DNA of 56,040 nt. Source: a virus. The stretch is from IMG/VR virus record IMGVR_UViG_3300003937_000295, positions 1-56,040 of that record; one strand, given 5' to 3'. The position numbers were made by a program, and so were the translations under genes. Below are positions 1 through 56,040 of the stretch, piece after piece (within the stretch, counting starts at the first letter, position 1; every line of letters starts with the position of its first letter). The notes under the pieces were generated by a model that saw nothing but the letters and a program-made list of their open reading frames with translations, did no database searches and was not told the origin of the DNA.

Positions 1-264
1 AATCCCCAAAGTACCACCAGTGCCAACTATAATTGGATCACCATTGGATATTGCTCCTGATGCAATACCACTGTAAGTTCCACCACCAGCACCTACAGCA
101 CTCCAAGCACTTCCATCATATGCTCTTAAACCACTATCAGAACTATTGAAATATACATCACCTTCTGATGCACTTCCTGGATTTGCTGTGCTTATTGCAA
201 ATCCAACTCTATTATCCCTGATTTTAGAATTATCATCAGTTGGTCCGACGAAAATTGGTGCCAT
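1..264 (-). CDS. Tail-fibre-type structural protein, N-terminal part (cut by window edge)
   Basis: An ATG at 264 opens 88 codons that run off the left edge with no stop, so only the N-terminus is visible. A strong AGGAGG ribosome binding site lies at 273-278 (read on the minus strand). The protein starts MAPIFVGPTDD and carries a short segment with LRAYDGSAW, a pattern common at the front of marine-phage fibre proteins. It follows a run of fibre genes in the same direction, so a virion or fibre role is inferred. The specific function is unknown. Confidence 0.6.
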   Translation of the reverse strand, partial: MAPIFVGPTDDNSKIRDNRVGFAISTANPGSASEGDVYFNSSDSGLRAYDGSAWSAVGAGGGTYSGIASGAISNGDPIIVGTGGTLGI

Positions 265-296
265 TTATATGTCCTCCTAAAATATTTTTATTTAAA

Positions 297-1565
297 TCAG
301 GAAATTTCCTGCAAGACAAACTTATATTTCTTGCCGTTTCGCCTGTTAATTAAGAAGAGATCATTCTCTCCCTCTTGGATTGTATACGAACCCCAAGTTC
401 CATCAACCTCATTACCACCTTTTGCTTCGTTACTTAAGTCAATATCAGAAGTGTAAAGGTTTGCCCAACGAGTGCCTGTAGCACCAAGGTCTCTTGTGCC
501 ATTACCATCAGGAATAACATTAGCACCAAACGTAGAAATACCAGCTGTAACGATAAGACCACCATTAGTAATTCTTACACCCGTTCTTGCAGTGATGAGA
601 CCAACAGAATCAACGTTTGTTACATCTTGATATGTAAGGGTTCCTCCAATAGAAACATCACCAGTGAATGTTACTGCAGTACCAGTAATGTTTCTTACTG
701 CTATGTCTGGTGTTCCAGTTAATCCAGTTGCATCACCACTAAAACTTGTAGCAGTAACAATACCAGTGAACTTACCATCACCTTCAACAACTAATGCAGT
801 TTGTCCAGCACCAACTGTTCCATAAACTAATGCTCCACCATCAGTGGTTTCAAGACGTTTTGTATTGTCATAGAAAGCAGCAACAGAACCATCTGGAGTT
901 CCTACTAATATATTTTCATCACCAGTTCTCTTTAAAAACTTAATTTCAGTATCAGACTTTAAAAACAATGACCCAGTTCCAGCATCATCAATGATACTAT
1001 TTGAACCATCATGAACAATCTGTAGATCGCTACCAGTACCAAGATTTAACTTAACGTTATCACCAAGAGTTAAACCAACACCAACAACTAATCCATTATT
1101 AGCAGTTGCAATACCACTAATGTAAACGTCTCCACTAGTGTTCCATTTTGGACCACCTGTAGAAAGTTTTGCAGGTGTTACAGATTCATTTGCTGGAACA
1201 CTAAGAGATAATGCAGTTCCAAAAAGAGTTATTGTACAATCAAGTGTAGCAATAGGTGCTGTGGTAAATATGATATTACTCGTACTTATTGTATAATCAG
1301 ATCCTGCTGATTGAACAACACCACCAAGAACAACTCTTAATTGAGAAGAGTTTACTGGATGAACAGCAGAACCGTCATATGCCAGAGCAAATGTCGTCAA
1401 TACGCCATTAAAGGAACCTGAAATATCAGTAAGAACCTTTATTTCGCTAGGCGATTGTCCAACAAACCCATTCCATACTGTCCCATCCCACTTATAACTA
1501 AATCCAGAAGTAGTGTCTGTAAATATACTCCCAATTCCTGGACTATCTGGAAAGTTTAATGTCAC
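297..1565 (-). CDS. Tail-fibre-like virion structural protein
   Basis: A 422-residue protein. Its N-terminus (TDTTSGFSYKWDGTVW) and repeated G-x-VTATSFSG-type segments are typical of the repetitive beta-structured fibre proteins of T4-like cyanophages. The start is GTG at 1565, chosen because MTLNFPDSPG matches the usual beginning of this type of protein; a GATAAATA late-promoter-like site lies about 30 bases upstream. Residues around 320-350 (ARTGVRITNGGLIV) are encoded by a 59-base stretch that is identical in the fibre gene ending at 4203. It probably forms part of the distal tail or a decoration fibre; the receptor is unknown. Confidence 0.7.
   Translation of the reverse strand: MTLNFPDSPGIGSIFTDTTSGFSYKWDGTVWNGFVGQSPSEIKVLTDISGSFNGVLTTFALAYDGSAVHPVNSSQLRVVLGGVVQSAGSDYTISTSNIIFTTAPIATLDCTITLFGTALSLSVPANESVTPAKLSTGGPKWNTSGDVYISGIATANNGLVVGVGLTLGDNVKLNLGTGSDLQIVHDGSNSIIDDAGTGSLFLKSDTEIKFLKRTGDENILVGTPDGSVAAFYDNTKRLETTDGGALVYGTVGAGQTALVVEGDGKFTGIVTATSFSGDATGLTGTPDIAVRNITGTAVTFTGDVSIGGTLTYQDVTNVDSVGLITARTGVRITNGGLIVTAGISTFGANVIPDGNGTRDLGATGTRWANLYTSDIDLSNEAKGGNEVDGTWGSYTIQEGENDLFLINRRNGKKYKFVLQEIS
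532..590. repeat. 59-bp perfect direct repeat, copy 1
   Basis: This 59-base stretch is identical to 4537-4595. Both copies lie in fibre genes, in the same orientation and reading frame, and encode the same short fibre motif. Such shared blocks can act as recombination points between fibre genes. Confidence 0.9.
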
Positions 1566-1593
1566 AGCGACCTATTACCTTACTATTATCAAT

Positions 1594-1601
1594 TATTTAT
1601 C
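1594..1601 (-). promoter_or_regulatory. Candidate late promoter (GATAAATA)
   Basis: The minus strand reads GATAAATA about 30 bases upstream of the GTG start at 1565. It fits the T4-type late consensus (TATAAATA, with the first base relaxed) and its usual spacing. Confidence 0.5.
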
Positions 1602-1605
1602 ACAT

Positions 1606-1640
1606 AAAAAACCCGCCAGGGGTGACTGACGGGTTAAAAA
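1606..1640 (-). terminator. Rho-independent terminator
   Basis: On the minus strand AACCCGTC pairs with GGCGGGTT (8 pairs, one G-U) around a 10-base loop and is followed by a run of T. It lies just downstream of the small gene ending at 1645 and would end transcripts from the fibre-chaperone gene. Confidence 0.75.
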
Positions 1641-1644
1641 TTTA

Positions 1645-1737
1645 TCAAGCAAAACTAATTAACAGTTTAGTTGCAGAAACTGCCCTACCAGCAACTACTG
1701 TTCTGCTCTTTATATTGTCAACATTAATCTGTGACAT
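1645..1737 (-). CDS. Small protein (30 aa) resembling the start of a fibre protein
   Basis: An ATG-to-TGA frame of 30 codons. Its first residues (MSQINVDNIKSR) look like the conserved beginning of cyanophage fibre proteins (M-x-Q-x-NVD-x-I). It lies between the chaperone gene and the terminator, with no clear ribosome binding site. It may be a remnant of a longer fibre gene lost by recombination, or a short expressed protein; the sequence alone does not decide. Confidence 0.45.
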   Translation of the reverse strand: MSQINVDNIKSRTVVAGRAVSATKLLISFA

Positions 1738-1765
1738 CTTATTACTTTTTAGTTATTTAGTAATT

Positions 1766-2230
1766 CTAGTGACCTGGTTCTTCAGGCCAATTTATGTTAT
1801 GAGGGAAACCTTCTTGAGTTGTAATATCTCTCAGTTCTTGACGATACTGTCTCCACTCATCACTCATTATAACATCAGAACAACCCATCCAATCAGATTT
1901 TGATATCAAACTATTTCTAGTATTTCTAATACCCTCAGATGCTTGATTATCAATATTTAATCTATATGCTTCTTTATCTTCTTCATTATTGAAGATAGGA
2001 CCAATCACATACTTAGTAAACCATTTACCCTTAATCTCCTCAATACCCTGTCTTACAACAGTTTCATATGGTGAAGTAGTTTGTGGTTGTGGTCCCTCAA
2101 GAATAGCATCAAGACCATATGTATCTATAACATATGGTGTCAATGGTTTAGGGAAAGAGATATTTGGATACTTATAATGTAAATCTCTTTCACTAATGAC
2201 TTCACCAGTTTCTCTAACCCTTAGTTCCAT
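1766..2230 (-). CDS. Tail-fibre assembly chaperone-like protein
   Basis: A 154-residue protein. The C-terminal part has the pattern R-x-SLISKSDW ... EWRQYRQELRDI ... NWPEEP, which matches the phage tail assembly chaperone family (APC type, the family of proteins encoded next to tail fibres). It lies 3 bases downstream of the large fibre gene at 2234-4201, the usual position for a chaperone that helps fold or attach that fibre. A second protein with the same motif is encoded at 11556-11978. The N-terminal 100 residues are not recognised. Confidence 0.65.
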   Translation of the reverse strand: MELRVRETGEVISERDLHYKYPNISFPKPLTPYVIDTYGLDAILEGPQPQTTSPYETVVRQGIEEIKGKWFTKYVIGPIFNNEEDKEAYRLNIDNQASEGIRNTRNSLISKSDWMGCSDVIMSDEWRQYRQELRDITTQEGFPHNINWPEEPGH

Positions 2231-2233
2231 ATA

Positions 2234-4201
2234 TTATGCAATAGCAAGGAATAAGTAAGTGCCGCCATTATTGTTAATAGCAGCAGGGGCTGATGAAGTA
2301 ACTGTAAATCCTGCGTTAAGTGGGTCGATGTAATCAGTATTAGTAACTTCAGCGGCTGTGCTATTGACTAGAACATAAGGATCATTGCCAGCAACTATTC
2401 CACGCGCAGAATCCCAAACGTACCAATCACCTGAGCTGTCAGTACGTTTAATCATTACAAAGCGAGCGCCTGCCGTAAACCCACAATCAACGTTAATGTC
2501 ATTACCAGTTCCACTAAAAGTGCCTACTTTTGATACGCCGGGTAAGCTTGCAAACAAATAAGCAATATAAGTTTCGTTATTAGCGTTTACGTCATTGTCA
2601 GGTCCAACGGTAAATACAGACGCAGTTGGCGAAGTGTCATTCCAAAGTTCATGGTTATCAATTGAATCCGCGTTACTATTTAAAATTAAATAATCTGTAT
2701 TATCCCCATAATATACAGCCCAATTAACAGAACCGCTTCTACGTTTTACCCACATCATCTCAGGGGCAACACCAAGATTATGGGATTCAGTTTTTGTACT
2801 ACCTGTGCCAGTGTATGCAGCAACATCAAAGAACCCCAAAGCACGTTTGAAGAAATGCTGAATGCCACCGCTCGTCGATCCTGTAGTAAGGGTTTGAGTG
2901 AATTTACCTGTTGGAGCATCAAACTTCCAAGAAGTAAATGAACCTTCGGCGCTACCAGCGCCAGTAACAAGATACTTACCATTTCCAGTAAGTCTGCTAC
3001 CAACAAAAAATGAATAAGAGCCGCTTCTCACAGGTCTTTGCAATACCAAATCTGGCGCAAAACCAGGCGTAGAGGTTTGTGTATACGATGTAAGCAATTC
3101 TGGTTTAAATACTTCCGTTCCAGCCTCAGGCGGCTTATGCGGACGGCGGATTGCGATGTAGGTGTAATTGACGCCGCTTGAGTTTGCATTGTGATCTGCT
3201 TCTTTTAGTTGAAATCCAGTTGGCGTGACGCCTCCATATGTATGCGAATACTCTTGCGAATTTAAGTCGGCCATTAAATAATTATCATTCTGTCCAATCG
3301 TGTTAAAACCTCTCATTGTGTCAAGCATTAGCCAGTTGCCAGAGGCACTGGTGCTTTTTATCAGCACCCATTGCGGTTCAAAACCTAAAGTGATGGTATT
3401 GATAGGATCACCACCACCCGTGCCTGTACCTGTATAACTCCCACACTTAATAATCGACTCGTCACCATCCTCGCCAAACGATTGATCGTCGTGGGCGAAA
3501 AGGTAAGCGACAAAAGTTCCGCCATTGGTATTAACAGATCCATTCCCAGAGACATGAAAGGTCGCCGCCGTATGATCTTCGCCAGTGCCTGAACCCCAAA
3601 GACGTGTACCGCCAAATTGACCACCAGTGCTTTCAAGCTCAAGTTTTGCAAAATTTTCTGTAGTACCTGAACCCCCACCTGAATGCAAATTTCGGTGATA
3701 AACGATCCAGCTTTCAGAATTATCTGTTCTTTTAATCCAGATGCTGCCAGGTTCTGAACCTAGGTTGTGGGTTATATCTCTATCTGCCCCATTTCCTGTA
3801 TAAGTAACAACATCAAAGAATCCAGGCGCTTTGCGGAATGTCCAGGAGCAAATATCATCGTTATTTTCATTAACGTGCCCATTATCAGCAACAGCGAAAC
3901 CAGTTGACGTGAAAGACGTAATCATGTCCGTCTTTGTTTGCGCTGCACGGGCTCTATTGCTTTCAAGAACTGTATTAGTGCCGCGTTCAGTGTCAGTAAA
4001 TATGTGATCAGCCCCAGAACTTGCATTTCTATTTCTGATCCACACCAAGGCACCTTCGCCGCTCACATCAATGCCGTTATTTATCGTTTGGCTTGTCCCA
4101 TTTCCTTCATACAAAAACGTTGAAAATACGTCGTCAACGTAAACCTTGTCTCCAGATGCTCCAGCAGCACCCATCATCAGTGTTCTTGTTAAGTTACTCA
4201 T
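2234..4201 (-). CDS. Large tail-fibre / adhesin-like protein with repeated domains
   Basis: A 655-residue protein. At least three copies of a module can be seen with the pattern YTGxGxxxxxxHNLGxxPxxxWIKR...SWIVYHR..., at roughly residues 130-170, 250-290 and 460-500, separated by segments ending in YIAYLFA. This repeated module (DUF7483-like) is found in phage fibre proteins. The chaperone-like gene follows 3 bases downstream. The gene is visibly richer in G and C (GCCG, GGCG, CGCC strings) than its AT-rich neighbours, which suggests recent acquisition. It is probably receptor binding; the receptor is unknown. Confidence 0.65.
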   Translation of the reverse strand: MSNLTRTLMMGAAGASGDKVYVDDVFSTFLYEGNGTSQTINNGIDVSGEGALVWIRNRNASSGADHIFTDTERGTNTVLESNRARAAQTKTDMITSFTSTGFAVADNGHVNENNDDICSWTFRKAPGFFDVVTYTGNGADRDITHNLGSEPGSIWIKRTDNSESWIVYHRNLHSGGGSGTTENFAKLELESTGGQFGGTRLWGSGTGEDHTAATFHVSGNGSVNTNGGTFVAYLFAHDDQSFGEDGDESIIKCGSYTGTGTGGGDPINTITLGFEPQWVLIKSTSASGNWLMLDTMRGFNTIGQNDNYLMADLNSQEYSHTYGGVTPTGFQLKEADHNANSSGVNYTYIAIRRPHKPPEAGTEVFKPELLTSYTQTSTPGFAPDLVLQRPVRSGSYSFFVGSRLTGNGKYLVTGAGSAEGSFTSWKFDAPTGKFTQTLTTGSTSGGIQHFFKRALGFFDVAAYTGTGSTKTESHNLGVAPEMMWVKRRSGSVNWAVYYGDNTDYLILNSNADSIDNHELWNDTSPTASVFTVGPDNDVNANNETYIAYLFASLPGVSKVGTFSGTGNDINVDCGFTAGARFVMIKRTDSSGDWYVWDSARGIVAGNDPYVLVNSTAAEVTNTDYIDPLNAGFTVTSSAPAAINNNGGTYLFLAIA

Positions 4202-4202
4202 A

Positions 4203-5375
4203 TCAATTAACGTAATCTACTAATGATGAACCTCTAAATCTGGTGCCACCACTAGAAGTAGAAAAAATAAACAAGTGTGTCTTACCTGTTGTAAGTGTTG
4301 GTGCTGTATCTGCCGGGAACTTAACCGATGCTGGCCAAGTTACAGTTCCACTTGAGTGTGTCAGTTCTAATGTAAATGCATATGCACAACCTGTTGGTAC
4401 ATTAGCAAAGGTGAATGTGCTATTACCACTAATAGTCTTTGTAAAGTAGTTTCCTTGTGAACAATCAATCTCCAATGCACCCATTGCAGTGATGTTTTCT
4501 TTATAAGGTCCAGTTACACTTACTCCTGCACCTATTGTAGAAATACCAGCTGTAACGATAAGACCACCATTAGTAATTCTTACACCCGTTCTTGCGGTAA
4601 TAAAACCGCTTGAACTACTTCCAACGTAGATAGGTCCTCCCATATTTCCGTGAGAGGTACACTGATAATAAAGAATTGAAGGTGCATCAAATGGAACATC
4701 AAATATCAGATCAGTTCCATTACCTGCATCATTATTTGTAACACCATCATTATATGCTGTTCCTGCTGAACCATTTGGTGTGCTCTGAATTCTAAATGGG
4801 TGTCCTCCAGATCTATTCTTGAAGATATATTTTTGTCCTCTGATAAGTTGTAAATCAGGATCAGTATCACCACTTAAATCGCCAGGTCCAGTGAATGTAT
4901 AGTGATCAGTGCCACTTGCTCCAAGAGTCCAGAAAGCAATCGAAGCATCTAATGAAGTTGCAGTTACAATACCAACGAAATTTGCATTTCCAGTGCCACT
5001 TACAGAACCGCCAACACCAGCAAGTCCAAATTGAATTCCGCTTCTTGCGGTGACAACACCAATAGAATCGACATTGGTTACATCATCATAAGTTAATGTT
5101 CCACCAACAGTAACATTGCCAGTAAAAGTGGCGGCAACACCAGTAATATTGCCCACAACATCACCATCAAACGTGGTAGCAGTAACAAGACCAATCACAG
5201 TGACTTGTTCTGCGTTAATAAAAGCAGTATTGGCAAGACCAATTAAACCAGCCCCATTACCGCTAAAACTAGTAGCGGTGACAACACCAGTGACCGCTAA
5301 CCCATTATGAACTGTTAAACTATTTGCGGTGGAAAGACCAACACCACCTACTAATTGTGCCTTTGTCTGAGACAT
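4203..5375 (-). CDS. Tail-fibre-like protein with an embedded cupredoxin-like domain
   Basis: A 390-residue protein. Residues 1-140 are fibre repeats (VTATSFSG, VTVGGTLTYDDVTNVDS). Residues about 145-253 look like a blue-copper (cupredoxin) domain: GHPF with His192, then YYQCTSHGNMGG with Cys239, His242 and Met245. This is the full His-Cys-His-Met type-1 copper ligand set, with C-x2-H-x2-M spacing. Residues about 300-390 are the conserved fibre C-terminus (WPASVKFP ... LTTGKTHLF ... LVDYVN). A GATAAATA site lies about 25 bases upstream. The fold call is by motif; copper binding is untested. Confidence 0.7.
   Translation of the reverse strand: MSQTKAQLVGGVGLSTANSLTVHNGLAVTGVVTATSFSGNGAGLIGLANTAFINAEQVTVIGLVTATTFDGDVVGNITGVAATFTGNVTVGGTLTYDDVTNVDSIGVVTARSGIQFGLAGVGGSVSGTGNANFVGIVTATSLDASIAFWTLGASGTDHYTFTGPGDLSGDTDPDLQLIRGQKYIFKNRSGGHPFRIQSTPNGSAGTAYNDGVTNNDAGNGTDLIFDVPFDAPSILYYQCTSHGNMGGPIYVGSSSSGFITARTGVRITNGGLIVTAGISTIGAGVSVTGPYKENITAMGALEIDCSQGNYFTKTISGNSTFTFANVPTGCAYAFTLELTHSSGTVTWPASVKFPADTAPTLTTGKTHLFIFSTSSGGTRFRGSSLVDYVN
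4537..4595. repeat. 59-bp perfect direct repeat, copy 2
   Basis: Identical to 532-590. It lies within the cupredoxin-containing fibre gene, just after the copper-ligand region, and encodes the motif ARTGVRITNGG. Confidence 0.9.
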
Positions 5376-5397
5376 TATATTCGCGGTATTTTTTTAT

Positions 5398-5405
5398 TAT
5401 TTATC
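5398..5405 (-). promoter_or_regulatory. Candidate late promoter (GATAAATA)
   Basis: The minus strand reads GATAAATA 22-30 bases upstream of the fibre gene starting at 5375, matching the spacing of other candidate late promoters in the window. Confidence 0.5.
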
Positions 5406-5464
5406 AGGTTTGAAATACCTGCAAAAATATGGTACTATATAATTTTATCTGAAAGATATTTTAT

Positions 5465-6256
5465 ATGATTATTCTTACTGGCGCAAAGGGATTTATTGGC
5501 GTTAACTTTTTAGTTCATTTAGAGCAAAGAGGAAAAACAGTAATTAAAATAGAAGAGAATAATTACCTAAATTTTAGAGCAACATTTAAAAAATGGGATG
5601 AAGTGGAACTTATCCTTCATCAAGGTGCGATATCTTCAACTGTAGAAACTAACCTAAAAAAAATATTCTCTAACAATATTGAATTTAGTCAATGGTTATT
5701 TGAGAAAGCAGCAAAGTATAATATTCCAGTAAAATATGCCTCATCCGCTTCCGTATATGGAAACGAACAAGGCATCATCAATCCACTTAATTATTACGCA
5801 CTATCCAAAGTGACTATTGATTATTGGGTTCAAGATAATATGGATAGATTTCCTCTTATTCAAGGATTTAGATACTTCAATGTTTATGGAACACCTGAAG
5901 ATAATAAAGGAGACCAAGCAAGTCCCGTAAGTAAGTTTGCAAAACAAGTTGAAGAAACTGGTAAACTTGAATTGTTTGAAGGTTCTGATAAATTTTTACG
6001 AGACTTTATTTGGGTTGGAGATATTATCAAAATTGTTCTTGATAATGATAAAGGTTCTGGCATTTATGATCTTGGAACCAGCAACCCAGTGAGTTTTCAA
6101 CATGTTGCAGAGTGTGTCGCAGAACATTATTTTGGAAAAATTGAATACATCCCATTCCCCGAGCACCTAAAAAGTAAGTATCAAACTTATACTTGTGCTA
6201 AAAAAGAATGGGGTGATTATAAATTCAAAACTATCAAAGAGTATCTCCTTGAATAA
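5465..6256 (+). CDS. hldD: ADP-L-glycero-D-manno-heptose 6-epimerase (NAD(P)-dependent epimerase)
   Basis: A 263-residue short-chain dehydrogenase/epimerase. It has an N-terminal Rossmann motif TGAKGFIG, Ser in ASSASVYG and the catalytic YALSK (Tyr-x3-Lys). The segment YFNVYGTPEDNKGDQASP and the later FLRDFIWVGD match HldD closely. HldD converts ADP-D-glycero- to ADP-L-glycero-D-manno-heptose, the last step of ADP-heptose synthesis. It is shorter than the usual 310-330 residues. It is on the plus strand, and its 3' end overlaps the convergent cupin gene by 23 bases. A TATAAT-like element lies at 5438-5443, but no well-spaced -35 was seen. The neighbours supply the earlier pathway steps. Confidence 0.8.
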   Translation: MIILTGAKGFIGVNFLVHLEQRGKTVIKIEENNYLNFRATFKKWDEVELILHQGAISSTVETNLKKIFSNNIEFSQWLFEKAAKYNIPVKYASSASVYGNEQGIINPLNYYALSKVTIDYWVQDNMDRFPLIQGFRYFNVYGTPEDNKGDQASPVSKFAKQVEETGKLELFEGSDKFLRDFIWVGDIIKIVLDNDKGSGIYDLGTSNPVSFQHVAECVAEHYFGKIEYIPFPEHLKSKYQTYTCAKKEWGDYKFKTIKEYLLE

Positions 6257-6614
6257 CACGAATACTATCAGAGTCAAAGTGTTCTGTACTAAATTCAAAC
6301 AACTCTGTATCTTCTAGAGCATACATTTGATGTCTCATACCAACTGGAACGTGGAACTTATCTCCACGTTCTAATGTTTCTATGGTAGATAACTCAATGT
6401 CATCATTCCATCCATAGCAAATTCGTATCCTACCACTTTGAATGTAGAATACTTCGTCTTTTTTAATGTGATAATGCCAAGAACACTTTTTATCTTTTAC
6501 GATATAAAGTAATTTACCACAATAATCTTCAGAGTTTGCAATCCATTTTTCGTATCCCCATCCTTTTGGGACATACTTAATTGGTTCTCCTGCTCTAGGT
6601 TGTGAAGAAGTCAT
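6234..6614 (-). CDS. Cupin-domain sugar-phosphate isomerase-like protein
   Basis: The ATG at 6614 was chosen (126 residues) because AAAGGGG lies upstream and MTSSQPRAGEP leads straight into the domain; a longer frame from 6665 would overlap the upstream gene more. The core is YVPKGWGYEKW ... CSWHYHIKKDEVFYI ... GDKFHVPVGMRHQM, a single cupin barrel with metal-binding His residues, close to the mannose-6-phosphate isomerase type II or RmlC-like cupins. Its place among heptose genes suggests a sugar isomerase or epimerase. Whether it replaces the missing GmhA isomerase is speculation. Confidence 0.6.
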   Translation of the reverse strand: MTSSQPRAGEPIKYVPKGWGYEKWIANSEDYCGKLLYIVKDKKCSWHYHIKKDEVFYIQSGRIRICYGWNDDIELSTIETLERGDKFHVPVGMRHQMYALEDTELFEFSTEHFDSDSIRVIQGDTL

Positions 6615-6924
6615 CGGAGTGTACCCCTTTGTCGTCAATGTAATAATCTGCGGATGGTTTTCCAAGAAATAACTGATGATACTTACATCCCCACAAACTT
6701 AGTTGTATCTCTGTAAATTCATAGAATTCTTTCTTTGCCAGATCAGCATTATTATTATACCGACCCATTCCTCTGGCAGTAAGATAAACGATGGTATGAC
6801 CTTCGTCGTATAGTTTATTTATTTTGTCAATTCTATCCTGAATCGGCATTGCCTGTTCATATCGCATCTCTTCGGTAGGACCAGGAGTGCAGATAGTTCC
6901 ATCAATATCAACTACATATCGCAT
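6595..6924 (-). CDS. HAD-family phosphatase-like protein
   Basis: A 109-residue protein starting MRYVVDIDGTICTPG, with the HAD nucleophile motif D-x-D-G-T. A Thr motif (VYLTARG) follows at about residue 48 and KPSADYYIDDKG near the end gives the acidic motif. Small HAD proteins of this type are found in capsule and LPS operons as sugar phosphatases. It overlaps the kinase gene upstream by 17 bases and the cupin gene downstream by 20 bases, so it is probably co-transcribed with them. The substrate is not evident. Confidence 0.65.
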   Translation of the reverse strand: MRYVVDIDGTICTPGPTEEMRYEQAMPIQDRIDKINKLYDEGHTIVYLTARGMGRYNNNADLAKKEFYEFTEIQLSLWGCKYHQLFLGKPSADYYIDDKGVHSDDFFTT

Positions 6925-7699
6925 TTACATCTTCTCCGTTAAGTACATAAGTTCCTGTATGTGATACTGCTATTGCAGCAGATTTATTTGCTAAAGGTAT
7001 TGCATCTTCTATTCTACCATAAGTTAGGTATCCGTAGGCAAGTGTGGCAAGGAAAGTATCTCCAGCACCCACAACATCATATACACTCACCTTTTCGCCT
7101 GGATATAACTTACCTTTATATTCTGCACCCTTTGAACCTCTTGTAATAATAAGGTTTGGATGATCTTTATATTCCAATCTTGAATACTCATAGTCATTAA
7201 TTTTAATATACGCATCATCTATAGGTAGAGTTGTTTTCTTACTATCAATAAAGATTGGGCCATCAAACCACTCGACCAACTCAAATAGTCGTTTAGATGT
7301 TATAAATCCTTTGTTGTAGTCAGATATAACAAGTGCATCAAAATCACCCTCAGGCATATTACCTTTGAAGGGTTTGATATTATTTTCAGTATCAACTCTT
7401 AAAATCTGCTGATTAGACTTCTCATCAATATATCGTGTCTTTACGATGTTCTCATCGTTAGTAATCATCGTAATATCAATGCCAAAAGAAAGTAGATTAG
7501 CATGAACATTCCATGCCATGCCTTTTCTTGTTTCTGTTCTGATGTAATCTAAAACTGGAACAGGTGCTTCTGGATTTAATCGATTAACAGTTCCATAAAC
7601 ATATTCATCGATACAACTATCACCGATAAGTAATACCTTGAATGGTTTTTGTGGTGGAGTAGTCTCCGAGTCTATTGAAAAACCGAACTTCCTTTGCAT
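6908..7699 (-). CDS. rfaE1: D-glycero-beta-D-manno-heptose-7-phosphate kinase (HldE kinase domain)
   Basis: A 263-residue PfkB/ribokinase-family protein. The N-terminal GDSCIDEYVYG, the downstream NPEAPVPVLD (compare SPEAPVPV of HldE) and the C-terminal DVVGAGDTFLA with the catalytic Asp identify the heptose-7-phosphate kinase half of HldE. It phosphorylates heptose 7-phosphate at C1. In many bacteria this domain is fused to an adenylyltransferase; here the two halves are separate genes, and the kinase lies after the transferase with an 80-base overlap. The ATG at 7699 is the only ATG upstream of the conserved core. Confidence 0.8.
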   Translation of the reverse strand: MQRKFGFSIDSETTPPQKPFKVLLIGDSCIDEYVYGTVNRLNPEAPVPVLDYIRTETRKGMAWNVHANLLSFGIDITMITNDENIVKTRYIDEKSNQQILRVDTENNIKPFKGNMPEGDFDALVISDYNKGFITSKRLFELVEWFDGPIFIDSKKTTLPIDDAYIKINDYEYSRLEYKDHPNLIITRGSKGAEYKGKLYPGEKVSVYDVVGAGDTFLATLAYGYLTYGRIEDAIPLANKSAAIAVSHTGTYVLNGEDVNAICS

Positions 7700-8018
7700 A
7701 ATGTGAACCTACTACTTCTTTTCCTTTCCAGTCAGAACCTACCACCAGTATATCTGGACTGATGGATTCTAACAACTCTTCCAATTCTTGTTTGCTATCA
7801 AACATATGAACGACATCAACATAACGAATTGACGTAAGCATCAGTTCTCTATCATATTGTGAAAAAATAGGTCGTGTTGGACCTTTCATTTCTGCAACTT
7901 TCTTATCTGTATCTATGGCAACAATAAGATAATCCCCAAGAGATTTAGCATATTTTAGGAGTTCAATGTGTCCTGGATGAAGAACATCGAAACAACCATT
8001 GACAAATGATATTTTCAT
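7620..8018 (-). CDS. rfaE2: D-glycero-beta-D-manno-heptose 1-phosphate adenylyltransferase (HldE C-domain)
   Basis: A 132-residue nucleotidyltransferase. GCFDVLHPGHIELL carries the HxGH nucleotide-binding motif at about residues 9-18. KGPTRPIFSQYDRELML and PDILVVGSDWKGKEVVG are typical of the HldE adenylyltransferase domain. It would form ADP-D-glycero-D-manno-heptose from heptose 1-phosphate. It is the first gene of the minus-strand run transferase-kinase-HAD-cupin. The region between it and the plus-strand gmhB gene (8019-8099) must hold divergent promoters, but no clear consensus was seen. Confidence 0.8.
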   Translation of the reverse strand: MKISFVNGCFDVLHPGHIELLKYAKSLGDYLIVAIDTDKKVAEMKGPTRPIFSQYDRELMLTSIRYVDVVHMFDSKQELEELLESISPDILVVGSDWKGKEVVGSHYAKEVRFFNRLGDYSTTKTIQGITYR

Positions 8019-8099
8019 TAAAGTCCAAGTATAATCATAATGCCTCTTGATTTATTTAAATATATAATCTACAATTGGTATAGAAATAATAGCATAATA

Positions 8100-8753
8100 A
8101 TGGGAAGATATCAAACTAAAACAGTGTCTGCAACACAACCGCAGCAAGAAGGTTCTCCTTTTATGAACCAACAATCTCAATATTCGCCCGAGGATTGGCC
8201 ATCCATATTTACTAAATCTGTGATTGGGATTGATAGAGATGGGGTGATTAATGAGTGGAAGAATGTAATCAAAAGACGCGAAGACGTTCAGTTTATTTCT
8301 GGTTCATTAGAAGCAATCCGCAAACTTCGTCTTATCGGTCATAGAGTAATATTGTTTTCGGATCAACCCAACATTCAAAGAGGATTATTGACTCAACAAG
8401 ATGTGCAAGGTGTTATGCAATACATGATGCAACAATTTGGACAAGCAGGTATCTTCTCTATAGATGGTTTCTATTACAATACATCTGATATGTCTCAAGA
8501 TACTTTTGCAAAACCAAACATTGGTATGTTGAATAAAGCAAAAAATGAAGTAGGAGTTGATTTCTCAAAAGGATATTATGTTGGTGATACTATTGAAGAC
8601 ATCAAAATGGCAATCAAAGCAAAATCAACTCCAGTTCTTGTAAGAACGGGAAGAGGTGCAGATACTGAAAAGAAATATCTCAAAGCATTTGACACCAAAT
8701 ATAAAGATGTTCAAGTCTTTGATAGTCTGTTAGACTTTGCAAATTCACTATAA
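8100..8753 (+). CDS. gmhB: D,D-heptose 1,7-bisphosphate phosphatase-like HAD protein
   Basis: The ATG at 8100 was chosen (217 residues); an upstream ATG at 8040 would add 20 unlikely residues. After about 40 unconserved N-terminal residues, GIDRDGVINEW gives the D-x-D HAD nucleophile, ILFSDQPNIQRG aligns with the TNQ-x-G-I-x-RG loop of GmhB, and KPNIGML ... YVGDTIEDIKMA gives the Lys and acidic motifs. GmhB removes the C7 phosphate between the kinase and adenylyltransferase steps. The Cys residues of the zinc loop of typical GmhB were not seen. A bidirectional terminator follows directly. Confidence 0.7.
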   Translation: MGRYQTKTVSATQPQQEGSPFMNQQSQYSPEDWPSIFTKSVIGIDRDGVINEWKNVIKRREDVQFISGSLEAIRKLRLIGHRVILFSDQPNIQRGLLTQQDVQGVMQYMMQQFGQAGIFSIDGFYYNTSDMSQDTFAKPNIGMLNKAKNEVGVDFSKGYYVGDTIEDIKMAIKAKSTPVLVRTGRGADTEKKYLKAFDTKYKDVQVFDSLLDFANSL

Positions 8754-8754
8754 G

Positions 8755-8780
8755 AAAAGGAGGGTTTTATCCCTCCTTTT
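8755..8780. terminator. Bidirectional rho-independent terminator
   Basis: AAAAGGAGGG and CCCTCCTTTT form a perfect 10-bp stem around a 6-base loop. T runs follow in both directions. It separates the plus-strand gmhB-like gene from the convergent carbamoyltransferase gene. Confidence 0.85.
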
Positions 8781-8783
8781 TTA

Positions 8784-10517
8784 TTACTCTTCAGTTGTCT
8801 CTTCTACATTCTTAAGTGTTACTAACTTACCCATTTCTGGGAAGTAAAGATATTCAATCTTACTATTCCTCAAGGTGTTGATCGCGTCTTGAAGAGTTTC
8901 AACTAGTGGTTCGCCACCAAGATTGAAACTTGTGTTGAACAATATAGGAACATTAGATAATTTGTAGAACTCGTTAATTAAATCATAATAGTTTTTATTT
9001 TGTTCTTCAGTTACTGTCTGAACTCTACATGTTCCATCGACGTGAGTGATAGCAGGAAGTTCTCCAATCGCTTTTGTTTGAAGTTCTACTGCATACATCA
9101 TATATGGAGTTTCATCCATACCACGAAGGTCAAACCACTCACTAGCGTGTTCTTTGAGTACAGTTCCTGCAAAGGGACGGAACCATTCACGACCTTTCAC
9201 ACTATTAACAAAGTCTTTGCCATTGGTATCTGTGGGGTCATAAAGAATAGAACGATTGCCTAATGCTCTAGGACCTGCTTCTGATCTTCCTTGGAACATT
9301 GCGACAATATTCTTCTCACTAATCAGTTTAGCGATAGAAGCATTATCTGCATCAGACATTTCAATATCTTTGAAATACTTCAAGTCTTCTACAGTGTACT
9401 CGTAGTCTGGTCCAAGATAAAGAGTAGTCAATGGATCAGTTTCAAAATCAAGGTTTTGATTTTTACAATGCTGATATGAGTTATGCTTTGCCCAACCAAT
9501 AGAAGTTCCGCCATCATGTGCTACTGGGTCAACAAAGATATTAAGTTCGGGGAACCTTTCTTTGAAATAATAATTTGCAACACAGTTTAGACCATAACCA
9601 CCAGAGATAACAATATTCTCTTCGCCAGTAATATCTACTGCCTTCTCAATTAAATCGCCAACTCTTTCTTGCGTTTCTTGTTGAACTTTCCATGCAAGAT
9701 TTTTTGCAGCATCTGTAACTTTTGAAGGATTATGATGCCAATCTCTTGAATCTTCAGTTTTCTTCAGATAAGGAATTCGTTCAGAATCAATAAGTGCTCC
9801 TGCTGGATAATGAGGCATAAAAACATTTTTATCACCTCTTCCAGTATCTTTATAGAAGAGATTTGGAATATTTGGATCTTCTTTACCATAAGGTGCAAGA
9901 CCCATAGTTTTTCCTGCATCAATAAATCCAAAATTAAGATATTCTGATACTGCTTCGTATGCTTTTACGGTAGTTACAGTGCCATCAATTTGAGAGTCTG
10001 GTGCATCAATATGGGGAATACCATTATTTGCTCCAATCTTATGAACTGCTTTAATTTCATCATAAGAGCACTTGTAAATTGTTTCAGTTTCAAATGCCTC
10101 AATACTATCTTTTGGATCATGAGAAAATCTAAAGTTAAAGATACTACCGCTACCATCAACAATGACCGCAGCTGCTGTTTCAAAACCAGAATTGTAGAAC
10201 GCACTGTACGCATGACCGTCATGATGTTTTGATCCAACTCTAGAGATTTTTACATTAGGATAATACTTTCTAACTAGAGCACCATAAGAATCTTCTCCAG
10301 TCCAGGGAAGACGATGATTTTCTTGTCCAGTTCCTGCAATAATAAGTTCATTAATGAAATAACTATCCATAATATACATCATTGCACGAAAGGGATTACC
10401 GTCATATTTTTGACGAGTCATTCTTTCTTCTTCAATATAAAGTTCTAACTTACCATCAGATACAAGGGCAGCAGAACCATTATGTCCAGGATTGATTGCT
10501 AATACGTTGTAAGTCAT
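8784..10517 (-). CDS. O-carbamoyltransferase, NodU/CmcH family
   Basis: A 577-residue protein with the two-part family architecture. The N-terminal ASKHA-type domain shows NPGHNGSAAL (about residue 9), EEERMTR and KHHDGHAYSAF (about residues 97-107, metal and carbamoyl-adenylate site), then VIVDGSG and GGYGLN. The C-terminal YrdC-like part has GRSEAGPRALGNRS, FRPFAG and LFNTSFNLGGEPLV. The enzymes transfer a carbamoyl group from carbamoyl phosphate to sugar hydroxyls. Its start overlaps the GT9 stop (ATGA), so the two are translationally coupled. A carbamoylated glycan is the likely product; the acceptor is unknown. Confidence 0.85.
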   Translation of the reverse strand: MTYNVLAINPGHNGSAALVSDGKLELYIEEERMTRQKYDGNPFRAMMYIMDSYFINELIIAGTGQENHRLPWTGEDSYGALVRKYYPNVKISRVGSKHHDGHAYSAFYNSGFETAAAVIVDGSGSIFNFRFSHDPKDSIEAFETETIYKCSYDEIKAVHKIGANNGIPHIDAPDSQIDGTVTTVKAYEAVSEYLNFGFIDAGKTMGLAPYGKEDPNIPNLFYKDTGRGDKNVFMPHYPAGALIDSERIPYLKKTEDSRDWHHNPSKVTDAAKNLAWKVQQETQERVGDLIEKAVDITGEENIVISGGYGLNCVANYYFKERFPELNIFVDPVAHDGGTSIGWAKHNSYQHCKNQNLDFETDPLTTLYLGPDYEYTVEDLKYFKDIEMSDADNASIAKLISEKNIVAMFQGRSEAGPRALGNRSILYDPTDTNGKDFVNSVKGREWFRPFAGTVLKEHASEWFDLRGMDETPYMMYAVELQTKAIGELPAITHVDGTCRVQTVTEEQNKNYYDLINEFYKLSNVPILFNTSFNLGGEPLVETLQDAINTLRNSKIEYLYFPEMGKLVTLKNVEETTEE

Positions 10518-11458
10518 TTTACTTTCTCCTTAATATCTTTTACAATTGCTTCGTAGATGTTATCAACATCTTTATCACTAAATTCCATACATCTATCATT
10601 CTTACGATCTGCTAGATGTGAATCTAAACCACAAATACGAATTGGTGAGTATTCTTTCTCTACGTTTTCATTTTCAATAATCTGAAAATGATCTGGATAT
10701 GTAATGTTTACTGCATGTGTTGAACCAAGAATAACTGTTCCTGGTTTATTAAATGCTCGTGCCATATGTTGACCAACACTATCACAACCAATAAAGTAAT
10801 CGCACCCCTCAATAATTGAAGCCCAACCACGGAGATCCATCTGTAGTTTGGCACTAATTTGATCCTCTTGAGAAATTAACTGTGCATATTCACCTTCTCC
10901 CATAAAAACAATATTATACTTTTGAGAGAGTTTTTTTACAAGTTTATAGTAGACTCCTGGTTCCAAAGATCTACTACTGTCATCAATAATATCCCCATTA
11001 TCAATTCTTGCTGACCTACCAAAAGGTTGAATTACAATAGTAAGATTTTTATTTTGTTTATTTTTAACTTCTGTAAGAATATTAGAGGCGTTCTTTTCTT
11101 CTCCTTTGCTTAAAACTAACTCTGGAACTCCAAGGTCAGAATGATCTTCTGTTTCGTTGATAAGTTTATCAAAACCCTCTACAAGAGAACACTTTTGATT
11201 GAAATATTCCCAGATTCTATAAGGTTCTGGAGTAATAATGTCAGAATCTTTTAATAAGTTTTTAAAGATTCCTTTTACATCAGAACTATAAACTCTGTCT
11301 TGAAGTTCTGGAATACCCCAAAATAAAGTATCCCAACCGAAAGCAATCGCTGCCCAATCTTCGTCAGGATGGTTTCTTGCATATTTTTTTAGTGCTGGTA
11401 TTGCGGCAATAGCCCGTCCCGCTCCACCGTCAATGGCGAACACCTTTCTTCTTTTCAT
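10514..11458 (-). CDS. Glycosyltransferase family 9 (heptosyltransferase-like)
   Basis: A 314-residue protein. The N-terminal GGAGRAIAAIPALKKY corresponds to the G-x-GD-x2-x2-P-x-L acceptor loop of ADP-heptose:LPS heptosyltransferases. A second half starts near residue 145 (LTIVIQPFGRSAR), followed by the donor-site segment CDYFIGCDSVGQHMARAFNKPGTV, which matches the D-S-G-x-x-H-x-A element of GT9 with one change (DSVGQH). GT9 enzymes use ADP-heptose, which the neighbouring genes would make. It is coupled to the carbamoyltransferase by ATGA. No signal peptide or membrane segment was seen. Confidence 0.7.
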   Translation of the reverse strand: MKRRKVFAIDGGAGRAIAAIPALKKYARNHPDEDWAAIAFGWDTLFWGIPELQDRVYSSDVKGIFKNLLKDSDIITPEPYRIWEYFNQKCSLVEGFDKLINETEDHSDLGVPELVLSKGEEKNASNILTEVKNKQNKNLTIVIQPFGRSARIDNGDIIDDSSRSLEPGVYYKLVKKLSQKYNIVFMGEGEYAQLISQEDQISAKLQMDLRGWASIIEGCDYFIGCDSVGQHMARAFNKPGTVILGSTHAVNITYPDHFQIIENENVEKEYSPIRICGLDSHLADRKNDRCMEFSDKDVDNIYEAIVKDIKEKVK

Positions 11459-11495
11459 AAAATAAAACCAAACCTTTAATGTGATTCATTTCACT

Positions 11496-11503
11496 TATTT
11501 ATT
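11496..11503 (-). promoter_or_regulatory. Weak candidate late promoter (AATAAATA)
   Basis: The minus strand reads AATAAATA about 38 bases upstream of the GT9 start at 11458, just after a terminator. The spacing is slightly longer than at the other sites. Confidence 0.3.
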
Positions 11504-11504
11504 T

Positions 11505-11537
11505 TAAAACAAAAAGGGTGGTTTTGCAACCACCCTT
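11505..11537 (-). terminator. Rho-independent terminator
   Basis: A perfect 10-bp stem AAGGGTGGTT/AACCACCCTT (11514-11537) with a 4-base loop, followed on the minus strand by TTTTTGTTTT. It ends the cysteine-rich fibre/chaperone unit before the sugar island. Confidence 0.85.
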
Positions 11538-11555
11538 CGGATATCCGCCTTATTC

Positions 11556-11978
11556 TTAAGACTCTGGAATATCTTGTAGATAATAATCACCCGTAGTGGT
11601 TAATCCAACCCATGATGTAGTTCCGAGACCAACAGGATCTCTTACTTCTGCGATATATCGAATTGCATCTCCTGGATACTGTGATTCATCTGGAGATAAT
11701 GGCCAATCTGCAATCATAAACTTATTTGGAGCACGATTATGTGAAGGTAAATCACGAAGTGCTTGTCTATAAGTTTTCCAATCACTAGAAATACCAACAC
11801 CTGTTTCTGATGCTTTTACAACTCTCCAATCAGTTTGTGATAAGAGAGAATCTCTATAGTATCGAAGATCAACTGTAGATCTTTCAATATCATAACCATA
11901 TCCAAGTGATTGTGCTTCTAGTTCATTTTGTACATTTCTAGTTCTACTGATAGAACCGTCTAAATTGTAAGTTGCCAT
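11556..11978 (-). CDS. Tail-fibre assembly chaperone-like protein (second copy)
   Basis: A 140-residue protein with YRDSLLSQTDWRVVKA ... DWKTYRQALRDLP ... DWPLSP, the same motif series as the chaperone-like protein at 1766-2230 (the APC family encoded next to tail fibres). The last 40 residues (AEVRDPVGLGTTSW...) are an extra extension. It lies downstream of the two cysteine-rich proteins and upstream of a strong terminator, so it is probably their folding or attachment partner. Confidence 0.65.
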   Translation of the reverse strand: MATYNLDGSISRTRNVQNELEAQSLGYGYDIERSTVDLRYYRDSLLSQTDWRVVKASETGVGISSDWKTYRQALRDLPSHNRAPNKFMIADWPLSPDESQYPGDAIRYIAEVRDPVGLGTTSWVGLTTTGDYYLQDIPES

Positions 11979-12003
11979 TTGATTATTATATCAGTTGAGT
12001 GTA

Positions 12004-12729
12004 TTAGGATTGAGTGTATCCACTATATGCCGATGAGCGAAGTCTCTTACCATATATTCTAAATGAACCGCAGTGACATATAATGCAACTACCGCCATAA
12101 TCCAATGCTACCTTACAAAACTCTTCCCAGCAAGTCCTGCAGAGACAATTTTCCCACCCATTAGTGTGTATCTCTTGACAAACAGACCACGTACAAGTTG
12201 AAAAACATACTCCAAAACCTGCACTTGGATTACATGCAGGTAAGAAAGGAAACCTAGCAAAACATCCTACATAATTTCCACCCTGCCAACATGCGGTCCC
12301 GGTCACTTTGATACAATGAAAACATAATGCTTGGGTAAAACCAAGAGAAGTGGGAGCTGGATCGCCCTCATACTTATAAAACCCCGAACAGCAAGTGCAA
12401 TAGCAATCCTTATTTCCAATTTTCATGGACAGATTCATTGCAGCAGTAGCCTGGCCATATAAACCATTCACTTCCAATTTATACGCAGTAAATTTGCAAT
12501 TATCTGCATCTGCAGTGCTTGGAAATGTAAATTCAACACAAGTGCCATAACATTCATCTATACCATTGCATTCACATATCAACTCCCAATCAGTTCTGAT
12601 ACAACAAATGTTTGTTCCATCGCCTGCAGTAAGTGTACCAGTATAAGATGGAAGGAGAGTGCAAACATTACTGTCTCCATAAGTGGCACCACCACCACTA
12701 GAACCTGCGCTTCTTAAAAATCTACTCAT
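12004..12729 (-). CDS. Cysteine-rich structural protein (27 Cys in 241 aa)
   Basis: Not recognised as a family. A 241-residue protein with 27 cysteines (11%), many as CC, C-x-C or C-x2-C, for example DCYCTCCSGF and SCIICHC. There is no signal peptide. The N-terminus (MSRFLRSAGSSGGG) looks like a flexible virion anchor. Its ATG overlaps the stop of the 636-residue Cys-rich gene (ATGA), so the two are made together, and a fibre chaperone follows. A tail-tip or fibre component is inferred from position. The cysteines could form disulphides outside the cell or bind metal. Confidence 0.6.
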   Translation of the reverse strand: MSRFLRSAGSSGGGATYGDSNVCTLLPSYTGTLTAGDGTNICCIRTDWELICECNGIDECYGTCVEFTFPSTADADNCKFTAYKLEVNGLYGQATAAMNLSMKIGNKDCYCTCCSGFYKYEGDPAPTSLGFTQALCFHCIKVTGTACWQGGNYVGCFARFPFLPACNPSAGFGVCFSTCTWSVCQEIHTNGWENCLCRTCWEEFCKVALDYGGSCIICHCGSFRIYGKRLRSSAYSGYTQS

Positions 12730-14636
12730 CCTTCATACCCCCAAACTTGAGCGGCGAGACCTTCAGTTGTATCATTATTAACAATAACACTTTCACCATC
12801 TGAAATTACAACACCAGTTCTTTCATAGTTATTTGTACTTACACCAAAGTCAAAATATCCACACTTTGGAACAACATCGTTAAAATTGTTGCAACTGGTT
12901 CTTAAGCAATTATCAAAGGTTTCATATTTAAATGTAGTACTAACATTCCACGTAAAGTCTGGTGCAACAGATTTCCAACTAATCAAATCTTCTGTTGTAA
13001 ATCTATCCCATTCTGTAGTATCATGATTATAAACTGTAATTGACCAGAACGGATTTGCTTTTGGAGACATTCTATAAAGACACCCAACACACATCAATGG
13101 AGTTATATATTTAGTTGCAGTCATTACTGATGGGAAGTCTGCAACTTTCTCAATATAAGGACTGTCCGTAACTGTAGTCCTTTTAAAGAATGCATTTTGA
13201 TTTTCTGTCCCTTCTTGAGTACAAATACAAGTGCCGGTGCAGAGGCCCTCACCAATATAATCTGCAAACTTATATTCGAAAATTCCACAGTTAGCTTGTT
13301 TCGACGATCTTACCATAAAGTAAGTTTTTTCAACAGAGACCTTGGGATTATATGCAAGGTACTTAATTGGATATTCACATCCAGATGAGTCTGGAACAGC
13401 AATATCTAACACTTCCCAATTTACACAGGAGCATAAGCTCAGTTGTTGCTGAAATTGACAACCAGGATATGCACTAAGGTATCTCGTAACTCCGCCACAA
13501 GTTTTCATTGCAAATAATGATTCACCATAAGTTGCTGCTCTTGCAACTCCATACGGAGACATAAGATTTGATGTACCCAGATTACAACAAGGTTGATTGC
13601 ACGCCATTACGCCATCTCCGCACACACTAAGTGCAACTGCTAGACGGTTCTTGCATGTACCCAAGCAGCAACAGGGTATTAAATCTCGAAATCCAAAGAA
13701 GCAAGTGCTTACAGCACAGCAACATCCTCCAGCAAATACTCTGAGCGCACAAAGGTATGTACCATTAGCTGTTCCGACTTGTCCACAGCACCCTGCAAAA
13801 AATCCGACAACTGGTGGTTGCAAAGTGCCACTCTCTGCCCCGCCGCACCGGCAAACCAGGCAGACGGCAGCAGTTCCTATGCACACTTCACCTGCATTTT
13901 TTATATAAAAAGGTGGAGCATAACTATTAATCGCATATAGACTACACTCAGTGCAAGCAGTGGGAGTGGAGAAATATGAAAAACTTTGATGATAAATCAT
14001 ACATGGCGAACTAACATTCACATCCCCATAACCAAAATTAGCACCAGCGCAGTCGCACTGTGGATTTATAAACATTGCTCCTGCAAATTCACAGCAACAG
14101 CAAAAGTTTTTAGAACCAATAAATAATGGTCTAATCCCATGACAATCGAATGTCATGAATGCATCTTTATGAACCATCCTGTCCGCACCATTCGTAATCT
14201 CAGAACGATCGGCAAACATATCCTCACCAGGCAAAATACGTTCACTACCACCATATGGAGCTGGTGATAGAAGTGCAGTGCCTGCGATAGAAGTTCTAGT
14301 TCCATTAGGGTTCATGAAACTAGTTGGTCTTGTAGATACCGTTCCGCCAATTGCAGTGGATGATTGTATCCATGCGCCATGAGGATCGGTTTGTCCCGTA
14401 CCAGCAACGGTAATTGCACTAGTATCTTTGAAACAGTTAGTACCTACTGCTTCGTTTTGACTGGATACTAAACAATATGCAGTCGTACCTGCTGCAACAC
14501 TGATTGTATTATTTACAGAAGCATTCAGTCCTTGAGCACCAATTGAAATTGAAGCTTGACTACCAGAACTATTTTGATAAATCTCACAAGATGAGTATGC
14601 CGGAATACACTTAAATCCTAATCTTCCGTTAGCCAT
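12726..14636 (-). CDS. Large cysteine-rich fibre-like structural protein (47 Cys in 636 aa)
   Basis: A 636-residue protein. Residues 1-160 are Ser/Thr/Gly-rich and fibre-like. Residues about 170-430 hold most of the 47 cysteines, with runs such as CCCC, CCC and CC (NFCCCCEF, GGCCCAV, PCCCLGTC). The C-terminal 200 residues have fewer Cys and more aromatic residues (WEVLDIAVPD, FTWNVSTTFKYE), suggesting a beta-sheet domain. An AGGAG ribosome binding site precedes the ATG at 14636. It is coupled to the smaller Cys-rich gene. The family is unknown; a receptor-binding or adhesin role is inferred from its place among fibre genes. Confidence 0.6.
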   Translation of the reverse strand: MANGRLGFKCIPAYSSCEIYQNSSGSQASISIGAQGLNASVNNTISVAAGTTAYCLVSSQNEAVGTNCFKDTSAITVAGTGQTDPHGAWIQSSTAIGGTVSTRPTSFMNPNGTRTSIAGTALLSPAPYGGSERILPGEDMFADRSEITNGADRMVHKDAFMTFDCHGIRPLFIGSKNFCCCCEFAGAMFINPQCDCAGANFGYGDVNVSSPCMIYHQSFSYFSTPTACTECSLYAINSYAPPFYIKNAGEVCIGTAAVCLVCRCGGAESGTLQPPVVGFFAGCCGQVGTANGTYLCALRVFAGGCCCAVSTCFFGFRDLIPCCCLGTCKNRLAVALSVCGDGVMACNQPCCNLGTSNLMSPYGVARAATYGESLFAMKTCGGVTRYLSAYPGCQFQQQLSLCSCVNWEVLDIAVPDSSGCEYPIKYLAYNPKVSVEKTYFMVRSSKQANCGIFEYKFADYIGEGLCTGTCICTQEGTENQNAFFKRTTVTDSPYIEKVADFPSVMTATKYITPLMCVGCLYRMSPKANPFWSITVYNHDTTEWDRFTTEDLISWKSVAPDFTWNVSTTFKYETFDNCLRTSCNNFNDVVPKCGYFDFGVSTNNYERTGVVISDGESVIVNNDTTEGLAAQVWGYEG

Positions 14637-14684
14637 TTACTTTAAACTCCTGAACATAAGTTTACTAATATTAACTGACATTTA

Positions 14685-14891
14685 TTATCTAGCACCTAAA
14701 AAGTATACCTTCCCTTCACCAATACCCGATGAATTAGCATCAATTGCTTGTTTAACCCTGAGAGGGGTCATAATTTGATCATTATTGGTAGCAGTCTCTG
14801 CTTGTGCTTGACTTGCGATACTAGAAACGGAAGCAATTGATAGGACCCTACTGTCATTAATAACAGTAGTTCCTGATATCTTAATGGCCAT
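14685..14891 (-). CDS. Short fibre-associated structural protein
   Basis: A 68-residue protein starting MAIKISGTTVINDSRVL, the N-terminal motif found on many cyanophage fibre proteins, followed by a segment with TPLRVKQAID (a fibre attachment-like helix) and a short glycine-rich end. A GGAG ribosome binding site and a TATAAATA late promoter (14924-14931) lie upstream. It may be an adaptor or an N-terminal fibre module expressed on its own. Confidence 0.6.
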   Translation of the reverse strand: MAIKISGTTVINDSRVLSIASVSSIASQAQAETATNNDQIMTPLRVKQAIDANSSGIGEGKVYFLGAR

Positions 14892-14923
14892 TTTCGTGTC
14901 TCCACTAGGCGTTAACTATATTG

Positions 14924-14931
14924 TATTTATA
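14924..14931 (-). promoter_or_regulatory. Late promoter (perfect TATAAATA)
   Basis: The minus strand carries the exact T4-type late element TATAAATA about 33 bases upstream of the ATG at 14891. The TAA stop of the S74 fibre gene (14927-14929) lies within it. Confidence 0.7.
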
Positions 14932-16504
14932 ATTGTTTCTTCTCCAACTCCTCCACTCTTGTAGAGAGTTCTTTCACTGCTTCAATCAGAACACCAACTA
15001 AACCATTATAATTAACAGATTTAGTTCCTGTGTCTGTTCTTTCAGAAATAAGTTCAGGAAATAACTCTTCTACTTCTTGTGCAATGACCCCAAGAGACTT
15101 TCTATCATTCACTTTCCAGGTAAATCTAACACCATTCAGTTTTTTAATTAAATCAGTGGCATCGGTAATAACTTCAATATCTTTCTTTAAGTTGATATCA
15201 GAAGTTGCATTTAAATCTATAACAGTCAACTGACCAGTAGCAGCATTATAAGTTAATGCACTTGCATCAGTCTTTGGTGCTTGGTTTCCTGTTGCAACTG
15301 TAGCAAATAAAGGAAAGCAAGTTGTATCAGAACTTTCATCGGCAAGAGTAATGTTTGTTGCATTAGTTGCCGTGGTTGATGTGGTTGCATTACCACTAAA
15401 TGTTGTTGCTGAAAGTGTACTAGTAGCAGCATTGTAAGTTAATGCACTTGCATCAGTTTTTGGTGCTTGATTGCCCGTCGCATCTGTAGCAAATAGAGGA
15501 AAACAAGTGGTATCAGAACTTTCATCAGCAAGAGTAATATTTGTTGCATTAGTTGCAGTTCCACTTAAAGAACCAACAAATGAAGTTGCAGTAACAACAC
15601 CAACAACTATAATACCAGTTGAATTGGCAGTTACAGCAGATCCAACAGTTACAGAAGTTGCAGTAATAATACCACTGGAAATAATATTACCAACATCTAA
15701 AGAACCAGCACCAAGATCTAAAGATCCAAGACTTGCTGTCAGAATTCCACTTATAGTTGCATTATTAGTAACAGTAAGATCCGCAACAGAGATAGAGTGT
15801 CCTGTTAAAACACCTACATTGAATGGTGAAGCATCGATCCATTGTTTTGATGTTCCATATCCAACTTCACTTTCATCATAATAGATGAAAGTTCTAGCGC
15901 GGTCTGGACTATACCAAAGGTCACCGCCGCTAGGGGTAGGCGGTGCAGTTGTACTAATACTAATAGAACCGCCGCCACCGCCACCAGTGATGTTAATTGT
16001 GGTGATACCAGAAACTGGAGCAGTGATTGTAGAAACACCTGCTCCCCTAAAGTCAAGGAAAGTAATTCCATAACCGGCAATTGAACCTTCTGTTCTGACG
16101 CCAACACCAGCGACAATACCAGTTAGACTTCCACCATCACCATAGTAAGTAACAATACCACTTGCTGCTGTTACAATACCAGAAGCAATTTGTACGCTGC
16201 CTATTGTAGCAGCAGTACCAGTAATGTTTGTGATGGCACCATTAACAATTGTACCAATACCTGTTACATTGATATTCGTAGAATCCAAATCTACAAATGT
16301 TGTATCATTCGTAACGTCAATTGATGCGAAAGTTGCAATTCCGCTTACATATAAATCTGTAGCACCAATTCCACCATTAACATGTAAAGTATAATTTGCT
16401 ATCGAAGTTCCAATACCAACTCTGCTGGTATCAATGTCGGCAAGAATGAGATTTGTGTTTACCTCTAGTCCGTTTTTTACAACGAAATTCTTATTTACTG
16501 CCAA
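14927..16504 (-). CDS. Tail-fibre-like protein with C-terminal S74 self-cleaving chaperone
   Basis: A 525-residue protein. The start is TTG at 16504, with GGGGAG about 9 bases upstream and the family-like beginning MAVNKNFVVKNGLEV. Residues 1-300 are VTATSF-type fibre repeats, residues about 320-430 are a duplicated 62-residue module, and the C-terminus from 434 is a Peptidase_S74 (endosialidase-type) intramolecular chaperone: SDINLKK (Ser435 and Lys440 in the expected S-x4-K dyad), FTWK, LGVIAQEVEELFPEL and VNYNGLVGVLIEAVKEL. The chaperone should trimerise the fibre and cleave itself off before Ser435. Late promoter elements lie at 16536-16543. Confidence 0.8.
   Translation of the reverse strand: MAVNKNFVVKNGLEVNTNLILADIDTSRVGIGTSIANYTLHVNGGIGATDLYVSGIATFASIDVTNDTTFVDLDSTNINVTGIGTIVNGAITNITGTAATIGSVQIASGIVTAASGIVTYYGDGGSLTGIVAGVGVRTEGSIAGYGITFLDFRGAGVSTITAPVSGITTINITGGGGGGSISISTTAPPTPSGGDLWYSPDRARTFIYYDESEVGYGTSKQWIDASPFNVGVLTGHSISVADLTVTNNATISGILTASLGSLDLGAGSLDVGNIISSGIITATSVTVGSAVTANSTGIIVVGVVTATSFVGSLSGTATNATNITLADESSDTTCFPLFATDATGNQAPKTDASALTYNAATSTLSATTFSGNATTSTTATNATNITLADESSDTTCFPLFATVATGNQAPKTDASALTYNAATGQLTVIDLNATSDINLKKDIEVITDATDLIKKLNGVRFTWKVNDRKSLGVIAQEVEELFPELISERTDTGTKSVNYNGLVGVLIEAVKELSTRVEELEKKQL
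15241..15370. repeat. 130-bp near-identical repeat, copy 1
   Basis: It aligns without gaps to 15427-15556 (period 186 bases, or 62 codons) with a limited number of mostly silent differences. It encodes the module NITLADESSDTTCFPLFAT... Confidence 0.85.
15427..15556. repeat. 130-bp near-identical repeat, copy 2
   Basis: Second copy of the tandem module inside the S74 fibre gene. Many differences from copy 1 fall in third codon positions, so the protein repeat is under selection. Confidence 0.85.
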
Positions 16505-16535
16505 GGTTCACTCTCCCCTTGAGATACTTTTTAGT

Positions 16536-16543
16536 TATTTATA
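16536..16543 (-). promoter_or_regulatory. Late promoter (TATAAATA), minus strand
   Basis: The minus-strand TATAAATA is about 32 bases upstream of the S74 fibre start at 16504. It overlaps a plus-strand TATAAATA at 16540-16547 through the palindrome TATTTATAAATA. Confidence 0.7.
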
Positions 16544-16547
16544 AATA
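16540..16547 (+). promoter_or_regulatory. Late promoter (TATAAATA), plus strand
   Basis: The plus-strand TATAAATA is about 25-32 bases upstream of the ATG at 16572, sharing four bases with the minus-strand promoter. Confidence 0.7.
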
Positions 16548-16571
16548 TTAGAAAAGTAATTTATAAAAACT

Positions 16572-16961
16572 ATGGCATCCCAAGTATTGAGCGGAACTGG
16601 TGACGTAACATACACCAATAATACTGGACAGAATGTTAGAATTGTGACTAACTACATGAAGTTTACTAATAGTAGTACCATTGACTTCGGTAGCATTACT
16701 GTATCATTTGGTGGTGTATCAACCACTATAAGAACTTATGGCGGCACCATCGGAAGAGGTATTGCAGGAACTACACGAGACACTGGTAGTGGAGCAACCG
16801 CTAGTCAAAATTTTGCAAAAGATATTTTCCAATCAGGAGAAATTGAAGGTGTGCCATTGGAACTCATAATCGCACCAACTGAAACATTTTCAGTTGTAGG
16901 ATCTGCAGGGGTTATAACCATTGCAGCGTATAATATAGTGGTTATTCCCGAAGCGGGTTAA
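16572..16961 (+). CDS. Small virion-like protein of unknown function
   Basis: A 129-residue protein rich in Thr, Gly, Ile and Val with little charge (VRIVTNYMKFTN, ITVSFGGVSTTI, AAYNIVVIPEAG), consistent with an all-beta structural protein. It is the only plus-strand gene in the second fibre block and has its own perfect late promoter. Its stop abuts the stop of the 1951-residue gene on the other strand. No family is recognised; a virion decoration or fibre component is inferred. Confidence 0.55.
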   Translation: MASQVLSGTGDVTYTNNTGQNVRIVTNYMKFTNSSTIDFGSITVSFGGVSTTIRTYGGTIGRGIAGTTRDTGSGATASQNFAKDIFQSGEIEGVPLELIIAPTETFSVVGSAGVITIAAYNIVVIPEAG

Positions 16962-19900
16962 TCAATAAGGCATATTGAACCCGCGTGTCGTGAATGGATA
17001 AGGTGCTCCTGGTTCTACATTATAGTTGAAAGCATTGCCGGTATCATCATAAGTGATGGTGATACCTGTTTGGATACCTGCATTGATTGCAGCACCAATA
17101 GCATCTTGTGCTCTTTCATCAGTATAGAAGAGGTTAGTAGAACCTTCGGAAATATCATCCGTGGTACTAATAACACCTGTTACAACTGTGTTGGGTGATA
17201 CCCAATCAAGAACTCCCCCGCCAGTTGTATGAAGAATGCTATTTGCAGTTCCAACTACTGCTGGTAATGTTAGAGCATAGTTTGCAGAAAGTGTTGGAAC
17301 TTGGAGTCCGACATAGTTACTTCTATTAGATTCAAAAATCCAAACCCTATCTACTGATGCAGTTCCTTTAACATCAAGAGCAGTATTAGCAGTGACAGTA
17401 TTGATACCAACACTTCCATTAATATCAATAATAAATGGTGTTGTATCACTACTAGTATTATCAACTCTTACAATGTTTCCAGAACCACTAGTGGATTTAA
17501 TACGAAGTGCTTCGGTTGTTGTTGAAACAATATCAAGTTTTGCATTAGGAGTAGATGAATTAATACCAATAGAGTTTCCTACAAAGACATCAGTTCCATC
17601 GAAGGTAAAACTACTATTTCCAGCAAAGAACCCACTGTTATTATATTGAATAGAATTCAAAGGCATACCAGGTGATCCAGATCCTGCATTTGTTCCATCA
17701 AAGGTGACACTTGCAATACCTGAAGAATTATAAACTGCAGAAATAGTAATACCAAGTCCAACAAAGTTAATTTCTGTTGCAACACCAACAAAGGTCTTCG
17801 ACAGTCCAATACCAGTAGAAACACCAACATTTAATGGAGATGCATCTACAAAGACGGTTCCAACACCTGCGGTTTGATTATACTCGGTTCTGATAGTTGC
17901 ACCAATACCAGAGCGGAAGTCCAACATAGTTGTGACTCCAAGGAAATTTCTTTCAGAAGCAAATCCAACTCTTGCATCTTCAAAATTTCCAATATATCCG
18001 AAGTTTTCCCACTCATTATTGGTAGTGTAAATCCATCCAGCATAGTTGCTAGATGCAGGAATTCCATTATAAACAATATCTCCAGCGTTTCCTGCTAATA
18101 CAGGAGTGCCAAGACCAACAGAATACTTTCTAGAAACAGTCGTATCTCCTTGTAAGAAGATTGAATTTGCTTCAATGCCCTTTGCGGAAGTTGAAGTAAG
18201 TTTGTTGTTGATGATTAATGGACCATCAAATTCAGAAATAATATTATTATCAGGTCCACCTTCTACTCTAAGTGAACGACTAATAGAAGCTTCTAGTGGA
18301 GAAAGAACATCAAATCCAATATTAACACCGCCAACACCAGGATCTTCTCCTGTTACTGTTGGAACAGGAGCATCAAAGACTTCTTCCTGTCCAGTTGCAG
18401 AATTAACTTTCTTATTACCAGTATAGAAATCTCCATCAGCATTCATCGCAGTGAAGATTGTAATACCACCATCACTCTTTATAGACTGTGAAAGAATTTC
18501 TTCTTGTGGACTGATATTTCTATCTTGTCTTTCTGGGAAAGCAGTAGAGTAGTTACCTGGACCAAACCCAAGATATTCAAACGTATGGGCAGAAGCACGA
18601 ATAAAGGAGTTTCTACGTAATTCAACTGGACTTGGATTGATTCTTCTAACGACAGCACCAGAATTATGTACTGTCTGATCTGTTCCTAAAAGTCCTCTGA
18701 ACACACTTACTGGGTTTGCAGTAACAGTGGACTTAATTCTTACAATTTCATTATCAATTAGTAAGTAATCACCAATGTTAAGGTCAAAGTTTGTTACGTT
18801 TGTAATAGAAATTGTTGCGCTATTTGCAGTTATACCACCGGAAATTGTTGTAGTAATACCTGCATAAGTTGAAACAACTCTGCCACTCGCGCTTTCATTT
18901 GCAGGAACAACTGCACCACCAGCAGAAGCATATGAAGTTGGGTATACAAAACCATTTCCTGCAGTGCCATGAGCGACAGTGCTAATTCCAGAATTAACAG
19001 TGAATGATGTTGAAGAAGCAATAGTCTTGACAACTAGATTCTTATTAAAGAAGTTGTCATCAAATCCACCAATCAATACCTTGTCAGTAACCTTCAATCC
19101 ATGAGGATCAAGAGTAGTGATAGTTGCAATTCCTACAGTATTATTGTATGCGAAAGACTGAATGTTATAAGATTTGCCAGTCAGAATTAAGTTGCCACTT
19201 GTTGCAGTTGCACCAATACCCGTGGTATATGCTGGAGAAATTGTTGATGCAGAAGCAACAGAGATTGCTTTTGGTCCATCAACATCAGTAATTCTATAGA
19301 GAGTATTATATTGACCAAAACTACTTGGAGCAATATCACTGACACTTGCAACATCACCAATGTTACTATAAATGCCGCTAACAGTCAGAACTGCTCCAGT
19401 ATTGCCAGTTGTAGTTCCAACACCAACAACAGAAAGTGTATTACCAACACCATATGCACTACCACCGTCAATAATCTTCAGGGAAGAAATTACTCCACCA
19501 CTTACAGTGATTCTTGCAGTTGCGTGAGAACCAGTGGTAGAACCAGCAAAACCAACTAACTGTGCATTATAATAGTTACCATTAACATAAGCACTACCAG
19601 CACTAGTAATCGTCAGTCCAGTAATTCTATTGAAACCGTGGTCAAGAGTGGTGTGAATAGTATGAGTGGTTCCAGCAGCGCCAGAAGAAATATCAGTAAG
19701 TCCAATACCAACACCATAATCTACCAGTTGATTACTTACAGTTTCTTTAGTGATAGAATTTTGTGGTTCATTAATAACAACTTGACCAATATTATTCGAA
19801 ACTGCAAATGAACGTGCTGCTTGTGGGTCAGACTTTGGATTATCTCTGTTCAACTGTGGATACAGAGATTGAATTGGTTGAGAGAATCTAGAAGATGTAA

Positions 19901-22817
19901 ACGGATCAACTGTAGGAGAGTTAGAAGAGTTGAGAACTAACAGGTGATAGATACCATCTCGTTGATTTGGAATATACTCTTGAATCTCCTGAGTTCTATA
20001 GATGTAGAACGTTCCAGAAGTTTTCTTTTTCTTAAAGTATGGAAGAGAAGTTGTTCTATTAGAAGTATTATTTGTAAATGTTCCGGGGTCAGTTGTCAGA
20101 GAAACACTAAAGTGCTTGGTACTACTAATACCAGCAACCGCAAATGTTCCATTAAATGCGGAGTTTGCAACACCAGTAGTGTTTTTGGTACTGGTGATAT
20201 TAAGAATTTCAACTTCAGAACCAATTGTAAGATCGTGAGGAATCTCAGTAATTATATTTGCAGTATTACTGGACCAAGTTGCATCTGCAATGTGTCTTGG
20301 ATTTCTAAGCTGAGTTGAATCAGAAAGTGTCTGTGCAGTAGGATTGTATAAGAATCCAACTTCTGTATCAGTTGCACCAATAGAAGTATTAGATTGTTGA
20401 AGTACATATCCATCTAAAGGTGGACGTGCAGTTATACTTGCATTAGAAGGAATAACATAACGAACACGATAAACCGTGTCAATCAATCCTCTTTCATCAG
20501 GAATTCTCTTAATGAAAGATCTTGAAGTTGCATCACCAAGAGAAGTTGAACCCAAACCAACAATTGCATTATATAATCCCTGCTCAGTTGTTGCGGTAGC
20601 AACATTCACATACCATTGTGAAGCAGAAGTATCGTATTGGATTGGATGTCCAAGATCACCTGACTTCTTATCGGATACTCTACTTTCTACCTTAAGAATA
20701 CCACCTTTATTGTTGATGATGATTTCAGTATCAGATAGAGCATTATTTAAAGTTTCTGCGATTTTAATCTGGTCAGCGTTGACTCCAGAGGTAATTGCAA
20801 AGTAAATAGAATTATTAGTAATTCCATCTGGAAGTTGTCCGTTTTCGCTAATTATACGGATATTTTCACCGTTAATTAAATTATGATTGGCATCAAAGGT
20901 AAGAGTATTTGAAGTAATGCTATTGATACCAGCAGAACTTTTACCTACATTAGATACTTTTTTGGAAGAGACTTCAGTTCCAGAGTATTCAGTATTCGGC
21001 ATAATGATACGTGCCGAATATGAAGTAGAAACACCACTATTTGAAATTAATACATTAAGTGTATCGTTCTCTTTTGCACCAATTCTAAAACCATCAACAG
21101 TGTGGTCAGGATTTACTGCAGAGTTTGTTTGATTGTAAAGGTACATTCTGCTAGTATTAGCAAAACCTACGACCTTTTTAACATCAATCGAATTAAACTC
21201 AACGCTCTTTTCTGTAGACTCAATTTCTCTTGGAGAAATTATATGAGTGATATATCCAAAATCGTCTCTAGAAAACGCATTTTTCTTAAATCCAGATGCT
21301 TTCAATGCAACTGAACCAAAGTTTGAGTTAGAGTTGTTAATTGATTGGTCGCCACCACTATCAGATATGAACTGTTCTGCAAAACCAATAGCAAATACAG
21401 AAACTACCTGAATGTATCCATCATTTGAAGTTTTAATGTGGAAGTTTGAATAATCTAGTTTGTAACGAGCTGCCGAATCTGTTGATAATGAATCATTTCC
21501 AGATACAGTATAATCTTCGTAGATTCCAGAAGTTGAATTATATTTTACGAATGCTTTATTATCTTTCTGAATACCAATACCAGTAAACTGAGCAACCATC
21601 ATAGATTTGAATCCAGATGCTTTGTTGCCATCGGCATGGAGACCACACATACCATACACAGATCTTATAGAGATATTAAAGATATATGGTGATGCAGAAG
21701 TAACGGTATCTACAGAAACATTTGCAGTTGCATTAGTTACTGTAGGTAGTGCATTACTTGGTGGGTTTTGTACTTTATATTGAATATTCGTTGAATCTAC
21801 TTTATTAAAGACAACATATTGTCCATCATATCCAGCAGAACCTACTCCATTAATTCTGATAGGAGTATCGGTGTCAAATTGTTTTGCTGTTTCATCAAGA
21901 GTGACTGTAATGGTAGTAGTTGAAGTTGCACCATCACCTGCTCTAATACTAGTGATACCGACTTCAGTTCCTCTAGAACCAACAATACGATATTCGTCAA
22001 TCTTAGGTTGAATATCCAGACTGGAAGAAGGATAATCTGGTTCAATTTTACGACCAGAAGAAGGTCCATAAGCAATACCAATCTTCTCATAATACATTTT
22101 AAGGTCAGTTCTATCAGTAGAATAATCACTGATAAAATCATCATTAATACTTACATTATTTGTGCCATCAGCATACTCGAAACCAGTGAGTTTATGGTGA
22201 GAAAAGTTAGGAACAAAAACATTTGTAGTGTAATCTTTGTAGCAGATATCATTTGGATCAGCATCCAGAATGCTAAACTGCCAGAAATAACAACCACCAG
22301 TTACACGGAAAACTGCAGACCTTTCAATATTTGCATTTTCTGGATTTGGAACGTACCTTGGTCGTATAATTGTCTTACGAAGGTCCATACCAACGATAGA
22401 CGTGCCACGGGGAACGATAACACCGCCGTGAATACTATTCAGTTTATATAATGCATTATTTTCAAGAGAAAGATCAAATTGAGTCTGCAAATCAAACGGA
22501 TTAAAATCATTAGACGTTAAACCATTTCGCAATCGAAAATTATTTACTCCATCAGGAATCCATCCAGGTCTGTTATCGACAACGTGGTCGCCTGGATATA
22601 ATATGATAGTAGTTTTGTTGAACCTATCATTATCTAATCCTTTCTGATATGAGAAACGTGATGCTTCAATCAGTGCTCTTTGAATAGTTTTGAAAGGTCT
22701 AGTTAAACTATTACCCTGGTTTTCAATACTATCTGTGGCATCGATACTATTTGGATCAACGTAAATAATAGTTCCGCGAACCGATTTCAGAAAATTATCT
22801 AATCTGGAAAGACCCAT
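16962..22817 (-). CDS. Very large virion protein with beta-helix-like N-terminus (1951 aa)
   Basis: A 1951-residue protein, the largest in the window. The N-terminus (GTIIYVDPNSIDATDS ... RPFKTIQRALIEASRF) is the conserved start of a family of large structural proteins in T4-like cyanophages and resembles a pectate-lyase-type parallel beta-helix. The middle is long and repetitive, with many short beta-rich repeats. Residues after about 1500 return to fibre-type repeats and end in NLFYTDERAQDAIGAAI, a motif seen in tail fibres. A GATAAATA site lies about 31 bases upstream of the ATG. It probably forms a long tail or baseplate-attached fibre; enzymatic activity on polysaccharide is possible but unproven. 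Confidence 0.75.
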   Translation of the reverse strand: MGLSRLDNFLKSVRGTIIYVDPNSIDATDSIENQGNSLTRPFKTIQRALIEASRFSYQKGLDNDRFNKTTIILYPGDHVVDNRPGWIPDGVNNFRLRNGLTSNDFNPFDLQTQFDLSLENNALYKLNSIHGGVIVPRGTSIVGMDLRKTIIRPRYVPNPENANIERSAVFRVTGGCYFWQFSILDADPNDICYKDYTTNVFVPNFSHHKLTGFEYADGTNNVSINDDFISDYSTDRTDLKMYYEKIGIAYGPSSGRKIEPDYPSSSLDIQPKIDEYRIVGSRGTEVGITSIRAGDGATSTTTITVTLDETAKQFDTDTPIRINGVGSAGYDGQYVVFNKVDSTNIQYKVQNPPSNALPTVTNATANVSVDTVTSASPYIFNISIRSVYGMCGLHADGNKASGFKSMMVAQFTGIGIQKDNKAFVKYNSTSGIYEDYTVSGNDSLSTDSAARYKLDYSNFHIKTSNDGYIQVVSVFAIGFAEQFISDSGGDQSINNSNSNFGSVALKASGFKKNAFSRDDFGYITHIISPREIESTEKSVEFNSIDVKKVVGFANTSRMYLYNQTNSAVNPDHTVDGFRIGAKENDTLNVLISNSGVSTSYSARIIMPNTEYSGTEVSSKKVSNVGKSSAGINSITSNTLTFDANHNLINGENIRIISENGQLPDGITNNSIYFAITSGVNADQIKIAETLNNALSDTEIIINNKGGILKVESRVSDKKSGDLGHPIQYDTSASQWYVNVATATTEQGLYNAIVGLGSTSLGDATSRSFIKRIPDERGLIDTVYRVRYVIPSNASITARPPLDGYVLQQSNTSIGATDTEVGFLYNPTAQTLSDSTQLRNPRHIADATWSSNTANIITEIPHDLTIGSEVEILNITSTKNTTGVANSAFNGTFAVAGISSTKHFSVSLTTDPGTFTNNTSNRTTSLPYFKKKKTSGTFYIYRTQEIQEYIPNQRDGIYHLLVLNSSNSPTVDPFTSSRFSQPIQSLYPQLNRDNPKSDPQAARSFAVSNNIGQVVINEPQNSITKETVSNQLVDYGVGIGLTDISSGAAGTTHTIHTTLDHGFNRITGLTITSAGSAYVNGNYYNAQLVGFAGSTTGSHATARITVSGGVISSLKIIDGGSAYGVGNTLSVVGVGTTTGNTGAVLTVSGIYSNIGDVASVSDIAPSSFGQYNTLYRITDVDGPKAISVASASTISPAYTTGIGATATSGNLILTGKSYNIQSFAYNNTVGIATITTLDPHGLKVTDKVLIGGFDDNFFNKNLVVKTIASSTSFTVNSGISTVAHGTAGNGFVYPTSYASAGGAVVPANESASGRVVSTYAGITTTISGGITANSATISITNVTNFDLNIGDYLLIDNEIVRIKSTVTANPVSVFRGLLGTDQTVHNSGAVVRRINPSPVELRRNSFIRASAHTFEYLGFGPGNYSTAFPERQDRNISPQEEILSQSIKSDGGITIFTAMNADGDFYTGNKKVNSATGQEEVFDAPVPTVTGEDPGVGGVNIGFDVLSPLEASISRSLRVEGGPDNNIISEFDGPLIINNKLTSTSAKGIEANSIFLQGDTTVSRKYSVGLGTPVLAGNAGDIVYNGIPASSNYAGWIYTTNNEWENFGYIGNFEDARVGFASERNFLGVTTMLDFRSGIGATIRTEYNQTAGVGTVFVDASPLNVGVSTGIGLSKTFVGVATEINFVGLGITISAVYNSSGIASVTFDGTNAGSGSPGMPLNSIQYNNSGFFAGNSSFTFDGTDVFVGNSIGINSSTPNAKLDIVSTTTEALRIKSTSGSGNIVRVDNTSSDTTPFIIDINGSVGINTVTANTALDVKGTASVDRVWIFESNRSNYVGLQVPTLSANYALTLPAVVGTANSILHTTGGGVLDWVSPNTVVTGVISTTDDISEGSTNLFYTDERAQDAIGAAINAGIQTGITITYDDTGNAFNYNVEPGAPYPFTTRGFNMPY

Positions 22818-22847
22818 CTTATTACTACTTATAGTTCCGTTATAGAT

Positions 22848-22855
22848 TATTTATC
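22848..22855 (-). promoter_or_regulatory. Candidate late promoter (GATAAATA)
   Basis: The minus strand reads GATAAATA about 31 bases upstream of the ATG at 22817, immediately after a terminator. Confidence 0.55.
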
Positions 22856-22890
22856 CATAAAAAAACCTCTTTAAAAAAGAGGTTTAGAAT
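22856..22890. terminator. Rho-independent terminator
   Basis: AAACCTCTT (22863-22871) pairs with AAGAGGTTT (22877-22885), a 9-bp stem with a 5-base loop. On the minus strand it is followed by a run of seven T. It separates the small-gene/tRNA segment from the large fibre gene. Confidence 0.8.
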
Positions 22891-22993
22891 GCACAATGTG
22901 CCACTATTCACACGGAAGGAAACTATATTATACCATAACTCTCCTTATCCCACAAGATCTCAAGTTTTTTTATTTACTCTATCAATATAAAAA

Positions 22994-23158
22994 TCACTCT
23001 TCACTATTCAAAATATACTCTACAGTATTTGCAACATCATTCATTGCATCACGGAGTTCTTCTTGACCACCAGAGTGTTGCTCCAAGTTCTCTAGAGGAT
23101 CGGTAAGTGTCCATCTCCACTGATTTATACATTTGTTATACCAAAGATTTATAATCAT
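22994..23158 (-). CDS. Small protein of unknown function (54 aa)
   Basis: An ATG at 23158 with a good AGGAG ribosome binding site 8 bases upstream opens 54 codons ending in TGA. The protein begins MIINLWYNKC and continues QWRWTLTDPLE, then an acidic helix (ELRDAMNDVANTVEYIL). The codon use and ribosome binding site support a real gene. Function unknown. Confidence 0.65.
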   Translation of the reverse strand: MIINLWYNKCINQWRWTLTDPLENLEQHSGGQEELRDAMNDVANTVEYILNSEE

Positions 23159-23240
23159 AGAATCTCCTTTATAATCTAATTAGCAGATTAATCTTTTTTG
23201 AAAATTTTACTCTAACTCACTAATTGTTTATCCACGAATA

Positions 23241-23325
23241 TAGGAGTAGGGGGACTTGAACCCCCACGACCTTAATGGTCAACAGATTTTAAGTCTGGTG
23301 CGTCTACCGATTCCGCCACACTCCC
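23241..23325 (-). tRNA. trnL(uaa): tRNA-Leu (anticodon UAA)
   Basis: An 85-base gene read on the minus strand. The acceptor stem GGGAGTG pairs with TACTCCT (two G-U pairs). The anticodon loop CTTAAAA gives UAA, with a C-U mismatch at the top of the anticodon stem. A class II variable arm (GACC...GGTC) fits leucine, and the T arm is GGGGG-TTCAAGT-CCCCC. The 3' CCA is not encoded. A phage-borne tRNA for the AT-rich codon UUA would help translate this AT-rich genome in a host with different codon use. The 5' end overlaps the 3' end of the gene at 23272-23478. Confidence 0.9.
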
Positions 23326-23478
23326 ATCAGGATTGTAGATTGGAGGATGAAATGCACAATACTCATTGAATGTGATTTTCATTTCCTTCTCAGTAAGGTT
23401 AGCATTTTTTGCTGCCTTTGGTAAGTTCCATTTTGCGGACCAAAGATTTTCCATTGATTCGCGTGTTTCGGGTCTCAT
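23272..23478 (-). CDS. Small conserved-type protein running into the tRNA gene
   Basis: A 68-residue frame. The first 50 residues (MRPETRESMENLWSAKWNLPKA ... KITFNEYCAF) look like a genuine small helical phage protein. The last 18 codons are the sense reading of the tRNA-Leu 5' half (AESVDAPDLKSVDH is a translated tRNA). Its start overlaps the stop of the upstream gene (ATGA). Either the tRNA gene replaced the original 3' end, or the protein naturally ends in the tRNA. The role is unknown. Confidence 0.6.
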   Translation of the reverse strand: MRPETRESMENLWSAKWNLPKAAKNANLTEKEMKITFNEYCAFHPPIYNPDGSVAESVDAPDLKSVDH

Positions 23479-23657
23479 AATGGAGATGCATACGCAAGTG
23501 TGTCTTCATCAAGCACAGCACGACATAGTTCCAGCACACCCATGAACTGGTCTATGGTTTCACAGTTAACAACCTTCTCGTCACCTTGCCCAGAGTACAG
23601 ATAGAACTTACGTTTTACGGGATCTACAACGCATCGTGTGAGGTAGTCGTCTTGCAT
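23475..23657 (-). CDS. Small protein of unknown function (60 aa)
   Basis: A 60-residue protein, MQDDYLTRCVVDPVKRKFYLY ... VNCETIDQFMGVLELCR. No motif is recognised. It is coupled to the following gene by an ATGA overlap, which supports both being translated. Confidence 0.6.
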   Translation of the reverse strand: MQDDYLTRCVVDPVKRKFYLYSGQGDEKVVNCETIDQFMGVLELCRAVLDEDTLAYASPL

Positions 23658-23705
23658 GGGGTTCGTTTGATTACTTGCTTATTATAGAGCATCCAGGGGG
23701 TGTTG

Positions 23706-24335
23706 TCAATAGTCAAATCCAGAGATAGAGAATTGGTCTTTGCTGCCTGGATAGTCCGCTGGTGTTTCACCCTCATACTCAACGATGAGTTTCTCACCAT
23801 CAATACGGGATGCTTGAATAGTATAATAACAGTCAATGGCAGATGCGTTTCCAGACCTCACTTTTACCTTTGTTCCCCAGTCTTCGAGACCATCTATAAT
23901 TAAGTCTTGTGATGAACCTATCTGAGTAAGGGAAACTGTAATGGATTCAAGATCAATAAGTCCTTTCCAGTAGGATGGCAATTCAATTGTACTTGAACCA
24001 GTCAATCTACCTCGAATATAAACACCTGCTTCTGGTCCTTCTAGACAAATATGACGCAGACGATGATCTTCTTTATTTGGGTGCTTAATGTCAAATCCTT
24101 TCCAAGACTGAACGTTGATTGATCCATTAAAAGTAGATGCAGTTACATTATTAGTAACTTGTAGGTTATCAAATTTTCCATTAGCTTGAAGAAATCTTTC
24201 ACAAGCATCTTCAGGATAATCTTCATCTCCTGTAGTTGTTCTATGAATATAGTCAAAGTCAGGATGTTTGGTTCCTACAATAGGTTCATCGCAGTTTTTA
24301 TTACCTATCAATCTTTCTTCAAAATTTTCAGGCAT
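23706..24335 (-). CDS. Virion structural protein with spike/fibre-type C-terminal domain (paralogue 1)
   Basis: A 209-residue protein. The C-terminal 130 residues (GFDIKHPNKEDHRLRHICLEGPEAGVYIRGR ... ELPSYWKGLIDLESITVSLTQIG ... DGEKLIVEYEGE) match those of the adjacent 266-residue protein almost motif for motif, so the two arose by duplication. The domain is common in cyanophage structural proteins near the hub. The start overlaps the upstream stop (TAATG). Confidence 0.65.
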   Translation of the reverse strand: MPENFEERLIGNKNCDEPIVGTKHPDFDYIHRTTTGDEDYPEDACERFLQANGKFDNLQVTNNVTASTFNGSINVQSWKGFDIKHPNKEDHRLRHICLEGPEAGVYIRGRLTGSSTIELPSYWKGLIDLESITVSLTQIGSSQDLIIDGLEDWGTKVKVRSGNASAIDCYYTIQASRIDGEKLIVEYEGETPADYPGSKDQFSISGFDY

Positions 24336-25135
24336 TATTCACTCTCCTTTTTATCATAGTGGTAACCAGAAACTGAATACTCATCATTGTTTCCAGGATA
24401 ATCTGCTGGACTTTCTCCAAGATACTCAACAATTAGTTTTTCTCCATCCTTTCTTTCTGCAAAGATTTGATAGAAGCAATCAATTGGCATATTACCTTTC
24501 GACTGAAGATATACTTTCTGCTCGTCCCATCTCTTTACAATTACATCCTGATGAGATCCAATAGGAGTTAATGTAATTGTAAATGAGTTCTCATCTACAA
24601 GTCCTTTCCAATATGAAGGCAATTCAATCTCTCTTTTCCCTGATATTCTACCGCGTGTGTAAACATCGTTTGATGGACCTTCAGGGCAGGTGTGGCGCAG
24701 TCTCCAACCCTCTCTCATTGGATGAGGAATATCAAAGTTTTTCTTTGCAGATAAGATGTGTCCACCACAACGTGACATCACTTCACCCTGTGCAACAATA
24801 TCTTTACCAGCAGCAATACTTACTGATACATCAAGGTTATCTAGAATAGCAGCATCACCAATGACACCCAAAGAATATGGATTATTAAGACCAGTGCAGA
24901 GAGCACCAGGAATAATAGGTGATTCTGATTGATTATTCTCAAGTGTACCAACCATTAAGGTAGCCCAACGTGAAGGAAAATCCCCATCCTTCCCAATTTG
25001 AACTGGACCTTGTAAATATGCAGCACCAGTAATGGGTTGTCCAACAGTATCTACAATAGGTCTCGGTTTTGATCCTTCACTAGTTACATATAATGGTCCA
25101 GATAGATTTTCTGGTCCGTGGTGTACTGAACTCAT
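24335..25135 (-). CDS. Virion structural protein with spike/fibre-type C-terminal domain (paralogue 2)
   Basis: A 266-residue protein. The N-terminal 125 residues contain a LQGPVQIGKDGDFPSRW segment; the C-terminal half (FDIPHPMREGWRLRHTCPEGP ... ELPSYWKGLVDENSFTITLTPIGSHQDV ... DGEKLIVEYLGESPADYPG) is homologous to the neighbour at 23706-24335. Its position in the hub/spike operon suggests a virion part at the tail tip. Confidence 0.65.
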   Translation of the reverse strand: MSSVHHGPENLSGPLYVTSEGSKPRPIVDTVGQPITGAAYLQGPVQIGKDGDFPSRWATLMVGTLENNQSESPIIPGALCTGLNNPYSLGVIGDAAILDNLDVSVSIAAGKDIVAQGEVMSRCGGHILSAKKNFDIPHPMREGWRLRHTCPEGPSNDVYTRGRISGKREIELPSYWKGLVDENSFTITLTPIGSHQDVIVKRWDEQKVYLQSKGNMPIDCFYQIFAERKDGEKLIVEYLGESPADYPGNNDEYSVSGYHYDKKESE

Positions 25136-25143
25136 AGTTTTAA

Positions 25144-25716
25144 TTATCCTTCAAATTTACTTGTATCAATTGAAGTTGAAAAAGAGGTTGTACCTAATAG
25201 TTTCTCGCCAACTCCACTTAATTTCTCAAACGTATTAGCGTAAGTTTTCATAATATTTATTGCTGTCATTTGAACTGTTCCATCAGAAATAACATTGAAC
25301 AGTTCATCAGCAGTAATATCAACTTTTCTAGAAATTAAGTTTACACTCTCATTTCCATCAATTGTAATATTTCCATTTTTATTATCGCTTCCTTTTGCAA
25401 TAATGTCAATATTCTCCGCTTCCATGCGGATACGACCCTTTGTTTTGATAACAATATCACCACTCTTGGCATCAAAATACATTGCAGGTTGCCCTTTCGG
25501 AACAATGTCTCCAGAAACAACTTGATATCTTCCTCTACATCTAGAACTAATCCACCCCTCTCTTGGAGCAGTCTGGTCTATTGTGATGTAATCTTTTGCC
25601 TTCTGTCCGTGCAACAAAAGAGAAGATTTTACCTGGTCTTCATGAATATGTCCAAATACAATAGAACCGTCTTTGGTATTTTTTACTTTGGTCTCGTAAT
25701 TTATTGACTTTGCCAT
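25144..25716 (-). CDS. Spike-like baseplate structural protein
   Basis: A 190-residue protein. The middle has short alternating beta repeats with I/V every second residue (DIVIKTKGRIRMEAENIDIIAKG, NITIDGNESVNLISRK), the pattern of the triple-stranded beta-helix of gp5/VgrG-type tail spikes. It lies in the operon with the hub OB-fold protein (26803-28476) and overlaps the upstream stop (TAATG). It is probably part of the central spike or its tip. Confidence 0.55.
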   Translation of the reverse strand: MAKSINYETKVKNTKDGSIVFGHIHEDQVKSSLLLHGQKAKDYITIDQTAPREGWISSRCRGRYQVVSGDIVPKGQPAMYFDAKSGDIVIKTKGRIRMEAENIDIIAKGSDNKNGNITIDGNESVNLISRKVDITADELFNVISDGTVQMTAINIMKTYANTFEKLSGVGEKLLGTTSFSTSIDTSKFEG

Positions 25717-26792
25717 TAGACTTTACCTACACAATCGATAACTTGAATAATTTGTGCTCCATCTGGAATCTCATCTATTGTTTCTGGATCAACAACTCTA
25801 AAAACAGGTTTGAATTCTGCATTATATCCAGTGTCAGACACAACTTCAATAGTTGGGATATCATTAAATCCTACTCCAGGTTCTTTAATTCTAACTCCAG
25901 TGACAGAATCTCCTACAATAATTGGTTCTAATACCGCACCATTATCAGGAGTGACGCTAATAGTATCACCAGGTTCATATCCAAATCCAGGATCTGATAC
26001 TATAACATCACCAATTTCAAGGATAACTGGATATTGTTGTGAAGTTTGAGGAAAGTTTTGAGTGTCATCTCTATCAGGAGTTACTCTTGGTGGAAAGTAT
26101 ATAGCAGTATTATCTGGAGGATTAACACCTTCTGGTACTACAACATAGGTTCCATCAGTAGTAATAATGTATCCTTCGTCTGGTTCTGCCCAGACGGTTT
26201 CATTACCACCAAAACTTCCATCTGGTCTATCAATATAACCATCACCAGGAGTATCTGCAACTACACTAATCACACCAATTTCTGGATTGTTTGTAACTGG
26301 ATTTAATACAGTAGGATTTCCATTTCTACCATCAAGTGGTCCAATGATTGCTGTTGCTGCAGCACCTTGACCTTTCCCACATTCATCTATCAGTTCAACA
26401 TATGGAGGACTTAAAAAACCTCTCCCCGGATCTACAATATCAAAACCAATAATGGAATTTGAATTTGGACTAATAATTGCATTAGCAATAGCACCAAGAC
26501 CATTACCACCAAATATTTTTACTTTTGGTGGACCACAAGATTGTGGAGATGTTGGACAAGGTGGACCTTGAGGTAATAGATTCTTTGGGTCTAAATTAAT
26601 AACTTGATTTATTCCAAGTTCACTAAGACTACCATTACCATTTCTATGAAAGAATTTAGTTCCAGGATTCAGTTTTTCAACTTCAAGTGCCTGATCTTGA
26701 GTGGCATCCTTTACTAAAGTTCCATCAGTATCATAGTATGACACCTTAACTGAACTTCTTGGTATAAATTTTTGTAGATCTAAAAGTGACAT
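25716..26792 (-). CDS. Virion structural protein with glycine/proline-rich repeats
   Basis: A 358-residue protein. It repeats a short pattern around DPGRGFLSPPYVELIDECGKGQGA, DTPGDGYIDRPDGS, DPGFGYEPGDTI and EPGVGFNDIPTIEV, as seen in cyanophage baseplate and tail proteins. No enzyme motif was seen. It sits between the OB-fold hub protein and the spike-like protein, so a baseplate or tail-tip role is likely. Confidence 0.6.
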   Translation of the reverse strand: MSLLDLQKFIPRSSVKVSYYDTDGTLVKDATQDQALEVEKLNPGTKFFHRNGNGSLSELGINQVINLDPKNLLPQGPPCPTSPQSCGPPKVKIFGGNGLGAIANAIISPNSNSIIGFDIVDPGRGFLSPPYVELIDECGKGQGAAATAIIGPLDGRNGNPTVLNPVTNNPEIGVISVVADTPGDGYIDRPDGSFGGNETVWAEPDEGYIITTDGTYVVVPEGVNPPDNTAIYFPPRVTPDRDDTQNFPQTSQQYPVILEIGDVIVSDPGFGYEPGDTISVTPDNGAVLEPIIVGDSVTGVRIKEPGVGFNDIPTIEVVSDTGYNAEFKPVFRVVDPETIDEIPDGAQIIQVIDCVGKV

Positions 26793-26802
26793 TTATATTC
26801 TC

Positions 26803-28476
26803 CTATTCTAATTCAAATGTGACGCCATCAACTTCTTCACCCGCCAGTAAACGTCTTGCTTTTTCACTTTCAATCTGGTCATCGGTTAAATTACTTTGGT
26901 CGGTTACTGATGGTTGATTGCGTATTTGTCTTTCTGGTTCCTGCTGGTTCTCTTCAAATGGTATTACTTGAAGAGGAACAGGTTGAGATTCAGATGTCTG
27001 CGGTTGTTGGACTTGATCTAAAGTGAGTGGTTCTTGACCACCAATCGCCCGCTCTTCGTTAATTAAATCAAGTTCTTCTTGAGTAGTGGTAGTTAAGAAC
27101 TCCTGTCTTTCGTTTACTCTTTCTTCATCAATACTACTTTGAGTTGGTTTTTCTTCATTAGCACCATCGACGATATTTGCATTAGTATCATCTGAACTCT
27201 GACCTTGGCCATCAGCATCTCCACCATCAGTTGATTGTCCAGACTGTTTGATATCGTCATACTCAGAACAAGATGGTTCCTCATCACACTGGAAGAATGT
27301 AAGAATACCCATTACCATATTGAGAGCATTAAATGCACTACCAATCAGGTTCATTGCTTTACCAGTAAGTCCCGTAATAAAAGATGCAAGAGGTCCAACA
27401 ACACTATCAATAAGACCCGTGATTTGCCCGAGAACGCCATCAACAAGTTTAGAAACTATATTTTCTATAGCACACATTGGTGCGTTAATAAACTTACCTA
27501 GAATGGAATCAAGTAGTCCCTCAAAAGTTTTTTGCAATCCATTTACTATTTTTGCGAAACCGCAAGACAATCCATTTAAACTCTCACTCAATTGCTGTTG
27601 TAATTTGGGAATATCAGTAGGAAATAAAAATGGTGCTACGTCTTGAATTCCTGCTTTTACTTTTTTCAATACATAACCACGAACACCACCCATAATTGTC
27701 TTCATATACGAAGCAACTTCTTGAGCAGCGCGTGAAGAAAATCCACGTACTTGAGATGTAATTCGGTTTATTTCTCCTATAAAACCTTGTGCTTTCGTTA
27801 ATTTCTTCTTTGCCTTTTCAACCTCATTAATCATATTCTTAATGGTAAGTTGAATACCCTTCATTTCAGAGTTATTCTTCTTACACTTTCGTGTTGATGC
27901 CAGAGAAGTTTTTACATCTTTATCTTCTTGATCTTCTTTTCTTGCTACACTTAATAAATTTGCAATATATGCTGTATCAGTATTTGGTGATGTGTTTGTC
28001 TTTATTAAAAAGTCAGCAACTTTTGCTTTAGGACCATAGGTATCATTGAATTGTTGATATCCTGCAATAGGTCCGGTTCCCTGCTTCTTTGGAACTTTAT
28101 CATTTGCATTTGCAAGAACGCCATCAATATAAGGTTCCTGACCACCTTCTCCATCAAGGAAAAATCCTGTTACAACACTTCCTGCCGCAAGTGCAGGGGT
28201 TTCAAAATATCCACCGTGACCAGATCCTGCTGTTACTGGAAGAACAACATTTGCCATCAAGAGTTTTTCGTCAGAAACAACTCCAGGATCTCCAGTGTTC
28301 CAACTAAAGATTCTAACTTTATATCTAAATGCCCAACCCTTTACATCTCCAGTATCAGAGAAAGTGTTAGGAACAATGTTATCTTGCCAGGTTGCACTAG
28401 AAACTATCCTTCCAAACCATCTTGGAAGGATACCAATATATTCAGGATTAAATCCAGTGGACGTTGCTTCAAGCAT
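26803..28476 (-). CDS. gp5: Baseplate hub protein with gp5-type OB-fold domain
   Basis: The ATG at 28476 was chosen (557 residues) in preference to an in-frame TTG at 28482. Residues about 15-110 (WFGRIVSSATWQDN ... VKGWAFRYKVRIFSWNTGD ... LPVTAGSGHGGYF) fit the OB-fold of the T4 gp5 hub. The rest has a long helical, partly hydrophobic region (residues about 190-400) and an acidic Gln/Glu-rich tail. The T4 gp5 lysozyme domain is absent; a separate M23 peptidase domain lies in the gene at 30046. Role: centre of the baseplate, carrying the spike. Confidence 0.65.
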   Translation of the reverse strand: MLEATSTGFNPEYIGILPRWFGRIVSSATWQDNIVPNTFSDTGDVKGWAFRYKVRIFSWNTGDPGVVSDEKLLMANVVLPVTAGSGHGGYFETPALAAGSVVTGFFLDGEGGQEPYIDGVLANANDKVPKKQGTGPIAGYQQFNDTYGPKAKVADFLIKTNTSPNTDTAYIANLLSVARKEDQEDKDVKTSLASTRKCKKNNSEMKGIQLTIKNMINEVEKAKKKLTKAQGFIGEINRITSQVRGFSSRAAQEVASYMKTIMGGVRGYVLKKVKAGIQDVAPFLFPTDIPKLQQQLSESLNGLSCGFAKIVNGLQKTFEGLLDSILGKFINAPMCAIENIVSKLVDGVLGQITGLIDSVVGPLASFITGLTGKAMNLIGSAFNALNMVMGILTFFQCDEEPSCSEYDDIKQSGQSTDGGDADGQGQSSDDTNANIVDGANEEKPTQSSIDEERVNERQEFLTTTTQEELDLINEERAIGGQEPLTLDQVQQPQTSESQPVPLQVIPFEENQQEPERQIRNQPSVTDQSNLTDDQIESEKARRLLAGEEVDGVTFELE

Positions 28477-28478
28477 TA

Positions 28479-28697
28479 TCAATCCTCATATATTCTACAC
28501 TCATCGGCATCAGGATGGGTGTCGCAATACATTTCAAGTGGAGTGGGATCGTGGTCTTCGTTTGGATGATTTCCTTGATATTGCTCAAGTTCGCCAAGTT
28601 CTGATTCAATATGACGCCTACGTTGCGGGCTTAAATTGGGGTTATCCAGTTCACCTTTATCATCATTAATATGTTGTTGAATTGATTTATCTGACAT
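28479..28697 (-). CDS. Small hub-operon protein of unknown function (72 aa)
   Basis: A 72-residue, very acidic and polar protein (SDKSIQQHINDDKGELDNPN ... HPNEDHDPTPLEMYCDTHPD). It lies between the gp27-like and gp5-like hub genes and nearly touches the gp5-like start. An assembly factor is possible, but no motif shows it. Confidence 0.6.
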   Translation of the reverse strand: MSDKSIQQHINDDKGELDNPNLSPQRRRHIESELGELEQYQGNHPNEDHDPTPLEMYCDTHPDADECRIYED

Positions 28698-28703
28698 AGT
28701 TCG

Positions 28704-30044
28704 TTATGCGTTGGGTTTTCGACCATAAGAATCTCTTATCAAATTAATTGATGTGAGAGTACTTTGGGAGGTAATACGATGGCATACATCTGCTATCATA
28801 TATATGCCGCTCATCTTCTTGCTAGGTTCTTGATTTGGTTTAGAAGAAAGTTCTGGGAAATCACATTCTATGACATCACCAGCACGAAGGGAGAAATCTC
28901 CGACAAGCATTACCTGAACTTGAATAGTTCCAAGTTGATTATAGCGCATATTTGCTTGATTGGTAATGGTTTGTCTTTCTAAGTTTATTTCTTTAGATCT
29001 TTCCAACTGTTTACTCAAAGTAACGCCAACAGGCAAACCGCCAATATCAGATATATTGTAAGTAATTCTTGATGGTTTGCTTGTAAATTCACTGTTTACG
29101 AATTCAAAATCTCTTCCAGCAGGTCTAATACCTTCTTCTTGTTTATGGAAGTCAAATGGTTTTAGTTCAAACTTACTCGCATAAAAATCAAACTGCTTAT
29201 GTTCATTATTGTAAGTACCCATCATCAATTTAGGTTGCAAGTGAATGTTTGTACTTACAACAGGAGGATTTAATATTTTTCCATTATATCCGATTGGAAC
29301 TTTTGCAGTGTTATTGTAAATATATTTTTTCTTTGGTTTTTGTCCAAATAATGTATCTAGGGATTTATATTTGAATCCATCATAAGTTTCAAAGAAAAGA
29401 TAACCAGCAGATTTTCCTTGATTACTACTAATAGATTTTTTAGCCAACCAAGTGATAGTCCAGAATGGTTTTTTGATTGTACCAATAAAATTATAGCTAT
29501 TAATAGTATCTTCAATACCATCTAAGTTCTTTGGAGTTTTTATAACTTCCTTCATAATTTTTTTAACGGACTCTGATATCTTTCCATCATATCTCTCTTC
29601 AACACGAGTTAGTTCATTATCAAAAAACTCTTTTGATGATGCATCAATTGTAAATGTTTTACCCTTTGAGTAATCGTTTGTTGTATTACGAAGTTGATTT
29701 AAATATAATGCATTTTCTTCAGAGAACTTTAATTTTGTTCCTTGATTATCCTCAAAGTCCAAGAATATTTTTTCTCCACCACCAACTTTAAGACCATCAA
29801 GCAGTTCTACAAATCCACCAGTTCCATCGTCTGCTGGCAGAGCATTTCCTGTATCAACAATCTGTGTAGTTATCTTTATACTATTTTCAAAGATACTTTC
29901 ATAATAATATAACTCAACAGTACCACCTAGTAAAGAAGTTGGTTTCTTTTTATTTTTTTCGTCAACAGATTCGCTTTTAAATAAATTAGGATATATTTCA
30001 AATCTGGTAATATTACCAGACTCCGCTGCTTTTGTAAATGACAT
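28704..30044 (-). CDS. gp27: Baseplate hub protein, gp27-like
   Basis: A 446-residue protein. The gene order (gp5-type OB-fold downstream, tape-measure and gp26 genes upstream) matches that of the T4 hub gp27. The C-terminus (VQVMLVGDFSLRAGDVIECDFP ... KMSGIYMIADVCHRIT ... INLIRDSYGRKP) is the typical end of cyanophage hub proteins, a beta-barrel that forms the ring around the spike. The call rests on context and this C-terminal pattern. Confidence 0.6.
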   Translation of the reverse strand: MSFTKAAESGNITRFEIYPNLFKSESVDEKNKKKPTSLLGGTVELYYYESIFENSIKITTQIVDTGNALPADDGTGGFVELLDGLKVGGGEKIFLDFEDNQGTKLKFSEENALYLNQLRNTTNDYSKGKTFTIDASSKEFFDNELTRVEERYDGKISESVKKIMKEVIKTPKNLDGIEDTINSYNFIGTIKKPFWTITWLAKKSISSNQGKSAGYLFFETYDGFKYKSLDTLFGQKPKKKYIYNNTAKVPIGYNGKILNPPVVSTNIHLQPKLMMGTYNNEHKQFDFYASKFELKPFDFHKQEEGIRPAGRDFEFVNSEFTSKPSRITYNISDIGGLPVGVTLSKQLERSKEINLERQTITNQANMRYNQLGTIQVQVMLVGDFSLRAGDVIECDFPELSSKPNQEPSKKMSGIYMIADVCHRITSQSTLTSINLIRDSYGRKPNA

Positions 30045-30045
30045 A

Positions 30046-32712
30046 TTACCCTATTAACGCTGGTGCAAATATACTTGGAGTATTACTATTTAATACTATT
30101 ACTCCACCACCTCCAGAAGGAGATTGTGACATCGTTTCAATCTGATCTACAATAGGAAGTAAAGCAATTTCTGTATCGCCACCCTTCTCATAATCTGTCA
30201 TATTATCAAGTCCACTAGCAACATTTCTGTTTGGTGGAGTAACATTTGCCTTTTGTTTGCCACCAGATAATCTAAATGGTGCCATTACACTATAATAACT
30301 CAAAGGATCGCTCGTGCCTTCCATCGTATTTCCAGTCCATCCAGTTCCAATTTCCCAATGTAAGTGAGGACCAGTAGACCTACCAGTGTTTCCAACAGTT
30401 GCAATCTTTTCACCCCTCTTAACACTACCAGATTTTTTAACAATGGAGTTAAGATGTGCGTACAAATGAAAATAACCGTTAGCATCTTTATATACTATAA
30501 AGTTGCCCCATCCACCAGGTTGTCCACTCTTAGCATCACTTCGACTTAAATCACCATAATCAACAATAACAGCATCAGTCACAGCAACTAAAGGAGTTCC
30601 AGTTGGAACAGCAATATCAGTTCCACCATGAGGTCTATTTCCTCTCATTTCACCAAATCTACTAGTAACAATAGGATCAACACCAAAGTATTTTTTCTGT
30701 TCTTCAGATGGCATTATTGGTTTTGCTGATGGTTTGCGTTTAGATTTATCAGACGATTCAGCAAGTTTTTTAAGTCTTTCGTCGGTTTTCGTTTTAGTCA
30801 CAAGACTTTCATAGATAGACCTAAACAAGATATCTCCACCGATACCACCTGCAGTAGCACCAATAAATCCACCGGCAACAGGTATTAACAATCCACCAAT
30901 AAATCCACCAAGGGCAGCACCAACACCAGCACCGACAGCACCAGCAGCCGCCAATCCTAATGGATCACCAAAAAGAAGACTTAGGAAAAAGTCAAGAATA
31001 CCACCAACAAGTGGACCAAGAATATTCTTCAGTGGACCTTTTGATATACCACGAAGTGGTTTGGCAATATTTTTAAGTTTTGATGGAATTCTAGATGATG
31101 TAGGGTCAGGGATGAGAGGAGTTCTCTTTGGTTTTCCTTTCGCTAATACTTCTGCAGGAGACAATGCCTTCGGCATCTTTTTGCCACCCACTCCCTGAGT
31201 TCGCTGCATTTCTCTACGTGCAGCTGTAAGTTCACTACCATAAAGTTCTGGATTTTTAAAAGCATTTTCAAGAATTAACTCTTGAACAGGTTTAGGATAG
31301 TTCTTTGCCATATACTCCAAGGCATCAGCAACATCTGGGGCAAATCTTTTTCTACCTAAACCAGGAATAGCAAGTTCAACAGTTCTTTTTCCAAGTTTTG
31401 GACTGTATACTGGTTGCCCTTTTTTGATATTTCTAATTTCTGATTTTCTTGTTTCTCTTCTTGGTTCATCATCTGCAATCATTCCAAATTCATCATTAAA
31501 CATATCTTTAATGTTGCTTGTTATAGGTAATCCTTTGACGGATTTCTTTCTCAATTTTACAAACTTTTCTGCTCTAGCGTCAAATACTTTTTGAACTGAA
31601 GTCCTTGTATCTTGCTTACCACCAAATCCACCAATAGTAACTTTTCTTAAAAGGTCACGCTCTGCTTTTAAAATTTTCCTAGCAGGACGTTTTGTGAGTT
31701 CTGCAAAAGTTCCTCTAGTAGGTTCGCCCGTTCTTGTTGGGTCAAAAAATCCTCTGGTTATTTTACCTTTCCCTTTGCGAAATTCTCTTTCAGCTTTTTC
31801 TTCCTCGAACCTTGCCTCTCTGGCTGCTCGCTTTGCATCTCTAGATCTCTCTATAACTCGATCTCTAGATGTTCCTCTTCTAGAAAGAGTTTGTATTTTT
31901 TTTCTTTTAGATTCGTCGGTAATTTTTTGTCTAAATTGTAAAAGACCAGCACCACTTAAACCTAATGCGGCAGCTGCTGCACCAGCTTTACCTTTATCAA
32001 GTCCAAGTTTTCCTAATGGTCCACCAAGACCTAAAATTGCAGTTGCTGCAATAATAGCACCGTTTAAAACCTTACCTAAATTATCAGTAAAACTATTAAG
32101 ATCATCAGATTTATCAGGTCCAATAATTTCTTGAACTTTTCCTTTTACGAAATCATATGCTTTATAAGAAGCGTCGATAAAGTTTACAACACCACCAACA
32201 ATTCCAACGGTAACATTTTTGAAAAACTCAAACGCTGGTTTTAGTTTGGTCACCATTCCCAGCAACGCAGGAATTAGTGGACCAAATTTGTCTATCGCAA
32301 ATCCAAGTAATCCATAAAGTAAAAATCTTTTTATGGTGTCTAAGAATCCAGTTCTAGGTAAATTTAATTTTGGAAGACTTGCACCAAAATTAAATTTAGT
32401 ATTACTACTTTCCTTTTCTTCTTCTCTCTTCTGTCTTCGTTCTTTTTCTAATTCTATTCTTCTTCGTCTATTTTTATTTCTTTCAAGGTTTGTTTTTTCG
32501 CCAAAAAGTTTTGTTAGAGAAATAAATTTTCTCTTAAGTAATAATGATTGACCCTTCAACTCTTTCTGTTGTGGAGTTGAAACACTATCTTCAACTTTAG
32601 CAAAGTCCTTTGTTGTTATTCTAGATGCAGGAACAAGAAACTTTTGCGAAAAAGATGCTTGATTTTTAGCAACTGGTGCTGGCAATAGTCTTTTAGGATT
32701 AACTTTTTTCAT
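30046..32712 (-). CDS. Large tail protein with C-terminal M23 peptidase domain
   Basis: An 888-residue protein. Residues 60-130 are a charged Lys/Glu/Arg-rich coiled-coil, then two hydrophobic segments (about 130-200 and 580-640, with AAGAVGAGVGAALGG) that may insert in membrane. Residues about 680-800 are an M23 (lysostaphin-type) peptidase: HGGTD (His and Asp zinc ligands), HLYAHL and GPHLHWEIG (HxH). It would cut peptidoglycan crosslinks during DNA entry. Its architecture resembles a tape-measure/tail-tip lysin. It follows the related tail protein at 32714 by one base. Confidence 0.75.
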   Translation of the reverse strand: MKKVNPKRLLPAPVAKNQASFSQKFLVPASRITTKDFAKVEDSVSTPQQKELKGQSLLLKRKFISLTKLFGEKTNLERNKNRRRRIELEKERRQKREEEKESSNTKFNFGASLPKLNLPRTGFLDTIKRFLLYGLLGFAIDKFGPLIPALLGMVTKLKPAFEFFKNVTVGIVGGVVNFIDASYKAYDFVKGKVQEIIGPDKSDDLNSFTDNLGKVLNGAIIAATAILGLGGPLGKLGLDKGKAGAAAAALGLSGAGLLQFRQKITDESKRKKIQTLSRRGTSRDRVIERSRDAKRAAREARFEEEKAEREFRKGKGKITRGFFDPTRTGEPTRGTFAELTKRPARKILKAERDLLRKVTIGGFGGKQDTRTSVQKVFDARAEKFVKLRKKSVKGLPITSNIKDMFNDEFGMIADDEPRRETRKSEIRNIKKGQPVYSPKLGKRTVELAIPGLGRKRFAPDVADALEYMAKNYPKPVQELILENAFKNPELYGSELTAARREMQRTQGVGGKKMPKALSPAEVLAKGKPKRTPLIPDPTSSRIPSKLKNIAKPLRGISKGPLKNILGPLVGGILDFFLSLLFGDPLGLAAAGAVGAGVGAALGGFIGGLLIPVAGGFIGATAGGIGGDILFRSIYESLVTKTKTDERLKKLAESSDKSKRKPSAKPIMPSEEQKKYFGVDPIVTSRFGEMRGNRPHGGTDIAVPTGTPLVAVTDAVIVDYGDLSRSDAKSGQPGGWGNFIVYKDANGYFHLYAHLNSIVKKSGSVKRGEKIATVGNTGRSTGPHLHWEIGTGWTGNTMEGTSDPLSYYSVMAPFRLSGGKQKANVTPPNRNVASGLDNMTDYEKGGDTEIALLPIVDQIETMSQSPSGGGGVIVLNSNTPSIFAPALIG

Positions 32713-32713
32713 A

Positions 32714-34588
32714 TTAGTTCATTCCCTCTATACCGTAGACAGCAAAGTTCAGTTGTCTAGTATCATTTGATTGCGATGGTGAGAAACTAGGAACAGAAGA
32801 ACCAGAAGCAGATGCTTGCATTTGCGGAGCAGAGTTTCTAACAATTTCAGGAAGTACTGTCATATTTGGTTTCTTAGAACGAACTGGTGGTTCTGGTGGC
32901 AATGTTATCCTTTGGACAGGAGACATCATATTGTCATTATATCTTACTGCTACAGCAGTATTCATTGAAGCACCAGAAGACATCTGAGTATCTAAAGAAG
33001 TCTCAGAACTATCAGAACTCTTTTCATCAGAAATCATCATCAAAGACTTTGCAGGTAAAGTAATTTTTCTGCTAGGTTCTGAAATCATTGGCAATCTATC
33101 ACCAAAACGATCATTATTAGAAACAATACCTTTACCAACTTCCATCATACTAGTTGGTAGTCCCATCATTCCACCACTCATTTTTTGTGAAGTTGGAGAA
33201 CCAACCATTCCACCAACCATTCCACCACCTTGAGCAAATTGAATATTATTGACAAAGTTTGGAATATTAGTTCCACCACTCTCTTTATTCAAATTCATAA
33301 AGAACTGAGAACCATAAGTATTCACAGCATTTTTAGAAATAATAAACTCACCAGGTTGTGCTGCAACTAACTGTGTATCTGGTCCGGCACCTTTAATCTT
33401 TGTGCCAGTTGTAGATGTTACTTTGCCAGATGCTCGTTCAATTGGTCTGCCAAAATAATTCCCTATATTATAAATCTTGCCACCATCTGCTCGAGCCTGC
33501 ACTGGGGGCCCTTCCCTAGGAGGTACTATTGTTCTTGTAAATGTATCTAAAATATTAAAAGGTTTTGAAAGTTCATCTGCTTGCTCTTTTGGAGTCGCAT
33601 CCTCCATTCCTTTTTCTTTTAATATATCTTGAGTCGCATTTCTACTTCTTCTTACACCCTCCACTGCTGCTCCTGTAATAGCAAGTGCTGCTGCAATCTT
33701 AGGATACTTCGCAACTAACCCAAAAAGTTTTGGACCAAGTGTTGTAAGTATTCCAACAATACCTTTTATAAAACCACCAAGAGGTGTGAAGAATAACGCA
33801 AGTCCACCTAATATTGCAGGCCAAAAGTCCTTTAAGAACCTAAACATACTATTAACCTTATCCTTATTCGCAGGATCAGAGAACCAGTTGAGAAATGACT
33901 GGAAACTTCTACCCAACAATCCAAAGAAAAGGAATCTAAAAATACTATCTAATATTCCACGAACAGGAGTAAATAATTTATTAACTACTTTAGATACTTT
34001 TTGTTGACTTTTCTCTAATAGTTTTTCTCTAGCAACTCTACGATTTCTTATCTTTTGTCTTCTCTCTAATTCTGCTTGTTTCTTCTCTTCTGCATTATCT
34101 GCTTTGATTTCTCCAAGAAGTTTATCAAGAGCTTCGTGAATACCTTTTAAGTCTTCACTGACCTTTGCTACACCAGGATTTTCTGGTATTACTGCACTGC
34201 TAGTCAGGAAGAATTTATCTTTACTTACTTTTAGTGGTGTAGAACCTGTAATAGCACCAGCATTAACAGTTCTTCTGTTTATCTTAAATCTACCAACCTT
34301 ACCCTTTACTCTTCTAAATTCATCTTGCAAGAGCATTTGCTCCTCTCTCGCAAGAGAACCACCACCCATACTAACTTGTACGAGTTTCTCTTTTAATAAT
34401 GTAAGATAGGTTGCATAGTCAATATCAAAAACTTGACCTAAACCTAATATGTTTACGACTCTTTCATCTATAGACTCATTAACTAAATCGGTGCCCCTGG
34501 TTCCCTTATACAAAGCAAGAGCAGAGCGTTCTTTCTTGCCCTCTGCCCTTATACTTGTCAGTAGATCGTCTAGTTCTTCAGGACCCAT
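32714..34588 (-). CDS. Tape-measure-like tail protein
   Basis: A 624-residue protein. An N-terminal helical part and a Lys/Arg-rich coiled-coil (about 165-205) lead into hydrophobic segments (about 220-310; FLFFGLLG, LFFTPLGGFIKG). The later segment LVAAQPGEFIISKNAVNTYG is like the C-terminal end of many tape-measure proteins. The last 150 residues are Met/Ser/Pro-rich and low complexity. It lies between gp26 and the gp27-like hub, where T4 has its hub and tape-measure genes. Confidence 0.55.
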   Translation of the reverse strand: MGPEELDDLLTSIRAEGKKERSALALYKGTRGTDLVNESIDERVVNILGLGQVFDIDYATYLTLLKEKLVQVSMGGGSLAREEQMLLQDEFRRVKGKVGRFKINRRTVNAGAITGSTPLKVSKDKFFLTSSAVIPENPGVAKVSEDLKGIHEALDKLLGEIKADNAEEKKQAELERRQKIRNRRVAREKLLEKSQQKVSKVVNKLFTPVRGILDSIFRFLFFGLLGRSFQSFLNWFSDPANKDKVNSMFRFLKDFWPAILGGLALFFTPLGGFIKGIVGILTTLGPKLFGLVAKYPKIAAALAITGAAVEGVRRSRNATQDILKEKGMEDATPKEQADELSKPFNILDTFTRTIVPPREGPPVQARADGGKIYNIGNYFGRPIERASGKVTSTTGTKIKGAGPDTQLVAAQPGEFIISKNAVNTYGSQFFMNLNKESGGTNIPNFVNNIQFAQGGGMVGGMVGSPTSQKMSGGMMGLPTSMMEVGKGIVSNNDRFGDRLPMISEPSRKITLPAKSLMMISDEKSSDSSETSLDTQMSSGASMNTAVAVRYNDNMMSPVQRITLPPEPPVRSKKPNMTVLPEIVRNSAPQMQASASGSSVPSFSPSQSNDTRQLNFAVYGIEGMN

Positions 34589-34745
34589 TTTGTTGCTGCT
34601 TTAGTTTTTCTTCTTCTAAATGATTCTTCAACATAGCAACGTAAATATCACGTTCCCACGGTATCATATTTTCAATCTCTGTTAATGAGTATTTATGGTA
34701 CTGCATTAAGGAAAAATTCAGATTGTAGAAGTTTTCAAGGTCCAT
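34578..34745 (-). CDS. Short tail-assembly protein (55 aa)
   Basis: An ATG at 34745 opens 55 codons, starting 11 bases after gp26 and overlapping the tape-measure-like gene by 11 bases. The protein is helical, with NLNFSLMQYHKYSLTEIENMIPWERDIY. The segment Y-SLTEIENMIPWE-R-IY occurs in small T4-like proteins found between gp26 and the tape-measure gene, which suggests a hub or tape-measure assembly role. The exact function is unknown. Confidence 0.7.
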   Translation of the reverse strand: MDLENFYNLNFSLMQYHKYSLTEIENMIPWERDIYVAMLKNHLEEEKLKQQQNGS

Positions 34746-34756
34746 ATGAACCAGGG

Positions 34757-35476
34757 CTACCCGAAAAAACTTGCAAGTCCTTCCAGTACAACTGTGCTTT
34801 CTACATCAGTATTTGGATTCTTCACTTTAATATCGTGAGATAACTTAGGCATCGTCTCAAAGAACTTCTCAATCTGTTTAAACTGCTTGGAGTTCATTTG
34901 CTCCAAGAAGTCAGTAATTTCTTTATTGGTCACATCAGCAGTGGACCAAACTTCTTCTTCATTATAAATTTTATCAATACAAGAAGTAATCAATTGGAAT
35001 GATTGATCAATCTGATTCTCTTCACTGAAGTCAAAGTTGTTCTTAATAAACTGATCCAATGAAGGATACTTCATTTCCATAATCAGAGAATCATCAATCT
35101 GAATTTTGGTTGTATGTTCTTTACTCTTTTGAACTTTAATATCATCAACGTTCAAGACAATGGGCACTGTAGTTTGCTCATCATCAGGACAGATGACATT
35201 AACTTCAATCTCTTCGCCAACCGATTTACCACGAATATTCAAAAACAAATACTCAATATCAAAAGTAGGCAGAGTTTCTACCTTAACTCCTCTAGTTTGA
35301 ATACAGTTTTTAATAACTGTCTTCATTGCTGTAGTGATATCTTTCGGATCTTCCGTTTCTAGTGCTAACACTAGAAGTTTTTCTTCTCTAACCAGAAATG
35401 GTCTATATTGAACTTTCTTTCCTGTTGATGGCAAATTCAACTCATAAGTTGGTGTTGAAATCTTTGGTAATGGCAT
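34757..35476 (-). CDS. gp26: Baseplate hub subunit gp26
   Basis: A 239-residue protein. It begins MPLPKISTPTYELNLPSTGK and continues VQYRPFLVREEKLLVLALETED ... TLPTFDIEYLFLNIRGKSVGE, the conserved N-terminal half of the T4 base plate protein family (gp26 type). It takes part in hub assembly. An AATAAATA late-type site lies about 30 bases upstream (35505-35512), so it may start the tail-hub transcription unit. Confidence 0.8.
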   Translation of the reverse strand: MPLPKISTPTYELNLPSTGKKVQYRPFLVREEKLLVLALETEDPKDITTAMKTVIKNCIQTRGVKVETLPTFDIEYLFLNIRGKSVGEEIEVNVICPDDEQTTVPIVLNVDDIKVQKSKEHTTKIQIDDSLIMEMKYPSLDQFIKNNFDFSEENQIDQSFQLITSCIDKIYNEEEVWSTADVTNKEITDFLEQMNSKQFKQIEKFFETMPKLSHDIKVKNPNTDVESTVVLEGLASFFG

Positions 35477-35504
35477 AATATCCTATAGAGTATTTCAGTA
35501 TGAT

Positions 35505-35512
35505 TATTTATT
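35505..35512 (-). promoter_or_regulatory. Candidate late promoter (AATAAATA)
   Basis: The minus strand reads AATAAATA about 30 bases upstream of gp26. It overlaps the last bases of the upstream gp54 gene. Confidence 0.5.
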
Positions 35513-36404
35513 AAGCAATTTGAGATGATGTTGGAACTCGAAGTGGATCATTCGGAAATGTTGCTGGTCTTAAAACAGGGGGAACAGGAACTCCTGGAGG
35601 AAATATTGTAGTCCCTGGAATTCCTGGGTCACGGGTTTCTTGAGTAACTCTCAGAGTACGGTTTGCCATATTTTCTTGTCTAATAGTATATCTAGTATAT
35701 GCAAAATTAACCGTACATTTTAAGAGTTGAGATGCCTCATAACTAATTGGCATTGTAACAATACTAAGAGGAAATGCTTTGAAGAACTGATACTGCAATG
35801 CTTTAGTAGAAATGTCATCTGCATAATCTTTTTCAAACTTTGTAATGAATAAATTATCAGTTTGATATTGTTCGGGATATCTTACTTTATAAAAGTAATT
35901 TGGATCCTCTATACCAGGTCTGTCACCTGAACTATCAAATTGCTCTCCAACAATAAATGACATCCAGTTTTCAAAAATTTTAATAATAGTATAATCATGA
36001 TCTACCATGAATGTAAAATTTGCCGTTTGATCGTATGCTCTACGATATACATGTTTTTCAGTGACTCCAGTATAAGCATTATTCAGTTCATGTGTCATCA
36101 ATGAAGAACCAGGAAGTGCTGCTTCAGAACAAGATAACTCTAAAAGTTCTCTATTTTGATAATTAAAAGGTGTTCTCTTTTGCTCCGTCCAAGTTCTCAC
36201 CAACGGTGGTAGATCAAACTTACAAGCATACTGAGACGTAAGAGAAGGTCTAAGTAACTTACTCTTAATATCACTCAGTTTTCTTCTACGATTACTAGGA
36301 CCACCATCAGAAGTCCTTGGAGTATCCACAGTATTTTGTCTAGCAGGAACTGGAGAACCTGCAGGTGTTCTATTACTCAATGAACCGTTGTCTTCTACAG
36401 GCAT
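35511..36404 (-). CDS. gp54: Baseplate tail-tube initiator gp54
   Basis: A 297-residue protein. After a disordered N-terminus, LRPSLTSQYACKFDLPPLVR and the later ELSCSEAALPGSSLMTHEL ... FTFMVDHDYTIIKIFENWM show the tail-tube fold shared by gp19 and gp54. The position next to gp26 and opposite gp4/gp48/gp53 fits gp54, which starts the tail tube. The C-terminus is Pro-rich. It diverges from the gp4 gene, with only 35 bases between the two starts. Confidence 0.7.
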   Translation of the reverse strand: MPVEDNGSLSNRTPAGSPVPARQNTVDTPRTSDGGPSNRRRKLSDIKSKLLRPSLTSQYACKFDLPPLVRTWTEQKRTPFNYQNRELLELSCSEAALPGSSLMTHELNNAYTGVTEKHVYRRAYDQTANFTFMVDHDYTIIKIFENWMSFIVGEQFDSSGDRPGIEDPNYFYKVRYPEQYQTDNLFITKFEKDYADDISTKALQYQFFKAFPLSIVTMPISYEASQLLKCTVNFAYTRYTIRQENMANRTLRVTQETRDPGIPGTTIFPPGVPVPPVLRPATFPNDPLRVPTSSQIA

Positions 36405-36405
36405 C

Positions 36406-36413
36406 TATAAATA
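36406..36413 (+). promoter_or_regulatory. Late promoter (perfect TATAAATA)
   Basis: TATAAATA on the plus strand, 27-34 bases upstream of the gp4 ATG at 36440. It begins two bases after the start codon of the divergent gp54 gene. Confidence 0.75.
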
Positions 36414-36439
36414 CTATTTGACCCGATATATTATGTATA

Positions 36440-36886
36440 ATGGCAGGAACGATAAAAAGTCGTTATAAACCCGAATATCCAAGAAAATATAAAGGTGACC
36501 CTAATAATATCATATGTCGTAGTTCTTGGGAAAGAAAATTTTGTCGGTGGTGTGATCTGAATGAGAATATTTTAGAATGGGGTAGTGAAGAATTTTGCGT
36601 TCCATATCGTTCTCCTATTGATAAAAGAGTTCATCGTTACTTTCCAGACTTCATTATTAAGGTAAGAGAGCAGACTGGCGAAATAAAACGTTATGTTATT
36701 GAAGTGAAACCTAAGAAACAAACCCGACCACCAGTTCAAACAACTAAAAAAAGAACGAAAACATATATCAACGAAGTGAAAACATATGCTGTCAATGAAG
36801 CAAAGTGGAAAGCAGCAGACGAGTGGTGTAAAGATAGATTATTAGAGTTTAAAATTATTACAGAAGACCAACTAGGTATCAAGTAA
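36440..36886 (+). CDS. gp4: Head completion protein gp4
   Basis: A 148-residue protein. SWERKFCRWCDLN ... VLPF-type core VPYRSPIDKRVHRYFPDFIIKV followed by VIEVKPKKQ has the layout of a PD-(D/E)xK nuclease fold: FPDF and E-x-K. This matches T4 gp4 (also called gp50/gp65), required to complete DNA-filled heads. It is the first gene of the plus-strand late unit and overlaps the next gene (TAATG). Confidence 0.8.
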   Translation: MAGTIKSRYKPEYPRKYKGDPNNIICRSSWERKFCRWCDLNENILEWGSEEFCVPYRSPIDKRVHRYFPDFIIKVREQTGEIKRYVIEVKPKKQTRPPVQTTKKRTKTYINEVKTYAVNEAKWKAADEWCKDRLLEFKIITEDQLGIK

Positions 36887-37275
36887 TGGCAGAGGGTTTC
36901 GGTAAGGACATACAAACTTCTTCTAGCAAAGTGTCTCAACTCAGAAAAGCACTTGCAATTGAAGGTGCCGAAGATGCTGACCTTATAATGATGAATATTC
37001 TACAAATATTCAACGAAACTGACTTAATACCTGATGCTGGTAAGTTTTATACCTTTGTATATCAAGCAAAGACTCCAAAGTTAGAGTATGACGAACATCC
37101 TTTGGTTGCAGTAACTGAAGTCTTTAGATGGGGGTTCAAAGGATATAACTATCATTGGCGTCAAATAAGACAATATACTTGGGCAGAAGTTGTGGGTTCT
37201 CTACACATTGTAAGAGAAAACGAAGTGAGATACTTAAGTTCTTTACCTTATGGAAAAAAGAGGATAAATAACTAA
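36886..37275 (+). CDS. Conserved-position protein of unknown function (129 aa)
   Basis: A 129-residue protein between gp4 and gp48. It has no motif I recognise. The N-terminus is helical (SSSKVSQLRKALAIEGAEDADL) and the C-terminus is aromatic and basic (FRWGFKGYNYHWRQIRQYTWAEV). Its start overlaps the gp4 stop. A baseplate or head-tail role is inferred from the operon. Confidence 0.65.
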   Translation: MAEGFGKDIQTSSSKVSQLRKALAIEGAEDADLIMMNILQIFNETDLIPDAGKFYTFVYQAKTPKLEYDEHPLVAVTEVFRWGFKGYNYHWRQIRQYTWAEVVGSLHIVRENEVRYLSSLPYGKKRINN

Positions 37276-37288
37276 AAATGTATGTCTG

Positions 37289-38776
37289 ATGGCAGATCTG
37301 AATAGAACAAATTTAGTTTCTAAAACGTTTAGTTTAGAATTAAATACTGGTCAGACTAGAACAATAAGAAGAGGACAGGGACCGGGGAGACCTGTAACTA
37401 CTCCTATAACAGTAAGAGTTCCAAACATAACTACAGTATCTTCATATAATGTTGCCGAAGATGGCACAGTGAGTAATGTGGATTCGGTCGTTAGACAAGT
37501 AGTAACTGAAGAGCAATTTAATAATCTAGAACCTAGCAATAGATCATCCGAACAAGTTGCGACCCGTGGAGCTAGATCTGGGCGTACAATATATTATGCT
37601 ACACTTGCAACAAGAGATGGAGAAACGAACAAATATACATATACATCTGCTGTTGATAAAGTATTGCCCGAAGATACTGCAACACTTTTTAAACAAGATG
37701 TTGCTAAAGAAAATAAGGGAGAAACGAGTCAGTTTTCAACCGTCTCTGCTGCGACACAGCAAGCAATTACCAAAGAAGAAGGATTAAATACAGACGACCC
37801 AAGAAATAGAACAGGTTTGTCCCCCAGTATTCCATCCAACGTAGACACAGCACCACAAGAAATCTCTGCAGCAACAAGAATACAAGGAAAACCAATAAGA
37901 AGAAAATATCCAGATCTAAGATATCCAAAAGAAAGACACGTAACACAAGATTACATCCAGTTTAAAATGCTGGAGTATAAAGGTCTTAAATTTAAAAGGG
38001 GCACTCTAGGTGGTCTAACAAACCCACTTTCTGAGAGCAGAGAATTTGGAACGATAGAAGGTTCAGTGACTTTACCAATGCAGTCAAAAATTTCAGATGT
38101 CAATACTGTAAATTGGGGAGAGTCTGATATAAATCCTCTTCAGGCAGTTGGTCTTGGTCTTTTGGCTTCTGATGATGCTCTCAAAGGATTAGAAACACTA
38201 AAAGAAACTGTTACAAATAATACAGCTGGTGTTCTTAGTAATACGGTAAGTGCAGCAAAAATTCTTGCTTTCCAAGAAGCATTACAAGTCAAAGGTTTAT
38301 TAGCAAGAACGACTGGTGCAATTTTCAATCCAAACACTGAACTTTTATTCCGTGGTCCACAATTAAGACCTTTTGGATTTTCATTTTTCCTTGCAGCAAG
38401 AAGTCAATCAGAAGCATCTGAAATTAAACAAATTATTCGTTTCTTTAAACAAGGAATGTCAATTAAAGAATCATCGAACAATCTATTCCTTAAAACACCC
38501 AATGTGTTTAACATTAGATATGTATATGGAGCAACTGGACAAGATCATCCTGGATTAAATAGAATTAAAACCTGTGCTTTAAAATCTTGCAGTGTTGATT
38601 ATAATCCAGATAATACCTTTATGACATTTGAAGATGGAACAATGACCGCATACAGAATTACAATGCAGTTCCAAGAACTTCTACCAATCACTGAAAGTGA
38701 TTATCAGGGCACAGGTCCTCTAGCAAATCCAGATCAGGTAATTTTTGGACTTACTTCCGATTCAATAGGTTTCTAA
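37289..38776 (+). CDS. gp48: Baseplate tail-tube cap gp48
   Basis: A 495-residue protein. The second half (RYPKERHVTQDYIQFKMLEY ... SITLPMQ-like SVTLPMQSKISD ... FRGPQLRPFGFSFFLAARSQSEASEI ... FLKTPNVFNIRY) carries the pattern of the T4 gp48 tail-tube cap, and the order gp4-x-gp48-gp53 fits cyanomyoviruses. It is longer than T4 gp48 (364 residues); the extra length is the Thr/Arg/Gln-rich first 200 residues. gp48 sits on the baseplate and nucleates the tube. Confidence 0.8.
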   Translation: MADLNRTNLVSKTFSLELNTGQTRTIRRGQGPGRPVTTPITVRVPNITTVSSYNVAEDGTVSNVDSVVRQVVTEEQFNNLEPSNRSSEQVATRGARSGRTIYYATLATRDGETNKYTYTSAVDKVLPEDTATLFKQDVAKENKGETSQFSTVSAATQQAITKEEGLNTDDPRNRTGLSPSIPSNVDTAPQEISAATRIQGKPIRRKYPDLRYPKERHVTQDYIQFKMLEYKGLKFKRGTLGGLTNPLSESREFGTIEGSVTLPMQSKISDVNTVNWGESDINPLQAVGLGLLASDDALKGLETLKETVTNNTAGVLSNTVSAAKILAFQEALQVKGLLARTTGAIFNPNTELLFRGPQLRPFGFSFFLAARSQSEASEIKQIIRFFKQGMSIKESSNNLFLKTPNVFNIRYVYGATGQDHPGLNRIKTCALKSCSVDYNPDNTFMTFEDGTMTAYRITMQFQELLPITESDYQGTGPLANPDQVIFGLTSDSIGF

Positions 38777-38777
38777 A

Positions 38778-39791
38778 ATGGCAAGTTACTTCAGACAAGT
38801 TCCAAATTTTGAATACGTCAACAGACGAGCAGATAACAAGACAATATCTGATTATGTTACTGTCAAAAATTTATTTAAACGTGGAAAACTCCGTCCAGAC
38901 ATCTTTGAAAATTTAACTTTCTTCACCAAATATCAAATTATAGGTGATGAAAGACCAGATAATGTTGCTTTTAGTTTTTATAATGACTCTACCTTGGATT
39001 GGGTTGTTTTACTTGCTAATAATATCCTAAATCTTCAATCAGAATGGCCAACACCACAACTGGTATTTGATCAATTGATGCTTGATAAGTATGGCACTTA
39101 CGATAATTTATACAACGGAGTTTATGATTACGAAGTGAGTGAAGACGTTAAAAATACAGCAGGAACAGTTCTATTAAAGAAGGGAACTAAACTTCCAAAA
39201 AATTGGAATACCAATGGCAATTTCATTAAATTCAACAATAGTAAGATTAGTCAGATATTCTCTGGTGATGGTGTAATTCCATCAACTAAAGTGTCAGTAA
39301 CACCTAAAGTTGGTATTTTAAATCTCAAAGTTGGCAATGAAGTAGTCATTGAAAACGTTTCTGAGAATGAATACAATGGAAGATTTGTTGTCACTAGTGT
39401 AGTTACTGTTGGTAATGACAATATTGCTAGAGCATTTACATATGAATTAGCATCAACAGCAACAATAGCAAATCCAACATTAAGTTCCAATAATTCAGAA
39501 GAAGTTTTATTTAAGTCAGAAACTAGTGGCAATTCTTATTATTTTGAATACTATGATGATTCATTAGGTTATTATCAGATTATCCCAACAAGTTCTTTCA
39601 TCAGAGAAGTAACAAATTACCAACATGAAGAAAGACTTGAAGACGATAAGAGAAATATCTATATTCTAAAACCAGAATACTTGAATGTAATATTTAATGA
39701 CATTGAAGAAATTATGCCATACAAAAAAGGTGGAGATCAATACCTGACCCCCACCCTGAAAAAAGGCGATAATATTAGATTATACGAATAA
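38778..39791 (+). CDS. gp53: Baseplate wedge subunit gp53
   Basis: A 337-residue protein. The N-terminal 120 residues (FRQVPNFEYVNR ... YVTVKNLFKRGKLRPDIFEN ... YQIIGDERPDNVAFSFYNDSTLDWVVLLAN) match the base-plate wedge protein 53 family, including the DxVVLLxN block. A beta-rich insert follows (about 165-260) and then a conserved C-terminal EYLNVIFNDIEEIMPYKKGG. Its stop abuts the stop of gp32 on the opposite strand with no terminator between. Confidence 0.8.
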   Translation: MASYFRQVPNFEYVNRRADNKTISDYVTVKNLFKRGKLRPDIFENLTFFTKYQIIGDERPDNVAFSFYNDSTLDWVVLLANNILNLQSEWPTPQLVFDQLMLDKYGTYDNLYNGVYDYEVSEDVKNTAGTVLLKKGTKLPKNWNTNGNFIKFNNSKISQIFSGDGVIPSTKVSVTPKVGILNLKVGNEVVIENVSENEYNGRFVVTSVVTVGNDNIARAFTYELASTATIANPTLSSNNSEEVLFKSETSGNSYYFEYYDDSLGYYQIIPTSSFIREVTNYQHEERLEDDKRNIYILKPEYLNVIFNDIEEIMPYKKGGDQYLTPTLKKGDNIRLYE

Positions 39792-40790
39792 TTATTCTTC
39801 AGCCAGACGTTGGAAGTAAGACAGTGCATCATCTTCTTCAGAAGAGTTAGAAGGAGTGATATCAGGTGAATTGAAGTCCGAACCAGAACTAAGTGTGTTC
39901 AGTTCATTCTTCATTTCACTAGGAAGTTCAGACTTACTACGTTGATAAGATTTCTCCAGTTCTTGCATTACGTTCTCTTCACGGGTAGGAGTACTTTGCT
40001 CAAAACTAGAATACTGTTCTTCTTGTTCACGAACAGTAGATGGAGCAGACTTCTGACCTAGGACATACTTCAGACGCTTGTTCAGATCATCATAAGACTT
40101 GAACTGGTCTTCAGCAACGAGAGTGCTCAGAGAATACTCTTTCTTCCAAAGAGATTCCAGTGCATCATCATCGTCCAGGAGAGGTTTGACACGATCAAAC
40201 TCAGAAGAGTCATAGTTCCAATATCCTGCAACTTTCTTCAGTTTCAGTTTGAAATTAGCACCGCTCCAGAAATCAAAGGGGTTGATAGGTTCTTCATCTT
40301 CAAACTCAGGTTGCATAGCAGCAAGAATCTTGTCAAAGATTTTCTTACCAAACTTATACAAGAAGACACGACCTTCGTTCTCAGGATGAGCAGGGTCACG
40401 CACAACATAGATGTTTGTGTAATAAGACAGTTTACGCTTTTGTTTACGAACAGTCTCTTTATCTGCATCAATACCACTGTTCCACAGTTCACGGTTGTGT
40501 TCAGAAACAGGGTCTTTCTGTCCCAGAGTGGTCAGAGAGTTCTCAATATACCAACCACCAGGTCCTTGGAAGGCATGGGAATACATCTTCACCCAGGGAA
40601 GATCTTCACTATCAGGTGCGGGCAGGAAACGAATGACTGCATAACCATTGCCAGTCTTATCCATTTCAGGTTTCCAGAAACGCTCATCAGCGCCTCCACC
40701 GCCATTATTATTCATCTTTTCAACTTGCTTGACCAGTTTGTCGGTCAGAGAACCAAGTTGAGACTGTTTTTTAAGATTTGCAAAAGACAT
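39792..40790 (-). CDS. gp32: Single-stranded DNA-binding protein gp32
   Basis: The ATG at 40790 was chosen (332 residues) because MSFANLKKQSQLGSL is the normal LAST-like cooperative N-terminus; a longer frame would add a Lys/Thr/Gln stretch. The core is FWKPEMDKTGNGYAVIRFLPAP ... WVKMYSHAFQGPGGWYIENS ... NRELWNSG ... YYTNIYVV. The C-terminus is acidic (EEDDALSYFQRLAEE), as needed for partner binding. No Cys occurs in the whole protein, so the zinc site of T4 gp32 (one His, three Cys) is missing. It coats ssDNA in replication and recombination. Confidence 0.85.
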   Translation of the reverse strand: MSFANLKKQSQLGSLTDKLVKQVEKMNNNGGGGADERFWKPEMDKTGNGYAVIRFLPAPDSEDLPWVKMYSHAFQGPGGWYIENSLTTLGQKDPVSEHNRELWNSGIDADKETVRKQKRKLSYYTNIYVVRDPAHPENEGRVFLYKFGKKIFDKILAAMQPEFEDEEPINPFDFWSGANFKLKLKKVAGYWNYDSSEFDRVKPLLDDDDALESLWKKEYSLSTLVAEDQFKSYDDLNKRLKYVLGQKSAPSTVREQEEQYSSFEQSTPTREENVMQELEKSYQRSKSELPSEMKNELNTLSSGSDFNSPDITPSNSSEEDDALSYFQRLAEE

Positions 40791-40839
40791 TTGGATTATC
40801 TCGGTTTGTTTGGATTTGGTCTGTTTGGACTTCGTTATT

Positions 40840-41184
40840 CTACAGGTCTGTACCTGTTTTGTCAATCTGTTCACGCATATTTTCTAGAAGATTAGACATA
40901 TTCTTAAAGATGACGTTCATATCAATGTCAGGGGGTAACCCCATCATAGAAGCAGAATCGCACATTCTCTTTTTCATTTCCTTTGCTTCTGGGTCATCAG
41001 AGAGACTCATACGGGTGTAGAGAATTTTTTGCTTATTCAGCAAACGCTCTAACATTATAACATGATGTATTTTCTCTTCTTTGTTCATACGAGGAAAATC
41101 AAATACACTTTTGTAAACTTCCTCTTGAAGTTCAGAAATTTCAGTCATCTCTGCACGGACAACTTCTGAATCAAAAAAACTCAT
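40840..41184 (-). CDS. DUF1825-like protein between gp59 and gp32
   Basis: A 114-residue protein. It starts MSFFDSEVVRAEM, and with its helical middle and RILYTR-like segment KILYTRMSLSDDPEA it resembles the cyanobacterial DUF1825 family (start MAFFDSE). Its ATG overlaps the gp59 stop (ATGA). The position between gp59 and gp32 links it to replication or late transcription; gp33 itself is at 41838-42140. The family function is unknown. Confidence 0.6.
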   Translation of the reverse strand: MSFFDSEVVRAEMTEISELQEEVYKSVFDFPRMNKEEKIHHVIMLERLLNKQKILYTRMSLSDDPEAKEMKKRMCDSASMMGLPPDIDMNVIFKNMSNLLENMREQIDKTGTDL

Positions 41185-41780
41185 CTTTCCCCTAAAACTA
41201 CTTGCTTAAGAATTTTCTTAAAACGAAATACATCGGTATTTAGAAAAGGACCATATTTGGTCATTTTCATAGATGTCAGTTGCCACACTGGATCATCTAA
41301 TTTCTTGTCAAATTTTCTTTTATATCCAAGAATTCTATCTAATATAATCATTGTTTCCAAAGATATATTACCTCGAAGATACATCTTTAATATCATTGGA
41401 TGTCTAGAACCCTCTATATGAAATAAAGAATCAAAGTTTACATCAGTAAAAACTGATTCTACTTCTCCTTTAAAAATATAAGAGAGTGACTGAATTTTTT
41501 TCTGCCACTCTCTATAGTTACCTTCACCATTCCTAATAATCTCACCAATCCATAACGTCTGTGGGTCGCTACAGGTAATGAAATTAGAAACGAAAAAGTG
41601 CTCTACTTCTTTTTCTGTCTTTTGTCTTGATACTTTTTCAAACCAGAATCTATCCTTACGTTTGTAAAATGACTGGAGACTTGCTCTGGTTTTTTTATTG
41701 TACTTATGATAATCATATGTGCTCTTAGTGAAGTGATTCTTTAGAGCAAGATATGTTTTATAAGTTTCAAAAGGTGCCAT
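41181..41780 (-). CDS. gp59: Helicase loader gp59
   Basis: A 199-residue basic, helical protein. MAPFETYKTYLALKNHFT ... YDYHKYNKKTRASLQSFYKRKDRFWFEKVSRQ is the conserved N-terminus of the T4 gp59 loader, which places the gp41 helicase on forked DNA bound by gp32. It lies just upstream of the gp32 transcription unit, matching T4 gene neighbourhoods. Confidence 0.8.
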   Translation of the reverse strand: MAPFETYKTYLALKNHFTKSTYDYHKYNKKTRASLQSFYKRKDRFWFEKVSRQKTEKEVEHFFVSNFITCSDPQTLWIGEIIRNGEGNYREWQKKIQSLSYIFKGEVESVFTDVNFDSLFHIEGSRHPMILKMYLRGNISLETMIILDRILGYKRKFDKKLDDPVWQLTSMKMTKYGPFLNTDVFRFKKILKQVVLGER

Positions 41781-41837
41781 TATAAAAAAGGTAATCGCGT
41801 AAAATTTTTGCCGGAATTTTTTTCGACCAAAAATGGA

Positions 41838-42140
41838 TTAAAAGACCAATTTTGCTCTGGAGGTCCGCTTAAGAAAGTTTAACTCCATTGCTTGATACTT
41901 AATCTTTTCCTTCAATGGTTTTGATATTAGTTTTGGTACGGAGTCTAACTCAATATTATTTTGCTCGCAGAAGTGAACTATTGCATCAATATAATTCATA
42001 TTAGAATTATCACGAACAAGTTCTTCTATCTCTTGAGCAAAGCGAGACTTGCAAAAGAATTTACTTTCCAATACTTTTTCTAATTCATTCTCCATGGTCC
42101 CTAGAACTGTAATGTGCAAATTCTTATACTCAAGTCTCAT
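41838..42140 (-). CDS. gp33: Late transcription coactivator gp33
   Basis: The ATG at 42140 was chosen (100 residues). The segment FAQEIEELVRDNSNMNYIDAIVHFCEQNNIEL ... LISKPLKEKIKYQAMELNFLKR aligns with T4 gp33 (FIIEKMVEEF-x-MSYLEATTAFLEENSI ... IQSEAIDENLLRPS). gp33 links the late sigma gp55 and the sliding clamp to RNA polymerase at TATAAATA promoters, the type seen at several places here. The N-terminal 30 residues differ from T4. Confidence 0.7.
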   Translation of the reverse strand: MRLEYKNLHITVLGTMENELEKVLESKFFCKSRFAQEIEELVRDNSNMNYIDAIVHFCEQNNIELDSVPKLISKPLKEKIKYQAMELNFLKRTSRAKLVF

Positions 42141-42168
42141 AATATTATACAAATAATTTATCTTAATG

Positions 42169-42843
42169 TCAAGAATATTGTTTTAACTTATCATCTACAA
42201 ACTTCTTGATATATTGCGTAAGCAACTTAATATATTTTGCCTTATCATACTCTTCATAAACTTCTACCTCACCATTTTCACATGCCATAATAATCACAAA
42301 CTTTTTGACAGGAATATTAGTCAGTTCATGAAGCATACATGCATATGCACAGCACTGAACAAAATAACCATCAATCCATTCGCGTGGTTTAGGTTGCTTT
42401 GAAGTCTTGAAATCAATGATTGAAAGTTCTCCATCAAATTCAGCGATACAGTCAACCGTACCTGCAATACCTAAGTATTGACTGAAAAGAGAACCTTCTA
42501 ATACATGAATATTATTTATACGATTCAGAGTAGGTTTAGCAATCTTAAACAAATGCTCTGAAATAGGTTGTACTGTAGGCAGTTCTTTGTTTTTCAGATA
42601 ATACTCAGAAAGAGTATGCATATCTGTACCACGACTTGTTGCTTTACGAGTGATGTTATTGGCTTTTTCTTCACCAACTCTCTTACGCCATGCAGCAAAC
42701 TTTTCTTTATTAAAATGAGAAGTAACTGAAGTGATAGAAACTAACCTCTTTAGTCCATCTTCTCCTGGAACTTTATAATAACGAACCCCGTCAATGGTTT
42801 CGCGATCCAATGAAGGAATATTCAAATCAATATGGTTAAACAT
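42169..42843 (-). CDS. PD-(D/E)xK exonuclease-like protein
   Basis: A 224-residue protein; the ATG at 42843 overlaps the PhoH stop (TGATG). ATSRGTDMHTLSEYYL (a conserved His motif), YLGIAGTVDCIAEFDGELSIIDFKTSKQP (D ... DFK, the catalytic core) and FVQCCAYACM (Q-x3-Y) match the RecB-like/Cas4-like exonuclease fold common in T4-like cyanophages. It probably processes DNA ends during replication or recombination. Confidence 0.75.
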   Translation of the reverse strand: MFNHIDLNIPSLDRETIDGVRYYKVPGEDGLKRLVSITSVTSHFNKEKFAAWRKRVGEEKANNITRKATSRGTDMHTLSEYYLKNKELPTVQPISEHLFKIAKPTLNRINNIHVLEGSLFSQYLGIAGTVDCIAEFDGELSIIDFKTSKQPKPREWIDGYFVQCCAYACMLHELTNIPVKKFVIIMACENGEVEVYEEYDKAKYIKLLTQYIKKFVDDKLKQYS

Positions 42844-43592
42844 CAAAGACCTAATTCATTTTTTGCAACAAGGTATTCTTTACAGAGACCTGAACGGACA
42901 ATATCCTCAAGACCAAATTCAATAATATCAAATGATGGCATTACTCTTAAGATTTTCATAAAGTCAGCAATACCATTCTTTTCATTCTGTTTAGTAAGGT
43001 CAGATTGAGTGGCATCACCACAGAACATAATCTTAGTGTTCTCACCTACACGAGTAATAATACTATCAAGTTCGTGAAAGTTCAAGTTTTGGAACTCATC
43101 AACCAGGATGATAGCATTATCAAGTGTAGTGCCACGAATAAATGATGTGGACCAGAAAGAAATAGTTCCTTGAGTCTTCAAGTTGCCATAGAGCATTTCA
43201 AATGCACTATCGTCTGGCATTTCAAACATATACTTTACCATATTCTTATATGGAATCTGGTAAAGGGAAGACTTATCCTCATGATCACCAGGTAGGAAAC
43301 CAATCTCACGGGTAGCTACAAGGGACCTAACGATGTAGATCTTATCATAGGGACTACGATCACCCAGAACATCTTTAAGAGCGTTATAGAGGGTAATAAA
43401 AGTCTTTCCTGTTCCTGCTGCACCATATGCAACTAAGTTTTGATCCAGTTTATAGCAACGAAAAAGTTCTTCTTGGTTTTTCGTAAGAGGTTCAATCTTT
43501 TTTATATAATCAAGATTGATTGGTTTTTTTCTTTTCATATGTTTGTTACTCATCCCAAAAGGTACTGGATTATCTACTTTTTTACGTGGCAT
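42843..43592 (-). CDS. phoH: PhoH-like ATPase
   Basis: A 249-residue P-loop protein. Walker A GAAGTGKT is at residues 57-64 and Walker B AIILVDEFQN at about 162-171; VRSLVATREIGFLPGDHEDK and FCGDATQSDL are hallmark PhoH segments. Cyanophages often carry phoH; its role is unclear, and a link to phosphate stress or RNA metabolism has been proposed. It is translationally coupled to the exonuclease. Confidence 0.9.
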   Translation of the reverse strand: MPRKKVDNPVPFGMSNKHMKRKKPINLDYIKKIEPLTKNQEELFRCYKLDQNLVAYGAAGTGKTFITLYNALKDVLGDRSPYDKIYIVRSLVATREIGFLPGDHEDKSSLYQIPYKNMVKYMFEMPDDSAFEMLYGNLKTQGTISFWSTSFIRGTTLDNAIILVDEFQNLNFHELDSIITRVGENTKIMFCGDATQSDLTKQNEKNGIADFMKILRVMPSFDIIEFGLEDIVRSGLCKEYLVAKNELGL

Positions 43593-43596
43593 AAAA

Positions 43597-43839
43597 TCAG
43601 GTAATAGGCTTTACATTTGCTCCTGGCATCTTAGATGCCCTTGTTAGAACTTCATTCCAACCAGGTTTTTGTTTGATAAGTTTGTTAGCCCAATCTCCAA
43701 CCTCTCCAACATTCATTTGTGTTGGAAGAAGTGGTTTAAGAAGTGGATTCTCTTTCAGATATGGATCTTTCTCTGCCATATACATCCACTTCTCAAATAT
43801 TTCACCCGTTTCCGTATTTTCAAATCTGTAAGTTGGCAT
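43597..43839 (-). CDS. Small protein of unknown function (80 aa)
   Basis: An 80-residue protein beginning MPTYRFENTETGEIFEKWM, which is like the start of FmdB-type regulators (MPTYEY) but without the Cys zinc ribbon. The rest is Lys/Pro-rich with GWNEVLTRASKMPG at the end. It lies directly upstream of phoH on the same strand. Function unknown. Confidence 0.6.
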   Translation of the reverse strand: MPTYRFENTETGEIFEKWMYMAEKDPYLKENPLLKPLLPTQMNVGEVGDWANKLIKQKPGWNEVLTRASKMPGANVKPIT

Positions 43840-43865
43840 AGTTTAAATGAGTGTCATGTCAATAT

Positions 43866-44510
43866 TTAGGAAACCCATTCGAGAGCAGTAGCAACAACAG
43901 GAAACTGTTCACAGAAGATTTCTTTAGCAGAATTTGCAATATCCATATGCTCTTTCTGAGTTCCATTAGCAGAACGCAAATCGATATAATGAATCCATGA
44001 ACGAACTGATCCGGTCATGTACATTTTTGTTGGAACGGCCAGGGGAAGCACAAAACGGGCACACTCCTTCGCGACTCCTCGGTCAAGCATTTGCTTATAC
44101 AATGCCATAGAAGAATCAAACAGAGTCTGCATCTGGAGTTCCAGGTTCTGAAGATCAAATGCATCTAGATCGTCAATAGAGTTCTGGCGGTTCTTAGTAT
44201 CTTGCCGACGCAGAGCAGGCAGAGGAATCTTATCGAAACCTAACAAGGAAGAATCAGCATAGCGTTGCGAAAATTCTTGATATGTGAAAGAACGATGTCG
44301 GAGTACTTGAGCTGCGAGTCCTCTGGTAGTATAGATTTCCAGTGTCATAAATGCTTGCTCAAAGATAGACCAATGCTGATGCTTGATACAGTACTTCAAC
44401 AGTCCATCAAACTTTTCGTTATCTTGGTTCTTCGGATTACTTACTCTCGCACAATATGCCATGTGCTGTTCTGCATCAGGTGTTACTGATATAAGTTTTG
44501 CATTATTCAT
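43866..44510 (-). CDS. thyX: FAD-dependent thymidylate synthase ThyX
   Basis: The ATG at 44510 was chosen (214 residues) because MNNAKLISVTPDAEQHMAYCARVSN is the typical start. The ThyX signature RHR-x7-S is clear at about residue 69 (RHRSFTYQEFSQRY). ThyX makes dTMP from dUMP with FAD, NADPH and methylene-folate, supporting phage DNA synthesis. The start overlaps the stop of the upstream small gene by 8 bases. Confidence 0.9.
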   Translation of the reverse strand: MNNAKLISVTPDAEQHMAYCARVSNPKNQDNEKFDGLLKYCIKHQHWSIFEQAFMTLEIYTTRGLAAQVLRHRSFTYQEFSQRYADSSLLGFDKIPLPALRRQDTKNRQNSIDDLDAFDLQNLELQMQTLFDSSMALYKQMLDRGVAKECARFVLPLAVPTKMYMTGSVRSWIHYIDLRSANGTQKEHMDIANSAKEIFCEQFPVVATALEWVS

Positions 44511-44685
44511 CTTTCTTGTTTTTGAATTGTTTGCGGCATTCTTTAAGCACCTTGAGTTCTTCCTTGATAGTTTTGTAGGCATCTTCGGCAGATAGTTTTC
44601 TTCCCATCTCTAGAGCAATTGTCAATTCAACTCTAGTTCCGAAATGTTTGAGTGCCTCCTCAAAACAATTTAGATCTTCATACAT
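44503..44685 (-). CDS. Small protein of unknown function (60 aa)
   Basis: A 60-residue, helical and charged protein (MYEDLNCFEEALKHFG ... LSAEDAYKTIKEELKVLKEC). It is coupled to the upstream small gene (TAATG) and to thyX (overlap). No motif is recognised. Confidence 0.6.
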   Translation of the reverse strand: MYEDLNCFEEALKHFGTRVELTIALEMGRKLSAEDAYKTIKEELKVLKECRKQFKNKKDE

Positions 44686-44855
44686 TAGTCTGAATATTCC
44701 TCATTATCATAAAATACTTCATCATAGTCAGTGATATGCTCTACAATTTTATCATACTCTAGATATGACTCTGTATCCGAATATAGTTCACTTTTAAGGC
44801 ACTCAACAAGTGACTCTAAGTTTTTTACGATTAGTTTCAGTTTTTCTTTGTCCAT
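44685..44855 (-). CDS. Small acidic protein of unknown function (56 aa)
   Basis: The ATG at 44855 was chosen (MDKEKLKLIVKN). The N-terminal half is a helix; the C-terminal half is rich in Tyr, Asp and Glu (ITDYDEVFYDNEEYSD). First gene of the thyX-side run. Function unknown. Confidence 0.55.
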   Translation of the reverse strand: MDKEKLKLIVKNLESLVECLKSELYSDTESYLEYDKIVEHITDYDEVFYDNEEYSD

Positions 44856-44884
44856 GAAAGTAAACGTACACAAAAGTAATTATA

Positions 44885-44916
44885 CACAAAAAAAGAGGGT
44901 TTTGCAACCCCCCTTA
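44885..44916 (-). terminator. Rho-independent terminator
   Basis: On the minus strand GGGTT and AACCC form a hairpin with a GCAA loop, extended by flanking G/C, followed by TCTTTTTTT. It ends the transcript of the small genes at 44917-45181. Confidence 0.7.
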
Positions 44917-45009
44917 TCATTTATTGAGCAAAATTAGTTCTCCGTATATCAAAGATAGAAACGTAATACTTACGAGGGATATACTCCCAGCGATTTGTAG
45001 TGCTTCCAT
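44917..45009 (-). CDS. 30-residue single-pass membrane peptide (candidate)
   Basis: A 30-codon frame starting 4 bases after the stop of the YRG-motif gene. It is one hydrophobic helix (MEALQIAGSISLVSITFLSL...) with a short polar end. The size and layout resemble small photosystem or cytochrome b6f subunits (the first four residues match PsbT), but the rest does not clearly match. A weak ribosome binding site only. Expression is uncertain. Confidence 0.45.
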   Translation of the reverse strand: MEALQIAGSISLVSITFLSLIYGELILLNK

Positions 45010-45013
45010 AACT

Positions 45014-45181
45014 TCACTTGGCGTAAAGTTTACCACGATAACAGAATGTACCGTGAGTCTCTTTTGATTCTACACAACGTGTATCATACTCAACACCACG
45101 GTATGTAGTGTGAAGAACTTGTGCGTCATGTAGCGCAGATGCTTTTTGAATCTGCTTACGAATCAGGTTAAGCGTGTTCAT
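45014..45181 (-). CDS. Small protein with repeated YRG motif (DUF4278-like)
   Basis: A 55-residue protein. The ATG at 45181 has an AGGAG ribosome binding site 8 bases upstream. It has TTYRGVEYDTR and CYRGKLYAK, two copies of the Y-R-G-x-x-Y pattern that marks the cyanobacterial DUF4278 family. This is a host-type motif in a phage gene. The family's function is unknown. Confidence 0.7.
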   Translation of the reverse strand: MNTLNLIRKQIQKASALHDAQVLHTTYRGVEYDTRCVESKETHGTFCYRGKLYAK

Positions 45182-45221
45182 TTGTCAGTCTCCTGAAGTT
45201 AGGGTTTTAATCCCCGTTCCT

Positions 45222-45389
45222 TCAGTCGTGTGCGTCCCAATACCACTGGCATTCTGGCGCAGAATCCTTTAAGGTTTCTACTAACTCAATCTTAACTTGA
45301 TTGCTAAGATTAGCATTGTTCTCAATCTTCAGCACGATAGCATCAGTTTGAGTGCATGAGAGTGTTGTATAGAATAATAGTTCTAGCAT
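45222..45389 (-). CDS. Small protein of unknown function (55 aa)
   Basis: The ATG at 45389 was chosen (55 residues, MLELLFYTTLSCTQTD); a frame open up to 45470 would run through a strong hairpin and repeats, so it is probably untranslated leader. The start is hydrophobic, possibly a short signal or membrane anchor. The rest is mixed, ending in CQWYWDAHD. Function unknown. Confidence 0.6.
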   Translation of the reverse strand: MLELLFYTTLSCTQTDAIVLKIENNANLSNQVKIELVETLKDSAPECQWYWDAHD

Positions 45390-45423
45390 GGGATGAACGA
45401 CTCCGTTCCGCGACTTACTTGCG

Positions 45424-45441
45424 TCCCACCCAAGAGTGGGA
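45424..45441. promoter_or_regulatory. Leader hairpin with flanking 11-base direct repeats
   Basis: TCCCAC and GTGGGA pair around CCAAGA. TGGGATGAACG occurs at 45389-45399 and again at 45437-45447. The elements sit directly upstream of the small gene at 45222-45389 and overlap its start codon. Confidence 0.45.
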
Positions 45442-45496
45442 TGAACGTCAGGTCTTATTATAGACCTCATACATTATTTAGTCAAGTGTCTTGGTA

Positions 45497-45739
45497 TTAA
45501 CACGAACACTTGTAGTTATATTTGTTTAGATAATTCAAGGTTTCCTTAAGACCACCACGATGCTTCAGTCCAATTGAGATTTGTGGATACTCTGCATTAC
45601 TACCAAACTCTGCATGAAACTGTTTATCTGTAAAGTCTTCATCCAAAAAGTATTCATGGAAATCTTCGTGAATACTTTTCAAGAGCATACCAGCTCGTTC
45701 ACATTCTTGACTACCGTTACTATAAATTACTGCTTGCAT
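45497..45739 (-). CDS. Glutaredoxin-like protein lacking the first active-site Cys
   Basis: An 80-residue protein with a glutaredoxin layout: MQAVIYSNGSQECERA, YPQISIG with the cis-Pro, and a GG before the last helix. The C-x2-C active site is S-Q-E-C here (Ser10, Cys13), so the nucleophilic first Cys is missing. The C-terminus adds CSC. A one-Cys or non-redox role is possible. It overlaps the upstream small gene by 13 bases. Confidence 0.65.
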   Translation of the reverse strand: MQAVIYSNGSQECERAGMLLKSIHEDFHEYFLDEDFTDKQFHAEFGSNAEYPQISIGLKHRGGLKETLNYLNKYNYKCSC

Positions 45740-45930
45740 GTGTCTTCTTTGTAAGTAATGGTGATTTGATTATATACTTCATCTCGATTGTCACTATTAT
45801 AGACATGACAACGTTCTACTTTAGCATCTAATACCTTCACAATATTATCTAGTTGAATTTGAACTACATGTTTTTTGAAATCATCATTCATCAAACTCTT
45901 ATTAGATCCTGGTGTGTTAAAATCATCCAT
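45727..45930 (-). CDS. Small protein of unknown function (67 aa)
   Basis: A 67-residue protein (MDDFNTPGSNKSLMNDDFKKHVVQIQ ... ITITYKEDTCKQ). Its start overlaps the purS stop (TAATG). No motif is recognised. Confidence 0.55.
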   Translation of the reverse strand: MDDFNTPGSNKSLMNDDFKKHVVQIQLDNIVKVLDAKVERCHVYNSDNRDEVYNQITITYKEDTCKQ

Positions 45931-46205
45931 TATTCAATACCTTTAGGAAAGTCTTCAATCTCAGTCAATTCATAGTCCCAGTCTTCCATGACTGTGTTGG
46001 CAAGAAATCTATCAGATAGCATTTCAAGTTCCTTCTCAGCATACTCTCTGGTCTCTGCTTCTAACCAAACATCAATCACCTTACCAAGTCTAAGTTTTTT
46101 GATGTCTAATTCAGACAATCTCTTGCAGGCGTCTCTCACAGCATTGCCAGGAGAGTCATCCACCTGTGATCTCAGTCGGACAAATACTAGTGCTTTAAAT
46201 TTCAT
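45930..46205 (-). CDS. purS: PurS subunit of phosphoribosylformylglycinamidine synthase
   Basis: The ATG at 46205 was chosen (91 residues; MKFKALVFVRLRSQVDDSPGNAVRDA). The start and the segment KLRLGKVIDVWLEA are like PurS (usual start with V-V-L-K-x2-VLDPQG-x-A). PurS bridges the PurL and PurQ subunits in the FGAM step of purine synthesis. PurL and PurQ are not in the window. Confidence 0.7.
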   Translation of the reverse strand: MKFKALVFVRLRSQVDDSPGNAVRDACKRLSELDIKKLRLGKVIDVWLEAETREYAEKELEMLSDRFLANTVMEDWDYELTEIEDFPKGIE

Positions 46206-46438
46206 TATTATAATATGCGATAGTTGCATGGAACTTATCTATGGGATCAACAGTCTCCCCCAATGCACTTCTTATTCTTACTTTCACTTCTTCATTACTA
46301 ATCTCTTTCAAGATCTGTCGCAGTTCATCATCATCAAACTTGACATAATAGGATTTTTACTGGCATCGGTTCATAACTACTTGGTTTCTTTGATTTACCA
46401 GGAAGACTCATACCCTGTGTGTCAATTTTGTCTTTCAT
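46195..46438 (-). pseudogene. Frameshifted small gene (80-codon frame interrupted at an A5 run)
   Basis: An ATG at 46438 (overlapping the purM stop, ATGA) opens MKDKIDTQGMSLPG... but runs into TGA after 34 codons. Removing one A from the run of five at 46354-46358 (TTTTT on the plus strand) restores an 80-codon frame to a TAA inside the start of purS, with the well-formed segment YYVKFDDDELRQILKEISNEE. No family recognised. Either a sequencing or assembly indel, a real disruption, or slippage. Confidence 0.65.
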
Positions 46439-47231
46439 TTTACTTCTCCAATAACCCAAGATCTCATACCAAAAGGAGTATCAGCGATCAAAGTTTGAGT
46501 ATGTTCTACTACCTCTTGTGGGACAACTAAACAGAATCCAATACCAAGATTGAATACATTTCTCATTTCTTCCTCTGCAATGTCTCCCGCTTCCTGGATC
46601 TTGTTAAAGAGTTCTGGTCGTTCCCAAGCATCATAATCAACATCAACTGTAAGACCCATTGGAAGGCATCGTGGAAGGTTTTCGGGCAGTCCCCCTCCCG
46701 TAATATGTGCCATACCTAGGATAGGAACTTCATCCAATAGGTGCTGAATGAGACGAGCATAGATGGTAGTAGGTCTCAGCAACTCAGGCATATCCTTGTA
46801 GAAAATCTTATGTCTCCACAACATATCATTGATGAGTGTGTATCCATTACTGTGAAGACCACTACTCTCAATACCAATGACTACATCACCTGCTCGGATG
46901 TTACTACCATTAATAACATCATTCTTCTCTACAATACCAGTACAGAAACCAGCAACATCATAATCATTTTGTCTGTAATGCCAGAACATATAACGTCATT
47001 GACGCACATAGCAACGAGATCTTGACCAATAGTGTTGTAATCATCAGCAATCCCACAGATATTCATTTTAGTTCCGACACCATCAGCACCAGATACTAGT
47101 ACTGGATTTTCATATCCTGATGGGACTTCCATCATTCCACTGAACCCACCAATCTTAGGTGCCAATACCTTTAGATACTCCACGAAAGATCGACCTTTAA
47201 TAATGTCAACACCAGAAGTTTTATAGTCCAT
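46435..47231 (-). pseudogene. purM: purM (AIR synthetase), internal deletion plus frameshift
   Basis: The N-terminal part (46929-47231) has [10 protein letters not shown] and ... CVNDVICSG; the C-terminal part (46435-46989) starts in another frame with [16 protein letters not shown] and has HITGGGLPENLPRCLP. Intact PurM is about 345 residues; 84 plus 180 remain, and about 50-60 residues, including the GGETAEMPG block, are missing at about 46980-46990. PurM closes the imidazole ring (FGAM to AIR). Its stop overlaps the next gene start. Confidence 0.8.
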
Positions 47232-47500
47232 TAATGAATTTCTCCTTTCGCAATTTGTTCACGACGTTTTAGTTTCCATACTATGTAATCCATCGTGGGG
47301 ATACACATTGGATTCCAACCAACAAAGGTTGATGATTCCTTACTTGGAATCCTCCAGCAGGGAGCATCATCATTCTCAAGATCTAATGACTTACGATACT
47401 CATCCTCACCATACATAACAACTGCTCTCTCAGCAGCATTCAAACTCTTGAAACAATCAAAGCAGTTCTTTCTAATCTCATCAGGGATTTTGTGTTTCAT
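47231..47500 (-). CDS. Protein of unknown function (89 aa)
   Basis: An 89-residue protein ([21 protein letters not shown] ... [18 protein letters not shown]). It has two close Cys pairs but no zinc-ribbon pattern I can name. Its stop overlaps the purM start (TAATG). Function unknown. Confidence 0.6.
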
Positions 47501-47679
47501 TTTGTCAATTCTCCAAATCTATCGCATTTTGGACAGTATTTGCCATAACTTGGGTTAGGTGTATTAGTGTGAGGATAAAACTCATCAGCATACCTATTAC
47601 ACTCCCAACCATTATGACACTTATCACATACTTTACCACCACACCAGGGGCAAATTACATGAACTTCAAGAGGTTTCAT
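47497..47679 (-). CDS. Small zinc-ribbon protein (60 aa)
   Basis: A 60-residue protein with several C-x2-C pairs: CPWCGGKVCDKC and, at the end, YCPKCDR. It is probably a zinc-ribbon or small zinc-binding protein. It lies between purC and the 89-residue gene. Partner unknown. Confidence 0.65.
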   Translation of the reverse strand: MKPLEVHVICPWCGGKVCDKCHNGWECNRYADEFYPHTNTPNPSYGKYCPKCDRFGELTK

Positions 47680-48380
47680 TGGATTGCAAGTGGTTGCAGT
47701 CGGTCAAGGATCTCACGATAGGCAGGAACAATATCACCTTCATCTTTTCGGAATAGGTCTTTATCAAATCTTTCATCACTACCGATCTTCCATAGTCTCA
47801 TACTATCAGGACTGATTTCATCTGCAAGTAACAACTCTCCATGAGCAGTGTATCCATACTCAACTTTAAAATCTACAAGATCAATACCCATGATGTAGAA
47901 CATTTGACGAAGGAAATCATTGATACGGAGTGTCATCTCAATGAAAGGTAAAGGTTCTGGATCATATCCCATCAGACGCACACGGTCTGGTGTCAGTAGA
48001 GGGTCATGCTTACTATCATCCTTCAAAAAGAACTCAACAATCGGTTGTGGTAGTGGAGCACCCTCTACTAAAGTTGTTTCACGAACAATAGATCCAGCAG
48101 CACGATTCCTACAGATAACTTCTAGTGGAACAATATTAACCTTCTTACAAATCATTTTATTAGCACCAACCATATTGATATAATGAGTTGGGATATTTTC
48201 TTTAGAAAGTTTCTCAAAAATTATAGATGAGATACTGCAACAGAGAGATCCTTTTCCTAAAGGATGATCTTCCTTCTCTCCGTTCCCTGCAGTCACTTTA
48301 TCATGATATTCAATGATGACTTGCTGTGCATCGTCACCCTGATATACCGTTTTTACTTTTCCTAATGTAATTACTTCCAT
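47676..48380 (-). CDS. purC: Phosphoribosylaminoimidazole-succinocarboxamide synthase
   Basis: The ATG at 48380 was chosen (234 residues, MEVITLGKVKTVYQGDD). It has PurC segments KVKTVY ... DKVTAGNG ... LGKGSLCCSIS ... VICRNRAAGSIVRE, FFLKDD (acidic Mg site) and LLADEISPDS. PurC makes SAICAR from CAIR. It is intact, unlike purM. It lies 19 bases downstream of the truncated speD. Confidence 0.85.
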   Translation of the reverse strand: MEVITLGKVKTVYQGDDAQQVIIEYHDKVTAGNGEKEDHPLGKGSLCCSISSIIFEKLSKENIPTHYINMVGANKMICKKVNIVPLEVICRNRAAGSIVRETTLVEGAPLPQPIVEFFLKDDSKHDPLLTPDRVRLMGYDPEPLPFIEMTLRINDFLRQMFYIMGIDLVDFKVEYGYTAHGELLLADEISPDSMRLWKIGSDERFDKDLFRKDEGDIVPAYREILDRLQPLAIQ

Positions 48381-48399
48381 AATTTTTTTGCTGTAATAG

Positions 48400-48594
48400 T
48401 CATTCCAAAGGACGAACAAATTCATTAGACACAATATCAGTTGCCTTCAATTGTTCTTTCATATATTCTACACCATTTTCAGGCATAGCACTATCTCCAC
48501 AAGTAAAGACATCACAAACTGCCATACCATTCTCTGGCCAAGTATGAATACTAAGATGACTCTCAGCAAGCATAGCAATTCCAGTCACACCTTG
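48400..48594 (-). pseudogene. speD: speD (S-adenosylmethionine decarboxylase), N-terminus deleted
   Basis: Only about 65 residues remain. QGVTGIAMLAESHLSIHTWPENG keeps the self-cleaving Ser (the ESH site giving the pyruvoyl group), and the C-terminal segment has VFTCGDSAMPE. The first half of the enzyme (about 55-60 residues) is missing, because the sequence joins directly to the end of another gene at about 48585-48600. An in-frame GTG at 48588 gives 62 residues but would be inactive. SpeD supplies decarboxylated SAM for spermidine. Confidence 0.75.
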
Positions 48595-49006
48595 ATTTCA
48601 CCCATGGTTTAGATGAAATATACATCTTGTAAGCAGTAAAGATATCAATGCTTGTATCATACTTGAACTCATCAGGTCCTGCAAATACAAAAGGAGTTGT
48701 GTCCGTTCCACTACGACCTTGTGGATCTGCAGTAGGAAGTATCTCTTTTGCTGCTAGAAGGGTCTTCTGGCAGGTGTGGACCTTACCGTAGCGAGCAGTG
48801 TACTCGTCACACATAGCAAGTCCATGAGCGAGTAACCACTGCCAGTTAGTCACAAACTCATTTGCCCATTTAGTGCAGGGATGATTACGAAATGCACCCT
48901 TGTCAGTAGCATAGGGAGTACCATCTGCTCTGGGAAGAGTGCCGAAGTTATGACCCCATTTGTCAGAGCATACAATAGCAAGCATCTGACAGGTCTCTAG
49001 GGGCAT
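48563..49006 (-). CDS. Conserved-type protein truncated at both ends
   Basis: A 147-residue frame. The core MPLETCQMLAIVCSDKWGHNFG ... RNHPCTKWANEFVTNWQWLLAHGLAMCDEYTARYGKVHTC is of a type found in marine phages and looks like a full domain, but it begins at KMPLE rather than at the usual LPDKHIVK, which is present upstream out of any start codon. The last residues after SSKPWV are not the family end but read into speD. Function unknown. Confidence 0.6.
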   Translation of the reverse strand: MPLETCQMLAIVCSDKWGHNFGTLPRADGTPYATDKGAFRNHPCTKWANEFVTNWQWLLAHGLAMCDEYTARYGKVHTCQKTLLAAKEILPTADPQGRSGTDTTPFVFAGPDEFKYDTSIDIFTAYKMYISSKPWVKSRCDWNCYAC

Positions 49007-49149
49007 CTTGACGATGTGCTTGTCAGGGAGAGTTTGCAGAGCGAATTCTTATATCTGTTTTCAGATGGGACATAGCATCCGATCTGAGGGCATTTATTCG
49101 CTGGTATCATTCTACCACACCCGGAGCATTTTGTCTCCCACATCTTCAT
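48997..49149 (-). CDS. Small CxxC protein (50 aa, C-terminus probably altered)
   Basis: An ATG at 49149 overlaps the upstream stop (ATGA). The first 35 residues carry CSGCGRMIPANKCPQIGCYVP, a zinc-binding-like Cys pattern. The last 15 residues are the out-of-frame start of the neighbouring gene, so the junction near 49030-49045 may mark a deletion. Function unknown. Confidence 0.5.
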   Translation of the reverse strand: MKMWETKCSGCGRMIPANKCPQIGCYVPSENRYKNSLCKLSLTSTSSRCP

Positions 49150-49445
49150 AATGTTCTTTCTAATCTTTTAGTTGCTTGGTCTGGGAAGTCTCTTGGTCTA
49201 CTATCAGTAGCATTATCAGTTTTAGGAGAACCTTCGTTTGCCTTCATTGTATGCTGATAATTTGGTCTTGGGTATCTGATACTAAATGGATCAGGCAACC
49301 AATATGTTACCTGCCATTCTTGATCAGGACATAACTCAAGATGCTTCTCTACACTATGATCGAAACTTCCAAGTTGAATGTAACCATCGTGACTGATACA
49401 TCTATCATCACCATTAGCAACCAAGAACATCATCTTACTACTCAT
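49146..49445 (-). CDS. Protein of unknown function (99 aa)
   Basis: A 99-residue protein (SSKMMFLVANGDDRCISHDG ... LPDPFSIRYPRPNYQHTM ... RPRDFPDQATKRLERTL). No motif is recognised. Confidence 0.6.
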   Translation of the reverse strand: MSSKMMFLVANGDDRCISHDGYIQLGSFDHSVEKHLELCPDQEWQVTYWLPDPFSIRYPRPNYQHTMKANEGSPKTDNATDSRPRDFPDQATKRLERTL

Positions 49446-49611
49446 AATCTTTAATCAATCGTTCCACTTGTTTCTTATCACTACCGCAAGGAGCATTTCT
49501 TAAACAAATAAGAATTAATTCATTATCACTGATAGAAGGTTTGAGTGTAAACCCCCACCTATCAACTTCACCATCAGTAGGTGCTTCGACGTAATCAAAT
49601 TCACTCGGCAT
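49438..49611 (-). CDS. Small protein of unknown function (57 aa)
   Basis: An ATG at 49611, overlapping the stop of the next gene upstream, opens 57 codons (MPSEFDYVEAPTDGEVDRWG ... CLRNAPCGSDKKQ). Good codon use and tight packing support a real gene. Function unknown. Confidence 0.6.
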   Translation of the reverse strand: MPSEFDYVEAPTDGEVDRWGFTLKPSISDNELILICLRNAPCGSDKKQVERLIKDYE

Positions 49612-49925
49612 TAGTCGCGTTGCCTCCAGTCATCAGGTTTATCCCTACCAAACCATTCTTTAATGTCGTCAGCACTATCAAATCCCCTTTTGTGATTGGA
49701 TGGGTCGGGATCGCCTAATCCCATCCTATTCAGAAAATCGTCAGTACTACCTTCCTCAATATCTTGAGCAGCTTGTCGCCGTGCCTTTTGCAACCAATCC
49801 CTAGCAAGGGTATGAGACTTTGCTAGTTTTTCTGCCCAGATCATATCATCTAATTGGACTTCCTCCTTGTGTGCAATCTTCTTACAGATAAATTCTAGTC
49901 TTAGTCTGTATTGAGTAGATAACAT
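49611..49925 (-). CDS. Protein of unknown function (104 aa)
   Basis: A 104-residue, helical and charged protein (MLSTQYRLRLEFICKKIAHKE ... DWLQKARRQAAQDIEEGS). TAATG coupling to the next gene. No motif recognised. Confidence 0.6.
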   Translation of the reverse strand: MLSTQYRLRLEFICKKIAHKEEVQLDDMIWAEKLAKSHTLARDWLQKARRQAAQDIEEGSTDDFLNRMGLGDPDPSNHKRGFDSADDIKEWFGRDKPDDWRQRD

Positions 49926-49926
49926 T

Positions 49927-50118
49927 TTAGTCTCTTAATTTTGCTACTAGTTCAGTGATTTTTGTGAAATCGCCAAATGCCGTTTCGGAACGAGATTCTA
50001 GAACATTAAAAATGTCATTCATGATTAAGTCATTATCAACATAATCATCAAGATACTTATCAATTGCTTCTTTTAAGTATCTGTATCTGTGCCATTCTGG
50101 TGAGTATGGTTTATACAT
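49927..50118 (-). CDS. Small protein of unknown function (63 aa)
   Basis: A 63-residue protein (YRYLKEAIDKYLDDYVDND ... ITELVAKLRD), mostly helical and acidic. Tight spacing to both neighbours. Confidence 0.55.
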   Translation of the reverse strand: MYKPYSPEWHRYRYLKEAIDKYLDDYVDNDLIMNDIFNVLESRSETAFGDFTKITELVAKLRD

Positions 50119-50120
50119 GG

Positions 50121-50384
50121 TTAAGCATCAAGTTTTTTAATTCGATTTAAATTAGATCTCTCACTTTTTTTTATCTTCTTATACTTTTTAATCAGGTAAT
50201 CTACTTCTTCATTTGAAATATTCACTTTCAATTCTTTGTCATCTTCCGATTCTACAAATCCTAGACCAGATTGTTCCATACGGAATACTTGGTTTTCAGT
50301 TTCATCAACATAATCGTTGATAACATCTTGAATTTCAGTGCGAATAAGAGCATTAATTTGCTCCCTCAATTCATCCTCTTTCAT
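50121..50384 (-). CDS. Protein of unknown function (87 aa)
   Basis: An 87-residue acidic protein (MKEDELREQINALIRTEIQD ... NEEVDYLIKKYKKIKKSE), probably helical or coiled-coil. It overlaps the next gene by 4 bases. No motif recognised. Confidence 0.55.
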   Translation of the reverse strand: MKEDELREQINALIRTEIQDVINDYVDETENQVFRMEQSGLGFVESEDDKELKVNISNEEVDYLIKKYKKIKKSERSNLNRIKKLDA

Positions 50385-50647
50385 TTCTTTTTCTTCTTAT
50401 CGGGACTAGTATAACCCCAAAGTTTTGGGTTGATTCTACCTTCTGTTTGAGTAATATTGATGAAATCTTTTTTATACTTATCGTAGTATTCGTCAAAAAT
50501 TTCTACTTGTTTTCCACAGGTTACAATATCAAAATGAGTGACCCCATCCTGAAGATATTCAACAAGATATGCATTACTTGGTAAAGATTTATCTTCAGAT
50601 AGGGTAGGATCACAATCAGCGTTGATTACCTTTATACCTTTTACCAT
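50381..50647 (-). CDS. Protein of unknown function (88 aa)
   Basis: The ATG at 50647 was chosen (MVKGIKVINADCDPTL) because it overlaps the upstream stop (TGATG). Mixed alpha/beta, with a Lys-rich C-terminus. No motif recognised. Confidence 0.55.
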   Translation of the reverse strand: MVKGIKVINADCDPTLSEDKSLPSNAYLVEYLQDGVTHFDIVTCGKQVEIFDEYYDKYKKDFINITQTEGRINPKLWGYTSPDKKKKK

Positions 50648-51153
50648 CAAGAACGATCTCCCCACAGAATATCAGAATATGCTTCTTTCACATCATTCGC
50701 ACTAATATTATATTTGGTTTGAAGTTGCTTATCTTTTACCAAGCAAATAATTTCTGCTTCTTTGGGATGAAGACCTTCAAGAAGTTGAATGAACATAGTC
50801 TCTCTACGTAGAGAAGAAAGTCCATCGTTACCACCTTTAATAAAGTGATACAGATTCTTATACTCCCTACGTAGAGAAGTGTGATCAGTTCCAACAGGAA
50901 CTTCATTCTCTTTGTAAGGAACTTCGCCCTCAGGTATTGCAGAAATCACAGAAGGATCAAAGTTCCAAATAAAAATCGCTTTGATAGAAGAATCTTCATA
51001 CTCTTTCAGGATTTCAACCTTCTTTGCCTTTGAGCGTTGCTTTGATACAAGATCAAGAACTTCATGGACAAAAGGATTGGCAGGAAGTTGAACTTTCTTT
51101 CTAGGTGCTGCTTTTTTTCTAGTTGTTGTCGTTGTCGTTGTCGTCTTCGTCAT
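50647..51153 (-). CDS. Conserved-type protein with Thr-repeat N-terminus (168 aa)
   Basis: The ATG at 51153 was chosen. After MTK and a run of Thr, KKAAPRKKVQLP gives a basic stretch, then a helical body (NPFVHEVLDLVSKQRSKAKKVEIL ... EYKNLYHFIKGGND ... LRRETMFIQLLEGL). The Thr run is encoded by an ACGACA repeat that also codes the acidic tail of the next gene in another frame. It is a common gene type in this phage group; function unknown. Confidence 0.65.
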   Translation of the reverse strand: MTKTTTTTTTTRKKAAPRKKVQLPANPFVHEVLDLVSKQRSKAKKVEILKEYEDSSIKAIFIWNFDPSVISAIPEGEVPYKENEVPVGTDHTSLRREYKNLYHFIKGGNDGLSSLRRETMFIQLLEGLHPKEAEIICLVKDKQLQTKYNISANDVKEAYSDILWGDRS

Positions 51154-51343
51154 AATCGTTTTCAAATCTCACTGCTAAAATTTCATCTGGAAGAACATTT
51201 CCATTTTCATCAAACATCTCTGGATGTGTATACACAATATTTGTGCTGTAGAAATGTTCCTTTGCTAACCATCCTACCACACCTCCAACAAAAAAGAACA
51301 TTATTGAAACAAGTGTGCCGATAGTAAGTGCTACTGCTAACAT
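51119..51343 (-). CDS. Single-pass membrane protein (74 aa) with acidic tail
   Basis: A 74-residue protein. One membrane helix at about residues 4-26 (ALTIGTLVSIMFFFVGGVVGWL), then a polar part ending in DYDEDDNDNDNN. The acidic tail overlaps the Thr-rich start of the next gene. It could act in the host membrane; function unknown. Confidence 0.6.
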   Translation of the reverse strand: MLAVALTIGTLVSIMFFFVGGVVGWLAKEHFYSTNIVYTHPEMFDENGNVLPDEILAVRFENDYDEDDNDNDNN

Positions 51344-51362
51344 CTTTCTTCTCCCCCAGAGA

Positions 51363-51569
51363 TTATTTCTTTCTGATATCTAGATAGAAGTTCAAGTGTA
51401 AAATAATCTCTCTGCGGAAAAAGGAGACCATTTTACCAAACTTTATCTGAAAGGTTTTTGGTGATTCTGGTTTCGTCCTCCTCTTACGAAGTAGTAATTC
51501 AACGCCCCGATTTATCTCGGTTCTTGATTTATTTAGTTTGCTTTCTTCTTCTTCCTGGTCGTTTATCAT
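51363..51569 (-). CDS. Small basic protein of unknown function (68 aa)
   Basis: The ATG at 51569 was chosen because AGGAG lies about 10 bases upstream; it overlaps the 3' end of the upstream gene. MINDQEEEESKL, a basic part VELLLRKRRTKPE, then FQIKFGKMVSFFRREIILHLNF. Possibly nucleic-acid binding; no family recognised. Confidence 0.55.
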   Translation of the reverse strand: MINDQEEEESKLNKSRTEINRGVELLLRKRRTKPESPKTFQIKFGKMVSFFRREIILHLNFYLDIRKK

Positions 51570-51888
51570 TGCTATATCTCCTAGCATCTTCTAAGATACC
51601 ATTCAAATAATTTTTGATTTTTCTTGCCTGTGGTTTTGGAATATGTCCATATCCTTCACGAAGTTGTTTGTGCATTTCATCATTCCCCCCTTCAAGATAT
51701 TCTTCAAGGTCGGTTATAAGATTACTAATTTCTACGGCAGTTGAACTCTCAATGAACTGATTAATTTCATCTCTCTTTGTCTTACGAATTTTTAGATAGT
51801 CATAAAACTTGATAACAAACTTCCCCTCAAAAGCATAGTCAATTGCTTGCTCTACGTCAATATTAATTTCTAGAAAGTTGTTTTCCAT
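51529..51888 (-). CDS. Protein of unknown function (119 aa)
   Basis: A 119-residue protein, helical, with EYLEGGNDEMHKQLREGYGHIP and a strongly basic end (RPGRRRKQTK). The basic tail suggests nucleic-acid binding. It begins at the stop of the glutaredoxin gene. Confidence 0.55.
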   Translation of the reverse strand: MENNFLEINIDVEQAIDYAFEGKFVIKFYDYLKIRKTKRDEINQFIESSTAVEISNLITDLEEYLEGGNDEMHKQLREGYGHIPKPQARKIKNYLNGILEDARRYSNDKRPGRRRKQTK

Positions 51889-52124
51889 TAGACCAGTTTT
51901 TGTTCCCTTAGATACTTAACAGTTTCGGTACATCCCCCGATAGATTTATCATCTACAAGAATTTGAGGAAAAGTGGAACCATCACCAAATTTATCATAAA
52001 ACTCAGTTCGGTCAAAGTCATCTCCAAGTTTATATACAACGTGCTCTAACTTTGCTAATTTTAATACTTGTTGAACTTTCACGCAGAAAGGACAACCATC
52101 TTTTGAATAAACTACAAATGTCAT
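51888..52124 (-). CDS. grx: Glutaredoxin
   Basis: A 78-residue protein with the dithiol active site CPFC at residues 11-14 (VVYSKDGCPFCVK), FPQILVD with cis-Pro and GGCTETVKYL. It reduces disulphides with glutathione, for example to support ribonucleotide reductase. A terminator-bounded gap lies upstream. Confidence 0.85.
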   Translation of the reverse strand: MTFVVYSKDGCPFCVKVQQVLKLAKLEHVVYKLGDDFDRTEFYDKFGDGSTFPQILVDDKSIGGCTETVKYLREQKLV

Positions 52125-52212
52125 AATGAAATCTTTTAAAATTTATTTAGGAGAAAGTTATTGCTTTAGATTAAGAGATGGAGCATCCACTTCTGGTTCA
52201 AGACTTCTAGAC

Positions 52213-52239
52213 ACAAAAAAAGAGGGTGCTAACCCTCTT
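52213..52239 (-). terminator. Rho-independent terminator
   Basis: AGAGGGT and ACCCTCT form a 7-bp stem with a GCTA loop (52221-52238); on the minus strand it is followed by a run of seven T. It ends the transcript of the twin-Cys gene. Confidence 0.8.
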
Positions 52240-52302
52240 AGTATATCAGATTAAAAGCATCTCTGCAAATAGGCATATATGATACGTTTAGTTAAATAAA
52301 CA

Positions 52303-52500
52303 TCAACCAACAGGTTGATCCCTTAAAACCTCCCGACAGATACGTTTACATCTTGATTGGTCATCATCACACTCAATTAAACAATCATAATAGTCGTTAA
52401 TTACATCTGACTCTTCCATTGTTTTATCTAATGTTTTACCTAGTTTTTTAAAACTTTCTTTCCATCCCGCTAGTTGATTATAAGATATTAGATTATGCAT
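52303..52500 (-). CDS. Small protein with twin C-x3-C motif (65 aa)
   Basis: The ATG at 52500 has a GGAGG ribosome binding site. The protein is helical (WKESFKKLGKTLDKTMEE), then YDCLIECDDDQSRCKRICREV, two C-x3-C pairs spaced like the twin motifs of small coiled-coil-helix proteins. It may bind metal or form two disulphides. Function unknown. Confidence 0.6.
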   Translation of the reverse strand: MHNLISYNQLAGWKESFKKLGKTLDKTMEESDVINDYYDCLIECDDDQSRCKRICREVLRDQPVG

Positions 52501-52651
52501 GGAAACCTCCGCAGATAATTTATTGTGTGATAAAGATTAGAACCTTTCTCAACTCTCCAATTCTACTACTATATAGATGATTTGTGTGCAAATCAATACA
52601 ATTGAGAAACAAAAATTTATGCCTACGAGTTTATACTTAAGTTGACAACCT

Positions 52652-52819
52652 TTAGTGGCCACTGTCAAACGGTGCCCAGTGCTGCCATCCATTTTTATGA
52701 ACTAAATGCATACCAATAATAGGTACAACAATTAATGCAAGACTTAAAGTTCCAATCCCAAAAGGATTGTTGAGTGTAGCAGCTGCAAAGTGTGCTGCCT
52801 TAAGTGCTATGTTGCCCAT
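52652..52819 (-). CDS. Small membrane protein (55 aa)
   Basis: An ATG at 52819 with GGGAG about 9 bases upstream opens 55 codons. MGNIALKAAHFAAATLNNPFG leads into one membrane helix (GIGTLSLALIVVPIIGMHLV), then HKNGWQHWAPFDSGH. It is near the plastocyanin and ferredoxin genes; a thylakoid role is only a guess. Confidence 0.6.
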   Translation of the reverse strand: MGNIALKAAHFAAATLNNPFGIGTLSLALIVVPIIGMHLVHKNGWQHWAPFDSGH

Positions 52820-53120
52820 AAGTAGTCTCCCTTTTTTTCCAAAGTTCTAGAAAATAACGATCAACTTGGTACAAGTCTTTAGCAGGTGGTATTTCATTAA
52901 TATTTTCAGACCACTCTCTACAAAATGCTCTCATCTCACATACAATATTATTAGGTTTAAACATTCTACCAAATGATGACATGGCAAACGCATACCTCAT
53001 TCTAATGCGCTGTTCCATTTCCGTCATATTTGTCACTTTCATAGTAGATATTTTCACCTTTTCTGTACCCGAAATAAATGGTGGCACATAGAAAGGGTAA
53101 TGATCCGAAAAGTAAGACAT
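52800..53120 (-). CDS. Protein of unknown function (106 aa)
   Basis: A 106-residue protein (MSYFSDHYPFYVPPFISG ... MSSFGRMFKPNNIVCEMRAF ... LYQVDRYFLELWKKRE). It starts 10 bases after the gnd stop. No motif recognised. Confidence 0.55.
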   Translation of the reverse strand: MSYFSDHYPFYVPPFISGTEKVKISTMKVTNMTEMEQRIRMRYAFAMSSFGRMFKPNNIVCEMRAFCREWSENINEIPPAKDLYQVDRYFLELWKKRETTYGQHST

Positions 53121-53129
53121 GTGCTAAAG

Positions 53130-53600
53130 TCACTTAACATTTCCTGGCGATAAGGATTGAAAAATTTTGGAACAAGCATCAACAGCATAGGGTGCTCCAT
53201 ATACTCCAGAGAAAATATATGAGATGCCCAACTTGGAGCAATACTTTTCAAGTTCCTGACACTTTGATATGTCTCTGTTGCTATGATCAATGATGATATC
53301 ACCCCCCTCAAGTAATGGTAGCAACTCATCAAGTGTGTCTTCTACTTTTTGCTCTGGGAGTGTGATCTGAAAGATGCCAGGAATTCTACCAGCACTAGTA
53401 AATTTCTTACCATCAGACTTAACTGCTTGGACAAGATACTCTAGTGAGGTTACACACCCACTAATATATCCTGCCTCATATTGTCCACAAGCACTTTCGT
53501 AGTTAGTACTACTATAACCCCAGACTTCAATTCCCTTTTCAATCATACGGCGGGACATGCCTTCACCAGTACGACCTAAGCCAATCATTCCTACTTTCAT
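53130..53600 (-). CDS. gnd: 6-phosphogluconate dehydrogenase, C-terminally truncated
   Basis: A 156-residue protein. The Rossmann motif GLGRTGEG is at residues 7-14, and EQYEAGY-like GQYEAGYISGC, GDIIIDHSNRD and GISYIFSGV match the NADP domain of Gnd. Cyanophage Gnd is over 300 residues; the helical dimerisation/substrate domain is missing and a new gene starts 10 bases later. Gnd makes ribulose 5-phosphate and NADPH; this form is unlikely to be active alone. It directly follows talC. Confidence 0.75.
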   Translation of the reverse strand: MKVGMIGLGRTGEGMSRRMIEKGIEVWGYSSTNYESACGQYEAGYISGCVTSLEYLVQAVKSDGKKFTSAGRIPGIFQITLPEQKVEDTLDELLPLLEGGDIIIDHSNRDISKCQELEKYCSKLGISYIFSGVYGAPYAVDACSKIFQSLSPGNVK

Positions 53601-54271
53601 TAATTACTCCCAACAACTGACTGCCAATCGTTCTCAAAAATTTCCATACCTTTATCTGTAAGAATGTGATCATACATTTGATCAAATACCTTCGGTGGCA
53701 TCGTACAGATGCTAGCACCATTATACCATGACCTCACAGCACGTTGAACACTACGAATTGAAGCAGAAAGAATTTGAGTTCTCACACCATGAATTCGATA
53801 CAGTTCAGAGATGGATCTTACAACCTCCAGTCCTGCGACTGATTGGTCATCTAAGCGTCCAACAAAAGGTGAGACATATGTTGCCCCTGCCTTTGCTGCT
53901 AGGACTGCCTGAGAGGCACAGAAGATAAGTGTGACATTAACCTTAATGTTCTGATCGGATAAAGATTTACAGACTGCAAGACCTTCTCTTGTACAGGGAA
54001 CCTTCACAGTGCATACGTCACCAAACTTTTCATGAAGACGTTTGCCTTCACAATACATCTCACCTTCTGTTCCCATTACTTCCATACTGATATCTTTGAC
54101 ACCAATATCTTTGATTTCTTGATATACATCTTCTGGATTTCGACCACTCTTTAAGATGAGTGAAGGATTGGTTGTGACACCATCAACTAATCCTGTCTTA
54201 AAGTATTCATTAATAATTTCTGTATCGGCAGTGTCAAGAAAAATTTTCATATAGTTGTGTGTATACTTCAT
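53600..54271 (-). CDS. talC: Transaldolase-like TalC
   Basis: A 223-residue protein. The usual start MKIFLDTADTEIINEYF begins at 54250; the ATG at 54271 overlaps the plastocyanin stop and has AGGAG upstream, so both are possible. VDGVTTNPSLILKSG, TVKVPCTREGLAVCK (Schiff-base Lys in VKVP), NVTLIFCASQAVLAAKAGATYVSPFVGRLDD match TalC. It moves C3 units in the pentose phosphate pathway and can supply or consume sedoheptulose 7-phosphate. Intact. Confidence 0.85.
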   Translation of the reverse strand: MKYTHNYMKIFLDTADTEIINEYFKTGLVDGVTTNPSLILKSGRNPEDVYQEIKDIGVKDISMEVMGTEGEMYCEGKRLHEKFGDVCTVKVPCTREGLAVCKSLSDQNIKVNVTLIFCASQAVLAAKAGATYVSPFVGRLDDQSVAGLEVVRSISELYRIHGVRTQILSASIRSVQRAVRSWYNGASICTMPPKVFDQMYDHILTDKGMEIFENDWQSVVGSN

Positions 54272-54612
54272 TATTCAACGTGGATAACTCCTGCCATTCC
54301 TGCCCCTTGATGGGGTCCACAAAAGAAATTATAGTCGCCAACATCAGCGAAAAGAATATCTTGCGACTCACCGGGAGAGAACATTAATGATTCTCTAGAA
54401 AGATCAGGACGATCCTCGACAATAATATTATGGGGAGGGAGCATATTATTCACGAAGTGAATTGTTTCTCCTGCACTGATAGTAACATCAGAAGGTTCAA
54501 AAATCAAGTTCCCATTTGAACCCATTTCAATATCTAATGCATATGCACTTTTAGGTAAAAAGATAATCAGTGCTGCAATCGTAGCAAGTATTATTACACG
54601 AATAAATTTCAT
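54271..54612 (-). CDS. petE: Plastocyanin
   Basis: A 113-residue protein. Signal peptide at residues 1-25, ending near SAYAL. Copper ligands His61 (LPPHN), Cys98, His101 and Met106 (CGPHQGAGM) are complete. It carries electrons from cytochrome b6f to photosystem I in the thylakoid lumen, so the phage could support host photosynthetic electron flow. TATAAT-like sequences lie 20-45 bases upstream, with no clear -35. Confidence 0.9.
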   Translation of the reverse strand: MKFIRVIILATIAALIIFLPKSAYALDIEMGSNGNLIFEPSDVTISAGETIHFVNNMLPPHNIIVEDRPDLSRESLMFSPGESQDILFADVGDYNFFCGPHQGAGMAGVIHVE

Positions 54613-54691
54613 TATTGTTTATGTAACTATTATATCTATTATTATAGCATATGGTTGAACCTCAATTTGTTTTGAGTCCATAACTTGACAA

Positions 54692-54720
54692 TAAAAAACC
54701 ACCCCAGTCAAGGAGTGGTG
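54692..54720 (-). terminator. Rho-independent terminator
   Basis: ACCACTCC pairs with GGGGTGGT on the minus strand (8 bp, one G-U), loop TTGACT, followed by T6. It ends the ferredoxin-side transcript before plastocyanin. Confidence 0.75.
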
Positions 54721-54791
54721 GTCGGTCTAGGAGGTGGTCTGAATGGACAGTCTGGACATCCAGCACCACAACATCCTCTATTCGTGATCAC
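54708..54791 (-). CDS. Candidate 27-residue CCxxGCxxCPF peptide (GTG start)
   Basis: A GTG at 54791 opens 27 codons, with CCGAGCPDCPF followed by a Pro-rich end. The Cys pattern resembles the short CC-x2-GC-x2-CPF motif of DUF5522-like proteins. The stop lies in the terminator loop. It overlaps the stop of the upstream gene, and no ribosome binding site was seen, so expression is uncertain. Confidence 0.45.
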   Translation of the reverse strand: MITNRGCCGAGCPDCPFRPPPRPTTTP

Positions 54792-54999
54792 TAAAGTGAT
54801 TCTGAATAACTTCAATACGCTCTTCTTCGTGAGCAATGATATCTAATTGTTCCTGAATAGCACCAAGTACATCAGGGTGCTCACCAATACCGGCAGGGTT
54901 GTGTAGGTATACTTCTACGTTTGCTTTTGCTTTGGCAATGTTACCTTGAGCATCAGCAAGTAAGGCATCTAACATTTTAACGCGAAGATTGCAAGACAT
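54778..54999 (-). CDS. Protein of unknown function (73 aa)
   Basis: A 73-residue helical protein (MLDALLADAQGNIAKAKANVEVYLHNPAGIGEHPDVLGAI). Its start adjoins the ferredoxin stop. No motif recognised. Confidence 0.6.
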   Translation of the reverse strand: MSCNLRVKMLDALLADAQGNIAKAKANVEVYLHNPAGIGEHPDVLGAIQEQLDIIAHEEERIEVIQNHFSDHE

Positions 55000-55289
55000 T
55001 AGTAAAGTTCCTCTTCTTTTTCAGTTTCAATCACACAATCAGATGTGGGATAGGACACACATGTAAGTAAAAATCCTGCCTCAAGTTGATCATCATCCAA
55101 GAAAGATTGATCGCTCTGATCAACAGTGCCACTCACAATTTTACCAGCACAGGAAGAGCAGGCACCAGCACGACAAGAGTAATTAATATCAACTCCTGCT
55201 TCTTCAGCAGCGTCCAGGATGTATTGATCGTCTTCACACTGAATAGTATGATCTCCTTCAGTTGTCTTGAGTGTAATAGTGAATGTCAT
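54999..55289 (-). CDS. petF: [2Fe-2S] ferredoxin
   Basis: A 96-residue plant-type ferredoxin. Iron-sulphur ligands Cys39, Cys44, Cys47 (CRAGACSSC) and Cys77 (LLTCVSY) are present. It could carry electrons from photosystem I or to phage enzymes such as bilin reductases. An AATAAATA late-type site lies about 25 bases upstream. Confidence 0.9.
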
Positions 55290-55310
55290 AATGATACGAT
55301 TGATTGTTTT

Positions 55311-55520
55311 TTATTTATTAAAGAGATCTTCCAGTTTTTCTCTGGATAGATCTACATACATCAACTCTTCACCTGCTTGTGGTGCTTCAGGGTGACGTGG
55401 TTTAGGAGTCCTCATCTCTACGTTAATAGATTGAATGTTAGCCCACATCATAGCGAAGGCACCACCGGCAATGAGAGCAAAGCATATAAAGTATAGCGTG
55501 ACTTCAAAACTATTCATCAT
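55311..55520 (-). CDS. Small single-pass membrane protein (69 aa)
   Basis: A 69-residue protein. One membrane helix at about residues 8-28 (LYFICFALIAGGAFAMMWA), then TPKPRHPEAPQAGEELMYVDL. It is coupled to the upstream gene. It is of a type common beside plastocyanin/ferredoxin in cyanophages; function unknown. Confidence 0.65.
   Translation of the reverse strand: MMNSFEVTLYFICFALIAGGAFAMMWANIQSINVEMRTPKPRHPEAPQAGEELMYVDLSREKLEDLFNK
55312..55319 (-). promoter_or_regulatory. Candidate late promoter (AATAAATA)
   Basis: The minus strand reads AATAAATA about 25-30 bases upstream of the ferredoxin start, at the 3' end of the gene at 55311-55520. Confidence 0.4.
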
Positions 55521-55762
55521 GCTTCCTGTAGAGATTGAACTGTGTTGTGAAGTTCTCCAATGTCACGGAGACCTTCAACGCTGAACCATGGGGCATTCGC
55601 CCAACTAAATCCTTCACCCATAGTGCTATCGGGTGCTGTGATATACCAATGACAAGATGTGTCTGGTACATCTACTGCACACTTAGACCAATCGTCACTC
55701 CACTGTGGAACTTGTACCCACATTAGTGCAGCGAACATAAAAGTGAATAGAGATTTAATCAT
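55517..55762 (-). CDS. Small secreted protein (81 aa)
   Basis: An 81-residue protein with a short N-terminal signal-like helix (MIKSLFTFMFAALMWVQVP), then a Trp-, Ser- and Asp-rich mature part with two Cys. Probably exported to the periplasm or thylakoid lumen. Function unknown. Confidence 0.6.
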   Translation of the reverse strand: MIKSLFTFMFAALMWVQVPQWSDDWSKCAVDVPDTSCHWYITAPDSTMGEGFSWANAPWFSVEGLRDIGELHNTVQSLQEA

Positions 55763-56040
55763 TTGTGAGTCTCCGTTTTATGAGATGATCTAGTGAGAAA
55801 TTGCCCCCGCCATTGAGAACGATACATGCTGCAGCTCCCCAGTAAAGAACTAGAAGTTCTAACAAATAGATATTAAATCCAGATGTAACTAGGGCATGAT
55901 AAATTGCGAATGATATTGTACCTAAGATTGCCAAGGCACCTAGACGAGTGCCGAGTCCAAAGATAACCAACCAACTCCCCACAATCTCAGAGAATGCTGC
56001 GAAGTATGAGGAGAAGATTGGGAATGGAAGATGCAATGGT
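55755..56040 (-). CDS. DoxX-family membrane protein (N-terminus beyond window)
   Basis: The frame stays open through the right edge; 94 residues are visible. Membrane helices: EIVGSWLVIFGLGTRLGALAIL and YLLELLVLYWGAAACIVLNG. The segment PFPIFSSYFAAFSEIVGS is like DoxX-family proteins, which are common in cyanophages. Function uncertain. Confidence 0.7.
   Translation of the reverse strand, partial: PLHLPFPIFSSYFAAFSEIVGSWLVIFGLGTRLGALAILGTISFAIYHALVTSGFNIYLLELLVLYWGAAACIVLNGGGNFSLDHLIKRRLTND

Follow-up and report, generated by a model that had tools for sequence, protein, structure and literature searches.

The window analysed here, a virus record of 56,040 bases, carries between positions 5465 and 11458 a block of eight genes, of which an HldD-like epimerase and a GmhB-like HAD phosphatase lie on the plus strand and the other six on the minus strand (Table 1). 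A preliminary description of this DNA had read the block as an ADP-heptose pathway lacking only GmhA; family searches recovered every enzyme that it named, and the 4-base ATGA overlap by which it coupled the GT9-like gene to the carbamoyltransferase gene is real (10514-10517). Two genes went unmentioned there: a cupin, starting with the ATG at 6614 (an alternative TTG is possible at 6665), and a second, small HAD protein. Elsewhere in the window lies a transaldolase, TalC, which could supply sedoheptulose-7-phosphate, the starting material of the pathway.

Table 1. Genes of the block and the transaldolase gene, with their positions in the window
Feature	Coordinates	Strand	Family or structural match
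HldD-like ADP-heptose 6-epimerase (T4-GC 308)	5465..6256	+	TIGR02197 213 bits, cut-off 274.6
Cupin, proposed ketol-isomerase (T4-GC 307)	6234..6614	-	PDB profile and Foldseek matches to D-lyxose isomerases
Small HAD phosphatase, EcbF/BcbF-like (T4-GC 306)	6595..6924	-	TIGR01689 38.8 bits, HAD-IIIA
HldE1-like heptose-7-phosphate kinase, PfkB family (T4-GC 305)	6908..7699	-	TIGR02198 129.7 bits, PF00294
HldE2-like heptose-1-phosphate nucleotidyltransferase (T4-GC 304)	7620..8018	-	TIGR02199 123.3 bits
GmhB-like HAD-IIIA phosphatase, accessory	8040..8753	+	PRK08942 112 bits
NodU/CmcH O-carbamoyltransferase (T4-GC 303)	8784..10517	-	PF16861 204 bits, PF02543 65 bits
GT9-fold heptosyltransferase-like glycosyltransferase (T4-GC 302)	10514..11458	-	PF01075 19.5 bits and Foldseek
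Transaldolase TalC	53600..54271	-	PF00923 171 bits

All heptose-family scores fall below the NCBIfam equivalog cut-offs, so that the block enzymes are best regarded as divergent, shortened relatives. For the kinase, TIGR02198 is the best NCBIfam match (cut-off 345), and the GAGDTF motif and RLxPEAPVPV are largely kept; for the nucleotidyltransferase, TIGR02199 comes top of ten families (cut-off 181.5), with glycerol-3-phosphate cytidylyltransferase at 78.8 bits. The HldD-like protein, which scores only 40 against GalE, retains YxxxK (Y111/K115) and K148 invariantly among the 10 phage homologues compared. The small HAD is a candidate heptose-1,7-bisphosphate phosphatase, and the sole close relative of the larger, GmhB-like HAD found by tblastn among annotated phage records comes from marine virus AG-345-O18. 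In the carbamoyltransferase, the Carbam_trans_N and Carbam_trans_C domains both score above cut-off, and solved carbamoyltransferases, TobZ and GdmN among them, match the protein at 1e-44 to 1e-51.

The GT9 assignment of the preliminary description finds its support in the fold. PF01075 stays under its 22-bit cut-off, and phmmer and profile searches against PDB sequences found nothing, such that structure comparison was needed: the nine best Foldseek matches in the PDB are all GT9 proteins, headed by the Veillonella GT9 (3tov, 6.8e-11), WaaC with an ADP-heptose analogue (2h1h, 7.7e-11), WaaF (1psw, 2.8e-9) and TibC (4rb4, 1.4e-7). Aligned by hhalign with a Peribacteraceae GT9, the profile of the phage family matched in the donor-motif region only. 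What may set this family apart from the heptosyltransferases WaaC, WaaF and TibC, with which it shares the transferase fold, is the apparent position of the catalytic Asp of WaaC (D13): here stands an Arg (Arg15), invariant in 22 sequences, in a placement judged from the sequences.

The cupin and its active site

When the cupin profile was compared with the PDB, the top matches over the whole domain, and not over the cupin core alone, were the D-lyxose ketol-isomerases 2y0o and 7nzo; the latter is also the best Foldseek match of the predicted model (E 8.4e-11; model pLDDT 97). The active-site residues of TsLI - K62, H75, H77, K86, E88, H143, E156 and D163 (PMC8378251) - correspond to K25, H38, H40, K43, E45, H86, E98 and D105 of the cupin, and among 54 cupin homologues six of these are identical in all, H38 is kept in 53 and D105 is Asp or Glu in 52. 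Conservation thus covers both the metal site of three His and one Glu (H38, H40, E45, H86) and the counterparts of the non-ligand residues K62, K86, E156 and D163, with K25, K43 and E98 found in 54/54 and D105 as Asp or Glu in 52/54.

The cupin fold, the Mn-site ligands, the catalytic Lys and Glu and the motifs VNxxxYCxK, KxETF and E-F-S are all held in common with the D-lyxose/D-mannose ketol-isomerases. However, the block cupin is shorter, only ~20% identical to these enzymes and encoded together with phosphosugar enzymes, and for these reasons we propose that its substrate is a phosphorylated C7 sugar.

Recurrence of the block and distribution of GmhA

The core of the block is syntenic in the named cyanophages P-SSM2, S-CAM1, S-CAM3, S-SSM7 and Sf-FS3 and in many IMG/VR contigs, and the recurrence of one gene order in all of these shows that the arrangement is not due to chance. 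Together with the family searches, this co-occurrence, on which the preliminary description had staked its ADP-heptose pathway, supports that pathway. Over 80 viral cupin loci we counted a HAD in 76, the kinase and the epimerase in 65 each, the nucleotidyltransferase in 61 and GmhA in none, and the small HAD was the immediate neighbour of the cupin 72 times.

GenBank and the literature already name these as heptose genes, and an action of phage LPS genes on host surfaces has been proposed before. Indeed, the 'LPS genes' T4-GC 304, 305, 307 and 308 were reported to co-occur in P-SSM2, S-SM2 and S-SSM7 by Sullivan et al. 2010 (PMC3037559), and those clusters hold the same orthologous genes; there, however, the cupin is given no role and the HAD goes under the wrong name of phosphoheptose isomerase. 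The labels 'nucleotidyltransferase' or 'cysteine dioxygenase' for the cupin, and 'phosphoheptose isomerase' for the small HAD in phage records, are two widely copied misannotations. We rejected the 'phosphoheptose isomerase' of P-SSM2 and its relatives as the missing enzyme, as this protein corresponds to the block's HAD, and likewise cysteine dioxygenase as the identity of the cupin, whose non-ligand active-site residues match ketol-isomerases.

Could GmhA simply be supplied from elsewhere? Since the window is one virus record of 56,040 bases, no conclusion follows from the lack of a gene there alone, and the preliminary description had called for a wider search. Neither the window nor 10 related records, of which 8 are complete genomes, gave a PF13580 domain (GmhA, SIS-fold), and no SIS_2/GmhA match turned up in the 8 complete cyanophage genomes with both cupin and kinase. 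Perhaps, then, a host GmhA supplies D-glycero-D-manno-heptose-7-phosphate, leaving the cupin some unrelated role, as a regulator or in sugar modification. A clear GmhA (E<1e-20) is present in 29 of 151 genomes of the host family, that of Prochlorococcus and Synechococcus, which speaks for this explanation; however, ~80% are without a clear one, and the host cannot generally supply the enzyme. Considering also that the cupin retains a full ketol-isomerase active site and is fused to the kinase, in GmhA's place, in five cellular genomes, we hold supply by the host to be improbable.

These fusions come from the bacterial class to which a Ca. Peribacteraceae MAG belongs, where cupin and kinase form one protein of 459-570 aa in 5 of the 13 genomes with an HldE1-grade kinase; at one such locus (L052) the fusion gene is followed by one that fuses GmhB to HldE2 and, after it, by one for a heptosyltransferase. 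In each of the eight genomes with an unfused kinase, GmhA lies close to the kinase on one contig, at gaps of 17-111 b in six and of 1.1 and 2.6 kb in two, whereas GmhA is wholly absent from four of the five fused genomes and near the kinase in none - counts made without phylogenetic correction, on MAG and SAG genomes that are incomplete. A divergent SIS protein is encoded on a separate contig of one fused genome (G239). In Binataceae, the cupin is present in 36/41 genomes and a strong GmhA in 4/41, with an HldE kinase in every genome tested for it. A phylum-level survey around Binataceae returned mostly phosphomannose-isomerase-type cupins; it is uninformative on the swap but helped to tell the subfamilies apart. 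Several nominally cellular cupin loci (L011-L016, L053) were left out of the cellular set: phage module genes lie on them, and they appear to be phage contigs that ended up in MAG bins.

Alternatively, the cupin could act on a hexose. A sister subfamily resembles the type II and archaeal small phosphomannose isomerases (7zvm, 7zvy), with which the block cupin would share a small domain and ketose to manno-aldose phosphate chemistry, and the HldE-cupin neighbourhood of some bacteria also contains a GDP-mannose dehydratase. However, the cupins that look like mannose-6-phosphate isomerase are those of the sister subfamily, in which Gln replaces the first metal His and a KPWG motif is present, whereas the family of the block has HYH and KGWGYEKW, and we saw no genes for GDP-mannose in the window block. 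The block moreover contains an HldD-type 6-epimerase, meaningful on heptose only, its kinase and nucleotidyltransferase best match heptose families, and GmhA, with which the cupin swaps, acts on sedoheptulose-7-phosphate; we therefore give a hexose substrate little credence. That the cluster is non-functional cargo, a genome stuffer, as was raised for cyanophage LPS clusters (Sullivan et al. 2010, PMC3037559), is scarcely believable, as intact frames and catalytic residues invariant across divergent phages, in proteins down to 40-60% identical, indicate purifying selection.

A proposed heptose pathway and the host surface

Considering the relatives of the cupin, its conserved active site, the kinase fusions and the GmhA swap, we take the module to encode a complete pathway to ADP-heptose in which the isomerase is non-orthologous, and think it likely that cyanophages run this pathway without GmhA, the cupin doing its job. 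That only GmhA is missing holds as a description of the sequence and not as a conclusion, for the cupin is very probably its functional replacement and the best candidate for the isomerase. The family scores below cut-off and the Arg of the GT9-fold protein weigh against this reading of the block. The cupin would convert sedoheptulose-7-phosphate to D-glycero-D-manno-heptose-7-phosphate; the PfkB kinase would then phosphorylate C1, the small HAD (here perhaps also the GmhB-like one) would take off the C7 phosphate, the nucleotidyltransferase would make ADP-D,D-heptose and the HldD-like enzyme would turn this into ADP-L,D-heptose. The GT9-fold transferase may load the heptose onto an acceptor, with carbamoylation of the product by the NodU/CmcH enzyme as a possible further step; substrates, nucleotide, acceptor and the placing of the carbamoyl group on heptose are what we infer here.

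Marine Synechococcus LPS without heptose, to which the preliminary description had pointed, has indeed been reported for WH8102 and CC9311 (PMC4515613). We lean towards a broader view, in which a cupin family unrelated to GmhA performs the first committed heptose step in cyanophages, Binataceae and Peribacteria-type lineages, and phages thereby install a self-contained, perhaps carbamoylated, heptose glycan pathway in hosts with reportedly heptose-free LPS and mostly no GmhA. This would give the vague 'LPS gene cluster' of abundant ocean viruses a definite meaning, as a complete pathway open to test, filling the single gap left by the preliminary description, and would propose a second, non-homologous enzyme for the step of GmhA, itself an antibacterial target. 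If right, the role of heptose in cyanophage infection becomes directly testable.

How does this compare with known systems? The carbamoyltransferase belongs to the same family as WapO, the heptose 7-O-carbamoyltransferase of Pseudomonas (PMC8005017), as the preliminary description had proposed, and by analogy a role on heptose is plausible. With the bacterial GmhA-HldE-GmhB-HldD pathway, the block would have in common the families of its kinase, adenylyltransferase, phosphatase and 6-epimerase, as well as the order in which these act. In contrast, the phage-borne version has a cupin instead of GmhA, kinase and nucleotidyltransferase as separate short proteins and, as its constant phosphatase, an EcbF-like HAD and not the classical GmhB.

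The heptose block and its relatives in other phages

The 56,040-base IMG/VR record belongs to a T4-like cyanophage, whose typical genes here include those for TalC transaldolase, plastocyanin and PurC. Its eight-gene block (see table) sits between a pair of tail-fibre-type genes and a tail assembly chaperone gene, and an ATGA overlap joins the carbamoyltransferase and GT9-like genes. Heptose-family models are the best match for each block protein of that kind, yet scores fall below the curated equivalog cut-offs, indicating that these proteins are divergent and short.

Predicted products of the block
Product	Position	Strand
HldD-like epimerase	5465-6256	+
Cupin	6234-6614	-
Small EcbF/BcbF-like HAD	6595-6924	-
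HldE1-like kinase	6908-7699	-
HldE2-like nucleotidyltransferase (NT)	7620-8018	-
GmhB-like HAD	8040-8753	+
NodU/CmcH carbamoyltransferase	8784-10517	-
GT9-like protein	10514-11458	-

S-CAM1, S-CAM3 and P-SSM2 share the order epimerase-cupin-HAD-kinase-NT-carbamoyltransferase-GT9, and S-SSM7 and Sf-FS3 keep it with insertions; S-T4, S-SM2 and P-TIM68 carry a reduced form. Among the 80 IMG/VR contigs with the best cupin matches, many of them short, the HAD accompanies the cupin in 76, the kinase and the epimerase in 65 each, the NT in 61, the carbamoyltransferase in 32 and GT9 in 22. The joint occurrence of the NT, kinase, cupin and epimerase clusters (T4-GC 304, 305, 307 and 308) in three phages was described in a 2010 paper that regarded them as 'LPS genes' with a functional link (PMC3037559), and GenBank already holds heptose annotations for cyanophage module genes; the module itself is therefore already known. 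The literature searched offered no explanation for its missing step.

Several side observations accompany this picture. Two IMG/VR contigs (L129 and L132, about 4,100-10,340) carry two tandem NT-kinase-cupin sets with a HAD between, the first set far more divergent than the second; possibly these serve two different activated sugars. Contigs from GTDB MAGs filed under Rhodobacteraceae, Euryarchaeota, Planctomycetaceae and others (L011-L016, L053) also carry the module, and seem to be phage sequence that ended up in MAG bins. In the window, two adjacent structural-looking proteins (12004-12729 and 12726-14636, both -) are exceptionally rich in cysteine, at 11.2% and 7.4%, where neighbouring fibre proteins have 0.2-0.8%; neither gave a match in a Pfam search. 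The ORFs for 6-phosphogluconate dehydrogenase (53130-53600, -; NAD-binding half only) and AIR synthase (PurM; 46435-46989, -; C-terminal domain only) are short forms or fragments.

A cupin as candidate substitute for GmhA

The SIS_2 (GmhA) profile, which does find its target in control genomes such as E. coli, matches nothing in any of eight complete cyanophage genomes that carry module genes, and clear GmhA (TIGR00441, E<1e-20) occurs in only 29 of 151 genomes of the Prochlorococcus/Synechococcus host family. In P-SSM2 and further phage records the name 'phosphoheptose isomerase' has been given to the small HAD, which is not a SIS-fold isomerase. The same label is used by PHROG 1238 and by many RefSeq entries, T4-like enterobacterial phages included (RB69ORF051c); relatives of this HAD occur in 387 phage records.

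As to which HAD acts as the phosphatase, constancy points to the small one, which is nearly always present. Among annotated phage records, the GmhB-like gene is common only to the window and AG-345-O18, and its product lacks the GmhB zinc-loop cysteines. Its orientation relative to the carbamoyltransferase is inverted between the two (+ in the window; L007:11253-11981, -, in AG-345-O18).

Genomic evidence that the cupin is the missing isomerase comes from cellular genomes in which it swaps with GmhA. A Ca. Peribacteraceae contig (L052) encodes a single 457-residue protein, cupin then HldE1 kinase (TIGR02198, 318 bits), followed by a GmhB-HldE2 fusion and a heptosyltransferase. Across the class, 13 of 192 genomes have an HldE1-grade kinase, fused to the cupin in five and unfused in eight. 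GmhA lies near the kinase on the same contig in all eight unfused cases (at a distance of 17-111 bases in six genomes, and of 1.1 and 2.6 kb in the other two) and in none of the five fused ones, four of which lack GmhA genome-wide (Fisher's exact probability 1/1287, without kinship correction). In genome G015 one kinase adjoins the cupin, and a second, ~17 kb off on the same contig, lies near GmhA. Binataceae carry the cupin in 36 of 41 genomes and strong GmhA in only 4 of 41, with HldE kinases in every family genome tested for them.

Active site and substrate of the cupin

With a profile of 54 homologues, the solved structures matching the whole domain, and not just the cupin core, are the D-lyxose ketol-isomerases 2y0o and 7nzo; the latter is also the top Foldseek match (E 8.4e-11) of the AlphaFold model (pLDDT 97). 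The mannose- or fructose-binding residues of 7nzo, K62, H75, H77, K86, E88, H143, E156 and D163 (PMC8378251), map by HMMER alignment (chain numbering offset 24) to phage K25, H38, H40, K43, E45, H86, E98 and D105. Six of the eight are invariant over the 54 homologues; 53 keep H38, and 52 have Asp or Glu at the D105 position.

A sister subfamily (L158-L177) has Gln for the first His, a KPWG motif and the active site K-Q-H-K-E-H-E-D; it is probably a small phosphomannose isomerase. It is a common stand-alone gene in the same class as Ca. Peribacteraceae, and a gene the size of GlmS often lies some 8 kb away. Because of this resemblance to phosphomannose isomerases, the chain length of the phage cupin's substrate (C6 or C7) is one that we infer, on the grounds that the epimerase is of HldD type, of the family to which the kinase belongs, and of the cupin's swap with GmhA. 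The TalC of the window could raise sedoheptulose-7-phosphate.

Transfer, carbamoylation and acceptor

The GT9-like protein is modelled with a heptosyltransferase fold, and we take its Arg15 to stand at the position of WaaC Asp13, so that its chemistry may differ. In S-SSM7 and Sf-FS3 the block adjoins 2OG-Fe(II) oxygenases and prolyl hydroxylases; these neighbours and the tail-fibre setting are compatible with either a glycan or a virion protein as acceptor. Heptose carbamoylation by the NodU/CmcH-type family has a precedent in Pseudomonas WapO (PMC8005017). The LPS of Synechococcus WH8102 and CC9311 is without heptose (PMC4515613), which suggests that the acceptor would be either a surface glycan made anew or a protein of the virion.
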